Shown: positions 1 to 41,613 of the stretch, piece after piece
How positions within the stretch are numbered: the stretch's first letter is position 1
Layout: each line of letters opens with the position of its first letter
Source of the DNA: a virus
Length of the DNA: 41,613 nucleotides
Virus record (IMG/VR): IMGVR_UViG_3300034073_001383
Location: 1 to 41,613 of that record
Strand: one strand, 5' to 3'
The notes under the pieces: generated by a model
The model's database searches: none
Told to the model about the DNA's origin: nothing
The model's input: the letters and a program-made list of their open reading frames with translations, nothing else
Position numbers and translations under genes: made by a program

Positions 1-271
1 CGGTGGTGTTTCCAAACTGCGTGCCGGTGCGGCTCTGCCCCCGGTACAGCGGCACAAGCGCGGCGTTCAGCCCCGTCCCGGCGAACAGGTTGAGCCGGTA
101 GAAACGGTCGCGGATGCCGGCGGCGTCGATCCGGCGGCAGAAATCCGAAACCGCTTTCAGCGTGGAGCCGCTGACGCTGTCGCCGTTGGCGATCACTGCG
201 TTACGCCAAACCTGGGCCTCCGGGTGGAACCCAGTCGCTACCGGACGAAGCAGGCGAGGCGACATTGCCAT
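1..271 (-). CDS. Conserved phage protein, N-terminal part only (cut by window edge)
   Basis: The minus-strand frame opens with ATG at 271 (protein begins MAMSPRLLRPVATG) and stays open to the left edge, so only about 90 residues are visible. A second in-frame ATG at 265 is an alternative start. The visible part carries RDRFYRLNLFAGTGLNAALV followed by PLYRGQSRTGTQFGN, which I associate with uncharacterised structural or accessory phage proteins. No signal peptide or catalytic motif is visible. The plus-strand ORF over the same bases is a shadow. The gene lies 37 bases downstream of the small membrane protein ending at 309 and has only a weak ribosome binding site, so the exact start is uncertain. 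Confidence 0.6.
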   Translation of the reverse strand, partial: MAMSPRLLRPVATGFHPEAQVWRNAVIANGDSVSGSTLKAVSDFCRRIDAAGIRDRFYRLNLFAGTGLNAALVPLYRGQSRTGTQFGNTT

Positions 272-308
272 TGGTGGAGCGTCCGTAGAGTGGTGATCTA
301 GTGCCGGG

Positions 309-578
309 TCAGTTGTTGCCCGGCTCGGGTCGATCTGCGGTCGGCGACTTCTCGCCCATCTTGGGCTGCAACGCGTAGAGCAACCGCGTCTGCTCCTGCA
401 TCGCCTCGGCGATCTCGACTTGAGTGGTAGCGAGCTTGTCAAGGAACGCGGTGTGAGCCTTGACGAGCGGAAGCAGCACGTCCTGCCGCCCCACGTAGAG
501 GCACGCGAGAGCCACCACGGTGGCGAACCCGTAATCCTTGAGCACCGAGTAGAGCGTTTCCTTCGTCGTGTCGGTCAT
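309..578 (-). CDS. Small single-span membrane protein, possible holin or spanin-like partner
   Basis: The 89-residue protein starts at ATG 578 (MTDTTKETLYSVLKDYG), which overlaps the upstream TGA as ATGA and so fixes the start; the longer reading frame is only upstream extension. A short N-terminal stretch is followed by one hydrophobic segment (FATVVALACLYVG, about residues 16-28), then a charged helical part and a hydrophilic tail ending PEPGNN. One span plus a cytoplasmic helix would fit a pinholin, an accessory lysis protein or simply an anchored regulator. It is the last of four coupled small genes behind the cysteine peptidase. The function is inferred from position only. Confidence 0.75.
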   Translation of the reverse strand: MTDTTKETLYSVLKDYGFATVVALACLYVGRQDVLLPLVKAHTAFLDKLATTQVEIAEAMQEQTRLLYALQPKMGEKSPTADRPEPGNN

Positions 579-934
579 CTCGTCAACTCCTGCCGCCACA
601 CCAACATCCGCACCCGATTCATCCGCGAATCGAGCCACCACTTCAGGATGAGTTGCACTACGATCGAGGCGACCGCCTGGAGCACGAGAGCCCAGAAGAA
701 CCCGTACTCCTGCGGTTCCTTGTCGCTCACGACTTGATATCCCCGCTTCACGCTCGCGAGCACTTCGGAGGTCACGATCTCGCGTTGCTTGGGATCGACC
801 GCGTGGGTGAACGCCTCGCTCTCCCAATGCTGGATGGCGAGCTCGGTGAAATCGTCAATCACCTGACGGCCCACGAGGTGCCGCCGGATGCCGACGTTTC
901 GCCAAACCCACAACTTGAGATCCGCGACCGTCAC
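575..934 (-). CDS. Membrane protein of unknown function (119 aa)
   Basis: The start is GTG at 934 (VTVADLKLWVWRNVG), chosen because it overlaps the upstream stop as GTGA. The N-terminal half is a soluble helical region rich in charged residues; a hydrophobic segment (FFWALVLQAVASIVVQLIL) lies near the C-terminus and is followed by a short basic tail, RMNRVRMLVWRQELTR. The layout suggests a tail-anchored inner-membrane protein. The last bases overlap the start of the next small membrane protein, so the two are probably made together. I do not recognise the family. Position in a run of lipoprotein and membrane genes suggests a role at the envelope. Confidence 0.75.
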   Translation of the reverse strand: MTVADLKLWVWRNVGIRRHLVGRQVIDDFTELAIQHWESEAFTHAVDPKQREIVTSEVLASVKRGYQVVSDKEPQEYGFFWALVLQAVASIVVQLILKWWLDSRMNRVRMLVWRQELTR

Positions 935-1236
935 GGCTTGCCCTCCGCGACCAAGGGCACGAACACTGAAGGATGGAGCACCGATTCCGTAGCCTTGCCG
1001 GTGCCGCCGCATTCGGGGCATGTGAACACTTCGATCCCGTCACCGCTTCGCACCTTCCCGGTTCCCTTGCAGTTTTCGCAGCGGTCGGAGTCAGGCTTCG
1101 GAGCCGGCGGGGCGGCACGCCCGGCGAGAATAATCCGGGCAGTCTCGACCGAGAGATCAGCCGAGATCGTTGGATCATCGGGCAGGCTGGCGACGCAGCC
1201 GGCAAAAGCGATCAGCATCACCACAAGCCAACGCAT
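931..1236 (-). CDS. Lipoprotein with DnaJ-type zinc-finger repeats
   Basis: The 101-residue protein starts at ATG 1236 (MRWLVVMLIAFAGC), overlapping the upstream stop as TGATG. A short hydrophobic signal ends in a good lipobox (A-G-C, Cys14), predicting a secreted lipid-anchored protein. The mature part is proline-rich, then carries two CxxCxGxG elements, CENCKGTGK and CPECGGTGK, about 20 residues apart, as in the cysteine-rich domain of DnaJ; only two of the four DnaJ repeats are present. There is no J domain. Zinc binding is likely; a DnaJ-like chaperone role is not implied, and disulfide formation outside the membrane is an alternative. It is coupled to the papain-like peptidase upstream. 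Confidence 0.85.
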   Translation of the reverse strand: MRWLVVMLIAFAGCVASLPDDPTISADLSVETARIILAGRAAPPAPKPDSDRCENCKGTGKVRSGDGIEVFTCPECGGTGKATESVLHPSVFVPLVAEGKP

Positions 1237-2174
1237 CACAAAATCCCCTGCAGCCAATCGGTCGGAAGCGTGGTCGGACTGAAGCCGCTGAAGCCCGCGA
1301 CGGCATAGGAATCGTTTCCTCGGCACATTGAATCAATCACCTCGGCATCGACCCAGCCGCTCGAACGCTGGAACGCCTCGGGCAGCCGCTCGTCAACCGG
1401 CCCGGAGTAACAGTTGCCCCACGAGTTCGCCACAAGCAACGCCGGGCGATCGACCCGCACAGCACAAGCCATCATGCAATGCGCCCAGGTTCCGGCCGGC
1501 GTGAGCCATCCGCCGCCGAGCGATCCGCGATCCGCGAACCGCATGGAAAAGCCCCTCATGCTGCACAAGGCAACAGGAAAGCCATTGCTCAAGGCTTTTT
1601 CGCAGTCCGAAAATGACCGCACGAGCGTGACCTCGGAGCACCTCCGCTGCTTTGCGTAGGGCTCCAGTTCGTCGGGCATTCCATCCCGACCCCACCGCTT
1701 CTCTTCGGTGCCTGTGAACTGCCGGTCGAAACGCACACTGCCGTACTGCTGGCCGTAGTGGAGCGTGCCCATATCGCGAACGGCTTTCGCGGCATGGAAT
1801 CCCGTGCTCCCATCGCCGCCGAGGTTCCGAGACTGCGACCTCATCTCCACGCGCGACGGGCCGTAGATCGACGCCTCGATCGTGCGACCGCCCCAAACCT
1901 CGGCTTCTTTGCGGAAGACAATATCCGCCGCAGCGAGGATGTCTACGCTCATAGCCCACCCCCAGCCGACGCAGCTACCTATTGGCTGCGAGCCACGCTT
2001 CCACGAGGGCGAGCACTTCAGCAAGGCACGCTCTAGATGCACGTCGGTCTTCGCCGCCTGGAGATCCGGGCCGGCTTCCGCGAGCGTTGGGTGCGGCAGG
2101 CTGGCGACGAACGCCTCGGCCCCGGCGGGGTCGGGCTGGTAGCCGAACAGCGGGATGAACGCCTCGGGAGCCAT
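1236..2174 (-). CDS. Papain-like (C1-type) cysteine peptidase
   Basis: This protein of about 312 residues shows the papain triad in order: Cys68 in QPIGSCVGWGWA, His232 in GTWAHCMM and Asn250 in VANSWGNCY; the NSWG box is characteristic of C1 peptidases. No signal peptide is visible at the N-terminus (MAPEAFIPLFGYQP), so the enzyme probably acts in the cytoplasm or is released through a membrane lesion. The start could be the ATG at 2174 or the GTG one codon earlier. Both neighbours are membrane or lipid-anchored proteins. Peptidases of this clan are known in bacteria, but a C1-type gene in a phage accessory region is unusual. Substrate and timing cannot be read from sequence; a structural or lysis role is inference. 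Confidence 0.8.
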   Translation of the reverse strand: MAPEAFIPLFGYQPDPAGAEAFVASLPHPTLAEAGPDLQAAKTDVHLERALLKCSPSWKRGSQPIGSCVGWGWAMSVDILAAADIVFRKEAEVWGGRTIEASIYGPSRVEMRSQSRNLGGDGSTGFHAAKAVRDMGTLHYGQQYGSVRFDRQFTGTEEKRWGRDGMPDELEPYAKQRRCSEVTLVRSFSDCEKALSNGFPVALCSMRGFSMRFADRGSLGGGWLTPAGTWAHCMMACAVRVDRPALLVANSWGNCYSGPVDERLPEAFQRSSGWVDAEVIDSMCRGNDSYAVAGFSGFSPTTLPTDWLQGIL

Positions 2175-2177
2175 CAC

Positions 2178-2786
2178 CTAGCCCCCATTCACGCCAGCCC
2201 ACGCCACCGCCTTCGCAAACGCGGCGTAGCGGTCGCGTATGTCCTTGGTGACCGGAACCTCGTCTGTGCCCACGGCGTCGGCGTAGGCGGCTTCCAGAGC
2301 CTTCCGCAGCGGCTCATTCGAGCCGGGGGCGTTCCGCCCCAGCCGCCGCCACGCGATGTCGAGAGCGAGCCCGGTGAACGCCTGGAGGCTGCGGGTGTCG
2401 GTGAATGCCGCCTCGCGGGCGGTCGCGTCGCCAGCCACCACGATCGCCGCCTTGTTCCAAGTCGCCGCCCAGAGCATCCGATCGCCCAGCGGCATCGACT
2501 TGAGGGCGGCACCGATCGGGGCGACGATCGCTTTCATCTCGGCATCGGGCTCCTCAACCTCGACCGTCACGCTCGGGGCGGCCGGCAGCGTCGGCAGCGG
2601 CACTTTGCCCCACGCCGCCGCGACGATCAGCCCGGCGGCGGCGAGCCGCCCGAGGGCGTTGGCGCGGGCTTTGGCGGCGGCGACTCCCTGTTCGAGAGCA
2701 TCAACCACCAGACGCCAATAGGGCGCGGCCAGGATCGCCACGGCTGCCCCGACTGCGAGGGTGCGTAGGAGTGTTTCACGATCCAT
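2178..2786 (-). CDS. Membrane-associated protein with N-terminal hydrophobic segments
   Basis: ATG at 2786 (MDRETLLRTLAVGAAVAILA) overlaps the upstream stop as TGATG; a GTG one codon earlier is less likely. The 202-residue protein has a hydrophobic segment near residues 8-22, a second (LGRLAAAGLIVAAAWGKV) near residues 45-62, then a soluble domain of about 130 residues rich in alanine and charged residues with a possible helical fold. The layout of short loops between two spans and a soluble C-terminal domain could fit a holin-like or envelope protein, but the C-terminal domain is larger than in known holins. I do not recognise the family. It sits directly before the cysteine peptidase gene. 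Confidence 0.8.
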   Translation of the reverse strand: MDRETLLRTLAVGAAVAILAAPYWRLVVDALEQGVAAAKARANALGRLAAAGLIVAAAWGKVPLPTLPAAPSVTVEVEEPDAEMKAIVAPIGAALKSMPLGDRMLWAATWNKAAIVVAGDATAREAAFTDTRSLQAFTGLALDIAWRRLGRNAPGSNEPLRKALEAAYADAVGTDEVPVTKDIRDRYAAFAKAVAWAGVNGG

Positions 2787-3085
2787 CACTTCACGCCTGC
2801 GAGCCCGAGGCAGAAACGGATGAGGCTCTCGCCTTCCTTCGTGTTCGCGACCGCCGCGAGGTGCCGCACGAGTTGATCGTCAACCTCGGAGTCGGTCTTG
2901 CTGGCAAGCCACTCGGCGGCCTCGCCGACGATCAAGCCCTTCTGATACGGATCGACCGTGTTGACGAACCGCTGGCCGAACTGGAGCAGCGGGCTCCACG
3001 TTTGCAGCAGGCGAATCGCCTGCCAGATGTTGAGCGTGTTGCCGTACTCGGCCACTTCGGCCGGGGTCATCTCATACGCGGGCAT
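2786..3085 (-). CDS. Hypothetical helical protein (99 aa)
   Basis: The protein begins MPAYEMTPAEVAEYGNTLN and appears all-helical, with no membrane segment, signal or metal motif. Codon use matches the neighbours. The stop overlaps the start of the downstream membrane protein (TGATG), and a CGGAG ribosome binding site precedes the ATG at 3085. I do not recognise the family; a small adaptor or structural role is possible. Confidence 0.75.
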   Translation of the reverse strand: MPAYEMTPAEVAEYGNTLNIWQAIRLLQTWSPLLQFGQRFVNTVDPYQKGLIVGEAAEWLASKTDSEVDDQLVRHLAAVANTKEGESLIRFCLGLAGVK

Positions 3086-3103
3086 GGCGTGGCTCCGGGG
3101 ATG

Positions 3104-3367
3104 CTACTCCTCCGGTGTACCACCTTCATCGCCGGAACTTGCAGTTGGGAAGTTGATGATCTCGTTGAGGTGATCGTAGAGAACGTGCCACGCTTCGTCG
3201 GCTTCGTCGCGTGCCTCTTTGAGCTCGATCCGAAACGGCTGCTTGAAAGACTCCTGCCGGCTGGTAATCAGCTTCCCGTCGCCCGTGGTCATATAGAGAT
3301 ACGCGTACTGTCGCCCGTATTCGAGCACGATCCGCCGCTCGACATAATCGGGCAGACTCTTCACCAC
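3104..3367 (-). CDS. Hypothetical protein (87 aa), GTG start
   Basis: The start is GTG at 3367, overlapping the upstream stop by seven bases. The sequence VKSLPDYVERRIVLEYGRQ is followed by alternating charged and aromatic residues and a helix, EARDEADEAWHVLYDHLNEI, then an acidic tail ending GGTPEE. It has no recognisable domain. Coupling to the upstream helix-turn-helix gene suggests co-expression. Confidence 0.7.
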   Translation of the reverse strand: MVKSLPDYVERRIVLEYGRQYAYLYMTTGDGKLITSRQESFKQPFRIELKEARDEADEAWHVLYDHLNEIINFPTASSGDEGGTPEE

Positions 3368-3762
3368 TCAGCCTCGTCTTCGACTACGTCGCGGGCCTCG
3401 TCTGGAATCTCGTACCGGGCGAGGCGAAACGGCTGCGGCTTCACGACGCGACGCTCGGCCCAATCGTGTGCCGACCACGTTGCCTGCACGACCGTGACCC
3501 GCTCGGCGACGTTCGGAGCGAGGTCGAGACTCGACTCGCTGGCGGCGAGCTCGTCGGCGTCGGGATCGAGCAGCCGCTCGTCGCGCGAGGGCTTGTACCT
3601 TCGCTTGCGATCGTTGCGGGGCGGGAGATCCCATGCGACGCGGAGTCGCACGAGTTGATGCACGGTGATCGTCCAATGCTGGCAGATGGCTCCCATCGGC
3701 AGATAGGAGTCCCACTGCACCCGCAGCGTCGCCGCGTCAATCGCCGCCGTGTTGCCCGCCAT
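3361..3762 (-). CDS. Probable DNA-binding protein with N-terminal helix-turn-helix
   Basis: The 133-residue protein has an N-terminal segment, VQWDSYLPMGAICQHWTITV followed by HQLVRLRVAWDLPPRNDRKR, with the pattern of a helix-turn-helix plus basic linker seen in GcrA-like and resolvase-type domains. The C-terminal half is acidic, with no further motif. It resembles in layout the HTH protein at 7307-7627. Its ATG (3762) lies inside the end of the glycosyltransferase gene (26-base overlap). The HTH call is a pattern judgement; DNA target and role are unknown. A small-terminase role cannot be excluded because no small subunit is seen elsewhere in the window. Confidence 0.6.
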   Translation of the reverse strand: MAGNTAAIDAATLRVQWDSYLPMGAICQHWTITVHQLVRLRVAWDLPPRNDRKRRYKPSRDERLLDPDADELAASESSLDLAPNVAERVTVVQATWSAHDWAERRVVKPQPFRLARYEIPDEARDVVEDEAEW

Positions 3763-4630
3763 CCGTTGGCACCCAGAAGGAGACGCACCGCGAACTCGGG
3801 TTCAGCCCGAGCCGATAGTGCTCGTCATTCCACAGTCTGCCCCCTTCTGCAATCGACCGATGAAACGTGACGTGCTCGCAGTCGTGACCGCCGTACTTAC
3901 CCGCGAGGTACGGGCCGGCACGGTAGACGCACAACTGCCCGAATGCGGAGTTGAACTCGACAGGTGGCGAGCCAACGGCTGGCATCCAGTGATGCACCCA
4001 TTGCTGATCGCGTCGCTGCCAATGGTTCCACCTTAGAGCGAACGCGTCGTAGTGCGCCGCCATCGGCCCCCAAGGCGTCTGCATTTCGCACCACGAGTAG
4101 CTCGCCAGCCCGTACCACGAGTGATCGAGCGACAGCCACGCGATCGAGTTCATCACTCCGTCGATGCTGAAGCCGCCCCAGGGATCGGTGTCGAACACGA
4201 TCACGTAGTCCACCGGCTCGCGGCTCCGAACCCAGTGCTGGCACTGCTCGCGGTACTCCGCGAGGGCGACCGTCCGCTCCTGGGCGATCGTGTGGGAGAG
4301 GTGCGGGCGATGGTTGATGTTCAGCGACACATTCCGCCGGTCGCAGTCGCTCCACGCCTTGAGCACTTCCTTCGTGTCATCGGCAGAATCGTTCTCAAAC
4401 ACGAACGCCGCCCACGACTTGAACGCCGCCCCGGTTCGCTCCACGAGATCGAGCGTTCGCGGCAGCCAGGGCATCGCGTTGCGGCAAATCGCAACGAACG
4501 CGACGCGGGCCTCGGCGGCGAACGTCCTGCCGAGCTCGACCTTGCGGGCGTAGTCCTCCGCGAACTCGGGGTCGGGCGGCAGCAGCACATCGGGGGCGTG
4601 CCGCTCGACTTCCTCAATCGTGATCTGCAC
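3737..4630 (-). CDS. Glycosyltransferase-like protein (GT-A fold, CAP59-like)
   Basis: This 297-residue protein starts at GTG 4630, five or six bases after a GGAGGG ribosome binding site. After about 40 residues comes a Rossmann-type strand (VAFVAICRNAMPWLPRTLDL), then FVFENDSADDTKEVL, and a metal-site region, YVIVFDTDPWGGFSIDG, typical of GT-A enzymes that bind a nucleotide sugar and a divalent cation through DxD. Later aromatic-rich segments resemble cryptococcal-type (CAP59) mannosyltransferases. It follows a second glycosyltransferase gene with a 17-base overlap and a methyltransferase-like gene, so the three form a sugar-transfer cassette. The acceptor may be virion protein, DNA or a host glycan; sequence does not decide. 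Confidence 0.75.
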   Translation of the reverse strand: MQITIEEVERHAPDVLLPPDPEFAEDYARKVELGRTFAAEARVAFVAICRNAMPWLPRTLDLVERTGAAFKSWAAFVFENDSADDTKEVLKAWSDCDRRNVSLNINHRPHLSHTIAQERTVALAEYREQCQHWVRSREPVDYVIVFDTDPWGGFSIDGVMNSIAWLSLDHSWYGLASYSWCEMQTPWGPMAAHYDAFALRWNHWQRRDQQWVHHWMPAVGSPPVEFNSAFGQLCVYRAGPYLAGKYGGHDCEHVTFHRSIAEGGRLWNDEHYRLGLNPSSRCVSFWVPTDGGQHGGD

Positions 4631-5330
4631 GATCCGCCCTCCGCACTTCCTGCCACGCGTCAGGCATCTCGCCGTTCTCGATGTGGTCGCTCGTCACCGC
4701 GACCCGGTGATGCTCGGCGTGCCACTCGGGCGACGGCACATGCGTGCCCTTCTCCGCTCCGATGTTCTGAACGCGGCTCACCGTGGGGAACGCTTCATAC
4801 CGCCCGGCTCGCAGAGCATGATTCACGATCACATCCCACGAGGTCTCGTCATCCTTCGCCCACCCGAGGTGCAGCCCGAGCCAGCGATCCCGCCACACGC
4901 CCCAGCCCCACGGCGTGAACCACCGCCGCAGCCCGCACTCATCGAGACAGCCATTGGAAATCTTCTGGTAGCCCGAGACGTTCATCACAGCGGGATCGTC
5001 GCGGTAGTGATCGCGCGCCCACGCGAACCACCGCAGGGCGTCGCGGCATGGCACGGTGTCATCCTCGAAGTGCAGATGAAACTCGCTCTCCATGACGTTG
5101 AACCCATACGCCAGGGCGTTGCGGATCGCTCGGTTGCAGCCGATTCGCTCGGGATACTCGCCGTGGTGGAACCCGTACCGGGCGGCGAGGGCGGCCGAAT
5201 GTGCCGACGCATCCGAGGGATCGATCAGCACCATCACCCGGCAGTCGCCGATGCCATAGCACGACCGCAACGCCGCCAGCGTTTGCTGGAGGTACTCGGG
5301 TCGGTTGTACGCGGAGACGGTGATGTTCAT
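4614..5330 (-). CDS. Family 2-type glycosyltransferase
   Basis: ATG at 5330 overlaps the upstream stop as ATGA, fixing a 238-residue product rather than the longer open frame. It begins with the GT-A signature MNITVSAYNRPEYLQQTLAA, has VMVLIDPSDAS at the end of the nucleotide-binding part, and HLHFEDDTVPCRDALRWF, where EDD supplies the metal-binding acidic pair. WGWGVWRDRW further on resembles the acceptor-site region of phage and bacterial GT2-like enzymes. There is no membrane segment. It is sandwiched between a methyltransferase-like gene and another glycosyltransferase, so modification of a shared glycan is likely. Confidence 0.85.
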   Translation of the reverse strand: MNITVSAYNRPEYLQQTLAALRSCYGIGDCRVMVLIDPSDASAHSAALAARYGFHHGEYPERIGCNRAIRNALAYGFNVMESEFHLHFEDDTVPCRDALRWFAWARDHYRDDPAVMNVSGYQKISNGCLDECGLRRWFTPWGWGVWRDRWLGLHLGWAKDDETSWDVIVNHALRAGRYEAFPTVSRVQNIGAEKGTHVPSPEWHAEHHRVAVTSDHIENGEMPDAWQEVRRADRADHD

Positions 5331-5950
5331 GTTCTGACCCAGATCGCCGCCCCGTTGCGAACGAACGCCGAGCACCAGACGCACATCCACGCCGCGTCGA
5401 TGTCGAGCTCCGCGTGAGCACGGCTGCACTTGTAGGCATGGAACACGTCATCAAGCATCAGCACCCGCACCCGGTGCTTGAGCAGCCGGAAATCGTCGTA
5501 GCCGCAGAACTCACCGCCGTCGATCAACGCGGCATCCCAGCGTTCATCGGTCAGCATTTCGAGGTACCCACGCTCGCCAGGGCGATCGGGCGGCGTCTCG
5601 TTCCACCAACTCCGCACTACATCTTCGGGATAGGCGAGGTTGTTGTAGGGGTCGCGCCACACTTCCTCGAACGTCTGCGGCGTCATCGCCGCCCGCGAGA
5701 CGCTGGGCCGGCAGACCGTCGTGACCCACGGCAAGCCCGCGACCACGCGTTGCAGGGCGGCGTGCCGGTGGAGATCCGACTCAACGCACGTCAGCCGAGG
5801 GTTCGCGGCGTCGCGGAGTGCCGAGACGATCACGGCGGTCGAGCCCGTGCCATCCCAAGAGCCGATCTCGATCATGCTCTCGATGCGGCAGCGGCGGATC
5901 GTCTCGGCGATCGCACGCCCGAACTCGTCATTGAGCGTCACCTCGGGCAT
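5327..5950 (-). CDS. SAM-dependent methyltransferase-like protein
   Basis: The 207-residue protein starts at ATG 5950, overlapping the RusA stop as TGATG. Near residues 26-40 it has MIEIGSWDGTGSTAVIV, a class I SAM-binding loop (acidic-G-x-x-x-G), followed by an acidic residue at the end of strand 2 (CVESD). Near the C-terminus come AALIDGGEFCGYDDFRLLK and VLMLDDVFHAYKC, resembling the metal-dependent sugar O-methyltransferase or cephalosporin-hydroxylase-like subgroup. Operon position before two glycosyltransferases supports sugar methylation. It lacks the DPPY-type motif of DNA methyltransferases. Confidence 0.75.
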   Translation of the reverse strand: MPEVTLNDEFGRAIAETIRRCRIESMIEIGSWDGTGSTAVIVSALRDAANPRLTCVESDLHRHAALQRVVAGLPWVTTVCRPSVSRAAMTPQTFEEVWRDPYNNLAYPEDVVRSWWNETPPDRPGERGYLEMLTDERWDAALIDGGEFCGYDDFRLLKHRVRVLMLDDVFHAYKCSRAHAELDIDAAWMCVWCSAFVRNGAAIWVRT

Positions 5951-6357
5951 CACGAGATCCGCACGGTCGTGCGGCCCTCCACGCCATAGCTCTTCTCCAG
6001 CACGAGCCGCGACACTTGCGAATCGTCATCCCATGCGATCCCGTTGAGCGAGTCGAGTACCGCCTTGGCACAGTTGTCCAGGTCGCATCGCGGCAGCATC
6101 GGGGCTCCAGCCCGCAGCCCGGTCTTGCGAAGGTGCGACTTCGGGCGAGCGAAGACGAAGTCGATCACGACGTTGACAGGCTCGCCGTGCGGCTCGCAGC
6201 CGGCGGTCTTCGCCGCCTGGGCGATCGACTGCCGGTACGCGTGAACGGCGTGCGTCTTCGGCACGTAGGCACGACCGAATCCGCCCACGGTCGAGACGCG
6301 GGCGCGGGGCTGCGGCACGGGATCGCCGGGAACGGAGAACGCTATCGCGGTTGGCAT
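5950..6357 (-). CDS. rusA: RusA-family Holliday junction resolvase
   Basis: The 135-residue protein has the family hallmarks: an N-terminal GDPVPQPRARVS strand, a central IDFVFARPKSH and the catalytic region PRCDLDNCAKAVLDSLNGI followed by AWDDDSQVSRLVLEKSYG. The acidic residues in DLDN and DDDSQV match the metal-binding aspartates of RusA, and the lysines match its DNA-contact positions. Length is normal (RusA is about 120 residues). It would resolve four-way junctions arising in phage replication and recombination, and perhaps debranch DNA before packaging. Its start lies inside the end of the serine protease gene (16-base overlap). Confidence 0.92.
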   Translation of the reverse strand: MPTAIAFSVPGDPVPQPRARVSTVGGFGRAYVPKTHAVHAYRQSIAQAAKTAGCEPHGEPVNVVIDFVFARPKSHLRKTGLRAGAPMLPRCDLDNCAKAVLDSLNGIAWDDDSQVSRLVLEKSYGVEGRTTVRIS

Positions 6358-7127
6358 GATGCGAGAGTGCAGGGCTTGTCAAGTTCGCCCGCGATCTCGC
6401 GAATCCAATCGAGGTACAACGCCACGCGGGTATGCCCGCTCTCCTCACCGACCTGACTGCGAACCGGCGGCTTGCCGAGCTTCGCCGTGTAGGAGTTCAC
6501 GCCCACGAGCACCGTGCGACCGTCCGCAGCCCGCCCCCAGAGCGGCCCGCCGCTATCGCCTGGAGCGATGCAGAACGGCAGCGGGCTTCCGCTCCGCTTG
6601 ATCTGGCACACCCACACGCTCGATTCCGCCGCCGTGAGACGCATCGTCCCGGCTCGGATCTGATTGTCGCCCGACACGAACCCGACCGAGAGCGGCCCCG
6701 TCACGCCGTAGCCGGCCGCCGTGCAGACATCGCCGAGCCGCTCGCTCCCGTCGGTCAGCGGCGGATACCACGCGAGCCCGAATGGTCGCACCACATGCAC
6801 GAGGGCGATGTCATGCTCGGCAAACTTCCCCGTATAGTCCCGGTACGCGAACACGCGGTCGGCCCGGTGGTAGCCCGCCGCCGTCCATACGCCGCACTCG
6901 CGCATGTCGGCGACAACGTGAGCCGCCGTCAACGCCCAGTGCGGAGCGATCAGCGTGCAGGTGCCGACCTGGGTTTTCCCGTCGGTGTTCACGCCGACCA
7001 GCCGGCAGGTGTATGCGGCGAACTGATCGCCGTAGGCACGGTAGCGGGCGTCGGGAATCGTATCCTCGATGGTTCCCCCGCAGGCAACCACCGCGACCAG
7101 CCCGGCGATGAGTGCCAAGCCCCGCAT
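6342..7127 (-). CDS. Secreted trypsin-like serine protease (S1), predicted lipoprotein
   Basis: The 261-residue protein begins MRGLALIAGLVAVVACGG, a signal peptide with a plausible lipobox (V-V-A-Cys16). The S1 triad is complete and in order: His70 in WALTAAHVV, Asp106 in EHDIALVHV and Ser192 in APGDSGGPLWG, with the oxyanion GDSGG loop intact. Cysteine pairs around residues 41/57 and 174/186 look like disulfides, which agrees with an extracytoplasmic location. There is no PDZ domain, so it is trypsin-like rather than DegP-like. A small two-span membrane gene and an HTH gene lie upstream and RusA downstream. It could cleave host surface protein or act in lysis or lysogenic conversion; these roles are inference. 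Confidence 0.92.
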   Translation of the reverse strand: MRGLALIAGLVAVVACGGTIEDTIPDARYRAYGDQFAAYTCRLVGVNTDGKTQVGTCTLIAPHWALTAAHVVADMRECGVWTAAGYHRADRVFAYRDYTGKFAEHDIALVHVVRPFGLAWYPPLTDGSERLGDVCTAAGYGVTGPLSVGFVSGDNQIRAGTMRLTAAESSVWVCQIKRSGSPLPFCIAPGDSGGPLWGRAADGRTVLVGVNSYTAKLGKPPVRSQVGEESGHTRVALYLDWIREIAGELDKPCTLASCQPR

Positions 7128-7132
7128 GAACC

Positions 7133-7157
7133 CATCGTGCCACGCGTGGCAACGATG
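7133..7157. promoter_or_regulatory. Imperfect palindrome before the serine protease gene
   Basis: CATCGT and ACGATG flank the self-complementary core GCCACGCGTGGC with one unpaired A. It lies six bases upstream of the protease ATG at 7127, where it could hide the ribosome binding site in RNA or serve as an operator in DNA. No protein is known to bind it. Confidence 0.4.
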
Positions 7158-7160
7158 CGG

Positions 7161-7307
7161 TCAGTTCCTCGCGGCGAGGTAGAGCCCGATGTTCGCAAAC
7201 GCGTAGCCCGCGTAGGCGATCGCGAGGTCGTATCGACCACGCAACGCGAGATCGAGGCACACGCCCGCGTAGATCACCCCGGTGAGTGCGATCAGCGGTG
7301 CAGCCAT
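7161..7307 (-). CDS. Tiny two-span membrane protein (48 aa)
   Basis: The frame opens at ATG 7307, overlapping the upstream stop as TGATG, and ends at TGA 7161. The product begins MAAPLIALTGVIYAGVCLDL and continues ALRGRYDLAIAYAGYAFANI to a C-terminus ending LYLAARN: two hydrophobic helices joined by a short charged turn (RGRYD). The translational coupling and the clean hydrophobic pattern argue that it is real although very short. Size and topology would fit a small holin or antiholin, or a membrane modulator of the neighbouring protease. Confidence 0.65.
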   Translation of the reverse strand: MAAPLIALTGVIYAGVCLDLALRGRYDLAIAYAGYAFANIGLYLAARN

Positions 7308-7627
7308 CAGCCTGCGTAGACCTCCCCGAACTCCCGCAGCACTCGCTCGGCGGTCTCCTGCGGCGTCTCAACGCGGAGCTTCGCGAGCCGCTTCTGAAAA
7401 AGTTCTTCCTTCAGGCGGTCGATCTCAGCCGGCGTCGGATCACGCCAAGTGATGTCGGTGCCGTCATCGATCCCCTTCGGTCGCTTGCGTGCCGCCTTTC
7501 GACGCCCGAGCCCGTGCCGGGCCGCGAGCTTGTAGAGCATCGACTGATCGATGCCCATCTGCTCGGCGATCTCCGCTGTGCGGAGCGTCCGATCTTCCCA
7601 CAGTGCTATCAGTCTGGCGAGATCCAT
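7307..7627 (-). CDS. Helix-turn-helix protein, GcrA/resolvase-like N-terminus
   Basis: The start is ATG 7627, which follows a GAGGAGG ribosome binding site; the earlier in-frame start has none and lies in the upstream hairpin. The 106-residue product begins MDLARLIALWEDRTLRTAEI followed by AEQMGIDQSMLYKLAARHGLG, a clear helix-turn-helix, then a basic patch, RRKAARKRPKG, and a C-terminal helical segment. GcrA and Hin-type domains share this pattern. It could be a late-gene or lysis-region regulator. It is the first gene after a strong hairpin, so it may have its own promoter. Confidence 0.75.
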   Translation of the reverse strand: MDLARLIALWEDRTLRTAEIAEQMGIDQSMLYKLAARHGLGRRKAARKRPKGIDDGTDITWRDPTPAEIDRLKEELFQKRLAKLRVETPQETAERVLREFGEVYAG

Positions 7628-7648
7628 CTCTGCCTCCTCTCGGGTGAT

Positions 7649-7685
7649 GCCTCGCGGCTGGCTGACCACCAGCCAGCCGCGAGGC
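7649..7685. terminator. Perfect 16-bp stem hairpin between clamp and HTH genes
   Basis: The arms GCCTCGCGGCTGGCTG (7649-7664) and CAGCCAGCCGCGAGGC (7670-7685) are exactly complementary around the loop ACCAC. It starts seven bases beyond the sliding-clamp stop in the leftward direction. There is no T-run after it, so it may act with other factors, as an RNA stabiliser or as a transcription barrier rather than a classical intrinsic terminator. Confidence 0.75.
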
Positions 7686-7691
7686 GAAGGT

Positions 7692-8873
7692 TCACTCGGC
7701 AGCCATCGGCATGATGACCGTGCGGCAGTGATCGCCGCACCGAAGCACGATCGCCGACTGCGGGTCGATCGCTTCGAGCCGCACCGTCTCGGCGGTGTCG
7801 AACGATCCGCAAGCCAGCCACTGCGACGCGAAGTGCGGGTCGATCCGCACCGTCACCGGATGCCCCGCCTCCACGAGCTCGCAATGCACGCGAGCCTCGC
7901 CCGTCTCAGCCGCCTGGGCCGCGAGGTCGATCCCGTCGGGCGTCACCGACAGCGTGACCGCCTTGCTGGAGTCGCTCGTGCAGATTTCCGCCATGCGGAT
8001 CGCATGGAGGAGATCGCCGATGACCGCCGTGCTGGCGGGCACCTCGTGCGACTTGTCAACGTCCTGCCACCTGGGGAACCGTCCCTCGGTCAGTCGGGCG
8101 TGCAGCGTCGTGCCCGTCACGCCGGCCGACTCGTCATACTCGCCGACGATCGCGACAAACTCTGTGTCGGTCGCCAGCATCTGCACAGCGTCGCCCGAGG
8201 CGGCCAGCCGCACGAGGGCGGCAATCGCCCGCGAAGGCACCAGCGTCTGCGAGTTGTCGAGATCCTGACTCGCCACCTCGGCCGCCGAGATCGCCATCCG
8301 CCGACCGTCGGTCGCGATGAACGTGATAAGCCCGGTCTCGGAATCGGCGTCGCCACGCTGGAACTCGACGCACACCGCCCCGAGGGCGTAGCGGCTCGAC
8401 TCGTTGTCGGTCGCGAACCGCACCGCGTTGACGAGGCTCACGAACTGGTCAGCCGGCAGACGCCCGATGCTCGTGCCTTCGGCGGCGGTCGCCGTCGGGA
8501 ACTCGCCGGCATCTTCGACCGGGATCGTCCACTCGCCACCGCGAGCCTCGATCTTGCACCGCGTGCCATCGGCGGCGATGTGAACCGCGTCGGTCGGGTG
8601 CAGGGTCGAGACGATCGCCTTCAGCCGGGCGAACGGCAGGAGCATCGCCGGCCCGGTCGCCTCGGGCAGCGGCACCGAGATCCTCAGTTCGAGGTCGGTG
8701 CCCGTCAGATGCCCGTCGGCGAGCAGCACATTCTGGAGCACCGGCTTCGGGCTGCGGCTGGGCACCGCCGGCTCGACTTCACGAATCGCTCTGGCGAGCG
8801 TCGCGGCGTTGAGGACGATGCCACCACTCCGGGTCTTTCGAGACTTGGCGGGCTTGGTTGCGGTCGCGGTCAT
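7692..8873 (-). CDS. dnaN: DNA polymerase III sliding clamp (beta subunit)
   Basis: At 393 residues this is close to the length of bacterial beta clamps (about 366-380). It shows the three-domain pattern: VLQNVLLADGHLTGTDLELR in domain I, the conserved GEFPTATAAEG region at the start of domain II, the TDGRRMAISAA motif matching TDGHRLA, a second FPRWQDV element in domain III, and a C-terminus ending VIMPMAAE like the MPMR/MPM tail that lines the partner-binding groove. An alanine- and lysine-rich N-terminal extension of about 15 residues is extra. A phage clamp would tether the host replicative polymerase or other clamp-binding proteins to phage DNA; no polymerase is visible in the window. 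The ATG follows an AAAGGA ribosome binding site. Confidence 0.93.
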   Translation of the reverse strand: MTATATKPAKSRKTRSGGIVLNAATLARAIREVEPAVPSRSPKPVLQNVLLADGHLTGTDLELRISVPLPEATGPAMLLPFARLKAIVSTLHPTDAVHIAADGTRCKIEARGGEWTIPVEDAGEFPTATAAEGTSIGRLPADQFVSLVNAVRFATDNESSRYALGAVCVEFQRGDADSETGLITFIATDGRRMAISAAEVASQDLDNSQTLVPSRAIAALVRLAASGDAVQMLATDTEFVAIVGEYDESAGVTGTTLHARLTEGRFPRWQDVDKSHEVPASTAVIGDLLHAIRMAEICTSDSSKAVTLSVTPDGIDLAAQAAETGEARVHCELVEAGHPVTVRIDPHFASQWLACGSFDTAETVRLEAIDPQSAIVLRCGDHCRTVIMPMAAE

Positions 8874-8982
8874 GGGTCAAATCCTTTCGACGTAGGGATG
8901 CCCCGGACAAAAGCCCGAGAGCGAAGGTCAATCCGTTCACCAACACGCCCACGCATACCAGCGTGAGTTGTTCGATCGTCAT
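8779..8982 (-). CDS. Small membrane protein overlapping the clamp gene
   Basis: ATG at 8982 overlaps the upstream stop as ATGA. The 67-residue frame starts MTIEQLTLVCVGVLVNGLTF followed by ALGLLSG, one strong hydrophobic helix, then a basic tail, ASLRRKDLTHDRDR, that runs 95 bases into the clamp gene in another frame. The coupling supports translation; the long overlap lowers confidence. A small anchored accessory protein is the simplest reading. Confidence 0.5.
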   Translation of the reverse strand: MTIEQLTLVCVGVLVNGLTFALGLLSGASLRRKDLTHDRDRNQARQVSKDPEWWHRPQRRDARQSDS

Positions 8983-9242
8983 GCCGCACCGCCCTTCTGC
9001 CCGAGCAAGGCATGGAGGTACTGCTCGATCTCGCGGTTCTGCTTCGCGAGACGTTCGCACCGGGCTTCGAGCATCTCGGCCCGCATCGCACACCGGGCGG
9101 CGCGGGCCGCGAGCCGGCGGATGTGATGGTGGGCCAGCTCCAGGGCTCGGCGGGCACCGTCGGAGAGATCGTCATCCCACGAGTGGGCCTCGCAGAGATT
9201 GGCGACATCGGCCGGCGGGAGCGGGCGGCGGCGGCGTTTCAT
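8979..9242 (-). CDS. Hypothetical coiled-coil protein (87 aa)
   Basis: ATG 9242 overlaps the upstream stop as ATGA. The basic start MKRRRRPLPPADVANLCE is followed by a long helix rich in alanine, arginine and glutamate, including RRLAARAARCAMRAEMLEAR and then RLAKQNREIEQYLHALLG, with heptad-like hydrophobic spacing. It is likely an oligomeric helical protein, possibly nucleic-acid binding because of the basic head. It sits between the LexA-type wHTH gene and a small membrane gene. Confidence 0.75.
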   Translation of the reverse strand: MKRRRRPLPPADVANLCEAHSWDDDLSDGARRALELAHHHIRRLAARAARCAMRAEMLEARCERLAKQNREIEQYLHALLGQKGGAA

Positions 9243-9481
9243 TCGTCACCTCCGATCGGGATGATCGAGTTGGCACGTCCAGGCACGCGGGTCACGTAGC
9301 CGCGCTTTTCGAGGTAGACGAGATGGCAATACGCCGCCGAGGGCGACGCCCATCCGAAAGCCTCGCCGATCTCGCGAACGCCGATGCCGTAGCCTCGCTC
9401 CGCGTAGGTCTTCGAGATCCAGCGGTAGACCGCTTGCTGCCGCTTCGTGAGCGGCGGTCGTGCTTCTGCCGTTGCTGCCAT
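9239..9481 (-). CDS. LexA-type winged-helix DNA-binding protein without peptidase domain
   Basis: The 80-residue protein matches the N-terminal domain of LexA: LTKRQQAVYRWISKTYAERG at the first helix, GIGVREIGEAFGWASPSAAY across the helix-turn-helix, and HLVYLEKRGYVTRVPGRANS at the wing. The Ser-Lys autocleavage domain is absent, so RecA-stimulated cleavage cannot occur here. It is probably a small repressor or antagonist binding LexA-like or phage operators. The ATG at 9481 follows an AAGGAG ribosome binding site and the gene is coupled to both neighbours. Confidence 0.88.
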   Translation of the reverse strand: MAATAEARPPLTKRQQAVYRWISKTYAERGYGIGVREIGEAFGWASPSAAYCHLVYLEKRGYVTRVPGRANSIIPIGGDE

Positions 9482-9484
9482 CTG

Positions 9485-10360
9485 TCACTCCTTGGAAAGT
9501 GTGAGCGACGCCGCAAGCGACGCCGCCTCCGGTGGGCTTCCATGTCCACGCCGCCAATCGGCGTACTCTTGGTCGGTCATGCCTCGCTGGGCGTCGGCCC
9601 GGTAGAAGCGGCGACGGGAACGCTCCTCGGGCGTCGGGCCGGCAGGGCGGTTGCCCGGCTCGCGGTTGGTTCCGCCCTTGTCCTGGCACCTCTGGAGCCA
9701 GCCGACGATGAACCGCCGCCAGTTCCGCTTGCCGCACCGCTTCGGGTTGGCTTTGAGCCAAGCCGTCGCCTTGGCGAGCTCTTGGGCGAGCACGGCTCCT
9801 GGGAACGCCGTAGCCCACTCCTGGCGGTCGGCGTCTGTGATGCCCTCCCAGCCTGCATCCGCAGACCACGAGACGGAAGGCTTCGCCCGCGACCGAGACG
9901 GCTTTGCCGGCTCGCTCGCGGGAACAGGCGCAGCCGGTTGTATTTCTTCTCTCCTCTTCTCTCCTCTCCTCTCCTCTAGTACGCAATCTGTCACGCTGTC
10001 ATGCGTACGCTTTGCGTACGCTCTGCGTACGGATTGCCGACGCTGCTCGGAAAGCCGCCTTTTTGCGGCATTTCCGAACCTCTCGACCCAGCCTGGAATG
10101 GTGATCGAGTCCTCGGTGCAGACCAGCCAGCCGGCCCGCTCAACAGCCAGCCAGAACTGATCGTCACCTCCAGCCACCGTGGCGAGCATCGACCGGGGCA
10201 CCCGGATCGTGCCGTCAGCCGTTACGTGCCACGCCCATGACCACAGGCGAACCATCCGGCCGACCACGACCTCAATAGGATCGTGAGTCGCCGCAGCCAC
10301 CTCTAGCACCTCGGGCTTCGTGCCCAGGTTGCAGTCAATGGGAATCCATTCACCGGCCAT
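9485..10360 (-). CDS. Phage replication initiator / replisome organiser
   Basis: The 291-residue protein begins MAGEWIPIDCNLGTKPEVLE, the entry to an N-terminal winged-helix domain like that of phage replisome organisers (replication protein O/DnaD type), with RMVRLWSWAWHVTADG next. A polar linker of repeated arginines and glutamates (about 127-140) is followed by a C-terminal DnaD-like helical region, WATAFPGAVLAQELAKATAW then NWRRFIVGWLQRCQ, and a basic tail. It should bind the origin and load a helicase, as lambda O does. Iteron-like repeats lie inside the coding sequence between the two domains, as in lambda O. No helicase loader is seen next to it. Confidence 0.75.
   Translation of the reverse strand: MAGEWIPIDCNLGTKPEVLEVAAATHDPIEVVVGRMVRLWSWAWHVTADGTIRVPRSMLATVAGGDDQFWLAVERAGWLVCTEDSITIPGWVERFGNAAKRRLSEQRRQSVRRAYAKRTHDSVTDCVLEERRGEKRREEIQPAAPVPASEPAKPSRSRAKPSVSWSADAGWEGITDADRQEWATAFPGAVLAQELAKATAWLKANPKRCGKRNWRRFIVGWLQRCQDKGGTNREPGNRPAGPTPEERSRRRFYRADAQRGMTDQEYADWRRGHGSPPEAASLAASLTLSKE
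9943..9977. repeat. 35-nt homopyrimidine run inside the replication gene
   Basis: The plus strand contains only C and T across 35 bases (coding strand all purine), made of repeated CTCCT/TCTC units. Such runs unwind easily or form triplex DNA. It begins 25 bases from the 11-bp iterons, and in the protein it encodes only the low-complexity E/R/K linker. Confidence 0.85.
10002..10031. repeat. Three 11-bp iterons (candidate replication origin)
   Basis: TGCGTACG occurs at 10002, 10013 and 10024, spaced exactly 11 bp (one helical turn); the first two contain the palindrome GCGTACGC. An inverted partial copy, GTACGCA, lies at 9979-9985. Because 11 is not a multiple of three, the repeats are read in different frames (RRAYAKRTH), so DNA-level selection is likely. 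Confidence 0.7.
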
Positions 10361-10568
10361 CCTTGGGCTCCTGTCGCTCCTGGTACCACTGCCGGCGGAA
10401 CGTCTCGAACTTCATGGTGCCGCCGTCCGTGCGGTGCGTGGCATAGGCGATCACGCACTGCTCAAGCTCGGGATCGCGGTTGCGTTCCTGTTCAGCCTTG
10501 GCAGCCGCAAGGGCTTCACGCTTGCGGCTGGCTTGGTACTCGCGGTAGGGGAGGAAGTCAGACGGCAT
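10350..10568 (-). CDS. Hypothetical basic helical protein (72 aa)
   Basis: The true start is ATG 10568 (MPSDFLPYREYQASRKREAL), coupled to the methylase stop as TGATG; the longer frame runs back through the methylase gene. The product is helical and basic, with an alanine/lysine segment (AAAKAEQERNRDPE) and a C-terminus ending FRRQWYQERQEPKDGR. It overlaps the replication initiator gene by 11 bases, so it may assist replication. I do not recognise the family. Confidence 0.75.
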   Translation of the reverse strand: MPSDFLPYREYQASRKREALAAAKAEQERNRDPELEQCVIAYATHRTDGGTMKFETFRRQWYQERQEPKDGR

Positions 10569-11470
10569 CACGGCTGCCCGTCCTTTCCGACCCAGCCCAT
10601 GCCCGCGTAGTCGCCCTCGACCTCTCCCGGCGGCGGTGAGATGAGCAACTCCCGATTCTTTGGACGCTTCGTCTTCGTGACCGCGTTCGTGTAGCGGATC
10701 TCCAACTCTTGAAACGATGCCCACGAATACAACTCGCGGATCTCGGCGCAATCGTCATAGGACAGACGCCAATCGGCCGGCGTCTCATGCAAGAGCGACG
10801 CGAGCTCCGCGTGCTCGTCGGGGCTCATGTTGTGAGCGTAGAGTTGCCCGCCCTTCACGTAGTACGGCGGGTCGAGGTAGATGAGCGAGGCGTCGGTTGC
10901 CTCCGCGATCATGTCGCGAAAGTGAAGATTGGTGATGCGTAGGTTCCTGAACTTCCGCAGCGTCTCGCGGGCGTTGTAGATCGCCTGCTCAATGGCTGCC
11001 GGATTCCACCGACATCCGACCGTGTAGTTTCCGCCCTGCCCCTTGCCTCCGATCGGCCCGCCAGCCATGCGACCGAACCCGCTGACGCTCATTCGGTGCA
11101 ATGCGAGCTTGTAGAAGCCATCGTCCGCGACGCTGTTCGTGCTGGTTCCATCGGCACGCTTGAACTCGTAGAACGCTTCGGTGTCGGGCTCGAAGTCACG
11201 CACGCGGCGAACCAGCGATGCCGTGTCCTCGACAACCGCTTTCCACAACGCGTACATGCCGTAGTCGATGTCGTTGATCCAGACGCTGATCGACTCGTGA
11301 ACGTGCTCCAGCAGTTCAAGCCCCACTGCCCCCGAGCCGAAGAACGGCTCGACATACATCGCCCCTCGCGGGTGCGACCACAAAGAGCCGACCATCCATT
11401 CCGGCATGGATGCCCGTATGTTCTGCACGAGCTTCGCCTTGGATCCTGGGTAGCGAATGATGGACGGCAT
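10568..11470 (-). CDS. DNA adenine-N6 methyltransferase, Dam/D12 class
   Basis: The 300-residue protein starts at ATG 11470 (MPSIIRYPGSKAKLVQNIRA); frames upstream are extension through the nuclease gene. It has the alpha-class order: the YPGSK start box, motif I VEPFFGSGAVGLELL, NDIDYGMYALWKAV, and the catalytic motif IV YLDPPYYVKGG. Between these are the GxGRMAGGPIGGKGQGG loop and target-recognition segments. It would methylate adenine in a short recognition site, like Dam (GATC), but the target cannot be read. It is translationally coupled to the PD-(D/E)XK protein, which suggests a modification-restriction pair or a nuclease guarded by the methylase. Lone phage Dam enzymes are also common as anti-restriction. 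Confidence 0.92.
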   Translation of the reverse strand: MPSIIRYPGSKAKLVQNIRASMPEWMVGSLWSHPRGAMYVEPFFGSGAVGLELLEHVHESISVWINDIDYGMYALWKAVVEDTASLVRRVRDFEPDTEAFYEFKRADGTSTNSVADDGFYKLALHRMSVSGFGRMAGGPIGGKGQGGNYTVGCRWNPAAIEQAIYNARETLRKFRNLRITNLHFRDMIAEATDASLIYLDPPYYVKGGQLYAHNMSPDEHAELASLLHETPADWRLSYDDCAEIRELYSWASFQELEIRYTNAVTKTKRPKNRELLISPPPGEVEGDYAGMGWVGKDGQP

Positions 11471-12051
11471 CACACCACCTCCGAAACTGGCTGGATTCGC
11501 AGGAGCGATCGGATGGGGTGCAGCCTGGACGTGCTGACGCTGTAGTTCATCCATGACCCGCGAAGGCTGCCGACTTCCGGCGAGCGGCACACAACCGCGC
11601 GACTCAGGTAGCCGTCGATTGCAACGCGGTAGTCGGACCCGCTCCAGTTGGCGAACACGAACCAATCTGCACGCTCGGCGGGAACCCGAACGTACCGGCT
11701 CTCGTAGTCGCTCTGCGACGTTTTGACTTGCACGCTGCCGCACGGCAGCGGCAGATCACGCCCGCCATCCCCGCCAGAACGAAACGCGACATCAAGAGGG
11801 ACGCCAGCCAACTTGCACATCGCACACTCACCCACCTTCCCTAAGACTGTCCCGGAGATGTCGCCGCCCAACGCCTTGCCGCACGGCAGCTTGAGCGAAC
11901 GAACGAGACCGCCCTTCCATCCGGGCCTGCCCGCGTACTGGTATCGCTCCACGTACTGCCGTGCGAAGTCGATGCACATCTCGATTTCCGAGGGTGTGAT
12001 CTCAACCAGCACGGGTACGGGCGGTCGTCTTCCCTGACCTTCCGACTCCAT
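11470..12051 (-). CDS. PD-(D/E)XK-type nuclease, restriction-endonuclease-like
   Basis: I place the start at ATG 12051, because it follows a GGAGG ribosome binding site at good spacing; an upstream TTG start would add ten residues. The 193-residue protein has GKVGECAMCKLAG (helix with Glu), then the core GGDGGRDLPL and SVQVKTSQSDYE: D followed about ten residues later by Q-V-K, the PD-(D/E)XK active-site pattern with Q in place of E. The later part has alternating hydrophobic strands. It overlaps DUF3102-like and Dam genes on either side. A type II-like endonuclease is the best guess; a recombination nuclease is possible. Confidence 0.7.
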   Translation of the reverse strand: MESEGQGRRPPVPVLVEITPSEIEMCIDFARQYVERYQYAGRPGWKGGLVRSLKLPCGKALGGDISGTVLGKVGECAMCKLAGVPLDVAFRSGGDGGRDLPLPCGSVQVKTSQSDYESRYVRVPAERADWFVFANWSGSDYRVAIDGYLSRAVVCRSPEVGSLRGSWMNYSVSTSRLHPIRSLLRIQPVSEVV

Positions 12052-12598
12052 TCTCGGCCTCCATTTCCGCGAGAAACTCAAGCAACTGCTCGATCCTTCG
12101 CCGCACGTACAGGTACTGCTCGTGCGTTGTCAGTTGCCCGACGAACTTCGTGACCGCGTTCTTCACCGCCGATGCCATCTCTTCGTGAGGTGGCTTCTCG
12201 GGCTTCTCTACCGGGTCGGCGTGCAAGGCTGCCGCCTGTGCCCTGGTTGTTTCCGGCGTGATCTCGCCAGCCTTGATGCCGGCGATCAGCGTCTCGTCAT
12301 CGAGCTTGGTCAACTCGTAGAGAGTGCTGAACGACTGAGGCAAATACCGCACATGTGCGGTATTTGAAAGAACCCCACTAGAGGCAATAGCTATAAGTTT
12401 TTGGGCGTTGTCTTCGCCCCACGGCAGCGGATCGCTCACCGCGTTCTCGTGTCCCTTGAACAGCCTCAGGAACTCGCCGTGCTCGCACGCTTCCTTCGCT
12501 GCGATCAGTTGCCGCCCGACGCCGAGGATGCCCTCGATGCTCTTCCGCCACTCGCCGTGAATCTTCGGTGCCCAGTATTCGGCCTTCGTCTTCTTCAT
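12002..12598 (-). CDS. DUF3102-like phage/plasmid protein
   Basis: The 198-residue protein shows the DUF3102 pattern: KIHGEWRKSIEGILGVGRQL, HGEFLRLFKG, a PLPWGEDNAQKLIAIA segment, and the conserved YLPQSFSTLYELTKLDDE helix. The C-terminal part is a helical, basic extension ending in KTTARTRAG. DUF3102 proteins are found beside ParB-like genes on phages and plasmids and are thought to bind DNA. The 26-bp palindrome lies in this reading frame. ATGA overlap at 12595-12598 couples it to the ParB-like gene. Confidence 0.8.
   Translation of the reverse strand: MKKTKAEYWAPKIHGEWRKSIEGILGVGRQLIAAKEACEHGEFLRLFKGHENAVSDPLPWGEDNAQKLIAIASSGVLSNTAHVRYLPQSFSTLYELTKLDDETLIAGIKAGEITPETTRAQAAALHADPVEKPEKPPHEEMASAVKNAVTKFVGQLTTHEQYLYVRRRIEQLLEFLAEMEAENGVGRSGKTTARTRAG
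12341..12366. repeat. 26-bp perfect palindrome (candidate parS or recombinase core site)
   Basis: Ten-base arms CAAATACCGC and GCGGTATTTG are exact reverse complements around the six-base core ACATGT. The whole is a perfect palindrome within the DUF3102-like gene, where it encodes SNTAHVRYL. The protein segment can vary in this family, so the DNA symmetry is unlikely to be a by-product. See findings. Confidence 0.85.
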
Positions 12599-13380
12599 GC
12601 TTCCACCTCCATCTCGCGATCGAGCTTCGGCTGCATGATCCGGGTGACGCGGCGACCGTCGAGGAAGGCGTCGAGGCAGTAGAGGGTCGCGTAGTAATAC
12701 TGCTTCTGCTTGTCGTGCCCCTTCGATGTCGTAGTCGGCTGGTAATAGAAAAGCTGGTACGCAGGGTCGCCCTTCCGCAGCATCTCTTGCGTGATGAACT
12801 GATTGAGGAACTCAAGGCACCTTTCGTCGCTGGTCTCGTGCAGCCGGTCGGCGATCGCAGCGAGGATCGGAGCCCTGACTCGCGAGCTATTCGCCACCTG
12901 CGACACCTGCACGATCGCCTCGTTGTAGGTCTCGAACATCTCGCAGAAGTCATCCGGCGTGAACTTCGTGATACGCCACGCGGCACGGTACGCCCGAAGC
13001 AAGACGTTCACACACGCGGCTACCGCCGAGGAAACGGTCGTGTCGTAGAACAACTTGAGCACGTCACTCATAGTGCGACCGCGACCGCGATCCACGTACA
13101 TCTGCACGCGATCATCCAGCCCCTCGACCAGCAGGAAGTGAACGTCGTGCTTCCACGCCTCGGCCTCGAACATTGCCGTGATGCGATGCCCGCCATCGGC
13201 GATGAATCCGCTCGCCGTCACGCCGATGCCCTGGTTGGTAGGGAACCACTTCCTCTCGCGAATCTCACGCTTGAGGTATTCGATGTGCGACCGCACCTTG
13301 TTCCGGTTGTGCGTGTCCTTCGCCATCAGCGACTCGATCAGTTCCTTCGTCGCTTTCACGATCTTGCAAGTGACTGCCAT
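12595..13380 (-). CDS. ParB/sulfiredoxin-fold protein with DGGHR motif
   Basis: The 261-residue protein has an N-terminal half with FPTNQGIGVTASGFIADGGHR, the ParB/Srx-fold motif in which ParB proteins bind nucleotide (DG-HR); GFIADGGHRITAMFEAEAW is clear. The C-terminal 130 residues are helical, with no ParB helix-turn-helix that I can identify. Phage members of this group are often described as ParB-like nucleases or transcription co-regulators. The start follows an AAAGGAGCAGAAAG leader. With DUF3102 it may form a partition or DNA-binding unit at the palindrome, but that is inference. Confidence 0.75.
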   Translation of the reverse strand: MAVTCKIVKATKELIESLMAKDTHNRNKVRSHIEYLKREIRERKWFPTNQGIGVTASGFIADGGHRITAMFEAEAWKHDVHFLLVEGLDDRVQMYVDRGRGRTMSDVLKLFYDTTVSSAVAACVNVLLRAYRAAWRITKFTPDDFCEMFETYNEAIVQVSQVANSSRVRAPILAAIADRLHETSDERCLEFLNQFITQEMLRKGDPAYQLFYYQPTTTSKGHDKQKQYYYATLYCLDAFLDGRRVTRIMQPKLDREMEVEA

Positions 13381-13416
13381 CTTTCTGCTCCTTTTCCTTT
13401 CGTGAAAAACTGAACC

Positions 13417-14229
13417 TCAAACCAGTGCCGGCGTCCTCGGCGTCTTCGTCCTCAACTGAGACCAATCGCAGTAGGCAGTCTCGAAAAGTGCCGGCGACCG
13501 ATGCCCGAGGTGCAGCCGCCCGCTGCCGGCTTGCTCCATCTCGCAGTGAGTCGCCCCGCTGCGTCTCAGCCACTTCGAGGTTCCGCCGATCCCGAGCTCG
13601 TCTAGAAGCTCACGCATGATCCGCGACGCTTGCCGCAGCCCGCAGGCCCAGCCGAGGATCGTGCCATCGGGCGAGCCGGCGAGCATCGCGTCGATCGCGT
13701 CGAGACAAGCCGGCGTCAGCACTCGCACGATCGGATCGCCGGTCTTGCTCTGCGTCCACGCCAGCGAATCGCCGTCAACGTGCTCGCGGCGGAACGAAAA
13801 GAGATCGCCCATCCTCGCGCCGGTTTCGTATCCCGCGAGCACCCACGCTCGGAGGAACTGCCCGCGATCCGCCCCGCTGCGGAGCCGGCTGCCGTCATGC
13901 TTCCGCGTCGCCTCGATCAGCGTCTTGAGTTGCGGAATCGTCCAGGCTTTCGTCGGCTTCCGCCGGGCTCGCAGTTTGCCGATGCCTCGCGGGGCTTCCT
14001 CGACCCGACCCGAGTGGTACGCGTGGCACCAGACCGAGAGCAGGATCGTTCGCTCGTTCCTGGCGGTGATTCCGCTCACTTGCTCCAGGCGGCGGGCGAG
14101 GTAGCGGTTCAACTTGTCGCTGCCGATGGTGCCGGCCCGTTGGGCAATGGCACGAACGTGCCGCTGATATGCGGGCGAGACCTTGCGGCCGGCGAGGTAG
14201 TGCTCGGCAAGTTCGGTGAAGGTGGTCAT
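13417..14229 (-). CDS. Second tyrosine recombinase (XerC/D-like)
   Basis: The 270-residue protein has the recombinase core: Arg139 in ETGARMGDLFSF, Lys162 in SKTGD, Arg222 in KWLRRSGATH, His243 in LHLGHRSPALFETAY and the nucleophile Tyr253. The usual first His of HxLR is Lys219 here, a conservative-position change known in some Xer-like enzymes. The N-terminal SAM-like helical domain is present (RHVRAIAQRAGTI). It sits in the replication block rather than beside the integrase and acts on unknown sites; resolution of replicon dimers or a second integration system are possible. It is coupled to a helical gene upstream (ATGA at 14226-14229). Confidence 0.88.
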   Translation of the reverse strand: MTTFTELAEHYLAGRKVSPAYQRHVRAIAQRAGTIGSDKLNRYLARRLEQVSGITARNERTILLSVWCHAYHSGRVEEAPRGIGKLRARRKPTKAWTIPQLKTLIEATRKHDGSRLRSGADRGQFLRAWVLAGYETGARMGDLFSFRREHVDGDSLAWTQSKTGDPIVRVLTPACLDAIDAMLAGSPDGTILGWACGLRQASRIMRELLDELGIGGTSKWLRRSGATHCEMEQAGSGRLHLGHRSPALFETAYCDWSQLRTKTPRTPALV

Positions 14230-14504
14230 GATTGAACCTGCTGCCCTTCTGACTTCTTGCGTTTCTTCAGTTCACGCACTTGTCGCTTGAGGTCGCGAAT
14301 CTGGCTTTCTTGCTGGTTGCACAAGCAAGCCATCCCCCAGATAGCCAAGGCGGGCCATCGGCTCTTGATGCCGAATCCCCACTCCAAGTCGCTCTCCTCT
14401 TGCCCGCGAATCAACATCCTCGCTTCGTTGGTGATGAGAGAAAGCGGAGCCCTTAGTGAAAGCAACTTCGCGAGCCGCTCGCTCCTGTCGTGAATGTTGC
14501 TCAT
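14226..14504 (-). CDS. Hypothetical helical protein (92 aa)
   Basis: ATG 14504 overlaps the upstream stop as ATGA. The protein starts MSNIHDRSERLAKLLSLRAP and has a hydrophobic central part (WPALAIWGMACLCNQQESQI) and a basic coiled-coil tail, RDLKRQVRELKKRKKSEG. A weak membrane helix cannot be excluded. I do not recognise the family. It lies between the coiled-coil protein and the second recombinase. Confidence 0.7.
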   Translation of the reverse strand: MSNIHDRSERLAKLLSLRAPLSLITNEARMLIRGQEESDLEWGFGIKSRWPALAIWGMACLCNQQESQIRDLKRQVRELKKRKKSEGQQVQS

Positions 14505-14686
14505 CGCGTCTCCTCCGCGAGCAGTCGCTTGTCTAGGTGTTCGTTGACATCACGCAGGCACCGACAGAGCGTGTGCAGCCGGCGGTTCTCCTCGCGGAGA
14601 CGTTCGTTCTCAGCCTCCAGCGACTCGGCGAGTTGCCGCAGTTCGCGGGTGGGGCGGGTGCGGAAGATGTTGCGAAGCCAGTTCAT
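14501..14686 (-). CDS. Small coiled-coil protein (61 aa)
   Basis: ATG 14686 overlaps the methyltransferase stop as ATGA. After MNWLRNIFRTRPTRELRQ the sequence is a long charged helix (LAESLEAENERLREENRRLH) with leucine and polar heptad spacing, so a dimeric coiled coil is likely. The basic N-terminus may bind nucleic acid or membrane. It is translationally coupled on both sides; the specific role is unknown. Confidence 0.75.
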   Translation of the reverse strand: MNWLRNIFRTRPTRELRQLAESLEAENERLREENRRLHTLCRCLRDVNEHLDKRLLAEETR

Positions 14687-15567
14687 GCCACGGCCTCCGC
14701 GTCGAAGAGGGTTCGGCTGTCTGCCGCGTGCTTCCGCTGGGCACTGGCGAGATTCTTGAGAGCCTGGGCGTGGTACTCGGGCTTGAGTTCGCAGCCGTAG
14801 AACCGCCGCCCCCGCTGAAGCGACACGTACCCCTCGCTCCCGATCCCAGTAAACGGGCTGAAGACGATCTCACCGGGGTTCGTGTAGAGCCTCACGAGCC
14901 GGTCGATCACATCCAACTGGAGCGGGCAGATGTGCCGCGTGTCTTCCTCGCTGCGGGCTTCCTTCACGTTGAGCGTGTTCGTCTCGCGGATGTCGCTCCA
15001 GCAGCATTCCGCCCAATCGATCCACTCGTTCCGCGACACGTCGCCTTCGGAGTCGATCGCGACGGCGTTCTCGCCGGGGGCTCGGAACTTGATGAGGTAG
15101 TCGGGCAGGCATCCCCGCTGCTTGGCCCGGTCGCTTTCGAGCCCTGCGAACTGCAACTCGCGGCTCCGCGTGCGAATCGCCTGCGCCTGCGGATTCTTCC
15201 GCACCACCCAATCGTATTCGTAGACGAGCCCTGCCCGCTCCCCGAGACGGATGTTGAGCCCGCGATAGTCGTGCAGCCCAACCTCGCCGCTCCGCTTCAG
15301 CCTCGGGATCTGCATCACATGCACGACCGCAGCCCGGCCCGGCTTGAGCACCCGCCGCAGTCCTCGAAAGAACCAGCCGAGGTGCAACTTCGCCTCGCCT
15401 CGCATGTCCTCGCTGTTCCCGATGTCCTCGGGCTTGCTCGTGTAGGCGAACAAGCTCGGAAACGGCGGCGAGAAAACTGCGAAGTCAACCGACGCGGGCG
15501 GCATCTCTTCGAGCATGTGCGGGATGCAGTCGCCGTGATGAACGTGATAAGTGTCAGAGAGAAGCAT
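14683..15567 (-). CDS. DNA methyltransferase, beta class (N4-cytosine or N6-adenine)
   Basis: The 294-residue protein starts at ATG 15567, after an AGGAGG ribosome binding site; the extra 28 residues of the open frame overlap the helicase gene. Motif IV comes first (DFAVFSPPFPSLFAY, an S-P-P-F type often found in N4-cytosine enzymes), and the SAM-binding FxGxG motif I is near the end (GEIVFSPFTGIGSEGYVSLQ): the beta-class circular order. The rest matches phage DNA methyltransferases with GDCIPHMLEEMP after the first strand. It overlaps the SNF2 helicase by 14 bases. It could protect phage DNA from host restriction. Confidence 0.9.
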   Translation of the reverse strand: MLLSDTYHVHHGDCIPHMLEEMPPASVDFAVFSPPFPSLFAYTSKPEDIGNSEDMRGEAKLHLGWFFRGLRRVLKPGRAAVVHVMQIPRLKRSGEVGLHDYRGLNIRLGERAGLVYEYDWVVRKNPQAQAIRTRSRELQFAGLESDRAKQRGCLPDYLIKFRAPGENAVAIDSEGDVSRNEWIDWAECCWSDIRETNTLNVKEARSEEDTRHICPLQLDVIDRLVRLYTNPGEIVFSPFTGIGSEGYVSLQRGRRFYGCELKPEYHAQALKNLASAQRKHAADSRTLFDAEAVA

Positions 15568-17005
15568 TGCGGAACATCGCCTCCTGTTCGCGGGTATCGG
15601 CCTCGACGCGACGTGCCTTCCGTAGCACCGTCTCGACCATCGGACGCTCAACGTCAGAGACCGGGATATGCACCATGAGCGGCTTGGTGCTGCCGATGCG
15701 GTTCGACCGCTTCACGGCTTGGTAATACTCCTCGTAGGAGTCCTGTAAGCCGCTAAAGACTTGCCGCGTGCAGACTTGGAGGTTCAGCCCGAACCCGAGC
15801 ACGCGCGGCTTACTAATCAGAATGCGAACGCGGCCCGCCTTGAAGTCATCCACGATCCGCTGCCGCTCTTCGATCGGCGTGTCGCCGTCGATGCTCGCGG
15901 CCTCGGGCAGCACTTGCTCGATCGCCCGCTGCTCGTCGTTGTAGCGGCACCAGATGATCGTGGATTCATCGGGCCACGACCGCACAATGTCGGCGATGTA
16001 CTGCGGCTTCGGACTGCTCTCGCACTTAGCCATCCGCGAGAGCTTCGCCCTGGTCGTGATCCCGCCGAGCTCGGTCACGAATAGCTGCCCGGTCTCGGCT
16101 CGCACCTTCCGCTCTTGTTCATCCGAGAGCCGAACGTCCTCGATGCTCACGCGGATCGGCGGGATGTTGTGGACGTTATCCTTCCAGCCGTAGGTGCTCG
16201 GGTCGGTCAGGAAGATGCACCAGTGCGAGAGAGCCCGGTAGAACGGTCGCAACGCGTGCGGCTTCAGTTCCCATCGCTCGTTCGTCTGCCCCCGGTTGAT
16301 GAAGAACCGAGCGAGAAACGAGTTCACGTTCGGAAACGCGTCGAGGAAGACGGCGTGGTTCGCGTACTCGATCCGATCATTCGGCGCAGGCGTGCCGGTC
16401 AGAGCGAGCTTCCACGGAATGCCAGCCCCGAGCCGCAGGCAGACTTGCCCCCACTTGCCGTAGTGGCTCTTGAGCATCGAAGACTCATCTAGGATGAGCC
16501 CGCCCAGGTTTCCGGCCGGGGTGTCATCGCGCAGGGCGTCATAGTTCGTGATGCCAAGCCGACCGCCGGGAGTCTTCAGCCACTTCGGCAACTGCTTCGC
16601 GGTGACTTGCTCGACCGGAAGCGAGTCGCCGTAGAACTTCGCCGCCTCTTCGATGGTCTGCTTGACCACCATCAGCGGCGAGACGATCAGCACGGGGCGA
16701 TCCTGCACCGCCCGCACATGCCGGGCGAACTCCAAGAGCATGAGCGTCTTGCCGAGCCCGCAGTCGGCGAAGATCGCGAACTTTCGCTTTTGGATCGCCA
16801 TGCGAATGATGTCCCGCTGGTAGTCGAAGAGACCCTCGCGAGGCACGTAGGGCACGTCGAGATGCTCTTCGCCGACCACGCCCAGGCTCGCGGCGTACTC
16901 GTCAGGCACGACCGCCATCCGGCCGTGAATCTCGTACCGTGGCAGTGCCTTGATCTTGAGGAACGTGCGGTACGCGTCGATGGTGTTGTCGAGGTAGATG
17001 TTCAT
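15554..17005 (-). CDS. SNF2-like superfamily 2 helicase
   Basis: The 483-residue protein has the SF2 motif set: Q-motif region GLFDYQRDIIRMAI, Walker A FADCGLGKTLMLLEFARH, motif Ia VLIVSPLMVV, motif II LILDESSMLKSH (DESS replaces DEAH, common in phage members), motif III ALTGTPAPNDRIEY, motif IV-V STIIWCRYN and RILISKPRVLGFGLNLQVC, and motif VI YYQAVKRSNRIGSTKP. It probably translocates on duplex DNA and remodels proteins. A small gene precedes it by 3 bases and the methyltransferase follows with overlap. Phages often carry this helicase-methyltransferase pair, so it need not be a defence island. Confidence 0.92.
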   Translation of the reverse strand: MNIYLDNTIDAYRTFLKIKALPRYEIHGRMAVVPDEYAASLGVVGEEHLDVPYVPREGLFDYQRDIIRMAIQKRKFAIFADCGLGKTLMLLEFARHVRAVQDRPVLIVSPLMVVKQTIEEAAKFYGDSLPVEQVTAKQLPKWLKTPGGRLGITNYDALRDDTPAGNLGGLILDESSMLKSHYGKWGQVCLRLGAGIPWKLALTGTPAPNDRIEYANHAVFLDAFPNVNSFLARFFINRGQTNERWELKPHALRPFYRALSHWCIFLTDPSTYGWKDNVHNIPPIRVSIEDVRLSDEQERKVRAETGQLFVTELGGITTRAKLSRMAKCESSPKPQYIADIVRSWPDESTIIWCRYNDEQRAIEQVLPEAASIDGDTPIEERQRIVDDFKAGRVRILISKPRVLGFGLNLQVCTRQVFSGLQDSYEEYYQAVKRSNRIGSTKPLMVHIPVSDVERPMVETVLRKARRVEADTREQEAMFRNASL

Positions 17006-17008
17006 GCC

Positions 17009-17242
17009 TCAATCCCCTCTCCATCGCTTCGGATACAGGTCTCGTGCAGGCTCGACGTTGTTTGCCCGCCACGCCTCAAACTTGATCGCCGCCAGTTCCC
17101 GCAACGCATCGGCTGCCTCGGGAATGAGGTACGCGTAGTCGAAGTCGCCACGCTGCCGCTTCTCCAACTCGACTCGCACGATGTGATCGGCGAGCGACCG
17201 GAGTCGCTCAATCGGCGCGGTGCCTGCGTTCACGCCGGTCAT
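17009..17242 (-). CDS. Hypothetical helical protein (77 aa)
   Basis: The start is ATG 17242, overlapping the upstream TGA as ATGA, rather than the longer frame. The product, MTGVNAGTAPIERLRSLADH and on, is a helical protein with IPEAADALRELAAIKFEAW and a basic end, RDLYPKRWRGD. No domain is recognised. It lies 3 bases from the SNF2 helicase start and may be co-expressed with it. Confidence 0.7.
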   Translation of the reverse strand: MTGVNAGTAPIERLRSLADHIVRVELEKRQRGDFDYAYLIPEAADALRELAAIKFEAWRANNVEPARDLYPKRWRGD

Positions 17243-17553
17243 GCGGGCACCCCCGGCATCGCCTTCGCCCGGCACTCATCAACCTTCGCGAGCACCTCGT
17301 GCGCGATCTGCTGGAGCCTGTCCGCAGCCGCGTGCCACGCTTCCGCCTCGGTCGCGTGAACCGTGCAGACCCAGTACGCGGGCACGCTGTCGATGTTGCC
17401 GCTGTCCAGCCGGCGATACGCGAACGAGCCATCCTCGCCGGTCGCCACGACTTCGCCGCCGGTCACTCGGGCATACGGCCCGCTGTGATCGCAGCCGGAA
17501 TACGCAACGAACACCGTGTCGGTCACGCTGATCTCTTTCCTGTTGAGTGCCAT
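17239..17553 (-). CDS. Hypothetical protein (104 aa), beta-strand N-terminus
   Basis: The ATG at 17553 follows an AGGAGA ribosome binding site. The N-terminal half, TVFVAYSGCDHSGPYARVTG, is strand-rich, and the C-terminal half is a helix containing ATEAEAWHAAADRLQQIAHE. There is a Cys-Asp-His cluster but no clear metal motif. I do not recognise the family. Confidence 0.7.
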   Translation of the reverse strand: MALNRKEISVTDTVFVAYSGCDHSGPYARVTGGEVVATGEDGSFAYRRLDSGNIDSVPAYWVCTVHATEAEAWHAAADRLQQIAHEVLAKVDECRAKAMPGVPA

Positions 17554-17628
17554 CGTCCGTTCTCCTGGGGTGTATTGGCGGCGTGTCGTGCCGCAGCCGG
17601 TCGAGTCACTCGGGGCAAGGGAGGTGCT

Positions 17629-17718
17629 ATGAGCCTCGACTGCACTGATACGACGCCTCTGGAGTGCGATGGCGGCGGATGTGGCATCGCAGCCACCAGG
17701 GCAACCGCGTGCCGCTGA
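17629..17718 (+). CDS. Possible 29-residue cysteine-rich peptide
   Basis: The 168-bp gap 17554-17721 holds a short plus-strand frame starting ATG 17629 after AAGGGAGG (four bases spacing). The product has CDGGGCG and four cysteines in all, which may be chance. There is no coupling or promoter that I can see. Nothing else was found in this gap. Confidence 0.15.
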   Translation: MSLDCTDTTPLECDGGGCGIAATRATACR

Positions 17719-17721
17719 ACG

Positions 17722-18147
17722 TCATGAGGTCTGATACCGTCCGTGCTCCATCAAGTGATGCCGGCGGCACAGCCATCGAACCTCTAGGGGCTTCGAGTAG
17801 TCATCGTGGTGTGCATCAACAACTGGGCAGCCACAGCACTCGCAAGGCATTCGCTTCAAGACGCCTGACCGCACGGCACGGCTGACGGCCTGCCGGGCGG
17901 CCACCTTGACGGGATTCGCAGCACGATGGCGACGCTGGTTCGCGTGCCTGCAAGCCTTGCGATTCTCTGTCGACAACCGCCGCCGGTCATATTCGCGGTA
18001 GTAGTCCAGACGCTTGCGGCGGTTGCTGATCGCATCCTCGCGGCAGCAAGACTTGCACTTATTCAAGTGCCCGTCTGACATGGAGGGGTGCGTGTAGAAC
18101 TCTGCAAGCGGCAAGACGCTGCCGCACTTGATGCACGGCTTCGACAT
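17722..18147 (-). CDS. HNH-like zinc-binding protein
   Basis: The 141-residue protein has two zinc-binding parts. At the start is KPCIKCGSVLPLAEFYTHPS with KCKSCCRE, a treble-clef-like finger found in phage recombination-associated proteins. Near the end is MPCECCGCPVVDAHHDDYSK followed by RWLCRRHHLMEHG: C-x2-C, D-A-H-H and H-H-L, as in HNH nucleases. Between them is a long basic helix. The DAHHDDY element supports a nuclease active site, but the classic HNH pattern (two His and Asn) is only partly kept. ATG 18147 is coupled to the upstream gene as TGATG. Confidence 0.7.
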   Translation of the reverse strand: MSKPCIKCGSVLPLAEFYTHPSMSDGHLNKCKSCCREDAISNRRKRLDYYREYDRRRLSTENRKACRHANQRRHRAANPVKVAARQAVSRAVRSGVLKRMPCECCGCPVVDAHHDDYSKPLEVRWLCRRHHLMEHGRYQTS

Positions 18148-18527
18148 CAGACGATCCCCATTGAGGCAGCGGCGATCACAAGACCGACGAGCCAGAGGAA
18201 CGGGATGTCGTCGCCCGGCAGACGCTCGACCGGCTTCGGGTTCTGCTTGATCGCAGCCGGCTTCGCGGGCGCGTTCGCCGGCACGTACCGCTTCACCACC
18301 GCCGAGGTCTTCCCGGCCTTCGACGTGTAGTGGCTGATCTCAACCGTGAGGATCTGCCCCTCGATCTCGTCAGGGGCGAGCGAGAGTCGGCCGTCGATCG
18401 CCCGGATGCCGAGAGCGTCGGCGAGGTTCGCAGCGAGCCACCCGAGATCCTTCGGGATGTCGTGCCAGACGAACTTGTAGTCGCCCTCCACCGTCGAGAG
18501 GCAGAGCTTGAGGCAGTCGCCGTCCAT
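18147..18527 (-). CDS. SSB-like protein with DDIPF tip and C-terminal hydrophobic tail
   Basis: The 126-residue protein follows a RecA-like ATPase gene, as DUF669 and other phage SSB-like proteins do. The core has VEGDYKFVWHDIPKDLGW and GQILTVEISHYTSKAGKTS. A proline-rich linker leads to LPGDDIPF, which resembles the acidic C-terminal tip of single-strand DNA-binding proteins, but instead of ending there the protein continues FLWLVGLVIAAASMGIV, a hydrophobic tail. The frame is clean and ends at the coupled HNH gene. ssDNA binding is inference; the tail suggests membrane anchoring or a fused segment. Confidence 0.6.
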   Translation of the reverse strand: MDGDCLKLCLSTVEGDYKFVWHDIPKDLGWLAANLADALGIRAIDGRLSLAPDEIEGQILTVEISHYTSKAGKTSAVVKRYVPANAPAKPAAIKQNPKPVERLPGDDIPFLWLVGLVIAAASMGIV

Positions 18528-18572
18528 CGTCGTGGTGTCCTTTCCGTAGGGGTGTCGATTCCGTTCCGTTCT

Positions 18573-19478
18573 TCACTCAGTCGCGGCGGGCTCGCCCGCC
18601 GTGGTCTCGATCGCGGCGAGCCGCTCGGTGATCTGGTCGGTCAGCCTCGACCACTCGTCGCCGGTCAACTGCCCGGCGGCCACGTAGCCGTCGATCGCCT
18701 TGGTTGCCTTGCGGAGATCCGGCTCGGCGGCGGCCCTCGCGATGTAGTCCGCCGCCTGGGCGTACTTCTCGCTAGGCGGCGTCGGGGCGGGCGTGCCGCC
18801 AGCGAGCCACTCGGCGAGCCGTCTGCCGGTCTCCACCGTGATGGGCTTGGGGTCGCCCGAAAACACGCCGGTACGGTCTTTGCTCACCGTAGCGAAGTGC
18901 CCGTCATGCACGAGGTCGAGCACAACGTCGAACTCGAACTCGACACCCTGCCGCGTCTCGGCAGCCATGCCGAGCTTCACCACCCGCTTGCGTCCACCCT
19001 CATCGACCTGCGCGGTCTCCGTTTTCGCCCGCGCCGTGGCGATGATGTGAGCATTCGACCGCAGCATCGCATCGATGAAGGCCCGGTGCCGTGGCGTGAT
19101 CTCGGAATACGCCGACCACGTATTGCCCTTGAACTTCGCCCTCGCGATCTCGTCCACGAGCTCAAGGCATCCGCCCTTGCCGTTCCATTCGTGGGTGATG
19201 CTGTCCACGATGATGATGTCGTAGCCCGCGTTCTCGCAAGCGGTAATGCACTCGATGTACCGCTCGGGCGTGAACGGCGGGCCGAGATCGACAACGTCGA
19301 ACTCGTGCAGTTCGTCGTACATATCGCTCGACCCCTGTTCGGTGTCGATCACGACAGTGCGACCGCCGATCCCCTTCGAGAGCGTCAACGCCCCCCAGGT
19401 CTTGCCGCTGCCGCTCGGGCCGGGCAGCAGGAGCCGCAGTTTTGTTGCCGAGCGGCGGGCTTTGCGAATCTGAACCAT
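18573..19478 (-). CDS. RecA-like ATPase (AAA_24/Sak4-type)
   Basis: The 301-residue protein has Walker A RLLLPGPSGSGKTWGALTL, a following strand TVVIDTEQGSSDMYDEL, and Walker B DIIIVDSITHEWNGKG. Later come ITPRHRAFIDAMLRSN and HIIATARAKTET, strand patterns of RecA-fold cores. The C-terminal 70 residues are helical, with no motif. Phage proteins of this group act as single-strand annealing proteins (Sak4) or nucleotide-dependent recombination helpers. The start is ATG 19478 after AAAGGACATCGG, within the upstream gene (94-base overlap). The SSB-like gene follows it. Confidence 0.82.
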   Translation of the reverse strand: MVQIRKARRSATKLRLLLPGPSGSGKTWGALTLSKGIGGRTVVIDTEQGSSDMYDELHEFDVVDLGPPFTPERYIECITACENAGYDIIIVDSITHEWNGKGGCLELVDEIARAKFKGNTWSAYSEITPRHRAFIDAMLRSNAHIIATARAKTETAQVDEGGRKRVVKLGMAAETRQGVEFEFDVVLDLVHDGHFATVSKDRTGVFSGDPKPITVETGRRLAEWLAGGTPAPTPPSEKYAQAADYIARAAAEPDLRKATKAIDGYVAAGQLTGDEWSRLTDQITERLAAIETTAGEPAATE

Positions 19479-19873
19479 GTTCCGATGTCCTTTCGTGTCT
19501 GTCGTTTCCGTTCTTGAAAAGCCGCCTCGCCGTAGCGAGCGTTCATCGCGTTGTCGTAGGCGTCCTCGCAGCCGGCCCGGCGAGCCGCCGCCGCGTTGTG
19601 GCTGCCCGGCTGCGCGAGCGTGGTCAGCGGCTCGACCGGGCGGCAGGGCTCGACCACCGGCTCAAGCTCTTCGAGGTACATCAAGAGCCGCCCCTCGGCG
19701 GTATCCACGAGGTACGCGTCGCCCTCGGGGCAGGCGATCACGCCCGGCTGGTAGCCGTCGCCAAACGCTCTCGGGCACTGCACGCGATCGCCGGGCTGCG
19801 GGCGGTAACGAGTGCCGTAGAAATCAGCGATAGCGGCCTCGGCAGCGGCGGCTTCGCGGTAGTGGGGATTCAT
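19385..19873 (-). CDS. Hypothetical protein with SH3-like strand segment
   Basis: The 162-residue protein begins MNPHYREAAAAEAAIADFYG. A strand-rich block follows, GDRVQCPRAFGDGYQPGVIA then GDAYLVDTAEGRLLMYLEEL, of SH3-like pattern. The C-terminal part (EDAYDNAMNARYGEAAFQER and a Cys-rich end) is read in another frame across the ATPase start. The start follows an AAGGGAG ribosome binding site about nine bases upstream. It is the first gene after a promoter-like element (19932-19959), so it leads the recombination operon. Confidence 0.7.
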   Translation of the reverse strand: MNPHYREAAAAEAAIADFYGTRYRPQPGDRVQCPRAFGDGYQPGVIACPEGDAYLVDTAEGRLLMYLEELEPVVEPCRPVEPLTTLAQPGSHNAAAARRAGCEDAYDNAMNARYGEAAFQERKRQTRKDIGTWFRFAKPAARQQNCGSCCPARAAAARPGGR

Positions 19874-19921
19874 CTTTTTTGACTCCCTTCAAGGTGCGGT
19901 ACTGATCGTCTGTCCATCAAT

Positions 19922-19945
19922 GAGGGGGCGTATCCTACCCCCCTC
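19922..19945. promoter_or_regulatory. Inverted repeat across the -10 box of the 19873 gene
   Basis: GAGGGGG (19922-19928) and CCCCCTC (19939-19945) pair around a ten-base loop that holds the TAGGAT -10 hexamer. This could be an operator or an RNA hairpin controlling the start of the operon. Confidence 0.5.
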
Positions 19946-19959
19946 TCAATGCTCGTCAA
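19932..19959 (-). promoter_or_regulatory. Leftward sigma70-type promoter for the recombination genes
   Basis: Read on the minus strand, TTGACG (19959-19954), a 16-bp spacer and TAGGAT (19937-19932). It lies 59 bases upstream of the 19873 start and points at it. The -35 is strong and the -10 moderate. Confidence 0.6.
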
Positions 19960-19990
19960 GCGGCTTTTCGGGATTGCGTTTTGTGCCCGG

Positions 19991-20006
19991 AAAAACAGGG
20001 GTTTTT
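19991..20006. terminator. Small hairpin downstream of the 20060 membrane gene
   Basis: AAAAAC (19991-19996) and GTTTTT (20001-20006) pair around AGGG. It is placed after the membrane-gene stop at 20060 in the leftward direction, before the next promoter. A weak terminator or regulatory fold. Confidence 0.35.
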
Positions 20007-20021
20007 GTTTGCTGCGGTGTT

Positions 20022-20057
20022 GGTATCGTCAGTTAGGCTAACGGGTAGCGTCAGTTG
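20022..20057. repeat. Tandem operator-like repeat, two copies 22 bp apart
   Basis: GGTATCGTCAGTTA (20022-20035) and GGTAGCGTCAGTTG (20044-20057) are near-identical and start 22 bp apart, two helical turns. A third copy lies in the promoter at 21330-21343. GTTAG-G-CTAAC at 20032-20042 adds local symmetry. A repressor or activator of the control region probably binds here. Confidence 0.65.
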
Positions 20058-20059
20058 CG

Positions 20060-20305
20060 TCAACGGAAGATTCCGAGGGCTGCGTCTGCGAGCTCGATCG
20101 AGGCTCGGCCGAACTGCCGCAAGCGTCCAGGCGGCGGCTCAGATGCTGGAATCGCGTATGCCTGGGCGTGGGCGATTTGCTGCCCGATGGCGGCTCGATG
20201 GGCAACGTCAATCGCCGCGAGCCGGAATCGGGTCTCAGTCAGGATTGCCGAGCCGATCGCCATGATGGAGATGAAGAGCCCGGCCCGTAGCGTGTCGCGG
20301 ATCAT
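20060..20305 (-). CDS. Small membrane protein (81 aa)
   Basis: The true start is ATG 20305 (MIRDTLRAGLFISIMAIGSA), after an AAAGGA ribosome binding site; the longer frame extends into untranslated sequence. One N-terminal hydrophobic helix is followed by a soluble helical part, RFRLAAIDVAHRAAIGQQIA, and a polar end. It may be a small anchored protein of unknown function. The gene lies next to the tandem operator repeats, so its expression may be controlled there. Confidence 0.7.
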   Translation of the reverse strand: MIRDTLRAGLFISIMAIGSAILTETRFRLAAIDVAHRAAIGQQIAHAQAYAIPASEPPPGRLRQFGRASIELADAALGIFR

Positions 20306-20330
20306 TCGGAGTCCTTTCCTGTGTGCGGTT

Positions 20331-20366
20331 GCCACCCGTTTCGCGGCTGTCGGCTGGCCGGGTGGC
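20331..20366. terminator. Hairpin between 20382 and 20305 genes
   Basis: GCCACCCG (20331-20338) and CGGGTGGC (20359-20366) form an eight-base stem around a 20-base loop. No T-run is present. It lies between two leftward genes. Confidence 0.4.
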
Positions 20367-20381
20367 CCCACCGTGTGCGGT

Positions 20382-20813
20382 CTACTTGCGGAGTGCCTTG
20401 ATTGCCGGCTCGGCGTCATCCCACCCGGTCGCGTTGCGGATCGCTCGAACGGTCGCCTTCGCGGATGCGATCACGCCGCGAGGGGCAGCGTCGGGCCCGC
20501 TCGGATGGGCGTAGTGTTCGGCGTCGGAAAGCAACTCGCCGAGGGCTGGATCGTCGCTGCGGATGAGAGCGTAGTTCTTGAAGTCGCCGATGTCCTCGGG
20601 CGTGGGCAAGGCCCGCTCTAGGTGATCGATGTAGAAGCGGTCGGGAATACGGATCGTCTTAGCAGCGACAGTCGAGGTCGCGGTGTTGCCCCTGCGATGT
20701 GCGGCATAGCATTCGCGAGAGCAGAACTTGGGAAGCACGCCGAGCGAACCCTTGCGGTTGGCATAGGCTCGGAACTTTTCTCCGCACTGTTGGCACTTGC
20801 AACTTGTGGTCAT
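20382..20813 (-). CDS. Zinc-finger protein (143 aa)
   Basis: The start at ATG 20813 (MTTSCKCQQCGEKFRAYANR) gives a 143-residue product; longer frames read through the upstream hairpin. The N-terminus is a treble-clef zinc finger: CKCQQCGEKF, then FCSRECYAAHRRG, with paired CxxC motifs. The rest, YIDHLERALPTPEDIGDFKN and on, has no motif that I can name. DNA or RNA binding by the finger is likely. Hairpins lie on both sides, so it may be its own transcription unit. Confidence 0.75.
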   Translation of the reverse strand: MTTSCKCQQCGEKFRAYANRKGSLGVLPKFCSRECYAAHRRGNTATSTVAAKTIRIPDRFYIDHLERALPTPEDIGDFKNYALIRSDDPALGELLSDAEHYAHPSGPDAAPRGVIASAKATVRAIRNATGWDDAEPAIKALRK

Positions 20814-20843
20814 CGTTTCGTCCCTTGCGTCTCGTGGTGTCGT

Positions 20844-20869
20844 GCCCGCCGGCCCAGGTGCCGGCGGGC
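20844..20869. terminator. Hairpin after the LPD29-like gene
   Basis: GCCCGCCGGC (20844-20853) and GCCGGCGGGC (20860-20869) form a ten-base GC stem around CCAGGT. It stands ten bases past the stop at 20879 in the leftward direction. There is no T-run. Confidence 0.6.
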
Positions 20870-20878
20870 GGTAGTTCG

Positions 20879-21265
20879 TCAGGCGAGCGTCGTAGCGGTG
20901 AGGTGCTGGTAGAGCCGCTCGTCTCGCTGGTAGTCGGCGATCGTCGCCCAATCGCCCCAGTGGGAGGCGAGGGTCTCAAGGGCGGTCGCCCTGGCATCGT
21001 CGCTGTACTCGCGATTGCAGAACACGTAGTCGGCACCGCCGGGGCGACCATCGTTCGCGTACTCGTAGCAGTCGATCATGCCGTCGAAGTGACCGTTGCG
21101 GTACTTCCAAGTGATCTCGGAGACCGCCTTGCTGGTCGGGCCATTCGTCCAAGTGACGTTGATCGAGCAGTTGCTGCTGCGAACCCGGAACTTGATGCCG
21201 GGGAAAGCAACCTTGAGCTCGCTGCGGATTGCCTTGGCGGCGGCGGTCGTGGTCAGGCGTGCCAT
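20879..21265 (-). CDS. LPD29-like polyvalent-protein-associated domain protein
   Basis: The start is ATG 21265 (MARLTTTAAAKAIRSELKVA), after AAGGGAG; the longer frame has no ribosome binding site. The 128-residue protein matches the small domain known from large polyvalent proteins (LPD29): KAIRSELKVAFPGIKFRVRS, NVTWTNGPTSKAVSEITW and HFDGMIDCYEYAND. Its function is unknown; it is found in phages and conjugative elements, alone or in large fusions. It is the first gene after the strong promoter at 21324-21351, so it is likely expressed early. Confidence 0.75.
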   Translation of the reverse strand: MARLTTTAAAKAIRSELKVAFPGIKFRVRSSNCSINVTWTNGPTSKAVSEITWKYRNGHFDGMIDCYEYANDGRPGGADYVFCNREYSDDARATALETLASHWGDWATIADYQRDERLYQHLTATTLA

Positions 21266-21323
21266 GTTTCGGTCTCCCTTGCGTTCGTGTCCCGCGAGTC
21301 TCAATCGCTCGCGTCATGCCCAC

Positions 21324-21351
21324 ATTATAGGTATCGTCACTTAGGCGTCAA
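21324..21351 (-). promoter_or_regulatory. Strong leftward promoter with operator in its spacer
   Basis: On the minus strand TTGACG (21351-21346), a 16-bp spacer and a perfect TATAAT (21329-21324). The spacer contains the operator-like repeat that also occurs twice at 20022-20057. Transcription would start near 21317 and read the 20879-21265 gene and those beyond. Confidence 0.85.
21330..21343. repeat. Operator-like repeat inside the strong promoter
   Basis: GGTATCGTCACTTA differs from the copy at 20022-20035 by one base and from that at 20044-20057 by three. It fills almost the whole promoter spacer, so a bound protein would block RNA polymerase. The binding protein is unknown; the small HTH proteins of the window are candidates. 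Confidence 0.65.
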
Positions 21352-21377
21352 GTCCTGAAATCGGATTTTCTAGGAAT

Positions 21378-21400
21378 GCGTTTTTCGCCGAGAAAAACGC
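21378..21400. terminator. Hairpin at the end of the excisionase-like gene
   Basis: GCGTTTTTC (21378-21386) and GAAAAACGC (21392-21400) pair perfectly around GCCGA. The right arm reaches the stop codon of the gene at 21400. It separates that gene from the promoter further left. Confidence 0.55.
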
Positions 21401-21672
21401 TACTTTCGCCGCCGGGCAGCCTTTTTCTTTCGCTTGGCGGCTGGACGCTTGGCGAGATGCCGCTTGCTCTTAGCCCTGGTGGTCAGGGAATCGCGGGCTT
21501 CGTTCGCCGCCGCCTCTGGAATCAGCCAGACCCGCTGGCCTATCCGCTTCGCCCCCTTGAGCTTTCCAGCCCCGAGCAGCGTTCGCACCCATGCCTCGGA
21601 GCAACCCATGTGCTCGACGGCTTCCGCCACCGTGAAATACCGTCCGGGCTCAATCTGCGCCATGGCGATCAT
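21400..21672 (-). CDS. Excisionase-like helix-turn-helix protein
   Basis: This 90-residue basic protein has the winged-helix excisionase pattern: RYFTVAEAVEHMGCSEAWVR, then TLLGAGKLKGAKRIGQRVWL and IPEAAANEARDSL. The C-terminus is a lysine/arginine-rich tail (KRHLAKRPAAKRKKKAARRR) for DNA contact. It stands divergently from the integrase across about 200 bp, as Xis genes usually do. The start may be ATG 21672 or the ATG three codons on (21663), which has better spacing from an AGG. It could direct excision or repress the integrase region; both fit. Confidence 0.78.
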   Translation of the reverse strand: MIAMAQIEPGRYFTVAEAVEHMGCSEAWVRTLLGAGKLKGAKRIGQRVWLIPEAAANEARDSLTTRAKSKRHLAKRPAAKRKKKAARRRK

Positions 21673-21836
21673 GCCTAAATACTAGATGGTCATAAGTACG
21701 CGGTCAAACTGTCCGAACGCCTGCGTCCGCAAAATCCGCAGAACCGGCGCGAGGCTCGCGACGCCCCGGCCGGCTGGCGGATACTGTGGAATAGGCAATG
21801 TTCGACTGGAGGCGGCTCCTATCGAATCGTTGTATA

Positions 21837-21852
21837 GTGGACTGCTGTCCAC
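21837..21852. promoter_or_regulatory. Perfect inverted repeat upstream of integrase
   Basis: GTGGAC and GTCCAC pair around TGCT, 24 bases before the integrase ATG and beside a TATAGT -10-like hexamer (21833-21838). No good -35 is seen, so the promoter is unproven. The repeat may be an operator or arm-type site. The rest of 21673-21875 shows no gene, and the attachment site could lie here but cannot be placed. Confidence 0.5.
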
Positions 21853-21875
21853 GTATTCAATGAGAGAGGGAGTCG

Positions 21876-22814
21876 ATGGAACCGATCGCGTTGCGGGAGT
21901 TGTTCGAGAGGTACGGCGACCTGCGGAACCTGGACGCCAAGACGATGCAGCTATATGCCATGCTGCTTGACCGCCTGCGGGCTTTTCTCGGGCACGAGCC
22001 TACCGTCGCTGACCTCGATGACCTGACGATCTCGCGGTATCTCAGGCACCGAGCCGCCGACAAGTGGGGCGGCAAAACGATCAGCCCGGCCAGCGTCCAG
22101 AAGGATAAGGTCATGCTCCAGGCGGTCTGGAACCTTGCCGCCCGAAAGCGATGGGTCGCGGAGTTCCCCGAACTTCCTCGGATCAAAGTCGCCAAAAGCA
22201 TCCCGGCCGGGCGGGCCTATACCGCCGAGGACGTTGCGAAAATGATCCGCCGGGCTCGCCGCCGCTGCGGCACGACCGGCGGGCAGCCTTCCGCGTGGTG
22301 GTGGAGCACGCTCATATGGATGGCGTACTGCACCGGTGAACGGGCGACCGCATTGATGTCGCTCCGCTGGGGCGAGCTCGACACTCAGCGTCGGCGGGTC
22401 ATTTTCCTAGGCTCAACCCGCAAGGGCTCGACCAGAGACATTGAGCGAGACTTCACGGCCGACCTAGCCGCGATCCTCGAACCGCGACGCCGCCGGCCCG
22501 AGGATCTCGTCTGGCCCTGGGATCGGCACCGGGGGAGCCTCTGGACGAGCCTCAAACTGCTCTGCCGGCTGGCAGGGGTGCGATATAGGGGCTTCCACGG
22601 GCTTCGCCGCACACGGGCCTCCTACGCAGCCCTGGCGGGCGGTACGGCGGCGGCGACCAGGGTGCTCGACCACTCAGATCCCAAGCTCCAAGAGCGGTAC
22701 GTAGACCCCACCATTTGCCCCAGCGAGGATAGCCCGGTCGATGTGATGCCGCCCCTGCGTCTTGATGAGCCGCCTGCCGGGCAGGAAGACCAGCCCGGCG
22801 AGCCGGCGGCGTAG
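21876..22814 (+). CDS. int: Tyrosine integrase
   Basis: The 312-residue protein carries a complete tyrosine recombinase core: Arg156 in TGERATALMSLRW, Lys183 in STRKGSTRD, His241 and Arg244 in FHGLRRTRASY, His266 in RVLDHSDPKLQERY and the nucleophile Tyr275. The N-terminal domain of about 110 residues is of the SAM-like/core-binding type (KTISPASVQKDKVMLQAVWN). The tail after Tyr275 is proline- and acidic-rich. ATG 21876 follows GAGAGAGGGAG. It is one of only two confident plus-strand genes and faces an excisionase-like gene, so this is the integration module. Confidence 0.95.
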   Translation: MEPIALRELFERYGDLRNLDAKTMQLYAMLLDRLRAFLGHEPTVADLDDLTISRYLRHRAADKWGGKTISPASVQKDKVMLQAVWNLAARKRWVAEFPELPRIKVAKSIPAGRAYTAEDVAKMIRRARRRCGTTGGQPSAWWWSTLIWMAYCTGERATALMSLRWGELDTQRRRVIFLGSTRKGSTRDIERDFTADLAAILEPRRRRPEDLVWPWDRHRGSLWTSLKLLCRLAGVRYRGFHGLRRTRASYAALAGGTAAATRVLDHSDPKLQERYVDPTICPSEDSPVDVMPPLRLDEPPAGQEDQPGEPAA

Positions 22815-22829
22815 CATATGTTCACGTAT

Positions 22830-22849
22830 CCCTCGGCATCCGCCGGGGG
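22830..22849 (+). terminator. Hairpin between integrase and the cargo gene
   Basis: CCCTCGGC (22830-22837) pairs with GCCGGGGG (22842-22849) around ATCC with one G-T pair. GCTTTGATT follows, a weak T-rich stretch. It may limit integrase transcription into the next gene. Confidence 0.4.
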
Positions 22850-22879
22850 TAGGCTTTGATTCCTTGAGAGGAGGGTTCT

Positions 22880-23194
22880 ATGAAAACATGGCAAAAGGTT
22901 GTCGCTGGGCTGTTGGTCTTGGCTGCCATCGGCTGGGTGCTCGAACTAACCGGGCTCGCGCCGAAGCAGCCCGCAGCGGTGAAAGCCAAGCCCACAGGTG
23001 CCATGTATATGGGCGGCATGGTCGCCATCGACTTGGCGAACTCGGGCGGCGTGAAACCGTCGGGCGATCGCGTCAACGCCTTGGCTCGCCAAGCCGCCAG
23101 CAAGAACGGCGTCGCCGACCCAGATGAGCGGAGCAAGTTTGTCCGCGACTTTGAGTTCGGATTTTGGAAAGGCTGGGAGACGGCGACGCGGTAG
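22880..23194 (+). CDS. Membrane-anchored cargo protein downstream of integrase
   Basis: The 104-residue protein starts MKTWQKVVAGLLVLAAIGWV, an uncleaved signal anchor with one helix, followed by a soluble part with MYMGGMVAIDLANSGGVKPS and a C-terminal basic helix ending FGFWKGWETATR. The ribosome binding site GAGGAGGG is strong. Its position after the integrase and its opposite strand to all phage genes fits a lysogenic-conversion or superinfection-exclusion moron. No family is recognised. Confidence 0.85.
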   Translation: MKTWQKVVAGLLVLAAIGWVLELTGLAPKQPAAVKAKPTGAMYMGGMVAIDLANSGGVKPSGDRVNALARQAASKNGVADPDERSKFVRDFEFGFWKGWETATR

Positions 23195-23207
23195 CCCGGC
23201 ACAGGGC

Positions 23208-23241
23208 GAGCGGCGGCTGGAAAGGGAGACAGCCGCCGCTC
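23208..23241. terminator. Perfect 12-bp bidirectional hairpin between convergent genes
   Basis: GAGCGGCGGCTG (23208-23219) and CAGCCGCCGCTC (23230-23241) are exact complements around a ten-base purine loop. It stands between the plus-strand cargo gene and the minus-strand gene ending at 23257, the right place to stop both. Confidence 0.85.
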
Positions 23242-23256
23242 AAGCCCCGGCCCGGA

Positions 23257-23451
23257 TCATTCGATCGCTGGCATGGGTCGCCGCATCTCCTCGCGGTACG
23301 CCGCCGCGACTTTGAGCCGCCGCACCTCGGCGAGCAACGTCAGCACCATCGCCGCGAGCGTGCCGCTCGTGCCGGTGAACGCGCCCGAGAACCGGCGGGC
23401 TCGCTGTTCGCACTCCGCGAGGTACGCGTCGGTGAGGGGCTCACGATCCAC
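23257..23451 (-). CDS. Hypothetical helical protein (64 aa), GTG start
   Basis: The frame is long but the real start is GTG 23451, preceded by GAGGAA and overlapping the upstream stop by 11 bases; further upstream it is a shadow of the Nmad1-like gene. The product, VDREPLTDAYLAECEQRARR and on, is helical, with LAAMVLTLLAEVRRLKVAAA near the middle and a basic end. It may pair with the upstream protein. No domain is recognised. Confidence 0.6.
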   Translation of the reverse strand: MDREPLTDAYLAECEQRARRFSGAFTGTSGTLAAMVLTLLAEVRRLKVAAAYREEMRRPMPAIE

Positions 23452-23971
23452 GATGTTCCTCTTCGTAGAGCAAAAGGGCAAGCAGCGAATAGGATGCGAG
23501 GTCGAGCAACGTGTCAGAAACGGATTCGTGCGGGAGGCTGCCGGTCTTGTTGAAGACCGCCAGACGCGTGACCTTGTCAGAGAGCCGCACCATCGCTCCC
23601 TGCCACGCGGGAATGCCGACGAACTCCGCGCCGCGTCGAATGTTGAGCAGCGGATCGGTGCCATCCGGGCAACCGTATCCGGCACTCTTGGATAGGTGCA
23701 GCCGCCGCAGCGTCTCCAGTAGGTCGAAGTATTTCTGCGAGACCGGGTGAACGTCATCCCGCAACAGCGAATCGCCCCGCATCCTCTGCCCCTCGCAGCA
23801 CGACTCCCGCGAGAGCACATCTGCGGCACACGCCTGGGCAGGCTCGCAGCCGGCGAGCGGGCCGGGCTTGTAGCCGATGAGTTTCTCGTCACTCGGGTCG
23901 GTCGCGTCGAGCCTCGCTTTGACCGCCTGCCGCATAGCCTTGTTCGCCGCTTCCAGAGTCGCCGCTGTCAT
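23441..23971 (-). CDS. Nmad1/DUF1599-like protein, MazG-type helical fold
   Basis: The 176-residue protein has GYGCPDGTDPLLNIRRGAEF then VGIPAWQGAMVRLSDKVTRL and VSDTLLDLASYSLLALLLYE, the pattern of the nucleotide-modification-associated domain 1 family (DUF1599), an all-helical fold with MazG-like acidic residues (DLLDLASY). These are found near phage DNA-modification and nucleotide enzymes. The role is probably nucleotide pyrophosphohydrolase-like or modified-base related, but catalytic residues are not certain. It lies four bases from the metallophosphoesterase gene. Confidence 0.75.
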   Translation of the reverse strand: MTAATLEAANKAMRQAVKARLDATDPSDEKLIGYKPGPLAGCEPAQACAADVLSRESCCEGQRMRGDSLLRDDVHPVSQKYFDLLETLRRLHLSKSAGYGCPDGTDPLLNIRRGAEFVGIPAWQGAMVRLSDKVTRLAVFNKTGSLPHESVSDTLLDLASYSLLALLLYEEEHRGS

Positions 23972-23974
23972 CGG

Positions 23975-25156
23975 TCATTCCTTTCTCGGGCCTGCTACAT
24001 GGGTCGCCTTCAACCCGCCGTCGAACGCGTAGAGATGAGTCTCCATCGCTTGTCTAGCGTTTAGGAACCCGAGGCTATGGTGCCAATCATCGCTGGCACA
24101 GAGCGATGGTGCCGTTCGCACGAGCACGCCGTCGATCGTCTCGATCGGTCGCGACCACTCAGCCGCCGTGGAGTGGTAGTGCCCGGTGTGGTACTCACGA
24201 TAGGGGCACGCCGCCCACTGCGACGCCGCCTCGATCGCCATGAGTTGCGGGAGCTTTTTCTTCGCTCGATGCCCGTGAGCGAAGCCCAAGAGGTTCCGCC
24301 CGTGCGAGAGATACTTCCGCCCCGTGTACCGCTCGTCTATCGTCACGCGACCATCGTTGCGGAACCGCTCGATCAGCAGACGATGGAACGCCCAACTCAG
24401 GCTTTCATCGTGGTTCCCATGCACGAGCACGACATCGGTCGGCACGGTCTCGGCGGATCGCTCGATGATGCTCAGGATCGTGGTCGTGCCAACGTCCAGC
24501 ATCTTTTGCAGCCGGCCGTCGCGTTCGAGCGGCGTGCCCGAGGTGGTCGTGCCGGCTGGAGTATCGTAGTGGAACAAATCACCCAGCAGAGCGACCGTGC
24601 GGCGGGCTGGCTTGTGCGAGTCGCCGACCGCCAGGAGCTCGCGGGCCGCGTCGCCGACAACCCGCTCAGCGATGCCGAGATCCCAATCGCCACCCGTGGT
24701 CTGATGCCACGAGTAGTTTCCGAAGTGCGTATCGCTCACGACCAGCACTTGCCAGAGCCCCGGCTTCGGCTTGCCGTGCCCCTTCACCTTCGGCTGGCGA
24801 ATCTGTCGCTTCGCCGCCTCGATCATCGCCTCGATCGCCTCGGTGATGTTCGGGCCGGCTTTGGGTCGCAGCCGCACGAATACCCGATGCAGTTCGGTGA
24901 CGGTCGTGCCGCCTTCGCCGTCGCTGGTGCCGACCTCCCACTTCGTCGCCTCGCTCGCGGCGATCTCGTAGCGGGTCATGTCCGCTTCGATGTGGGCGAG
25001 CAGATCCTCGACGGTCTTGATCCGCCGGCTCGTGGAGCGGGCTTCGAGCGTCTCGCCCTCCTGTCGCTGCGTGACTTGCTCGGCGGTTGCAGGCGGGCCG
25101 CTGGTCGCCGTCGCGGCGGCGATGTCGCTCACGACTTTGGCGGTAGTTCGAGCCAT
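23975..25156 (-). CDS. Calcineurin-like metallophosphoesterase
   Basis: The start is ATG 25156 (MARTTAKVVSDIAAATATSG). The 393-residue protein has an N-terminal helical region of about 130 residues of unknown function and then the five metallophosphoesterase blocks: VVSDTHFGNYSW, ALLGDLFHYDTPAG, LVHGNHDESLSWAF, FAHGHRAKKK and YHTGHYHSTAAEW. D-x-H, G-D, G-N-H-D/E and G-H-x-H are all intact, so it should bind two metals and hydrolyse a phosphodiester. Phage relatives act on DNA ends, nucleotides or host signalling nucleotides. It overlaps the upstream gene by 28 bases. Confidence 0.88.
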   Translation of the reverse strand: MARTTAKVVSDIAAATATSGPPATAEQVTQRQEGETLEARSTSRRIKTVEDLLAHIEADMTRYEIAASEATKWEVGTSDGEGGTTVTELHRVFVRLRPKAGPNITEAIEAMIEAAKRQIRQPKVKGHGKPKPGLWQVLVVSDTHFGNYSWHQTTGGDWDLGIAERVVGDAARELLAVGDSHKPARRTVALLGDLFHYDTPAGTTTSGTPLERDGRLQKMLDVGTTTILSIIERSAETVPTDVVLVHGNHDESLSWAFHRLLIERFRNDGRVTIDERYTGRKYLSHGRNLLGFAHGHRAKKKLPQLMAIEAASQWAACPYREYHTGHYHSTAAEWSRPIETIDGVLVRTAPSLCASDDWHHSLGFLNARQAMETHLYAFDGGLKATHVAGPRKE

Positions 25157-25392
25157 GCGATGACTCCTTGCTCGCCGATGACGATCCCGAACTCGCGGAG
25201 CGTCGCTGAGATCGTGCGAGCCGCCGTGATCTTCTTCGTGCCGAACGTGCCCGCGTGCCACGCGGAGTGAATCGCGTCGATCATCTCGCGATGCTCATCT
25301 GGCACCCGCGTCCACCACGGACGGCTACCGTGTTTATTTCGCGGTACCTTCGCCGCGATCTCGGCAACGATGTCACGAGCCTTAGTCTTCAC
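25129..25392 (-). CDS. Small probable DNA-binding protein (87 aa)
   Basis: The start is GTG 25392 (VKTKARDIVAEIAAKVPRNK), after a GGAGGTG ribosome binding site. The protein is basic with ITAARTISATLREFGIVIGE, a helix-turn-helix-like segment, and a short C-terminal strand. It is coupled to both neighbours. The call is pattern-based; a repressor or a DNA-end binding partner for the phosphoesterase are possible. Confidence 0.6.
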   Translation of the reverse strand: MKTKARDIVAEIAAKVPRNKHGSRPWWTRVPDEHREMIDAIHSAWHAGTFGTKKITAARTISATLREFGIVIGEQGVIAWLELPPKS

Positions 25393-25669
25393 GCGGCACC
25401 TCCCTATATCCGAGCATGACAAGCACTCGCCGCTGCACGCGGGCGAGCTCGGTCACGGCTTCCTCGCTGATGCTCGGCCCGAGCACTGCGTGGGCGAGCT
25501 CGTGGAGCACGGTCTCCATCTTCTGCGAGCCTCGGCAGCGATCATCGATGAGGATTCGCGGGCTCGTGGCGTTGTCGAAAAACGTCCAGCCCATCGCGTC
25601 CCCCTTCAACCGGGTGAACCGCAAGAGCCATTTCTTGCCGTCGATCGTGATGTGGTGATCCTGCGGCAC
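25382..25669 (-). CDS. Small HExxH zinc-peptidase-like protein
   Basis: The GTG start at 25669 follows GAAAGGG. The 95-residue protein has TVLHELAHAVLGPSISEEAV: H-E-L-A-H is a zinc peptidase signature, and the downstream glutamate in SEEAV could be the third ligand of a gluzincin. The N-terminal half is strand-rich, with WLLRFTRLKGDAMGWTFFDN. Its size is near the smallest for such a fold; SprT- or ImmA/IrrE-like minimal domains are comparable. The substrate is unknown. Confidence 0.7.
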   Translation of the reverse strand: MPQDHHITIDGKKWLLRFTRLKGDAMGWTFFDNATSPRILIDDRCRGSQKMETVLHELAHAVLGPSISEEAVTELARVQRRVLVMLGYREVPRED

Positions 25670-25707
25670 GAGCGGAATCCCTTTCGCCCGTCAGTGTGGC
25701 GAGAGTG

Positions 25708-26598
25708 TCAACTCGCCGCCTTGCGTGCGTTGCGGATGGCACGCCTCACGAGCAGGCGGCCGGCAGCGTCCAAGAACGGCAGGCGTCGCTTGGTGGCTTC
25801 CTCGCGGAGCCAGCCCACGACGGTATCAAGGTTTCGCTCGCACCAGCCGGGCTCGCGTGCCTCGTTCGCGTCCATCGTGCGGGCGCGGGCGTTGCAGGAA
25901 CAGTTCGGCGTGGCGGTGATGCCAATTGTCGCCAAGAGCTTTTTAAGCTCGGTGCCGGGGCGTGTGGGCTGATAAGAAACCGATGCCGGCTCCGCTGGCG
26001 GCGCGAATGATGCTGGCCGCTCAGCCTTGCTGAATCGCTCTGCCAGCATTTGGAGCAGGGCGTTCTTTTGTTCCATCTCAGGAGCACCACGGCTCATTTT
26101 GTCGAGATGCAGGAAGTGCCGTCCGACAACCTTTGCGTTGGCGGCTAGGGCAAGCTGGCACAACTCAGGCGGCAGCCAATCGGGGCATCCGCCGTCTCGC
26201 ACGAATCGCTGCGGGATCGGCACAACGTCCGCCGGCGGGCCAAGCGTAGAACCGTCTTGCATGGCTATGGAAATGCTCGGCCACAGCAGCCCGGGGGACG
26301 CTTCCATCATCGCCCAACCGTTTGTGTAGTCGGCTGGCGACCAAGGCAGAACCGGGATGACATCCTCTTCTAGGAACATCCGTTTGCCAAACTGCGGCAT
26401 TTCAGACATCACGCAGTTCAGCGGCACTCCAATATTCCAGTCTGGAATACGGCTGGAAGACTGTCCGCACACATACGGCTTGGCCGCTACATGGTAAACG
26501 TGCGCCTTATAAGAGTCTCTTAGGGTGCAACGCAAGGCACTGCACCAAACAGGCAGTATGTCGCACCGCTCATTGGTTGCCGTAAAAACAGAAATCAT
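25708..26598 (-). CDS. Glycosyltransferase-like protein with conserved C-terminal CNCNA domain
   Basis: The start is ATG 26598, overlapping the upstream stop as ATGA (MISVFTATNERCDILPVWCS). The N-terminal two-thirds has a Rossmann-like start and EEDV-type acidic pair (KRMFLEEDVIPVLPW), suggestive of GT-A fold but with much divergence. After a linker comes a separate domain, LKKLLATIGITATPNCSCNA then ARTMDANEAREPGWCERNLD and TVVGWLREEATKRRLPFLDA, with three cysteines in a fixed pattern, which I have seen in several phage proteins as a fused C-terminal unit. The function of that unit is unknown. It may decorate tail or baseplate proteins. Confidence 0.65.
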   Translation of the reverse strand: MISVFTATNERCDILPVWCSALRCTLRDSYKAHVYHVAAKPYVCGQSSSRIPDWNIGVPLNCVMSEMPQFGKRMFLEEDVIPVLPWSPADYTNGWAMMEASPGLLWPSISIAMQDGSTLGPPADVVPIPQRFVRDGGCPDWLPPELCQLALAANAKVVGRHFLHLDKMSRGAPEMEQKNALLQMLAERFSKAERPASFAPPAEPASVSYQPTRPGTELKKLLATIGITATPNCSCNARARTMDANEAREPGWCERNLDTVVGWLREEATKRRLPFLDAAGRLLVRRAIRNARKAAS

Positions 26599-27020
26599 GA
26601 AATCGAAGCTGAAGCGTCCGATCCTGCACCGGCAGCGACTGTCGTCCAGCCAACGCCTCCAATGGGCGGGCAACCGTCGCTCTCTGCGTCAAGGATTGCT
26701 GCCCAATTCCCCGGCGTGTACGGTGCTGAGCCGCACATCACAACGGAAATGAACCACTTGCCGTCCAGGGCACTTCGGCAGTTAATGCTTGAGGAAACAC
26801 GAAGCCCGGGAATGTCGGTAAAAGTGCCACGATCTGCGATGGTGTAAGTAAGCGTGCCGCTTGCGCCGTTGTTGCTCCAGTTGACTGTGACTGTCTTGTT
26901 ACACGCAGAGTCGCAAACAAACTCCTCTTCACCATCATCATCGCAACAGCACGCCTGCTCCGTGCCGACCGCGCCGTCGCGAACGACAACTGCACCATCT
27001 TGGACAGTGACTGAGCTCAT
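26595..27020 (-). CDS. Cysteine-rich structural protein (141 aa)
   Basis: The protein has an unusual N-terminal cluster, GTEQACCCDDDGEEEFVCD and SACNK, then a strand-rich Ig- or jelly-roll-like part (TVTVNWSNNGASGTLTYTIA). Other cysteines (SSINCRS, VVMCGSA, DGCPP) could cross-link it. It is coupled to the glycosyltransferase-like gene downstream and to a structural gene upstream. Likely a tail tip, fibre or decoration protein; the CCC motif may bind metal. Confidence 0.7.
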   Translation of the reverse strand: MSSVTVQDGAVVVRDGAVGTEQACCCDDDGEEEFVCDSACNKTVTVNWSNNGASGTLTYTIADRGTFTDIPGLRVSSSINCRSALDGKWFISVVMCGSAPYTPGNWAAILDAESDGCPPIGGVGWTTVAAGAGSDASASIS

Positions 27021-27484
27021 GCGGTTGCAGTAGCGCAGGTCGTAATCGGGATCGTGAAGGACGCCGTGCCGCTCGTCGCCAACGCAACGCCCGGTAGAGT
27101 CTTGAACTCAATAGCAGACTGAGTCACCGTTGCAGAGGTAGCAAAGTTGGCGGAATACAATTGCGGCACAATCAAGTACCAAGCAGTGCCTTCTTTTCCG
27201 ACTGCACAGTCTCTCTGATCGCCGTCTGGTACCGGCCAAAACAGATTCAGAGCCGACAAGGTGTTTGGCGTGCTGGTCTGATTTTTGAATGTAACCGTCT
27301 TATCGCTGCCGATTGACCACGAACCAGTAAACGTGCAGACGCGAAACGCCCTGCCGCCTAGCGGCGTGTCCACCTTGCGAAACGTCAACGGAGCCCCGTC
27401 GCGGTCGCCCAACTCGACCAGCCGCACGACGTTTGCGATTCGCTCGGCGGCACCGCGTGTGAAGTCGACACGAGCCGTGCTCAT
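27017..27484 (-). CDS. Tail-associated structural protein (155 aa)
   Basis: The strand-rich protein begins MSTARVDFTRGAAERIANVV and has SWSIGSDKTVTFKNQTSTPN and PVPDGDQRDCAVGKEGTAWY, with a hydrophobic-polar pattern and serine/threonine-rich end. No known domain. It is coupled to its neighbours downstream of the tape measure, so a distal tail or fibre part is probable. Confidence 0.7.
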   Translation of the reverse strand: MSTARVDFTRGAAERIANVVRLVELGDRDGAPLTFRKVDTPLGGRAFRVCTFTGSWSIGSDKTVTFKNQTSTPNTLSALNLFWPVPDGDQRDCAVGKEGTAWYLIVPQLYSANFATSATVTQSAIEFKTLPGVALATSGTASFTIPITTCATATA

Positions 27485-27852
27485 TACTCCTCCAGAATCT
27501 GGAGGAGTAGCCGAGAGTCGGGAGCGTCCGCCTGGGCCGCATAGTCGCCCGGCGCGAGCCGCAGCACTGCGGCATCGCCGACCTTAAGCCGCACAGTCTC
27601 GAAGAGAGCCGTGCCGCTCAGTCGCCCGAACGAGACCGTATGCGTGCCCGCGGTCGCGAGCGAGCGAGCGAAGCACAAGCCTAGGTTCGATGCCGATGCC
27701 GTGCTGATCGCCTGCGTCGCTGTGCCGACGTTCAGCGTCACCGCCAGGAAGCCCGTCGTGGAAAAGTCGCTCGTGATATTGCTCGCATTGAGGTTCTGCG
27801 ACAACGCGCCGGCGTTCACATTGAGATTCACGCTGTAGGAAATGTCGGGCAT
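27484..27852 (-). CDS. Tail-associated structural protein (122 aa)
   Basis: The protein is built mostly of strands, with SYSVNLNVNAGALSQNLNAS and TTGFLAVTLNVGTATQAIST and few charged residues. It ends LLLQILEE. No domain is recognised. TAATG couples it to the next gene. Position after the tape measure fits a tail or baseplate component. Confidence 0.7.
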   Translation of the reverse strand: MPDISYSVNLNVNAGALSQNLNASNITSDFSTTGFLAVTLNVGTATQAISTASASNLGLCFARSLATAGTHTVSFGRLSGTALFETVRLKVGDAAVLRLAPGDYAAQADAPDSRLLLQILEE

Positions 27853-27861
27853 GGTGTGCTC

Positions 27862-28731
27862 CTAGGTCGGCGGCGTGCCGAAGTACGTAGACATCGTGAT
27901 TCGCTTGTAGACGCGGCGGGTGAGGATCGCGGGCAGGGTCGCCCCGGCCTGCTTGCCGCCACTCCCGTTGAGTGCGATCGGGTTCGCCGAGGCAATCATT
28001 TCGCCGTCCGGCCCCTCGACATCGGCCCGTTTTTTCGTGCCGCCATCGATGTAGTTGAACCCTACATCGGGCAGCAAGAGATTCCACCCACTCTGCCGGC
28101 AGAGTAGTTCGCTCGTGATTTTCCAATACCGCACTTCAACGCCGCCGACTTGCTCGACAACCTGCTCTCCGCTGATGCCTTGAACCTTGACGCAGTCTTG
28201 GGCGAAGCCGAGATATACCCCGTCATTCACGCAGTTCGTGACCGCCGCTGCGAGAGCCGAGGGAAACTGCTGGCGATTCGCCTGGATGGTGACTTTCTGT
28301 TGAGCCTCATCGACCGTAAGCCCCTCGAAGTAATCGCCAGCCGAGTTCGTGAGCGGCTTCTGCGTTGCACCGTCGTAGTAGTAGAGGGCAGGAACCGCGA
28401 CGCCTTGCGTCTGGAACTTCCAAACATCGGGCCGCAGCCAAGGAAGCAGCCCGATATCTTGCTCGTTCGCTTGAGGAATCTTGTACCGGGCAACCAGTTC
28501 GACCCAGTAGCGGTTGCCCTCGTATGCCTCATTCAGTAAGAGCTCATAGCACTTCGCCGCCGGCACGTCTGGAAATGGAGTGCCGTGATCCGCACCGATC
28601 GCTTGAACTATCGTCGCAGCGGTCGTATTCGGATCATTGAGCGTCGCGACGAATCGCCGCTCAAACTCGGGCGATGCCCCAATCAGGTGCGTCGCGGTAC
28701 GCGGCAGTTCTCGCCAGGAGTGAACGCTCAT
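27862..28731 (-). CDS. Distal tail / baseplate-type protein (289 aa)
   Basis: The protein starts two bases past the tape measure stop (MSVHSWRELPRTATHLIGAS). It has PALYYYDGATQKPLTNSAG, TVDEAQQKVTIQANRQQF and SELLCRQSGWNLLLPDVGFN, a strand-rich profile. The position matches the distal tail (Dit) slot of siphoviruses, but I cannot match the fold by eye, and the FDVGFNY/GGTKKRADVEG part may be a separate domain. Confidence 0.65.
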   Translation of the reverse strand: MSVHSWRELPRTATHLIGASPEFERRFVATLNDPNTTAATIVQAIGADHGTPFPDVPAAKCYELLLNEAYEGNRYWVELVARYKIPQANEQDIGLLPWLRPDVWKFQTQGVAVPALYYYDGATQKPLTNSAGDYFEGLTVDEAQQKVTIQANRQQFPSALAAAVTNCVNDGVYLGFAQDCVKVQGISGEQVVEQVGGVEVRYWKITSELLCRQSGWNLLLPDVGFNYIDGGTKKRADVEGPDGEMIASANPIALNGSGGKQAGATLPAILTRRVYKRITMSTYFGTPPT

Positions 28732-28733
28732 GG

Positions 28734-31367
28734 TCAGCCCGTCCCCGCGAGGATGTCAACCTTCTCGGCCTGGAGTTTCGCGAGCTCCCGCCGCATGGCT
28801 TCGAGTTCCTTCGTCTGCTTCTTCGCCTCGGCGATTGCCGGGTCTTCCTTCAGCGTGTCAAAGAACGCTGAGATGCCGCCTGAGCGGATGTCGTTGATCT
28901 CGACCGATCCGGTGCGGACGGTAGCGAGTTCTTCGGCGCGGGCGAGTTCGATCTCGAACTGCCGCTCATAGAACTTTGCCTGAGAGTCAGCGATCTGCTG
29001 ACTGATGCGATCAACCTCACGTCGCTGCTCTTCCGCTCGCCGCTCTGCTTCCTGGGCGATCCGCTCTGCTTCCTTGGCGGCATCTTCGCGGGCTTTCTTG
29101 GCACCGCTTGCGATGTCATTCTCACGAGCCTCGACTTGATCCAGCGTTGCGAGCCGCGACGCGAGGGCGTTGATCGCTTCTGCGTCGCCGACTGCCCTTG
29201 CCGCCTGGAGTTGCTCTTCAACTCGCACGATCTCTTGCTGAATCCTGAGCAGATTGTCGGCCGCCCTTGCCCGGCTGGAGTCGCCGCCGAACTGCTCATC
29301 GACGCGGATCTGCTCAAGGTTCGCGTCGATGATGTCCTGCACGGCTTTCGCTTCCGCCTCAGCTCGCCGCTGCGCCTCTTCCGCGAGCCGCTGGTTCTCC
29401 TCCGCGACTCGCCTCGCCACGTCGATCTGCTTCTCAAACTCGGCGGTCGCGTTGGCAACGCCGCGTGCGTACTGCTCCGCGTTCAGTTCGCCATCGTTCG
29501 CTTGCTCTTGCAAGTCAGCGAGAGCTTGTTGGAACTCGAACGCGGCATCGAAGCCCGCCTGTCCAAACTCGCCAGCCTTGGCGATCGCGGAGTCGAGACC
29601 TTTCTGCGAGTCGGCGAACGCCTTGTCGAGTGCCTTGACCTCTTCGGCCGTGCGAGTGACTGCCTCAGCCGTTCGCTCGGTTGCCGCCGCCGTCTCTTCG
29701 GCAGTCGAGAAGAACGACCGGAAGAATCCGATCGTTCCGTTGACGGCATCGCCGAACGCTCCAAACGCGGTTCCGACCGCATCAAGCACCGGCCCGAGCA
29801 CGGTGCCGATCGTTTGGGCGACGACCGTGATAATGTTGATGAGCCCGCTAAATGCCGTGGCGACTCCCTCGACAAGCCCGACGAACGGCAGAAGAACTGA
29901 CTGCCCCAGCCCCGTAAGTGCCACGCCGACTTGGTCGAACGCAGCACCGAGCCCGGCAAATGCGGTTCGGTCGGTCTCGCTCAGTGCTGCCCCGAAGGTC
30001 TGGATGTCCTCGGCAGCACCGCCCAACTCATTGAAGAACGGCAGCAACTGCACGCCGCTGCGGCCGAACAACGCGATCGCAGCAGCGGAACGCTCGGCAG
30101 GGTCTTCGATCCCAGCCAGACGCTCGCCGATCAAGTCGATCCGCTGTTGCTCGGAGAGCTCGCCGAAGTTTTCCACCGACACGCCCAGCCGCTGCAACGC
30201 TTCACTCGCCTTCTTGCTCTCTTCATCTGCACCCGCGAGCGTGTTCTGAAGCCGGGCGAACGAGCCGCTCAACTGCTCAATCGAAACGTCGGCGCGGCGA
30301 CCCGCCTCCTCCAGAACTTGCACGAACTCAAAGGACACGCCCAACTGGTTCGCCAAGCGACTAAGCCGCTCGACGCGATCCTCTAGGCTGACAAGCCCAC
30401 GAGCAACCGCAGTTGCCCCAGCGGCAAAAGCCGTGATACCAGCAAGAGCGAGCGTGAACGGGTTGATGAGAGCGGTGACCGATGACACAAGCCCTTGGAA
30501 TCCTGCCTGCAATCCGCCCGCGAAGATCCTCGACAGCCCCTCGCTTGCACTCGCGATGCCAGAGATCCGCCCGGCGATGTTGCCCAGCGGGCCGGGCAGC
30601 ACAGAAAAGATTCCAGACAGTTCATTGAACTGAAGGGTTGATTGCTTACCAGCATCCGCGACTTTTGCCGAAGCAGCAGCAGCATCTTCTAGCGGCTTGC
30701 GTGCAGCCGCTACGGCGCGATTGTAGTTCTCTCCAACGAGAACGCCCTCGCGCTGGAGGTTATTCAGTTCTTGAAGTTGCTGCTCGTACCGCTCCTGGGC
30801 AGTCAAGTTCGCTTGAATAATCTGCGCGGCCCGAGACTCTAGCGATTGCCGCTGCCGCAGTGCCTCGGCTTGAACCTTCGCGGCTTCAGCCTCTTGTCGA
30901 GCATTTTCTGCCGCCGCCCTCGCTGCCTCGGCGTTCGCCCCAGAGTATTGAGCCACCGCTCGGTTATAGGTCTCTTGGTCGATCGCGCCTTGCTGCCTCA
31001 GTCTGTTGACTCGTTCTAGCGCGAGCGCATTCCGCTCTTCCGAGGTTCGGAACTGCTCGGTGACCCGTGCGCCTTCCTCAAAGGCAACGGCAAGCTCCCG
31101 TGCTTCCTCTGAAAGCCGCTCGAACTGCGCAGCAAACTGTGTCGCGTTGCCGTTGTCTCGGAGGTTGTTGATGAGATCCTGAGATCGCCGAGCGAAGTCT
31201 TCTTGCGCCCTCGCGGCCCCCTCGCTGCCTGCGGTAAACCTCTCAAACTGACCAGTGAGTTTGTCGGCTTGTTCACCCAGGCCCACGAGGGCACGCTGCA
31301 CCGGGTCGAGCCGCAGCCCGCTGGCATCCGCCGTGACCCGCAACGCTAGAGATAGGACGTTAGCCAT
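28734..31367 (-). CDS. Tape measure protein
   Basis: The 877-residue protein is by far the longest in the tail block. It is mostly charged helix with heptad-type repeats (NARQEAEAAKVQAEALRQRQ and many like it) and central hydrophobic segments (LVSSVTALINPFTLALAGIT and FSGLINIITVVAQTIGTVLG) as tape measures have for membrane passage. There is no peptidase or lysozyme domain. It fixes tail length (877 residues at about 1.5 A each would give a tail near 130 nm). It starts inside the end of the second chaperone gene (ATGGCTAA overlap). Confidence 0.95.
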   Translation of the reverse strand: MANVLSLALRVTADASGLRLDPVQRALVGLGEQADKLTGQFERFTAGSEGAARAQEDFARRSQDLINNLRDNGNATQFAAQFERLSEEARELAVAFEEGARVTEQFRTSEERNALALERVNRLRQQGAIDQETYNRAVAQYSGANAEAARAAAENARQEAEAAKVQAEALRQRQSLESRAAQIIQANLTAQERYEQQLQELNNLQREGVLVGENYNRAVAAARKPLEDAAAASAKVADAGKQSTLQFNELSGIFSVLPGPLGNIAGRISGIASASEGLSRIFAGGLQAGFQGLVSSVTALINPFTLALAGITAFAAGATAVARGLVSLEDRVERLSRLANQLGVSFEFVQVLEEAGRRADVSIEQLSGSFARLQNTLAGADEESKKASEALQRLGVSVENFGELSEQQRIDLIGERLAGIEDPAERSAAAIALFGRSGVQLLPFFNELGGAAEDIQTFGAALSETDRTAFAGLGAAFDQVGVALTGLGQSVLLPFVGLVEGVATAFSGLINIITVVAQTIGTVLGPVLDAVGTAFGAFGDAVNGTIGFFRSFFSTAEETAAATERTAEAVTRTAEEVKALDKAFADSQKGLDSAIAKAGEFGQAGFDAAFEFQQALADLQEQANDGELNAEQYARGVANATAEFEKQIDVARRVAEENQRLAEEAQRRAEAEAKAVQDIIDANLEQIRVDEQFGGDSSRARAADNLLRIQQEIVRVEEQLQAARAVGDAEAINALASRLATLDQVEARENDIASGAKKAREDAAKEAERIAQEAERRAEEQRREVDRISQQIADSQAKFYERQFEIELARAEELATVRTGSVEINDIRSGGISAFFDTLKEDPAIAEAKKQTKELEAMRRELAKLQAEKVDILAGTG

Positions 31368-31698
31368 CGCCGTTCAGTTCTAAGTCGCCAAGTCCGAACG
31401 CTCGCCGCAACTCCAACAACGCCGACATATCCTGCGACTCGTGCTGCGGCGGCTTTTCAATCGGAACAAAATCTTCGGGCTTCGGTCGTTTCTGGTTCTT
31501 GCCGATGTGCGGTGCTAGGAGAGCCGTCACGATCAACGCCGTCTCCCGCCACGAGTCGGGCAGTGCCGAGTAGTAGCGGTTGTAGGCGATCCATTCACTG
31601 AACTCGGCTGAATCCATTCGCTCGCCCAACTCTCGCACGGTCATTCGCAAGTCACGGGCGACCGCAAACATGTACCGGCGAGTCGGGCTCGCGTTCAT
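31360..31698 (-). CDS. Tail assembly chaperone, gpT-like part
   Basis: The 112-residue protein, which begins MNASPTRRYMFAVARDLRMT and then VRELGERMDSAEFSEWIAYN, matches gpT-like tail chaperones by the ELGERMDSAEFSEW block and the LLAPHIGKNQKRPKPEDFVP region. In lambda and relatives, gpT is made only as a fusion to gpG by -1 frameshifting. Here the ATG at 31698 is also available and overlaps the upstream stop. It would bind the tape measure and tail tube during assembly. Confidence 0.85.
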   Translation of the reverse strand: MNASPTRRYMFAVARDLRMTVRELGERMDSAEFSEWIAYNRYYSALPDSWRETALIVTALLAPHIGKNQKRPKPEDFVPIEKPPQHESQDMSALLELRRAFGLGDLELNGDG

Positions 31699-32039
31699 CC
31701 TTTTCCCAGTTCCTGCACATCCTCCTCTGTCATCCGGTTGTGTTTCATCGCCTCATCAAACAGCCGGCCCATCACCGCGCCGCTCTTCTGGGCGAGCTTG
31801 TCGATCTGATCGCGGCTGAAGAGGAGCTTCCCTGTCTCGTCGCACAGCACGCCCGCGAGGTACTGGGTGCGGAAGTTGTCGATCCCGGTCTCCCGCTTGC
31901 CGATCCACTTCCGCTCGTAGGCGTCACGCTCGCCAACGCTCATCACGCGGATGAACACGTCGCCGCCCCACTCGGGAACCTCGACCCGCTTCAGCCCGAG
32001 GTCATCGGCCGCGAGAATCTGCTCTGCCGTCAGTGCCAT
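31695..32039 (-). CDS. Tail assembly chaperone, gpG-like part
   Basis: The 114-residue protein starts MALTAEQILAADDLGLKRVE and has VFIRVMSVGERDAYERKWIG then KRETGIDNFRTQYLAGVLCD, a typical tail-chaperone layout. It ends VQELGKG at a TGA, three codons past a canonical slippery heptamer. It would associate with the tape measure during tail assembly, with its minor frameshifted longer form. Confidence 0.88.
   Translation of the reverse strand: MALTAEQILAADDLGLKRVEVPEWGGDVFIRVMSVGERDAYERKWIGKRETGIDNFRTQYLAGVLCDETGKLLFSRDQIDKLAQKSGAVMGRLFDEAMKHNRMTEEDVQELGKG
31701..31707 (-). promoter_or_regulatory. Slippery heptamer for -1 frameshift in tail chaperones
   Basis: On the coding strand the sequence is G GGA AAA (31707-31701), the X XXY YYZ form, with GGA AAA in the zero frame, followed by GGA TGA. 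A -1 shift reads AAA AGG ATG AAC and joins gpG to the gpT frame, as lambda does with G GGA AAG. No obvious pseudoknot was worked out. Confidence 0.85.
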
Positions 32040-32052
32040 CTGTCACGTTCTC

Positions 32053-32421
32053 CTAGGGATTCGTGGGCGCACCCACTGTGTCTTGCACTCTAAAGGTGAA
32101 CGCAAACCTCACAGCATCATTCGCCGTCGCCTCGATGCGAGCATCCTCATAGATGCAGTCTCGATCAAAGAAGGTCACGGCTGGTGCCGTCACCGACACC
32201 GACGTGCGGCCCGTGAACGTCAGCCGATTCCGTCGCCCGTACTCGCTCGCGGGCAGATGGGCGGTAGCGAATGCGGCGATCCGCAGCGTGCCTAGGCTTG
32301 GCGTCCACGTTGTTACGCGACCGAGCGGCAGCCCACGCTGGGCGTCAAGCTCGAACGATTGCACCTCTTGGAGCGTCTGACCGCCCCAGGTGATCGTGAA
32401 CCCTTGGCATGGAATCGCCAT
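32053..32421 (-). CDS. Tail protein (122 aa), minor tail or tube-like
   Basis: The protein begins MAIPCQGFTITWGGQTLQEV and shows TWTPSLGTLRIAAFATAHLP, strand-rich with few charged helices. A virion role follows from its place between the major tail protein and the chaperones. I do not recognise the fold. It ends at TAG. Confidence 0.75.
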   Translation of the reverse strand: MAIPCQGFTITWGGQTLQEVQSFELDAQRGLPLGRVTTWTPSLGTLRIAAFATAHLPASEYGRRNRLTFTGRTSVSVTAPAVTFFDRDCIYEDARIEATANDAVRFAFTFRVQDTVGAPTNP

Positions 32422-32439
32422 GACGGCACCCCGTCATGA

Positions 32440-32871
32440 CTAGCGGGCGACCGTGATGACGCCCTGGCCCCGGATGGCATCGTTCGTCGCCAGCGTGAGC
32501 GTCGAGCTCTGCACGGTGTGGTAGCTCGCCGTCGTCCCGCCGACCAGCGTCACGCCTGCCACAGTGATGTGGTAGGTGCCGGTCGCCCCGTCAGAGATGA
32601 CCACCTTACCGAGATAGTCAAAGGTAATCGTCCTGCCGCTGCCGCCATCATCTGCGGGCAGCACGAGCGGAGGCGTCATCCGAGCAGCGAGTTCTCCAGT
32701 AGACTGACCGAGGTGAGCGATATCGATTTGCGTGTCGGCAGCCGCACCTGGGTTCGTGTTCGAGAGAACGATGTTCGTGACGACGTATGAGCTCGTGACG
32801 CCGTTGAGCGACAGCGTGAGCTTCGTGCCGTTGCCGGAAACCGAGGTATCGTGCGGGGTCGAGATTGACAC
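32440..32871 (-). CDS. Major tail protein (tail tube)
   Basis: The 143-residue protein, MSISTPHDTSVSGNGTKLTL, has alternating strands, SSYVVTNIVLSNTNPGAAAD and IDIAHLGQSTGELAARMTPP, typical of small phage tail-tube proteins built on one beta-sandwich. Its position after tail completion and before tail chaperones is the normal slot. A later strand block, LVGGTTASYHTVQSSTLTLA, closes the sandwich. Confidence 0.8.
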   Translation of the reverse strand: MSISTPHDTSVSGNGTKLTLSLNGVTSSYVVTNIVLSNTNPGAAADTQIDIAHLGQSTGELAARMTPPLVLPADDGGSGRTITFDYLGKVVISDGATGTYHITVAGVTLVGGTTASYHTVQSSTLTLATNDAIRGQGVITVAR

Positions 32872-32874
32872 GGG

Positions 32875-33294
32875 CTAAATCTCCTGCCAGAGGACTGTGT
32901 AAGTCTGCGTCACGCTGTAGACGGGCGGGAGGTCGCCGCCGGCCAACTGAACGAACCCGTCGCTCTCGTTGAGGAGCGAGACGTTCCGTACCGAAATCCA
33001 GTTTCCCAAGGCACCGTTGAAACCATCCAGTACCGCCCGGCAGCGGTCGGCGAGCTCTCTTACTGCCTCGTATGTCGTGGCGTACATATCGACAGCCAGC
33101 GTCACGGTCGCGACGCCTGCCGGGCCGGCGAGGGTCGATTCCCGCTGCACCGCCTGCCGACGCCAGACGATGAACGGGATCGCCGCCGAGGCGGGGGCAA
33201 TCACGGGGTAGACGCGGTCGCCGATCAGTTCCGCGATGGCGGGGGCGGCGACCAGGGCATCGCCGAGCAGGCGTTCGGGGGATTTCACGCTCAT
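32875..33294 (-). CDS. Tail completion protein, DUF3168 family
   Basis: The 139-residue protein shows the DUF3168 pattern: SPERLLGDALVAAPAIAELI, GDRVYPVIAPASAAIPFIVW, and ATVTLAVDMYATTYEAVREL with LADRCRAVLDGF, then late strands ending TVLWQEI. These proteins cap the tail tube at the head side (HK97 gp10, SPP1 gp17 type). ATG 33294 overlaps the upstream stop as ATGA. Confidence 0.9.
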   Translation of the reverse strand: MSVKSPERLLGDALVAAPAIAELIGDRVYPVIAPASAAIPFIVWRRQAVQRESTLAGPAGVATVTLAVDMYATTYEAVRELADRCRAVLDGFNGALGNWISVRNVSLLNESDGFVQLAGGDLPPVYSVTQTYTVLWQEI

Positions 33295-34091
33295 GTGAGG
33301 TTGCCGCCTGTCGTGGTAATCGCACTGAGTGCTTGCTCTAGCGAAATCCGAAGCTCACGCGTCAAGATTTCCGCCACCGTTTGGCGGGTCTGGTTCCACG
33401 CCGTTGTGAGTGGCGGGCGTCCGGTTGAGCCACCAACAGGCATTGCCGGGATGGTGATGGGATTCTTGCTCTTCCTAAAGAACGCATTCGGGTATCCCGG
33501 CCGCGTCTGCACCCTGTGCGGTACGCCCGAGCCCCGCGGCGGGCGTGGCGTTGGCGTGAAGCCCTCGAACCCGCCTAGACTGTTGAAGCTCGATGCGATG
33601 TATCCGCCCTGCCGGGCGACTGTATGCGATTGCACCTGAACAACCTTGCCCGACTTCATCACTCGCTTATGGGCTTTTCGCGTGTATGGCTTGTCGGCAG
33701 GGGTGCTGACGGTTCGCTCATTCGTCCCCTCTTCCAACCAATACTGATGAAACGCTCGGTCGGGGCCGGCTTGCACCTTCCCGCCAGCGGCACTAGAAGC
33801 CCTCGCCCGACCGGCCCGCACATACCCGAGGACGCCTACCGCGTTGCCGTCCTGCGGGTATTCCACGACCTTTGACTCAACCGCCCGGCGAAGATTCCCG
33901 GTCGGGCCAAGAGGGGTCACTTCGCGGAGCCGCAACTCGGCAGGCAGCAGTGCTTTTTCAAGGGCAGACCCAAGAACCCTAGCCCTCGCCGCCCGGCCTT
34001 CAGCCGTCGGCGGAAAGATTCGGCTGATGCCGTCGCGAATCTCGCGAAGACCCTCCAACTGTGCCGTGAGTTCGATGCGACCGACTGCCAT
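33291..34091 (-). CDS. HK97 gp10-like head-tail/tail component
   Basis: The 266-residue protein contains the HK97 gp10-like core, IELTAQLEGLREIRDGISRI and then ALEKALLPAELRLREVTPLG with PTGNLRRAVESKVVEY. It is longer than the usual 130-150 residues because of a basic insert with repeated glycine-proline-arginine (TPTPRPPRGSGVPHRVQTRP) and another helix at the end. It overlaps the adaptor gene by one base. A tail terminator or head-tail joining role is usual for the family. Confidence 0.82.
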   Translation of the reverse strand: MAVGRIELTAQLEGLREIRDGISRIFPPTAEGRAARARVLGSALEKALLPAELRLREVTPLGPTGNLRRAVESKVVEYPQDGNAVGVLGYVRAGRARASSAAGGKVQAGPDRAFHQYWLEEGTNERTVSTPADKPYTRKAHKRVMKSGKVVQVQSHTVARQGGYIASSFNSLGGFEGFTPTPRPPRGSGVPHRVQTRPGYPNAFFRKSKNPITIPAMPVGGSTGRPPLTTAWNQTRQTVAEILTRELRISLEQALSAITTTGGNLT

Positions 34092-34411
34092 CAGTCAACC
34101 CTCTCCTGGCACAGCAACTCGTGCTCGCTGCGGTTGTTGTGCTCTAGCAGCGTCGTGATCTCCAACACCCGGCCACGCCAGAGAACCCGCATCGTCTGCA
34201 CGAGCCCAGCCACATACCGCAGCCGCACGCGATGCGTGCCCTCAGTCTGCTGCTGCCCCAAGAGCAGCACCTCACGACTCGACAACCCTTCAACGCTCGC
34301 CCACCGCTCGGCATACGTTGACCACTCCAGCGTGGTTTCCCCGAGCGAGTTGCGCCGCTCGGTCGCCTGCTGGATCGTCACACGTTCGCGGAGGCGGCCG
34401 GGGTCGATCAT
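34091..34411 (-). CDS. Head-tail adaptor (head closure)
   Basis: The 106-residue protein, MIDPGRLRERVTIQQATERR followed by NSLGETTLEWSTYAERWASV, is a classic phage head-tail adaptor (SPP1 gp16-like): a beta-barrel with the LRERVTIQ start and the GRVLEITTLLEHNNRSEHEL end. It closes the portal vertex and receives the tail. It is coupled to its neighbours. Confidence 0.93.
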   Translation of the reverse strand: MIDPGRLRERVTIQQATERRNSLGETTLEWSTYAERWASVEGLSSREVLLLGQQQTEGTHRVRLRYVAGLVQTMRVLWRGRVLEITTLLEHNNRSEHELLCQERVD

Positions 34412-34830
34412 GTGGCGTAAAGAATCACGGTGTAAGAGGCAGTTCCAGCGTTTGCAAAGATTTGCCCGGCCGAAGAGCCAAGCGCACTACACGAGGCGAT
34501 CAAGTTGTTGCTCGATACCATCTTGAACAACCCCAGATCGGTGTCTTCTACGATGACTGTGTTACTCGCCTTCAGTGCAATCAGTGCCGGACTGATTGCC
34601 CCGATTGCGTCTCCGTTTGCATTCTTATAGAGGTTGGCGAGTCCCGAGCCGTCAACGGCGTAGAGTGAGACCGCCGCCGTCCCCACCGTCCCCGTCACAA
34701 CCGCAACCTTGCCGGTCGTGTACTCGGTCGCATCCCGCATCGTGATCGTCTTGAGCGACTGTGCCCCGCTCACTGTCGTACTGTCGGTGAACGCGAGATC
34801 AACCGAGATGGTGCCTTTGACTTGGCTCAT
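34408..34830 (-). CDS. Head-tail region structural protein (140 aa)
   Basis: The start ATG 34830 (MSQVKGTISVDLAFTDSTTV) overlaps the connector stop as ATGA; the extra five codons upstream are within the connector gene. The protein is strand-rich, with TGKVAVVTGTVGTAAVSLYA and NTVIVEDTDLGLFKMVSS, and few helices. I do not recognise the family; a head decoration or connector accessory role is likely from position. Confidence 0.72.
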   Translation of the reverse strand: MSQVKGTISVDLAFTDSTTVSGAQSLKTITMRDATEYTTGKVAVVTGTVGTAAVSLYAVDGSGLANLYKNANGDAIGAISPALIALKASNTVIVEDTDLGLFKMVSSNNLIASCSALGSSAGQIFANAGTASYTVILYAT

Positions 34831-35423
34831 CGGTAACTCCCCCACTTCGCACTATCGAGCAACGCTTTTACGCCGAACGGAATCTCGTTGAGGTTCACCG
34901 CATCAGCCGCCATCCGCCGCTCGTACCACATGCCCACGAGCCAGAGAATCGCGTTCTTGACCCGCTGCGGCACGCTCGCCCCGTCGCCGTCACGACCGCC
35001 CCACCAAGTCACAGCGACCGCGTTGTAGTCCAGCAAGTGCGACGGCCAGGAGCCGTTGTAGTTCGTGCGCAGAACGCCCGGCACGCTGTCACGGTCAACC
35101 CGGTACTCGGTGGTCGAGAGCGTAGCGGTGCTCTGGTTCTCCAGCGTGTAGGTCACGCTCACCGCCGTGGTCGTGCCGGCGGTCGCCATCGGAGGGCGTG
35201 GCAACTCGATCTCGACCGGGAACGAGTCGAGCGTCATCCGATACTGCGTATGCACGAACGTCTCGTCGCAGTACGCCTCGCACCACTCGCGAGCCGCCTT
35301 GATGTAGGCAGCGATCAGAGCATCGTCGGTATCGACATCGACCCGGCAGTGAGCCTTCGCCTCGGCAAGAGATACAGGCTCAACCGCCGGCTGAGTCAGA
35401 GTCTTGAGGCTGCGGTATCGCAT
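34827..35423 (-). CDS. Head-tail connector (phiE125 gp8 / gp6-like)
   Basis: The 198-residue protein shows the family pattern: TQPAVEPVSLAEAKAHCRVD, VDTDDALIAAYIKAAREWCE, AYCDETFVHTQYRMTLDSFP, and a C-terminal helix PQRVKNAILWLVGMWYERRM. It forms the ring below the portal. The ATG follows AGGAAACCGA and overlaps the small upstream gene by 44 bases. Confidence 0.92.
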   Translation of the reverse strand: MRYRSLKTLTQPAVEPVSLAEAKAHCRVDVDTDDALIAAYIKAAREWCEAYCDETFVHTQYRMTLDSFPVEIELPRPPMATAGTTTAVSVTYTLENQSTATLSTTEYRVDRDSVPGVLRTNYNGSWPSHLLDYNAVAVTWWGGRDGDGASVPQRVKNAILWLVGMWYERRMAADAVNLNEIPFGVKALLDSAKWGSYR

Positions 35424-35619
35424 TCGGTTTCCTGCCGCGTCGCGGCCTTGCGTCAGCCCGCTCGACCTCGGGCTCGACCGTCGCCGTCTCGATCAAATCC
35501 ATCTGCGACTCTCGCACGGCGATGCCGTCGCGGATGAGCCGCTGTGCCGTCTCGTTCTCGCAATCGACAACCCGACCTACCGTGTAGGTCGAATAGTTCC
35601 GTACTAGTTTGATTTTCAC
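35380..35619 (-). CDS. Small conserved head-region protein (79 aa), GTG start
   Basis: GTG 35619 overlaps the upstream TGA as GTGA, and the product VKIKLVRNYSTYTVGRVVDC continues ENETAQRLIRDGIAVRES. The earlier ATG would add six residues with no ribosome binding site advantage. The N-terminal half is a strand-turn-helix seen in many phage head operons between capsid and connector; the tail is basic and acidic mixed (RADARPRRGRKPNAIPQPQD). Function unknown. Confidence 0.75.
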   Translation of the reverse strand: MKIKLVRNYSTYTVGRVVDCENETAQRLIRDGIAVRESQMDLIETATVEPEVERADARPRRGRKPNAIPQPQDSDSAGG

Positions 35620-36386
35620 GATCCTGGGGCACTCCATGCAGTTTTGGGCTTACCATTGGCGGTGTAATCGCCGACGTATTGAAACACTGGGGACTGAAGA
35701 TCCTTGCCGGGCCAGACCGAGACGTACTCGCCGTGCCCGATCGAGACGCGAGGCGTGACATAGACGCGGTTGCCGGCGGCTCGGAACTGACGCCAAAAGT
35801 GAATGTCGGCGTCTACCCGCCCGTCGCCGTACTCGCCCTTGTCGTTCGGCTGGTCTTGAAACCAGGGTTTCGGCGTTCGCTTGAGAGCCCGAGTCGATAT
35901 GAGCGTGCAGCCGAAATGAGCACTATCGACTTCCTGCACGGGCTCGGCGAACCAACTCATCGGAAGCTCGGTAGACCCGCCCTCGGGCGGCTTGTCGAGC
36001 GTGCCGGGTAACGTGAACATCGGGCGACCGTCCTCCCTCTTCACTTGCAGCGGAGCCAACGCGTCGCACTGGAAAGCCATCGCCAGGGCGACGAGCTCGG
36101 AGACTTCCCGCTGCCCCCAGAACGAATCGAAGTCAGTCGTGAGGATGAACTCGGTCGAGTCGATGAACTGCTCCATGCACCGCTGGAGCACTTGCCCCCA
36201 GAGAGCTCCCTGCCCGAGCGTCGGGCGAATGCCGAGCGGCATGAGTGCTTGAGCCCAGCCGAAGAGATTCGCGAGCGGGCCGAAGCGCGGGCCGCTCATC
36301 ACGCACTCGATCCGAACATCGACATCCGTGCCGCCGACCTTGACGATCATGGAGCCCTCAAAACAGAGATGGCGGGCACGGCTCAT
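35616..36386 (-). CDS. Glycosyltransferase-like protein inside the head operon
   Basis: The 256-residue protein has a Rossmann-like part and a DxD-type metal site, FILTTDFDSFWGQREVSEL, with CDALAPLQVKREDGRPMFTL and DGRVDADIHFWRQFRAAGNR next, as in GT-A enzymes. A glycine-histidine pair (SIGHGEY) sits near the end. Finding it between the decoration protein and the connector suggests it glycosylates virion proteins. The fold assignment rests on motifs only; a nucleotide-sugar donor cannot be named. Confidence 0.6.
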   Translation of the reverse strand: MSRARHLCFEGSMIVKVGGTDVDVRIECVMSGPRFGPLANLFGWAQALMPLGIRPTLGQGALWGQVLQRCMEQFIDSTEFILTTDFDSFWGQREVSELVALAMAFQCDALAPLQVKREDGRPMFTLPGTLDKPPEGGSTELPMSWFAEPVQEVDSAHFGCTLISTRALKRTPKPWFQDQPNDKGEYGDGRVDADIHFWRQFRAAGNRVYVTPRVSIGHGEYVSVWPGKDLQSPVFQYVGDYTANGKPKTAWSAPGS

Positions 36387-36425
36387 GCCGCACCCGCCAT
36401 CTAATCTGTTGAGGCTGTCAAGCGA

Positions 36426-36854
36426 TCAGCCGGAATACTTAGCGAGCACGCCCTTGGCGGAAGCCGACTCGGGGCCCTGCTCACCCTTGCCGAGCCGAGC
36501 CACGATCGTGGTGGCGAGGCTGGAGGCGGGGGTGGCGTCCACCTTGAGGTAGCGGCCCTTGCCACGGCAATCGACATCGAGCCGCACCACGCTGGGCTGG
36601 GCCGTCACGGCCACGCTCGCGGCGGGAACCGCCACGGTGTACACCGACGAGCCCGCCGTGTTGGTGTCGCCCTGCGAGAGCGTCAGCACGTTCAGGATCG
36701 ACGCCGAGGTGTTCGCCGGGGTCGCCGAGACCGCCACGACCACATCGACCGACGCGTAGTCATAGCCGAGGGTGTCGATGGTCAGGGTCGCGGTGCCAGC
36801 CGCCGAGGTCACGGTCGAACCCACGACCGTCTTCGTCGCTTCGAGATGGTTCAC
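36426..36854 (-). CDS. Probable head decoration protein (142 aa)
   Basis: The start is GTG 36854 after an AGGAGA ribosome binding site. The protein is strand-rich, with VVGSTVTSAAGTATLTIDTL and YASVDVVVAVSATPANTSAS, and then AVAVTAQPSVVRLDV-type strands, consistent with a beta-sandwich. It follows the major capsid gene by 28 bases, the usual place for a decoration or fibre-like head protein. No named family. Confidence 0.7.
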   Translation of the reverse strand: MNHLEATKTVVGSTVTSAAGTATLTIDTLGYDYASVDVVVAVSATPANTSASILNVLTLSQGDTNTAGSSVYTVAVPAASVAVTAQPSVVRLDVDCRGKGRYLKVDATPASSLATTIVARLGKGEQGPESASAKGVLAKYSG

Positions 36855-36882
36855 TGTCAGGAGTCTCCTAGAGGGTCAGGGT

Positions 36883-38235
36883 TCAGGCGAACTTGAGGGC
36901 AACGATCGGGCCAGCCTTCGTGGTCGAGCCCAGGTCGTGAGCGACCATCGCGACGCGAGCGGTCGCGAAGGTCAGCAGTTGGTCATATTCAATGAAGCGG
37001 GACGCGTCGGTCTTCACCGTCACTTCACGCCGCAGACCCATCGTGGCAGCCTGCGAGAGATCGCCGAACAGGCAGGCGACCTTGCCCGTGGTGCCGGTCA
37101 GAGCCGACTCCAGGGGATGCACTGTCACGACAGGGTATCCAAGGAACGAAGCCCCGGCACCGCCAGCGACATCGGCGACGTTGTTGCCGCCGGCAGCCAT
37201 CATCAGCCGCAGCATCGAGGAACCGTATCCAGCGGCAGAGATGTACCACTTGGCATTCCGCCGACTGTAGACCGGCAACTTCGCGACCACGTTGGTGAAG
37301 TCGAGAAGGTCGAGTGTGCCGAAAGTCGTGTTGCCGCTGTCGGCCGTCACAACGCTCTCGGAGTGAGTGCCGTCCACAATCGCGGTCGCCACGCCCACAG
37401 TGCCGTGGTACGGGTCGCCCGCCCCGGTGCCGACCCAGCCGGCGTTGTCGAACGCTTCAGCGTAAGCCTGGGCGATCTCGACCGCCATCGCATCGGCGAG
37501 GTCGATCACAGAGTCTTCCATGAGGCTCATGGGCACCCTGTTATCGACGCCCCACAGTTTCGCGACGAGCTGGATGTTGTCGAAGGTCACGTCGGTCGAA
37601 GTCGGGGCGGCGTTCTCGCCGATCGGCTTCGCGGTCAGACCGCCGGTGCGACGGGCAATGAGCAGCGTGTCGCTGTTCATCGTCTGCACGCGGGCGTTCG
37701 CTTGGAACGAACCGAACTCTTCGACCAATCGCACGATCTCCGATGACAGTTCGTCATTAGAAAGCACACCGCCGAGCGAGTTGATGCCGCCGGCCTGAGC
37801 CCGGCTCTGCACGCCGTGATCGAGGCACCACCGACGGGCCTCCTCGTCACCGAGCAGCCCGGCCTTGATCGCCATGCCGGCGCGATAAGCCCTCTCCTCG
37901 CTGCGGAAGCCCCGGAGGGGACGAGACGCCTTCGGAATCGCAAACACGCTACGCTTCTCCACGACGGGGGTCTCCTCGGTGGCTTCGACCTTCTTCGCAG
38001 GGGCGGCCCGCTCCAGCACACTGCGGAGCTCCAGTTCCTTCGCCTGCACTCGCTGCAAGAACTCAATCCGCTCGCGGAGCTTGTCGGCCTTCGCCTCCAG
38101 GCTGCGGAGCGAAGCCTCCTGCTCTTCGGTCATGGGCTCGGCGGGAGCCTCGCCCTCGGGCGCGTCCTCGGTCATCGCCTCCATCTCGGCAACGACGGCG
38201 GCCAGTTCTTCGAGCAGTGCCTTGATCTTGTCCAC
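36883..38235 (-). CDS. Major capsid protein, HK97 fold
   Basis: The 450-residue protein has an N-terminal delta (scaffold) region of about 100 residues, MDKIKALLEELAAVVAEMEA then EASLRSLEAKADKLRERIEF, in coiled-coil pattern, that the prohead protease should remove. The core follows with GGINSLGGVLSNDELSSEIV, a long E-loop, TFDNIQLVAKLWGVDNRVPM, and the P-domain helix YAEAFDNAGWVGTGAGDPYH, ending near RVAMVAHDLGSTTKAGPIVA. The start is GTG 38235, eight bases after AGGAG. A GTG start at the most-expressed gene is unusual but the ribosome binding site is good. Confidence 0.95.
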   Translation of the reverse strand: MDKIKALLEELAAVVAEMEAMTEDAPEGEAPAEPMTEEQEASLRSLEAKADKLRERIEFLQRVQAKELELRSVLERAAPAKKVEATEETPVVEKRSVFAIPKASRPLRGFRSEERAYRAGMAIKAGLLGDEEARRWCLDHGVQSRAQAGGINSLGGVLSNDELSSEIVRLVEEFGSFQANARVQTMNSDTLLIARRTGGLTAKPIGENAAPTSTDVTFDNIQLVAKLWGVDNRVPMSLMEDSVIDLADAMAVEIAQAYAEAFDNAGWVGTGAGDPYHGTVGVATAIVDGTHSESVVTADSGNTTFGTLDLLDFTNVVAKLPVYSRRNAKWYISAAGYGSSMLRLMMAAGGNNVADVAGGAGASFLGYPVVTVHPLESALTGTTGKVACLFGDLSQAATMGLRREVTVKTDASRFIEYDQLLTFATARVAMVAHDLGSTTKAGPIVALKFA

Positions 38236-38322
38236 GAGGATCGCTCCTGTATTCGGGGTCGCGGCGACGCACTCGCGTCTCGCCTATCCCGAACCTAGGA
38301 GCCGTGCCCCGAAACCATGCAG

Positions 38323-38505
38323 TTAGGCACGTTCGGCAGTAAAAGACTTCCGCCGCACTTCAGCGGCGGGCACGATCTGCTTGTCGGTGCAGCCGCACCG
38401 CGAGCACCGCAGATAGCGAGTCTGATACTCGCCGCTGCGAACACTCGACGCGACGGCGTACTTGCCATCGCGGCACCGGGGGCACGAATCGCCACTAGCG
38501 GCCAT
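38323..38505 (-). CDS. Small zinc-ribbon protein (60 aa)
   Basis: The protein has CPRCRDGKYAVASSVRS and RYLRCSRCGCTDKQ: two CxxC pairs about 20 residues apart, a zinc ribbon. It overlaps the protease stop by 11 bases and sits before the capsid gene. Such fingers occur in many phage head operons with unknown function. Confidence 0.75.
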   Translation of the reverse strand: MAASGDSCPRCRDGKYAVASSVRSGEYQTRYLRCSRCGCTDKQIVPAAEVRRKSFTAERA

Positions 38506-39154
38506 GCTGCCTCAGATACTCGCGGATCTCGGCGGCACGCGACCGGGCGAGCGACCGCCTCGCCGCCTCCACTTCCCGCTGCTGCCGGTACTGATCGAAT
38601 GACCGCTGGGCGACCTTCACATCGGCGTCGGGATACGCAGGAAACGTCACCGGCCCGACATCGAGCAACGAGTCGATCCGCTGAATCGTCCGCACGCTGC
38701 GGCCGTCCTCTACCGCCCACGAGTCGCCGCCGCTTGGCACGGTGAACGAGAACGACGAGCCCTTGACGATGCCCGCCTGGATGTTCGAGGCGATGTCCCG
38801 CCCATAGGTCGTGTCGGGCACCGGGAACTCGTACCGCAGCCCGACCTCATCGACCGTCATCCGCAGCGTGCCAGGGTATCGGGCGAGCGGGTAGTTCGGG
38901 TCGTGATTCCAGAGAGCCCGCGTCTCCAGCGGGCGACGCCGGCCGCGACGCTCGGCGACGATGCCGAAGGCACCGGGATCGATCCGCTCCACGAAGTCGC
39001 CAAGGTCGAGGGAGAGCACGCCGAACTTCGCGGCGTAGCCCACAACCCATTCACGCTCGCTGCCGTCATCCTCGCTGCGGCTCTCGACCGCGAGCAGCGG
39101 CACCGCCGACTCGATCTCGTCAATCGCCAAGGAACGTCGTTCGATGTTGCCCAT
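38495..39154 (-). CDS. Prohead protease (HK97 / S78 type)
   Basis: The start is ATG 39154, after AGGAGC; the frame upstream continues into the adjacent truncated gene. The 219-residue protein shows VGYAAKFGVLSLDLGDFVER, the catalytic His in ALWNHDPNYPLARYPG, and Ser in KGSSFSFTVPSGGD, with the strand ending LLDVGPVTFPAYPDADVKVA typical of the family. It would cut the delta region of the capsid protein during maturation. The C-terminus is a basic helix. Confidence 0.92.
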   Translation of the reverse strand: MGNIERRSLAIDEIESAVPLLAVESRSEDDGSEREWVVGYAAKFGVLSLDLGDFVERIDPGAFGIVAERRGRRRPLETRALWNHDPNYPLARYPGTLRMTVDEVGLRYEFPVPDTTYGRDIASNIQAGIVKGSSFSFTVPSGGDSWAVEDGRSVRTIQRIDSLLDVGPVTFPAYPDADVKVAQRSFDQYRQQREVEAARRSLARSRAAEIREYLRQHGR

Positions 39155-39238
39155 GATGCTCCTGCCCTCCTCGTCGGCGGCGTTTATCTGCCGCACCAGT
39201 TTGCTTGACCAATCTTGTCCAGGGTCGCCGCCCCAAAG

Positions 39239-39517
39239 CTAAAGTGCCCAGGCGATGCGGCCGGCTGATGGAAAGCCGTCCTCGCCTGGGCTATAGCCCT
39301 TTCCTTGCTTGTCGATCTCGTGCCGATCGAAATAAGCCTTCATCCGCCGAGCGGTCTCGGGGCTGATGTTCACGCCATTCGATAGATCGCGGGCGCGAGC
39401 AACACCAACGGCGGTTCCGCCACGACCGTACTCGTCACGCCACGCCAGGCCGCGAGCGGCTTCTTCGCGAACTCCACTTGGGGGCGTGAAGTCGATGTGA
39501 TCGTACCTAGCCGCCAC
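39239..39517 (-). CDS. Small head-operon protein interrupted by an amber codon before its conserved end
   Basis: GTG 39517 lies within the end of the portal gene. The 92-residue product, VAARYDHIDFTPPSGVREEA and then YGRGGTAVGVARARDLSNGV, ISPETARRMKAYFDRHEIDK and YSPGEDGFPSAGRIAWAL, matches a small conserved protein often found in phage head operons, which normally goes on with WALWGGDPG and a basic end. Here TAG follows WAL, and the same frame continues LWGGDPGQDWSSKLVRQ and on into the prohead protease. So the gene appears shortened by about 20 residues, or read through at low level. Confidence 0.75.
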   Translation of the reverse strand: MAARYDHIDFTPPSGVREEAARGLAWRDEYGRGGTAVGVARARDLSNGVNISPETARRMKAYFDRHEIDKQGKGYSPGEDGFPSAGRIAWAL

Positions 39518-41387
39518 GGCGTCGCCCCTTTCGCTTCGGCTTGCCGTAGGAGTTCTCCTCAACCGGCGGCGGCTCGGGCAGCGGGTCAATCTTCGTGAGC
39601 GTCAATACCTTGTGCCCGACTTGCGTCTCGGTCGGTCGCCATCCGCCGCTCACTTCCTCGTAAACCGTGATGAGGGCGGCGGGGTCTTCCTCGGTTGCGT
39701 CGATCGTGAAGTCGGTGCCGGGGATGTCCAGCGTGCCGTAGTCCATGACGTGATCGATCCGCCCGCGAGCACGACCACCCGAGGAATCCCACGACACGAA
39801 GTCGCCCTCCGCGACGCTGCCGGGGGCGGCACGCTGCGAGGTTTCCTCGGGGGCGGCAGCCTCGGGCTCCGCAATCGGCTCGGGGGCTGGAGCCTCGCCC
39901 GGCATCGCGACCGGATCGGTATTCGTGCCCGCGATGATCGCGTTGACCGTCGAAGCCGGGATGCCCGGGAACGCGGCGGCGATGATCGCCTTCGCGCCCT
40001 GTTCGTTCAGTAGCCCGGCGTTGTATTGAGCGACGATCTCCAAAAGGCTGGAGACCTGGGCGCCGTTCAGCGAAACGTCGGCGATCTGCGGCCCCTCTTC
40101 CGCCTCGACCGGAGCGGCATCCGCGACAGGCTCGGGAGCCGGGGCGGTCTCGTCCACCACGATCTCCTCGACCACGGTCGCCGGCACTTCGGGCTCGGCT
40201 GCCGCCTTCTCCAGCGTGGTCATGTTGAGTTGCACGAACCGCGTGTCGCCGCCTTCGACGGGATTCATGTTCTCCCAGCTTCTGATCTCATTGACAGAAG
40301 CGACGCCCAAGTTCCACAACGTGTTGTAGTACGCCGAGCGGGTCGTGGCGTCGGCACGCAGGAAGCCCCGCGTGTCGAACTCCGCGAAATACTCGTCATC
40401 GCCGTCGAGCAAGTCGCGAGCGATCGAAGACTCAATCCGACGCAACCAAGGCATCAACCCGTTCGTGAGGAAATCTTGCGATTGCTGCTCAATATTTGAA
40501 AACGAGCTTCTGGTCAAATCGCCGACGAGATGTCCGGGCACGCCAAAGATGCGAGTGCATTCCTCGACTGCGAACCTCCGCGCCTCCAGGTACTGAGCCT
40601 CCTGGTTGTTCCCGCCGAGCTCAGTGACTTTGAGCCCGCCCTGCAAGACTGCCGTTCTATGACTTCGGTCGGGGCCGCGATGGGCGCGTTCCCATTGGTT
40701 CCGAGTGTTCTCGGCAGCCTCGGGCGAAAGCATCTGATCGGTGGAGAGGATCACGCCGGGCCGGGCACCGTTGCCGAAAAAGGTCGCCCCATGAATCTCC
40801 AGAGCCCGAGCCAGCCCGATCGCGTCGCGGGCGAGCTCGATCATGCTCATGCCGTTCACGCCGTCATCCGACATCCCGCGTACCGCGAAAATCGCATCTT
40901 GCGTGTAGACGGTCGAAGTACCCGACGCCTCGCGGTAGGTGTACCGGAGCCGGTAGTTCTCCAGTTGCTCGGTCTTGACGCGGCTCGGGTGCAGCGGAAC
41001 GATCTCGCTGATCTGACCGCCGCTGTAGACCTTCTCATCGAGGGAAAAGCCATGCGTGAGCAAGTGCAGCATCATCTGCTCTCGCCACTCGAACGAGGTC
41101 TGCCACGAGTTCGGCTGCGTGTGCAGGATGCGATAGAGCGGATGCTCGCGGGCGATCTCTTTCCCGCCACCCGGCAGCCGGCGGTACAGATGCAGCGGGA
41201 GCCCGGCGACGCTGGTCGAGAGAACGCGGATGCTAGCCAGCACCGTGGTCGAGCGGAGAGCCGTCTCGGCGTCCACCTTCACGCCGGACGGGTTGCGGTT
41301 GCTCGACGCCCAGCCGCCCGACTCATAGTCCCAGTTGCGGGAATCGTCGCCGGGGAGCCAGAGGATGCGGGTGTTCGGTGCGATCAT
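39507..41387 (-). CDS. Portal protein with C-terminal extension and HVA1/Tudor-like domain
   Basis: The 626-residue protein has the HK97-type portal core: DAETALRSTTVLASIRVLST, REHPLYRILHTQPNSWQTSF, EWREQMMLHLLTHGFSLDEK, the wing and stem GNGARPGVILSTDQMLSPEA and FGVPGHLVGDLTRSSFSNIE, and NLGVASVNEIRSWENMNPVE. The core ends near residue 400. Beyond it are an acidic linker, a helical domain (LNGAQVSSLLEIVAQYNAGL and AKAIIAAAFPGIPASTVNAI), another linker, and VAEGDFVSWDSSGGRARGRI with GTDFTIDATEEDPAALITVY, which resembles the hypervirulence-associated (HVA1) Tudor-like domain. It forms the dodecamer through which DNA enters. ATG 41387 overlaps the terminase stop. Confidence 0.93.
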   Translation of the reverse strand: MIAPNTRILWLPGDDSRNWDYESGGWASSNRNPSGVKVDAETALRSTTVLASIRVLSTSVAGLPLHLYRRLPGGGKEIAREHPLYRILHTQPNSWQTSFEWREQMMLHLLTHGFSLDEKVYSGGQISEIVPLHPSRVKTEQLENYRLRYTYREASGTSTVYTQDAIFAVRGMSDDGVNGMSMIELARDAIGLARALEIHGATFFGNGARPGVILSTDQMLSPEAAENTRNQWERAHRGPDRSHRTAVLQGGLKVTELGGNNQEAQYLEARRFAVEECTRIFGVPGHLVGDLTRSSFSNIEQQSQDFLTNGLMPWLRRIESSIARDLLDGDDEYFAEFDTRGFLRADATTRSAYYNTLWNLGVASVNEIRSWENMNPVEGGDTRFVQLNMTTLEKAAAEPEVPATVVEEIVVDETAPAPEPVADAAPVEAEEGPQIADVSLNGAQVSSLLEIVAQYNAGLLNEQGAKAIIAAAFPGIPASTVNAIIAGTNTDPVAMPGEAPAPEPIAEPEAAAPEETSQRAAPGSVAEGDFVSWDSSGGRARGRIDHVMDYGTLDIPGTDFTIDATEEDPAALITVYEEVSGGWRPTETQVGHKVLTLTKIDPLPEPPPVEENSYGKPKRKGRRRGG

Positions 41388-41613
41388 AGGATCAGGATGG
41401 AGGGTTCGGCGGCGGGCTTGTTCGTGATCTGCGAAGACTCCCAGCCACCGAGAGCGAAGATCAGAGCCACGATCCCGTCGATGCGACCCGTGCTCTTCTT
41501 CTTCACCGGCCGCACGTCCTCAAAGGCGTTCGTCTCCACGGTCACATTCGCGGCCATCCACGACAGCACGGGGTTGCCGCCGTGGCGGATTCGGCTCTGA
41601 AGCACGAGCGATT
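41384..41613 (-). CDS. terL: Terminase large subunit, C-terminal end (cut by window edge)
   Basis: Only the last 75 or so residues are in the window. They contain RIRHGGNPVLSWMAANVTVE, RPVKKKSTGRIDGIVALIFA and a tail ending PSILIL, the typical end of HK97-type large terminases: the NPVLxWM and STxRIDGIVAL blocks belong to the nuclease domain. The ATPase part and small subunit must lie beyond the right edge. The stop overlaps the portal ATG as ATGA. Confidence 0.92.
   Translation of the reverse strand, partial: SLVLQSRIRHGGNPVLSWMAANVTVETNAFEDVRPVKKKSTGRIDGIVALIFALGGWESSQITNKPAAEPSILIL

Follow-up and report, generated by a model that had tools for sequence, protein, structure and literature searches.

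A perfect palindrome within a phage DUF3102-like gene is a predicted binding site for the protein encoded by the same gene

Why does the coding sequence of a viral gene contain a perfect 26-bp palindrome, and which protein is likely to read it? This question is raised by IMG/VR virus record IMGVR_UViG_3300034073_001383, whose positions 1 to 41,613 were analyzed as one stretch of 41,613 nucleotides (hereafter called the window). The palindrome, the gene that contains it, and the two genes whose products had been considered as its partners are located as follows.

12341 to 12366, no strand assigned: 26-bp perfect palindrome CAAATACCGCACATGTGCGGTATTTG, the predicted cognate binding site of the protein of the same gene
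12002 to 12598, minus strand: DUF3102-like gene of 198 codons (protein P0001), which contains the palindrome and whose product was modeled with AF2
12595 to 13380, minus strand: upstream gene (phrog_5931) for a ParB-like protein (P0002), rejected below as the reader of the arms
13417 to 14229, minus strand: gene for a tyrosine recombinase (P0003), rejected below as the user of the site

As the initial annotation had claimed, the element is a perfect palindrome, with all 26 of its 26 bases being self-complementary. Its earlier description as two arms around a 6-bp core (a “10-6-10” layout) is an arbitrary division; the palindrome is a single dyad of two 13-bp halves with no spacer. It corresponds to codons 78 to 86 (SNTAHVRYL) of the DUF3102-like gene, and the distances originally given to its neighbors are correct (about 1 kb to the tyrosine recombinase gene and 229 bp to the next gene). 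The view that such symmetry is very unlikely to arise by chance also holds. This is the only even palindrome with a half-length of at least 9 in the window, and 150 first-order Markov simulations produced 0.05 palindromes per window with a half-length of at least 10 and none with a half-length of at least 11. No second copy of the 26-mer was found in the window when up to three mismatches were allowed, and an exact-core scan of IMG/VR found the core in no other contig. The window also carries a 16-bp perfect inverted repeat with a 5-nt loop (7649 to 7685) and a perfect 12-bp inverted repeat, TACTCCTCCAGA/TCTGGAGGAGTA, with one base between its arms (27485 to 27509).

Four close IMG/VR relatives (68 to 89% protein identity) carry an inverted repeat at the same codons, but with other arms. 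The repeats at these codons are CAAATTCGGAATTTGTTCCGAATTTG in relative L002, CAAACCGGAACCATGGTTCCGATTTG in L003, and CAGATCGGAAATTTGTTTCCGATTTA in L004, and the core of the repeat in L005 is TGTGCGCATGCGCACA. Wider relatives are found in many phages (including a large group with Mu-like features), among genes of proteobacterial genomes, as gp51 of mycobacteriophage DeadP, and on plasmids. Among 120 homologous genes chosen by protein similarity, 81 carry a dyad with 11 or more of 13 pairs at the homologous codon position, compared to 0 of 34,601 positions elsewhere in the same domains, and 25 of the 120 homologs have fewer than 9 of 13 pairs at the dyad position. The arms vary between relatives while their self-complementarity is retained, and the outer part of the site (CAAAT/ATTTG) is conserved. 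Codon choice reflects this pattern at the flanks of the site, where Leu is encoded by TTG in 102 of 109 cases (128 of 1,093 elsewhere) and Asn by AAT in 81 of 85 cases (30 of 147 elsewhere), in a set of loci of which some were found by pattern. The initial annotation had expected the DNA palindrome to be kept even where the encoded peptide changes. What is retained in the relatives is the symmetry, but not the one fixed sequence that had been anticipated.

P0001 is linked to the Pfam family DUF3102 (PF11300) by a continuous chain of tblastn matches that runs from 89% down to about 36% identity, with homology across the whole domain. P0001 itself has no match to the Pfam model at an E value of 0.01, whereas 23 of 38 aligned relatives do match. 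Titles and abstracts in the literature revealed no paper on the function of DUF3102 and nothing pertinent on palindromic elements of phages. The AF2 model of P0001 (mean pLDDT of 76, with a low pTM of 0.39) has a long N-terminal helix (residues 5 to 37), helices from residues 43 to 109 that include a putative helix-turn-helix (HTH), a linker, and C-terminal helices (residues 137 to 182). Searches of PDB folds with this model returned no confident DNA-binding relative.

Among close relatives, the gene is conserved apart from the codons of the recognition helix and the palindrome. For example, identities between the window and L002 in successive blocks of the gene are 90, 62, 70, and 93%. The elements of this variable part of the gene, and one further residue of interest, are as follows.

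12341 to 12433, minus strand: hypervariable block that comprises the recognition-helix codons and the palindrome, with the rest of the gene conserved
12380 to 12415, minus strand: putative recognition helix EDNAQKLIAIAS, codons 62 to 73, assigned from the AF2 helix 62 to 73 and residue-arm covariation
12410 to 12412, minus strand: codon for D63 (family column −21), which covaries with arm positions p5/p4
12401 to 12403, minus strand: codon for Q66 (family column −18), which covaries with arm positions p7/p6
12326 to 12328, minus strand: codon for S91 (family column +5), which covaries with the palindrome center

The site and the predicted DNA-reading residues of the protein change together across about 100 phage and plasmid relatives. 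Sequence differences between the arms of different genes follow those in the helix segment after control for the remainder of the protein (partial r = 0.45, p = 0.002), but with the helix controlled for, they hardly follow that remainder (partial r = 0.09, p = 0.044). Among all columns outside the palindrome codons, a mutual-information scan of 89 genes ranked column −18 best for p7/p6 and column −21 best for p5/p4. These two columns are related as i and i+3, or one helical turn apart, and correspond to Q66 and D63 in the window, whose column numbers differ from its own residue distances because its loop has two more residues than that of most members. The same two columns again ranked first, of 77, when only close pairs were considered. 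For 31 disjoint pairs, the two-by-two table of column −18 versus p7p6 has rows of 11, 4 and 1, 15 (p = 1.6e-4), and the table for disjoint pairs of column −21 versus p5 has rows of 11, 1 and 7, 12 (p = 0.003).

These associations can be written as a simple code. At column −18, R occurs with CG (15 of 16), Q with GC or AC (35 of 36), A with GT (11 of 11), and S with TT (5 of 6). At column −21, R occurs with G followed by any base (34 of 34), S with TG (15 of 22), H with GC (7 of 9), and D with CG (3 of 3). Column +5 ranked first for the palindrome center, with Ser mostly accompanied by GACGTC, Thr by GTCAAC, Gly by ACATGT, and Arg by CC..GG or CA..TG. The code transfers between clades, in that training on Mu-like genes allows prediction in the other clade and vice versa (p = 2e-4 each), with phylogeny being corrected for in part in our permutation tests. 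Likewise, the helix RTAQ in Leptospira is paired with the arm ACGACA, as the code expects, while L002 is a poor fit at p5.

The explanation that we favor, with a probability of roughly 0.85 based on these sequence comparisons, is that the DUF3102-like protein binds the palindrome in its own gene as its cognate DNA site. We infer that this protein binds DNA and dimerizes. A P0001 dimer would read the two half-sites with its putative recognition helix, and arm symmetry would be needed because the dimer reads both halves. Residue 66 would read the outer variable pairs (p7 and p6), residue 63 would read the next two (p5 and p4), and residue 91 would track the center, while the conserved CAAAT/ATTTG would serve as the family-wide part of the site. 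Given that the reading residues and the site they read lie within about 95 bp, the pair could be exchanged or could diversify together. The initial annotation had listed a parS-like site or an operator among its options and the DUF3102-like protein among the candidate binders. This portion of the proposal survives, with the palindrome kept where the peptide changes, whereas a fixed site sequence does not.

In some genomes, the DUF3102 gene has no dyad but one is present at another location. In a list of such outside sites that was compiled by hand, the dyad resides in the gene for an XRE-type repressor (L058, L051, L078, L080, L185, L228, L239, and L243), ahead of the DUF3102 gene (L177 and L200), or between other genes (G400 and G407). 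Two additional loci (L056 and L060) carry a site within the gene and another copy upstream, and the arms of the two are nearly identical. When the code derived from internal sites is applied to the outside sites, their arms agree with it (permutation p = 1e-4, whether known misfits are in or out). The misfits are L300, one of the sites in G405, and the G402 site located in a repressor gene.

Several other features of these sites were observed. In XRE-type phage repressors, the element lies in frame in the linker just past the HTH, where it reads SNxATSxHL (L072, L058, L078, L080, L185, L228, L239, L210, L176, and L243), with the L176 linker apparently holding two tandem copies. G400 and G407 each carry three sites with the same arm (GCGACG), at positions 13654, 19876, and 22551 of the former and 21250, 30373, and 33048 of the latter. 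These are located in short intergenic gaps, one of them immediately ahead of the DUF3102 gene. Arrays that each contain five to ten palindromes are present in L241 (7777 to 9180), L244 (1421 to 1800, ending near a tRNA gene), and L199 (3934 to 5793). The palindromes in these arrays have differing arms and the same outer CAAAT/ATTTG, are often spaced about 45 bp apart, and are mostly non-coding. Smaller sets of palindromes with differing arms are found in L191 and L184, and a 319-codon open frame in L184 (1287 to 2244) seemingly contains many decayed copies (NRATSSVL, NVATSQHP, and NTSTSSHL). The arrays, including the smaller sets in L191 and L184, do not fit a single reader and may be relics, sites for several proteins, or decoys.

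An alternative is a selfish or recurrent palindromic element that, like the Rickettsia palindromic elements, inserts into coding sequences and has no cognate reader. In its favor, several unrelated genes share the element, commonly in one and the same reading phase, and it also forms arrays whose arms are of many kinds. The two copies in one repressor linker (L176) likewise favor this possibility. However, we consider it improbable because the element occupies a fixed homologous position, and DUF3102 proteins with and without the dyad show no change in length in alignments read by eye. Furthermore, the arms are tied to helix residues, and the palindromic form with an ACGT center is present in few of 398 proteobacterial genomes, so it is not scattered.

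Somewhat less probable again is a site for another local regulator, whether P0002 or, in Mu-like phages, the XRE repressor. The gene for P0002 adjoins the palindrome-bearing gene, a distant P0002 homolog is encoded near DeadP gp51, and repressor genes do carry the element. The ParB-like neighbor had also been put forward as a binder at the outset, but L002, which has different arms, encodes a P0002 that is 98.9% identical, and both P0002 and P0003 went undetected in the examined flanks of most other family members. With P0002 being 99% and P0003 92% identical in relatives with differing arms, we conclude that neither reads the palindrome. The XRE repressor is a poor candidate because L075 and L078 have nearly the same HTH and different arms, whereas L058 and L072 have different HTHs and nearly the same arms.

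An mRNA hairpin that is kept for its structure, with a role in regulation or processing, would account for arms that change jointly with pairing maintained, and for a center pair that is non-complementary in several members (p0 is paired in 66%). This is very unlikely given the types of changes observed. Interior mismatches among 665 cells comprise 7 GT, 19 AC, and 11 other, and thus G-T (G-U in RNA) is not in excess, while the pair next to the center is Watson-Crick in 95% and does not behave as a free loop. These two findings indicate that the constraint acts on a DNA dyad rather than on an RNA hairpin. In addition, the arms covary with residues of the protein helix, and copies are also intergenic.

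The least probable alternative is a tyrosine-recombinase core, used for dimer resolution or attachment by the XerC/D-like protein encoded nearby. The initial annotation had raised a core site of this kind, and in its favor are the two inverted arms around a short core and a recombinase gene 1 kb away. The arms of such sites are expected to be fixed together with their recombinase, whereas here the arms vary and the center is comparatively restricted. P0003 is 91.9% identical in L005 despite different arms, and it was not detected in the flanking sequence, of at most about 3 kb, that was examined for L002, L003, L004, L089, and L090, where the palindrome is present. Moreover, the element is common in genes of Mu-like phages, where no tyrosine recombinase was seen tied to it. 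As a separate observation, the window has two tyrosine-recombinase (integrase) genes, at 21876 to 22814 and at 13417 to 14229, that are on opposite strands and both match phrog_1.

Returning to the cognate-site explanation, the best reading by analogy is that the palindrome would be a self-encoded site of the parS or operator type, like the parS in parT of the Streptomyces coelicolor plasmid SCP2. ParT is a ParB-like protein without a CTPase domain, and ChIP-seq and BLI data place its 18-bp parS inside the parT coding sequence (PMC12260392). An inverted repeat in SCP2 parT, TGTCTCCAATTGGAGACA, which we take to be the published parS, is centered 15 codons past the helix residue aligned to column −18, and the distance in the window is 16 codons. 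Both genes therefore carry an inverted-repeat site of their own past the recognition helix. P0001 also resembles ParT in the order of its parts as modeled by AF2 (long N-terminal helix, HTH, linker, and C-terminal helices) and in lacking a CTPase domain.

There are also differences. The SCP2 site lacks the outer CAAAT of DUF3102-family sites, and ParT has a ParA partner, whereas no match to PF13614 was detected in the window. The text available for SCP2 ParT describes one site and no family-wide covarying code (PMC12260392). Sequence similarity between ParT and the P0001 family is not significant (an HMM E value of 0.05 at best, over the HTH in a one-sequence search, and an hhalign probability of 0.1%), and therefore the likeness is one of design and not proven membership.

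The specificity of ParB and Noc for palindromic sites is reported to be set by four interface residues (PMC7383237), and the DUF3102 family is similar in that few residues would determine the palindromic site. However, ParB and Noc are CTPase proteins with nearly fixed sites, whereas DUF3102 sites diversify and are carried in the gene of the binder. A Pfam search with P0001 found no domain, including the ParB CTPase domain, which places the protein outside of the type I ParB/parS systems. Phage lambda O provides another case in which binding sites (ori) lie within the gene of the binding protein. The lambda sites are several iterons for a replication initiator, whereas the present gene has a single dyad and shows no indication of an initiator role.

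In plasmids, DUF3102 genes follow a gene of the ParA family (L174 and L298 to L301) or an AAA ATPase gene (L013), and dyads are present upstream of parA in L175 (12 of 13 pairs), L300 (12 of 13), and L174 (11 of 13). The parA-DUF3102 pairs of Azospirillum and Roseomonas plasmids encode the homologous domain, and its position after ParA suggests a ParB-like partner. These DUF3102 genes have no internal dyad, and some have a dyad upstream of parA instead, whereas the window has no detected ParA. The pairs in L298, L299, L300, L301, and L174 probably represent uncharacterized partition systems with DUF3102 as a substitute for ParB. This arrangement suggests a partition function. However, given the lack of a detected ParA here and the presence of the element in repressor genes of other phages or before DUF3102 genes, an autoregulatory, roadblock, or ParA-independent role is as likely as partition. 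A lone site within the gene would be consistent with the loading of a sliding protein, with an internal operator, or with both.

More broadly, there is perhaps an even chance that DUF3102 genes are self-contained, exchangeable DNA-address cassettes, in which specificity residues and a cognate centromere or operator form one block of about 95 bp with a two- to three-residue code. If so, an element would move to a new specificity group (for incompatibility or immunity) through a single recombination event or by a short mutational walk, and arrays with foreign arms could be relics of, or decoys for, the proteins of other elements.

Because each gene carries both partners, the family offers about 90 distinct protein-site pairs as a natural library in which the evolution of DNA-binding specificity can be studied. 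From these sequence patterns, a function can most likely be predicted for the uncharacterized DUF3102 family, and its recognition code can be read. If this is true, a specific activity would be assigned to a domain that is distributed across phages and plasmids of Proteobacteria, mycobacteria, and Leptospira, and its binding site would be predictable from two or three residues. The parT gene of SCP2, the one proven case of an in-gene parS that we found, would then be extended to a large and diversified family.
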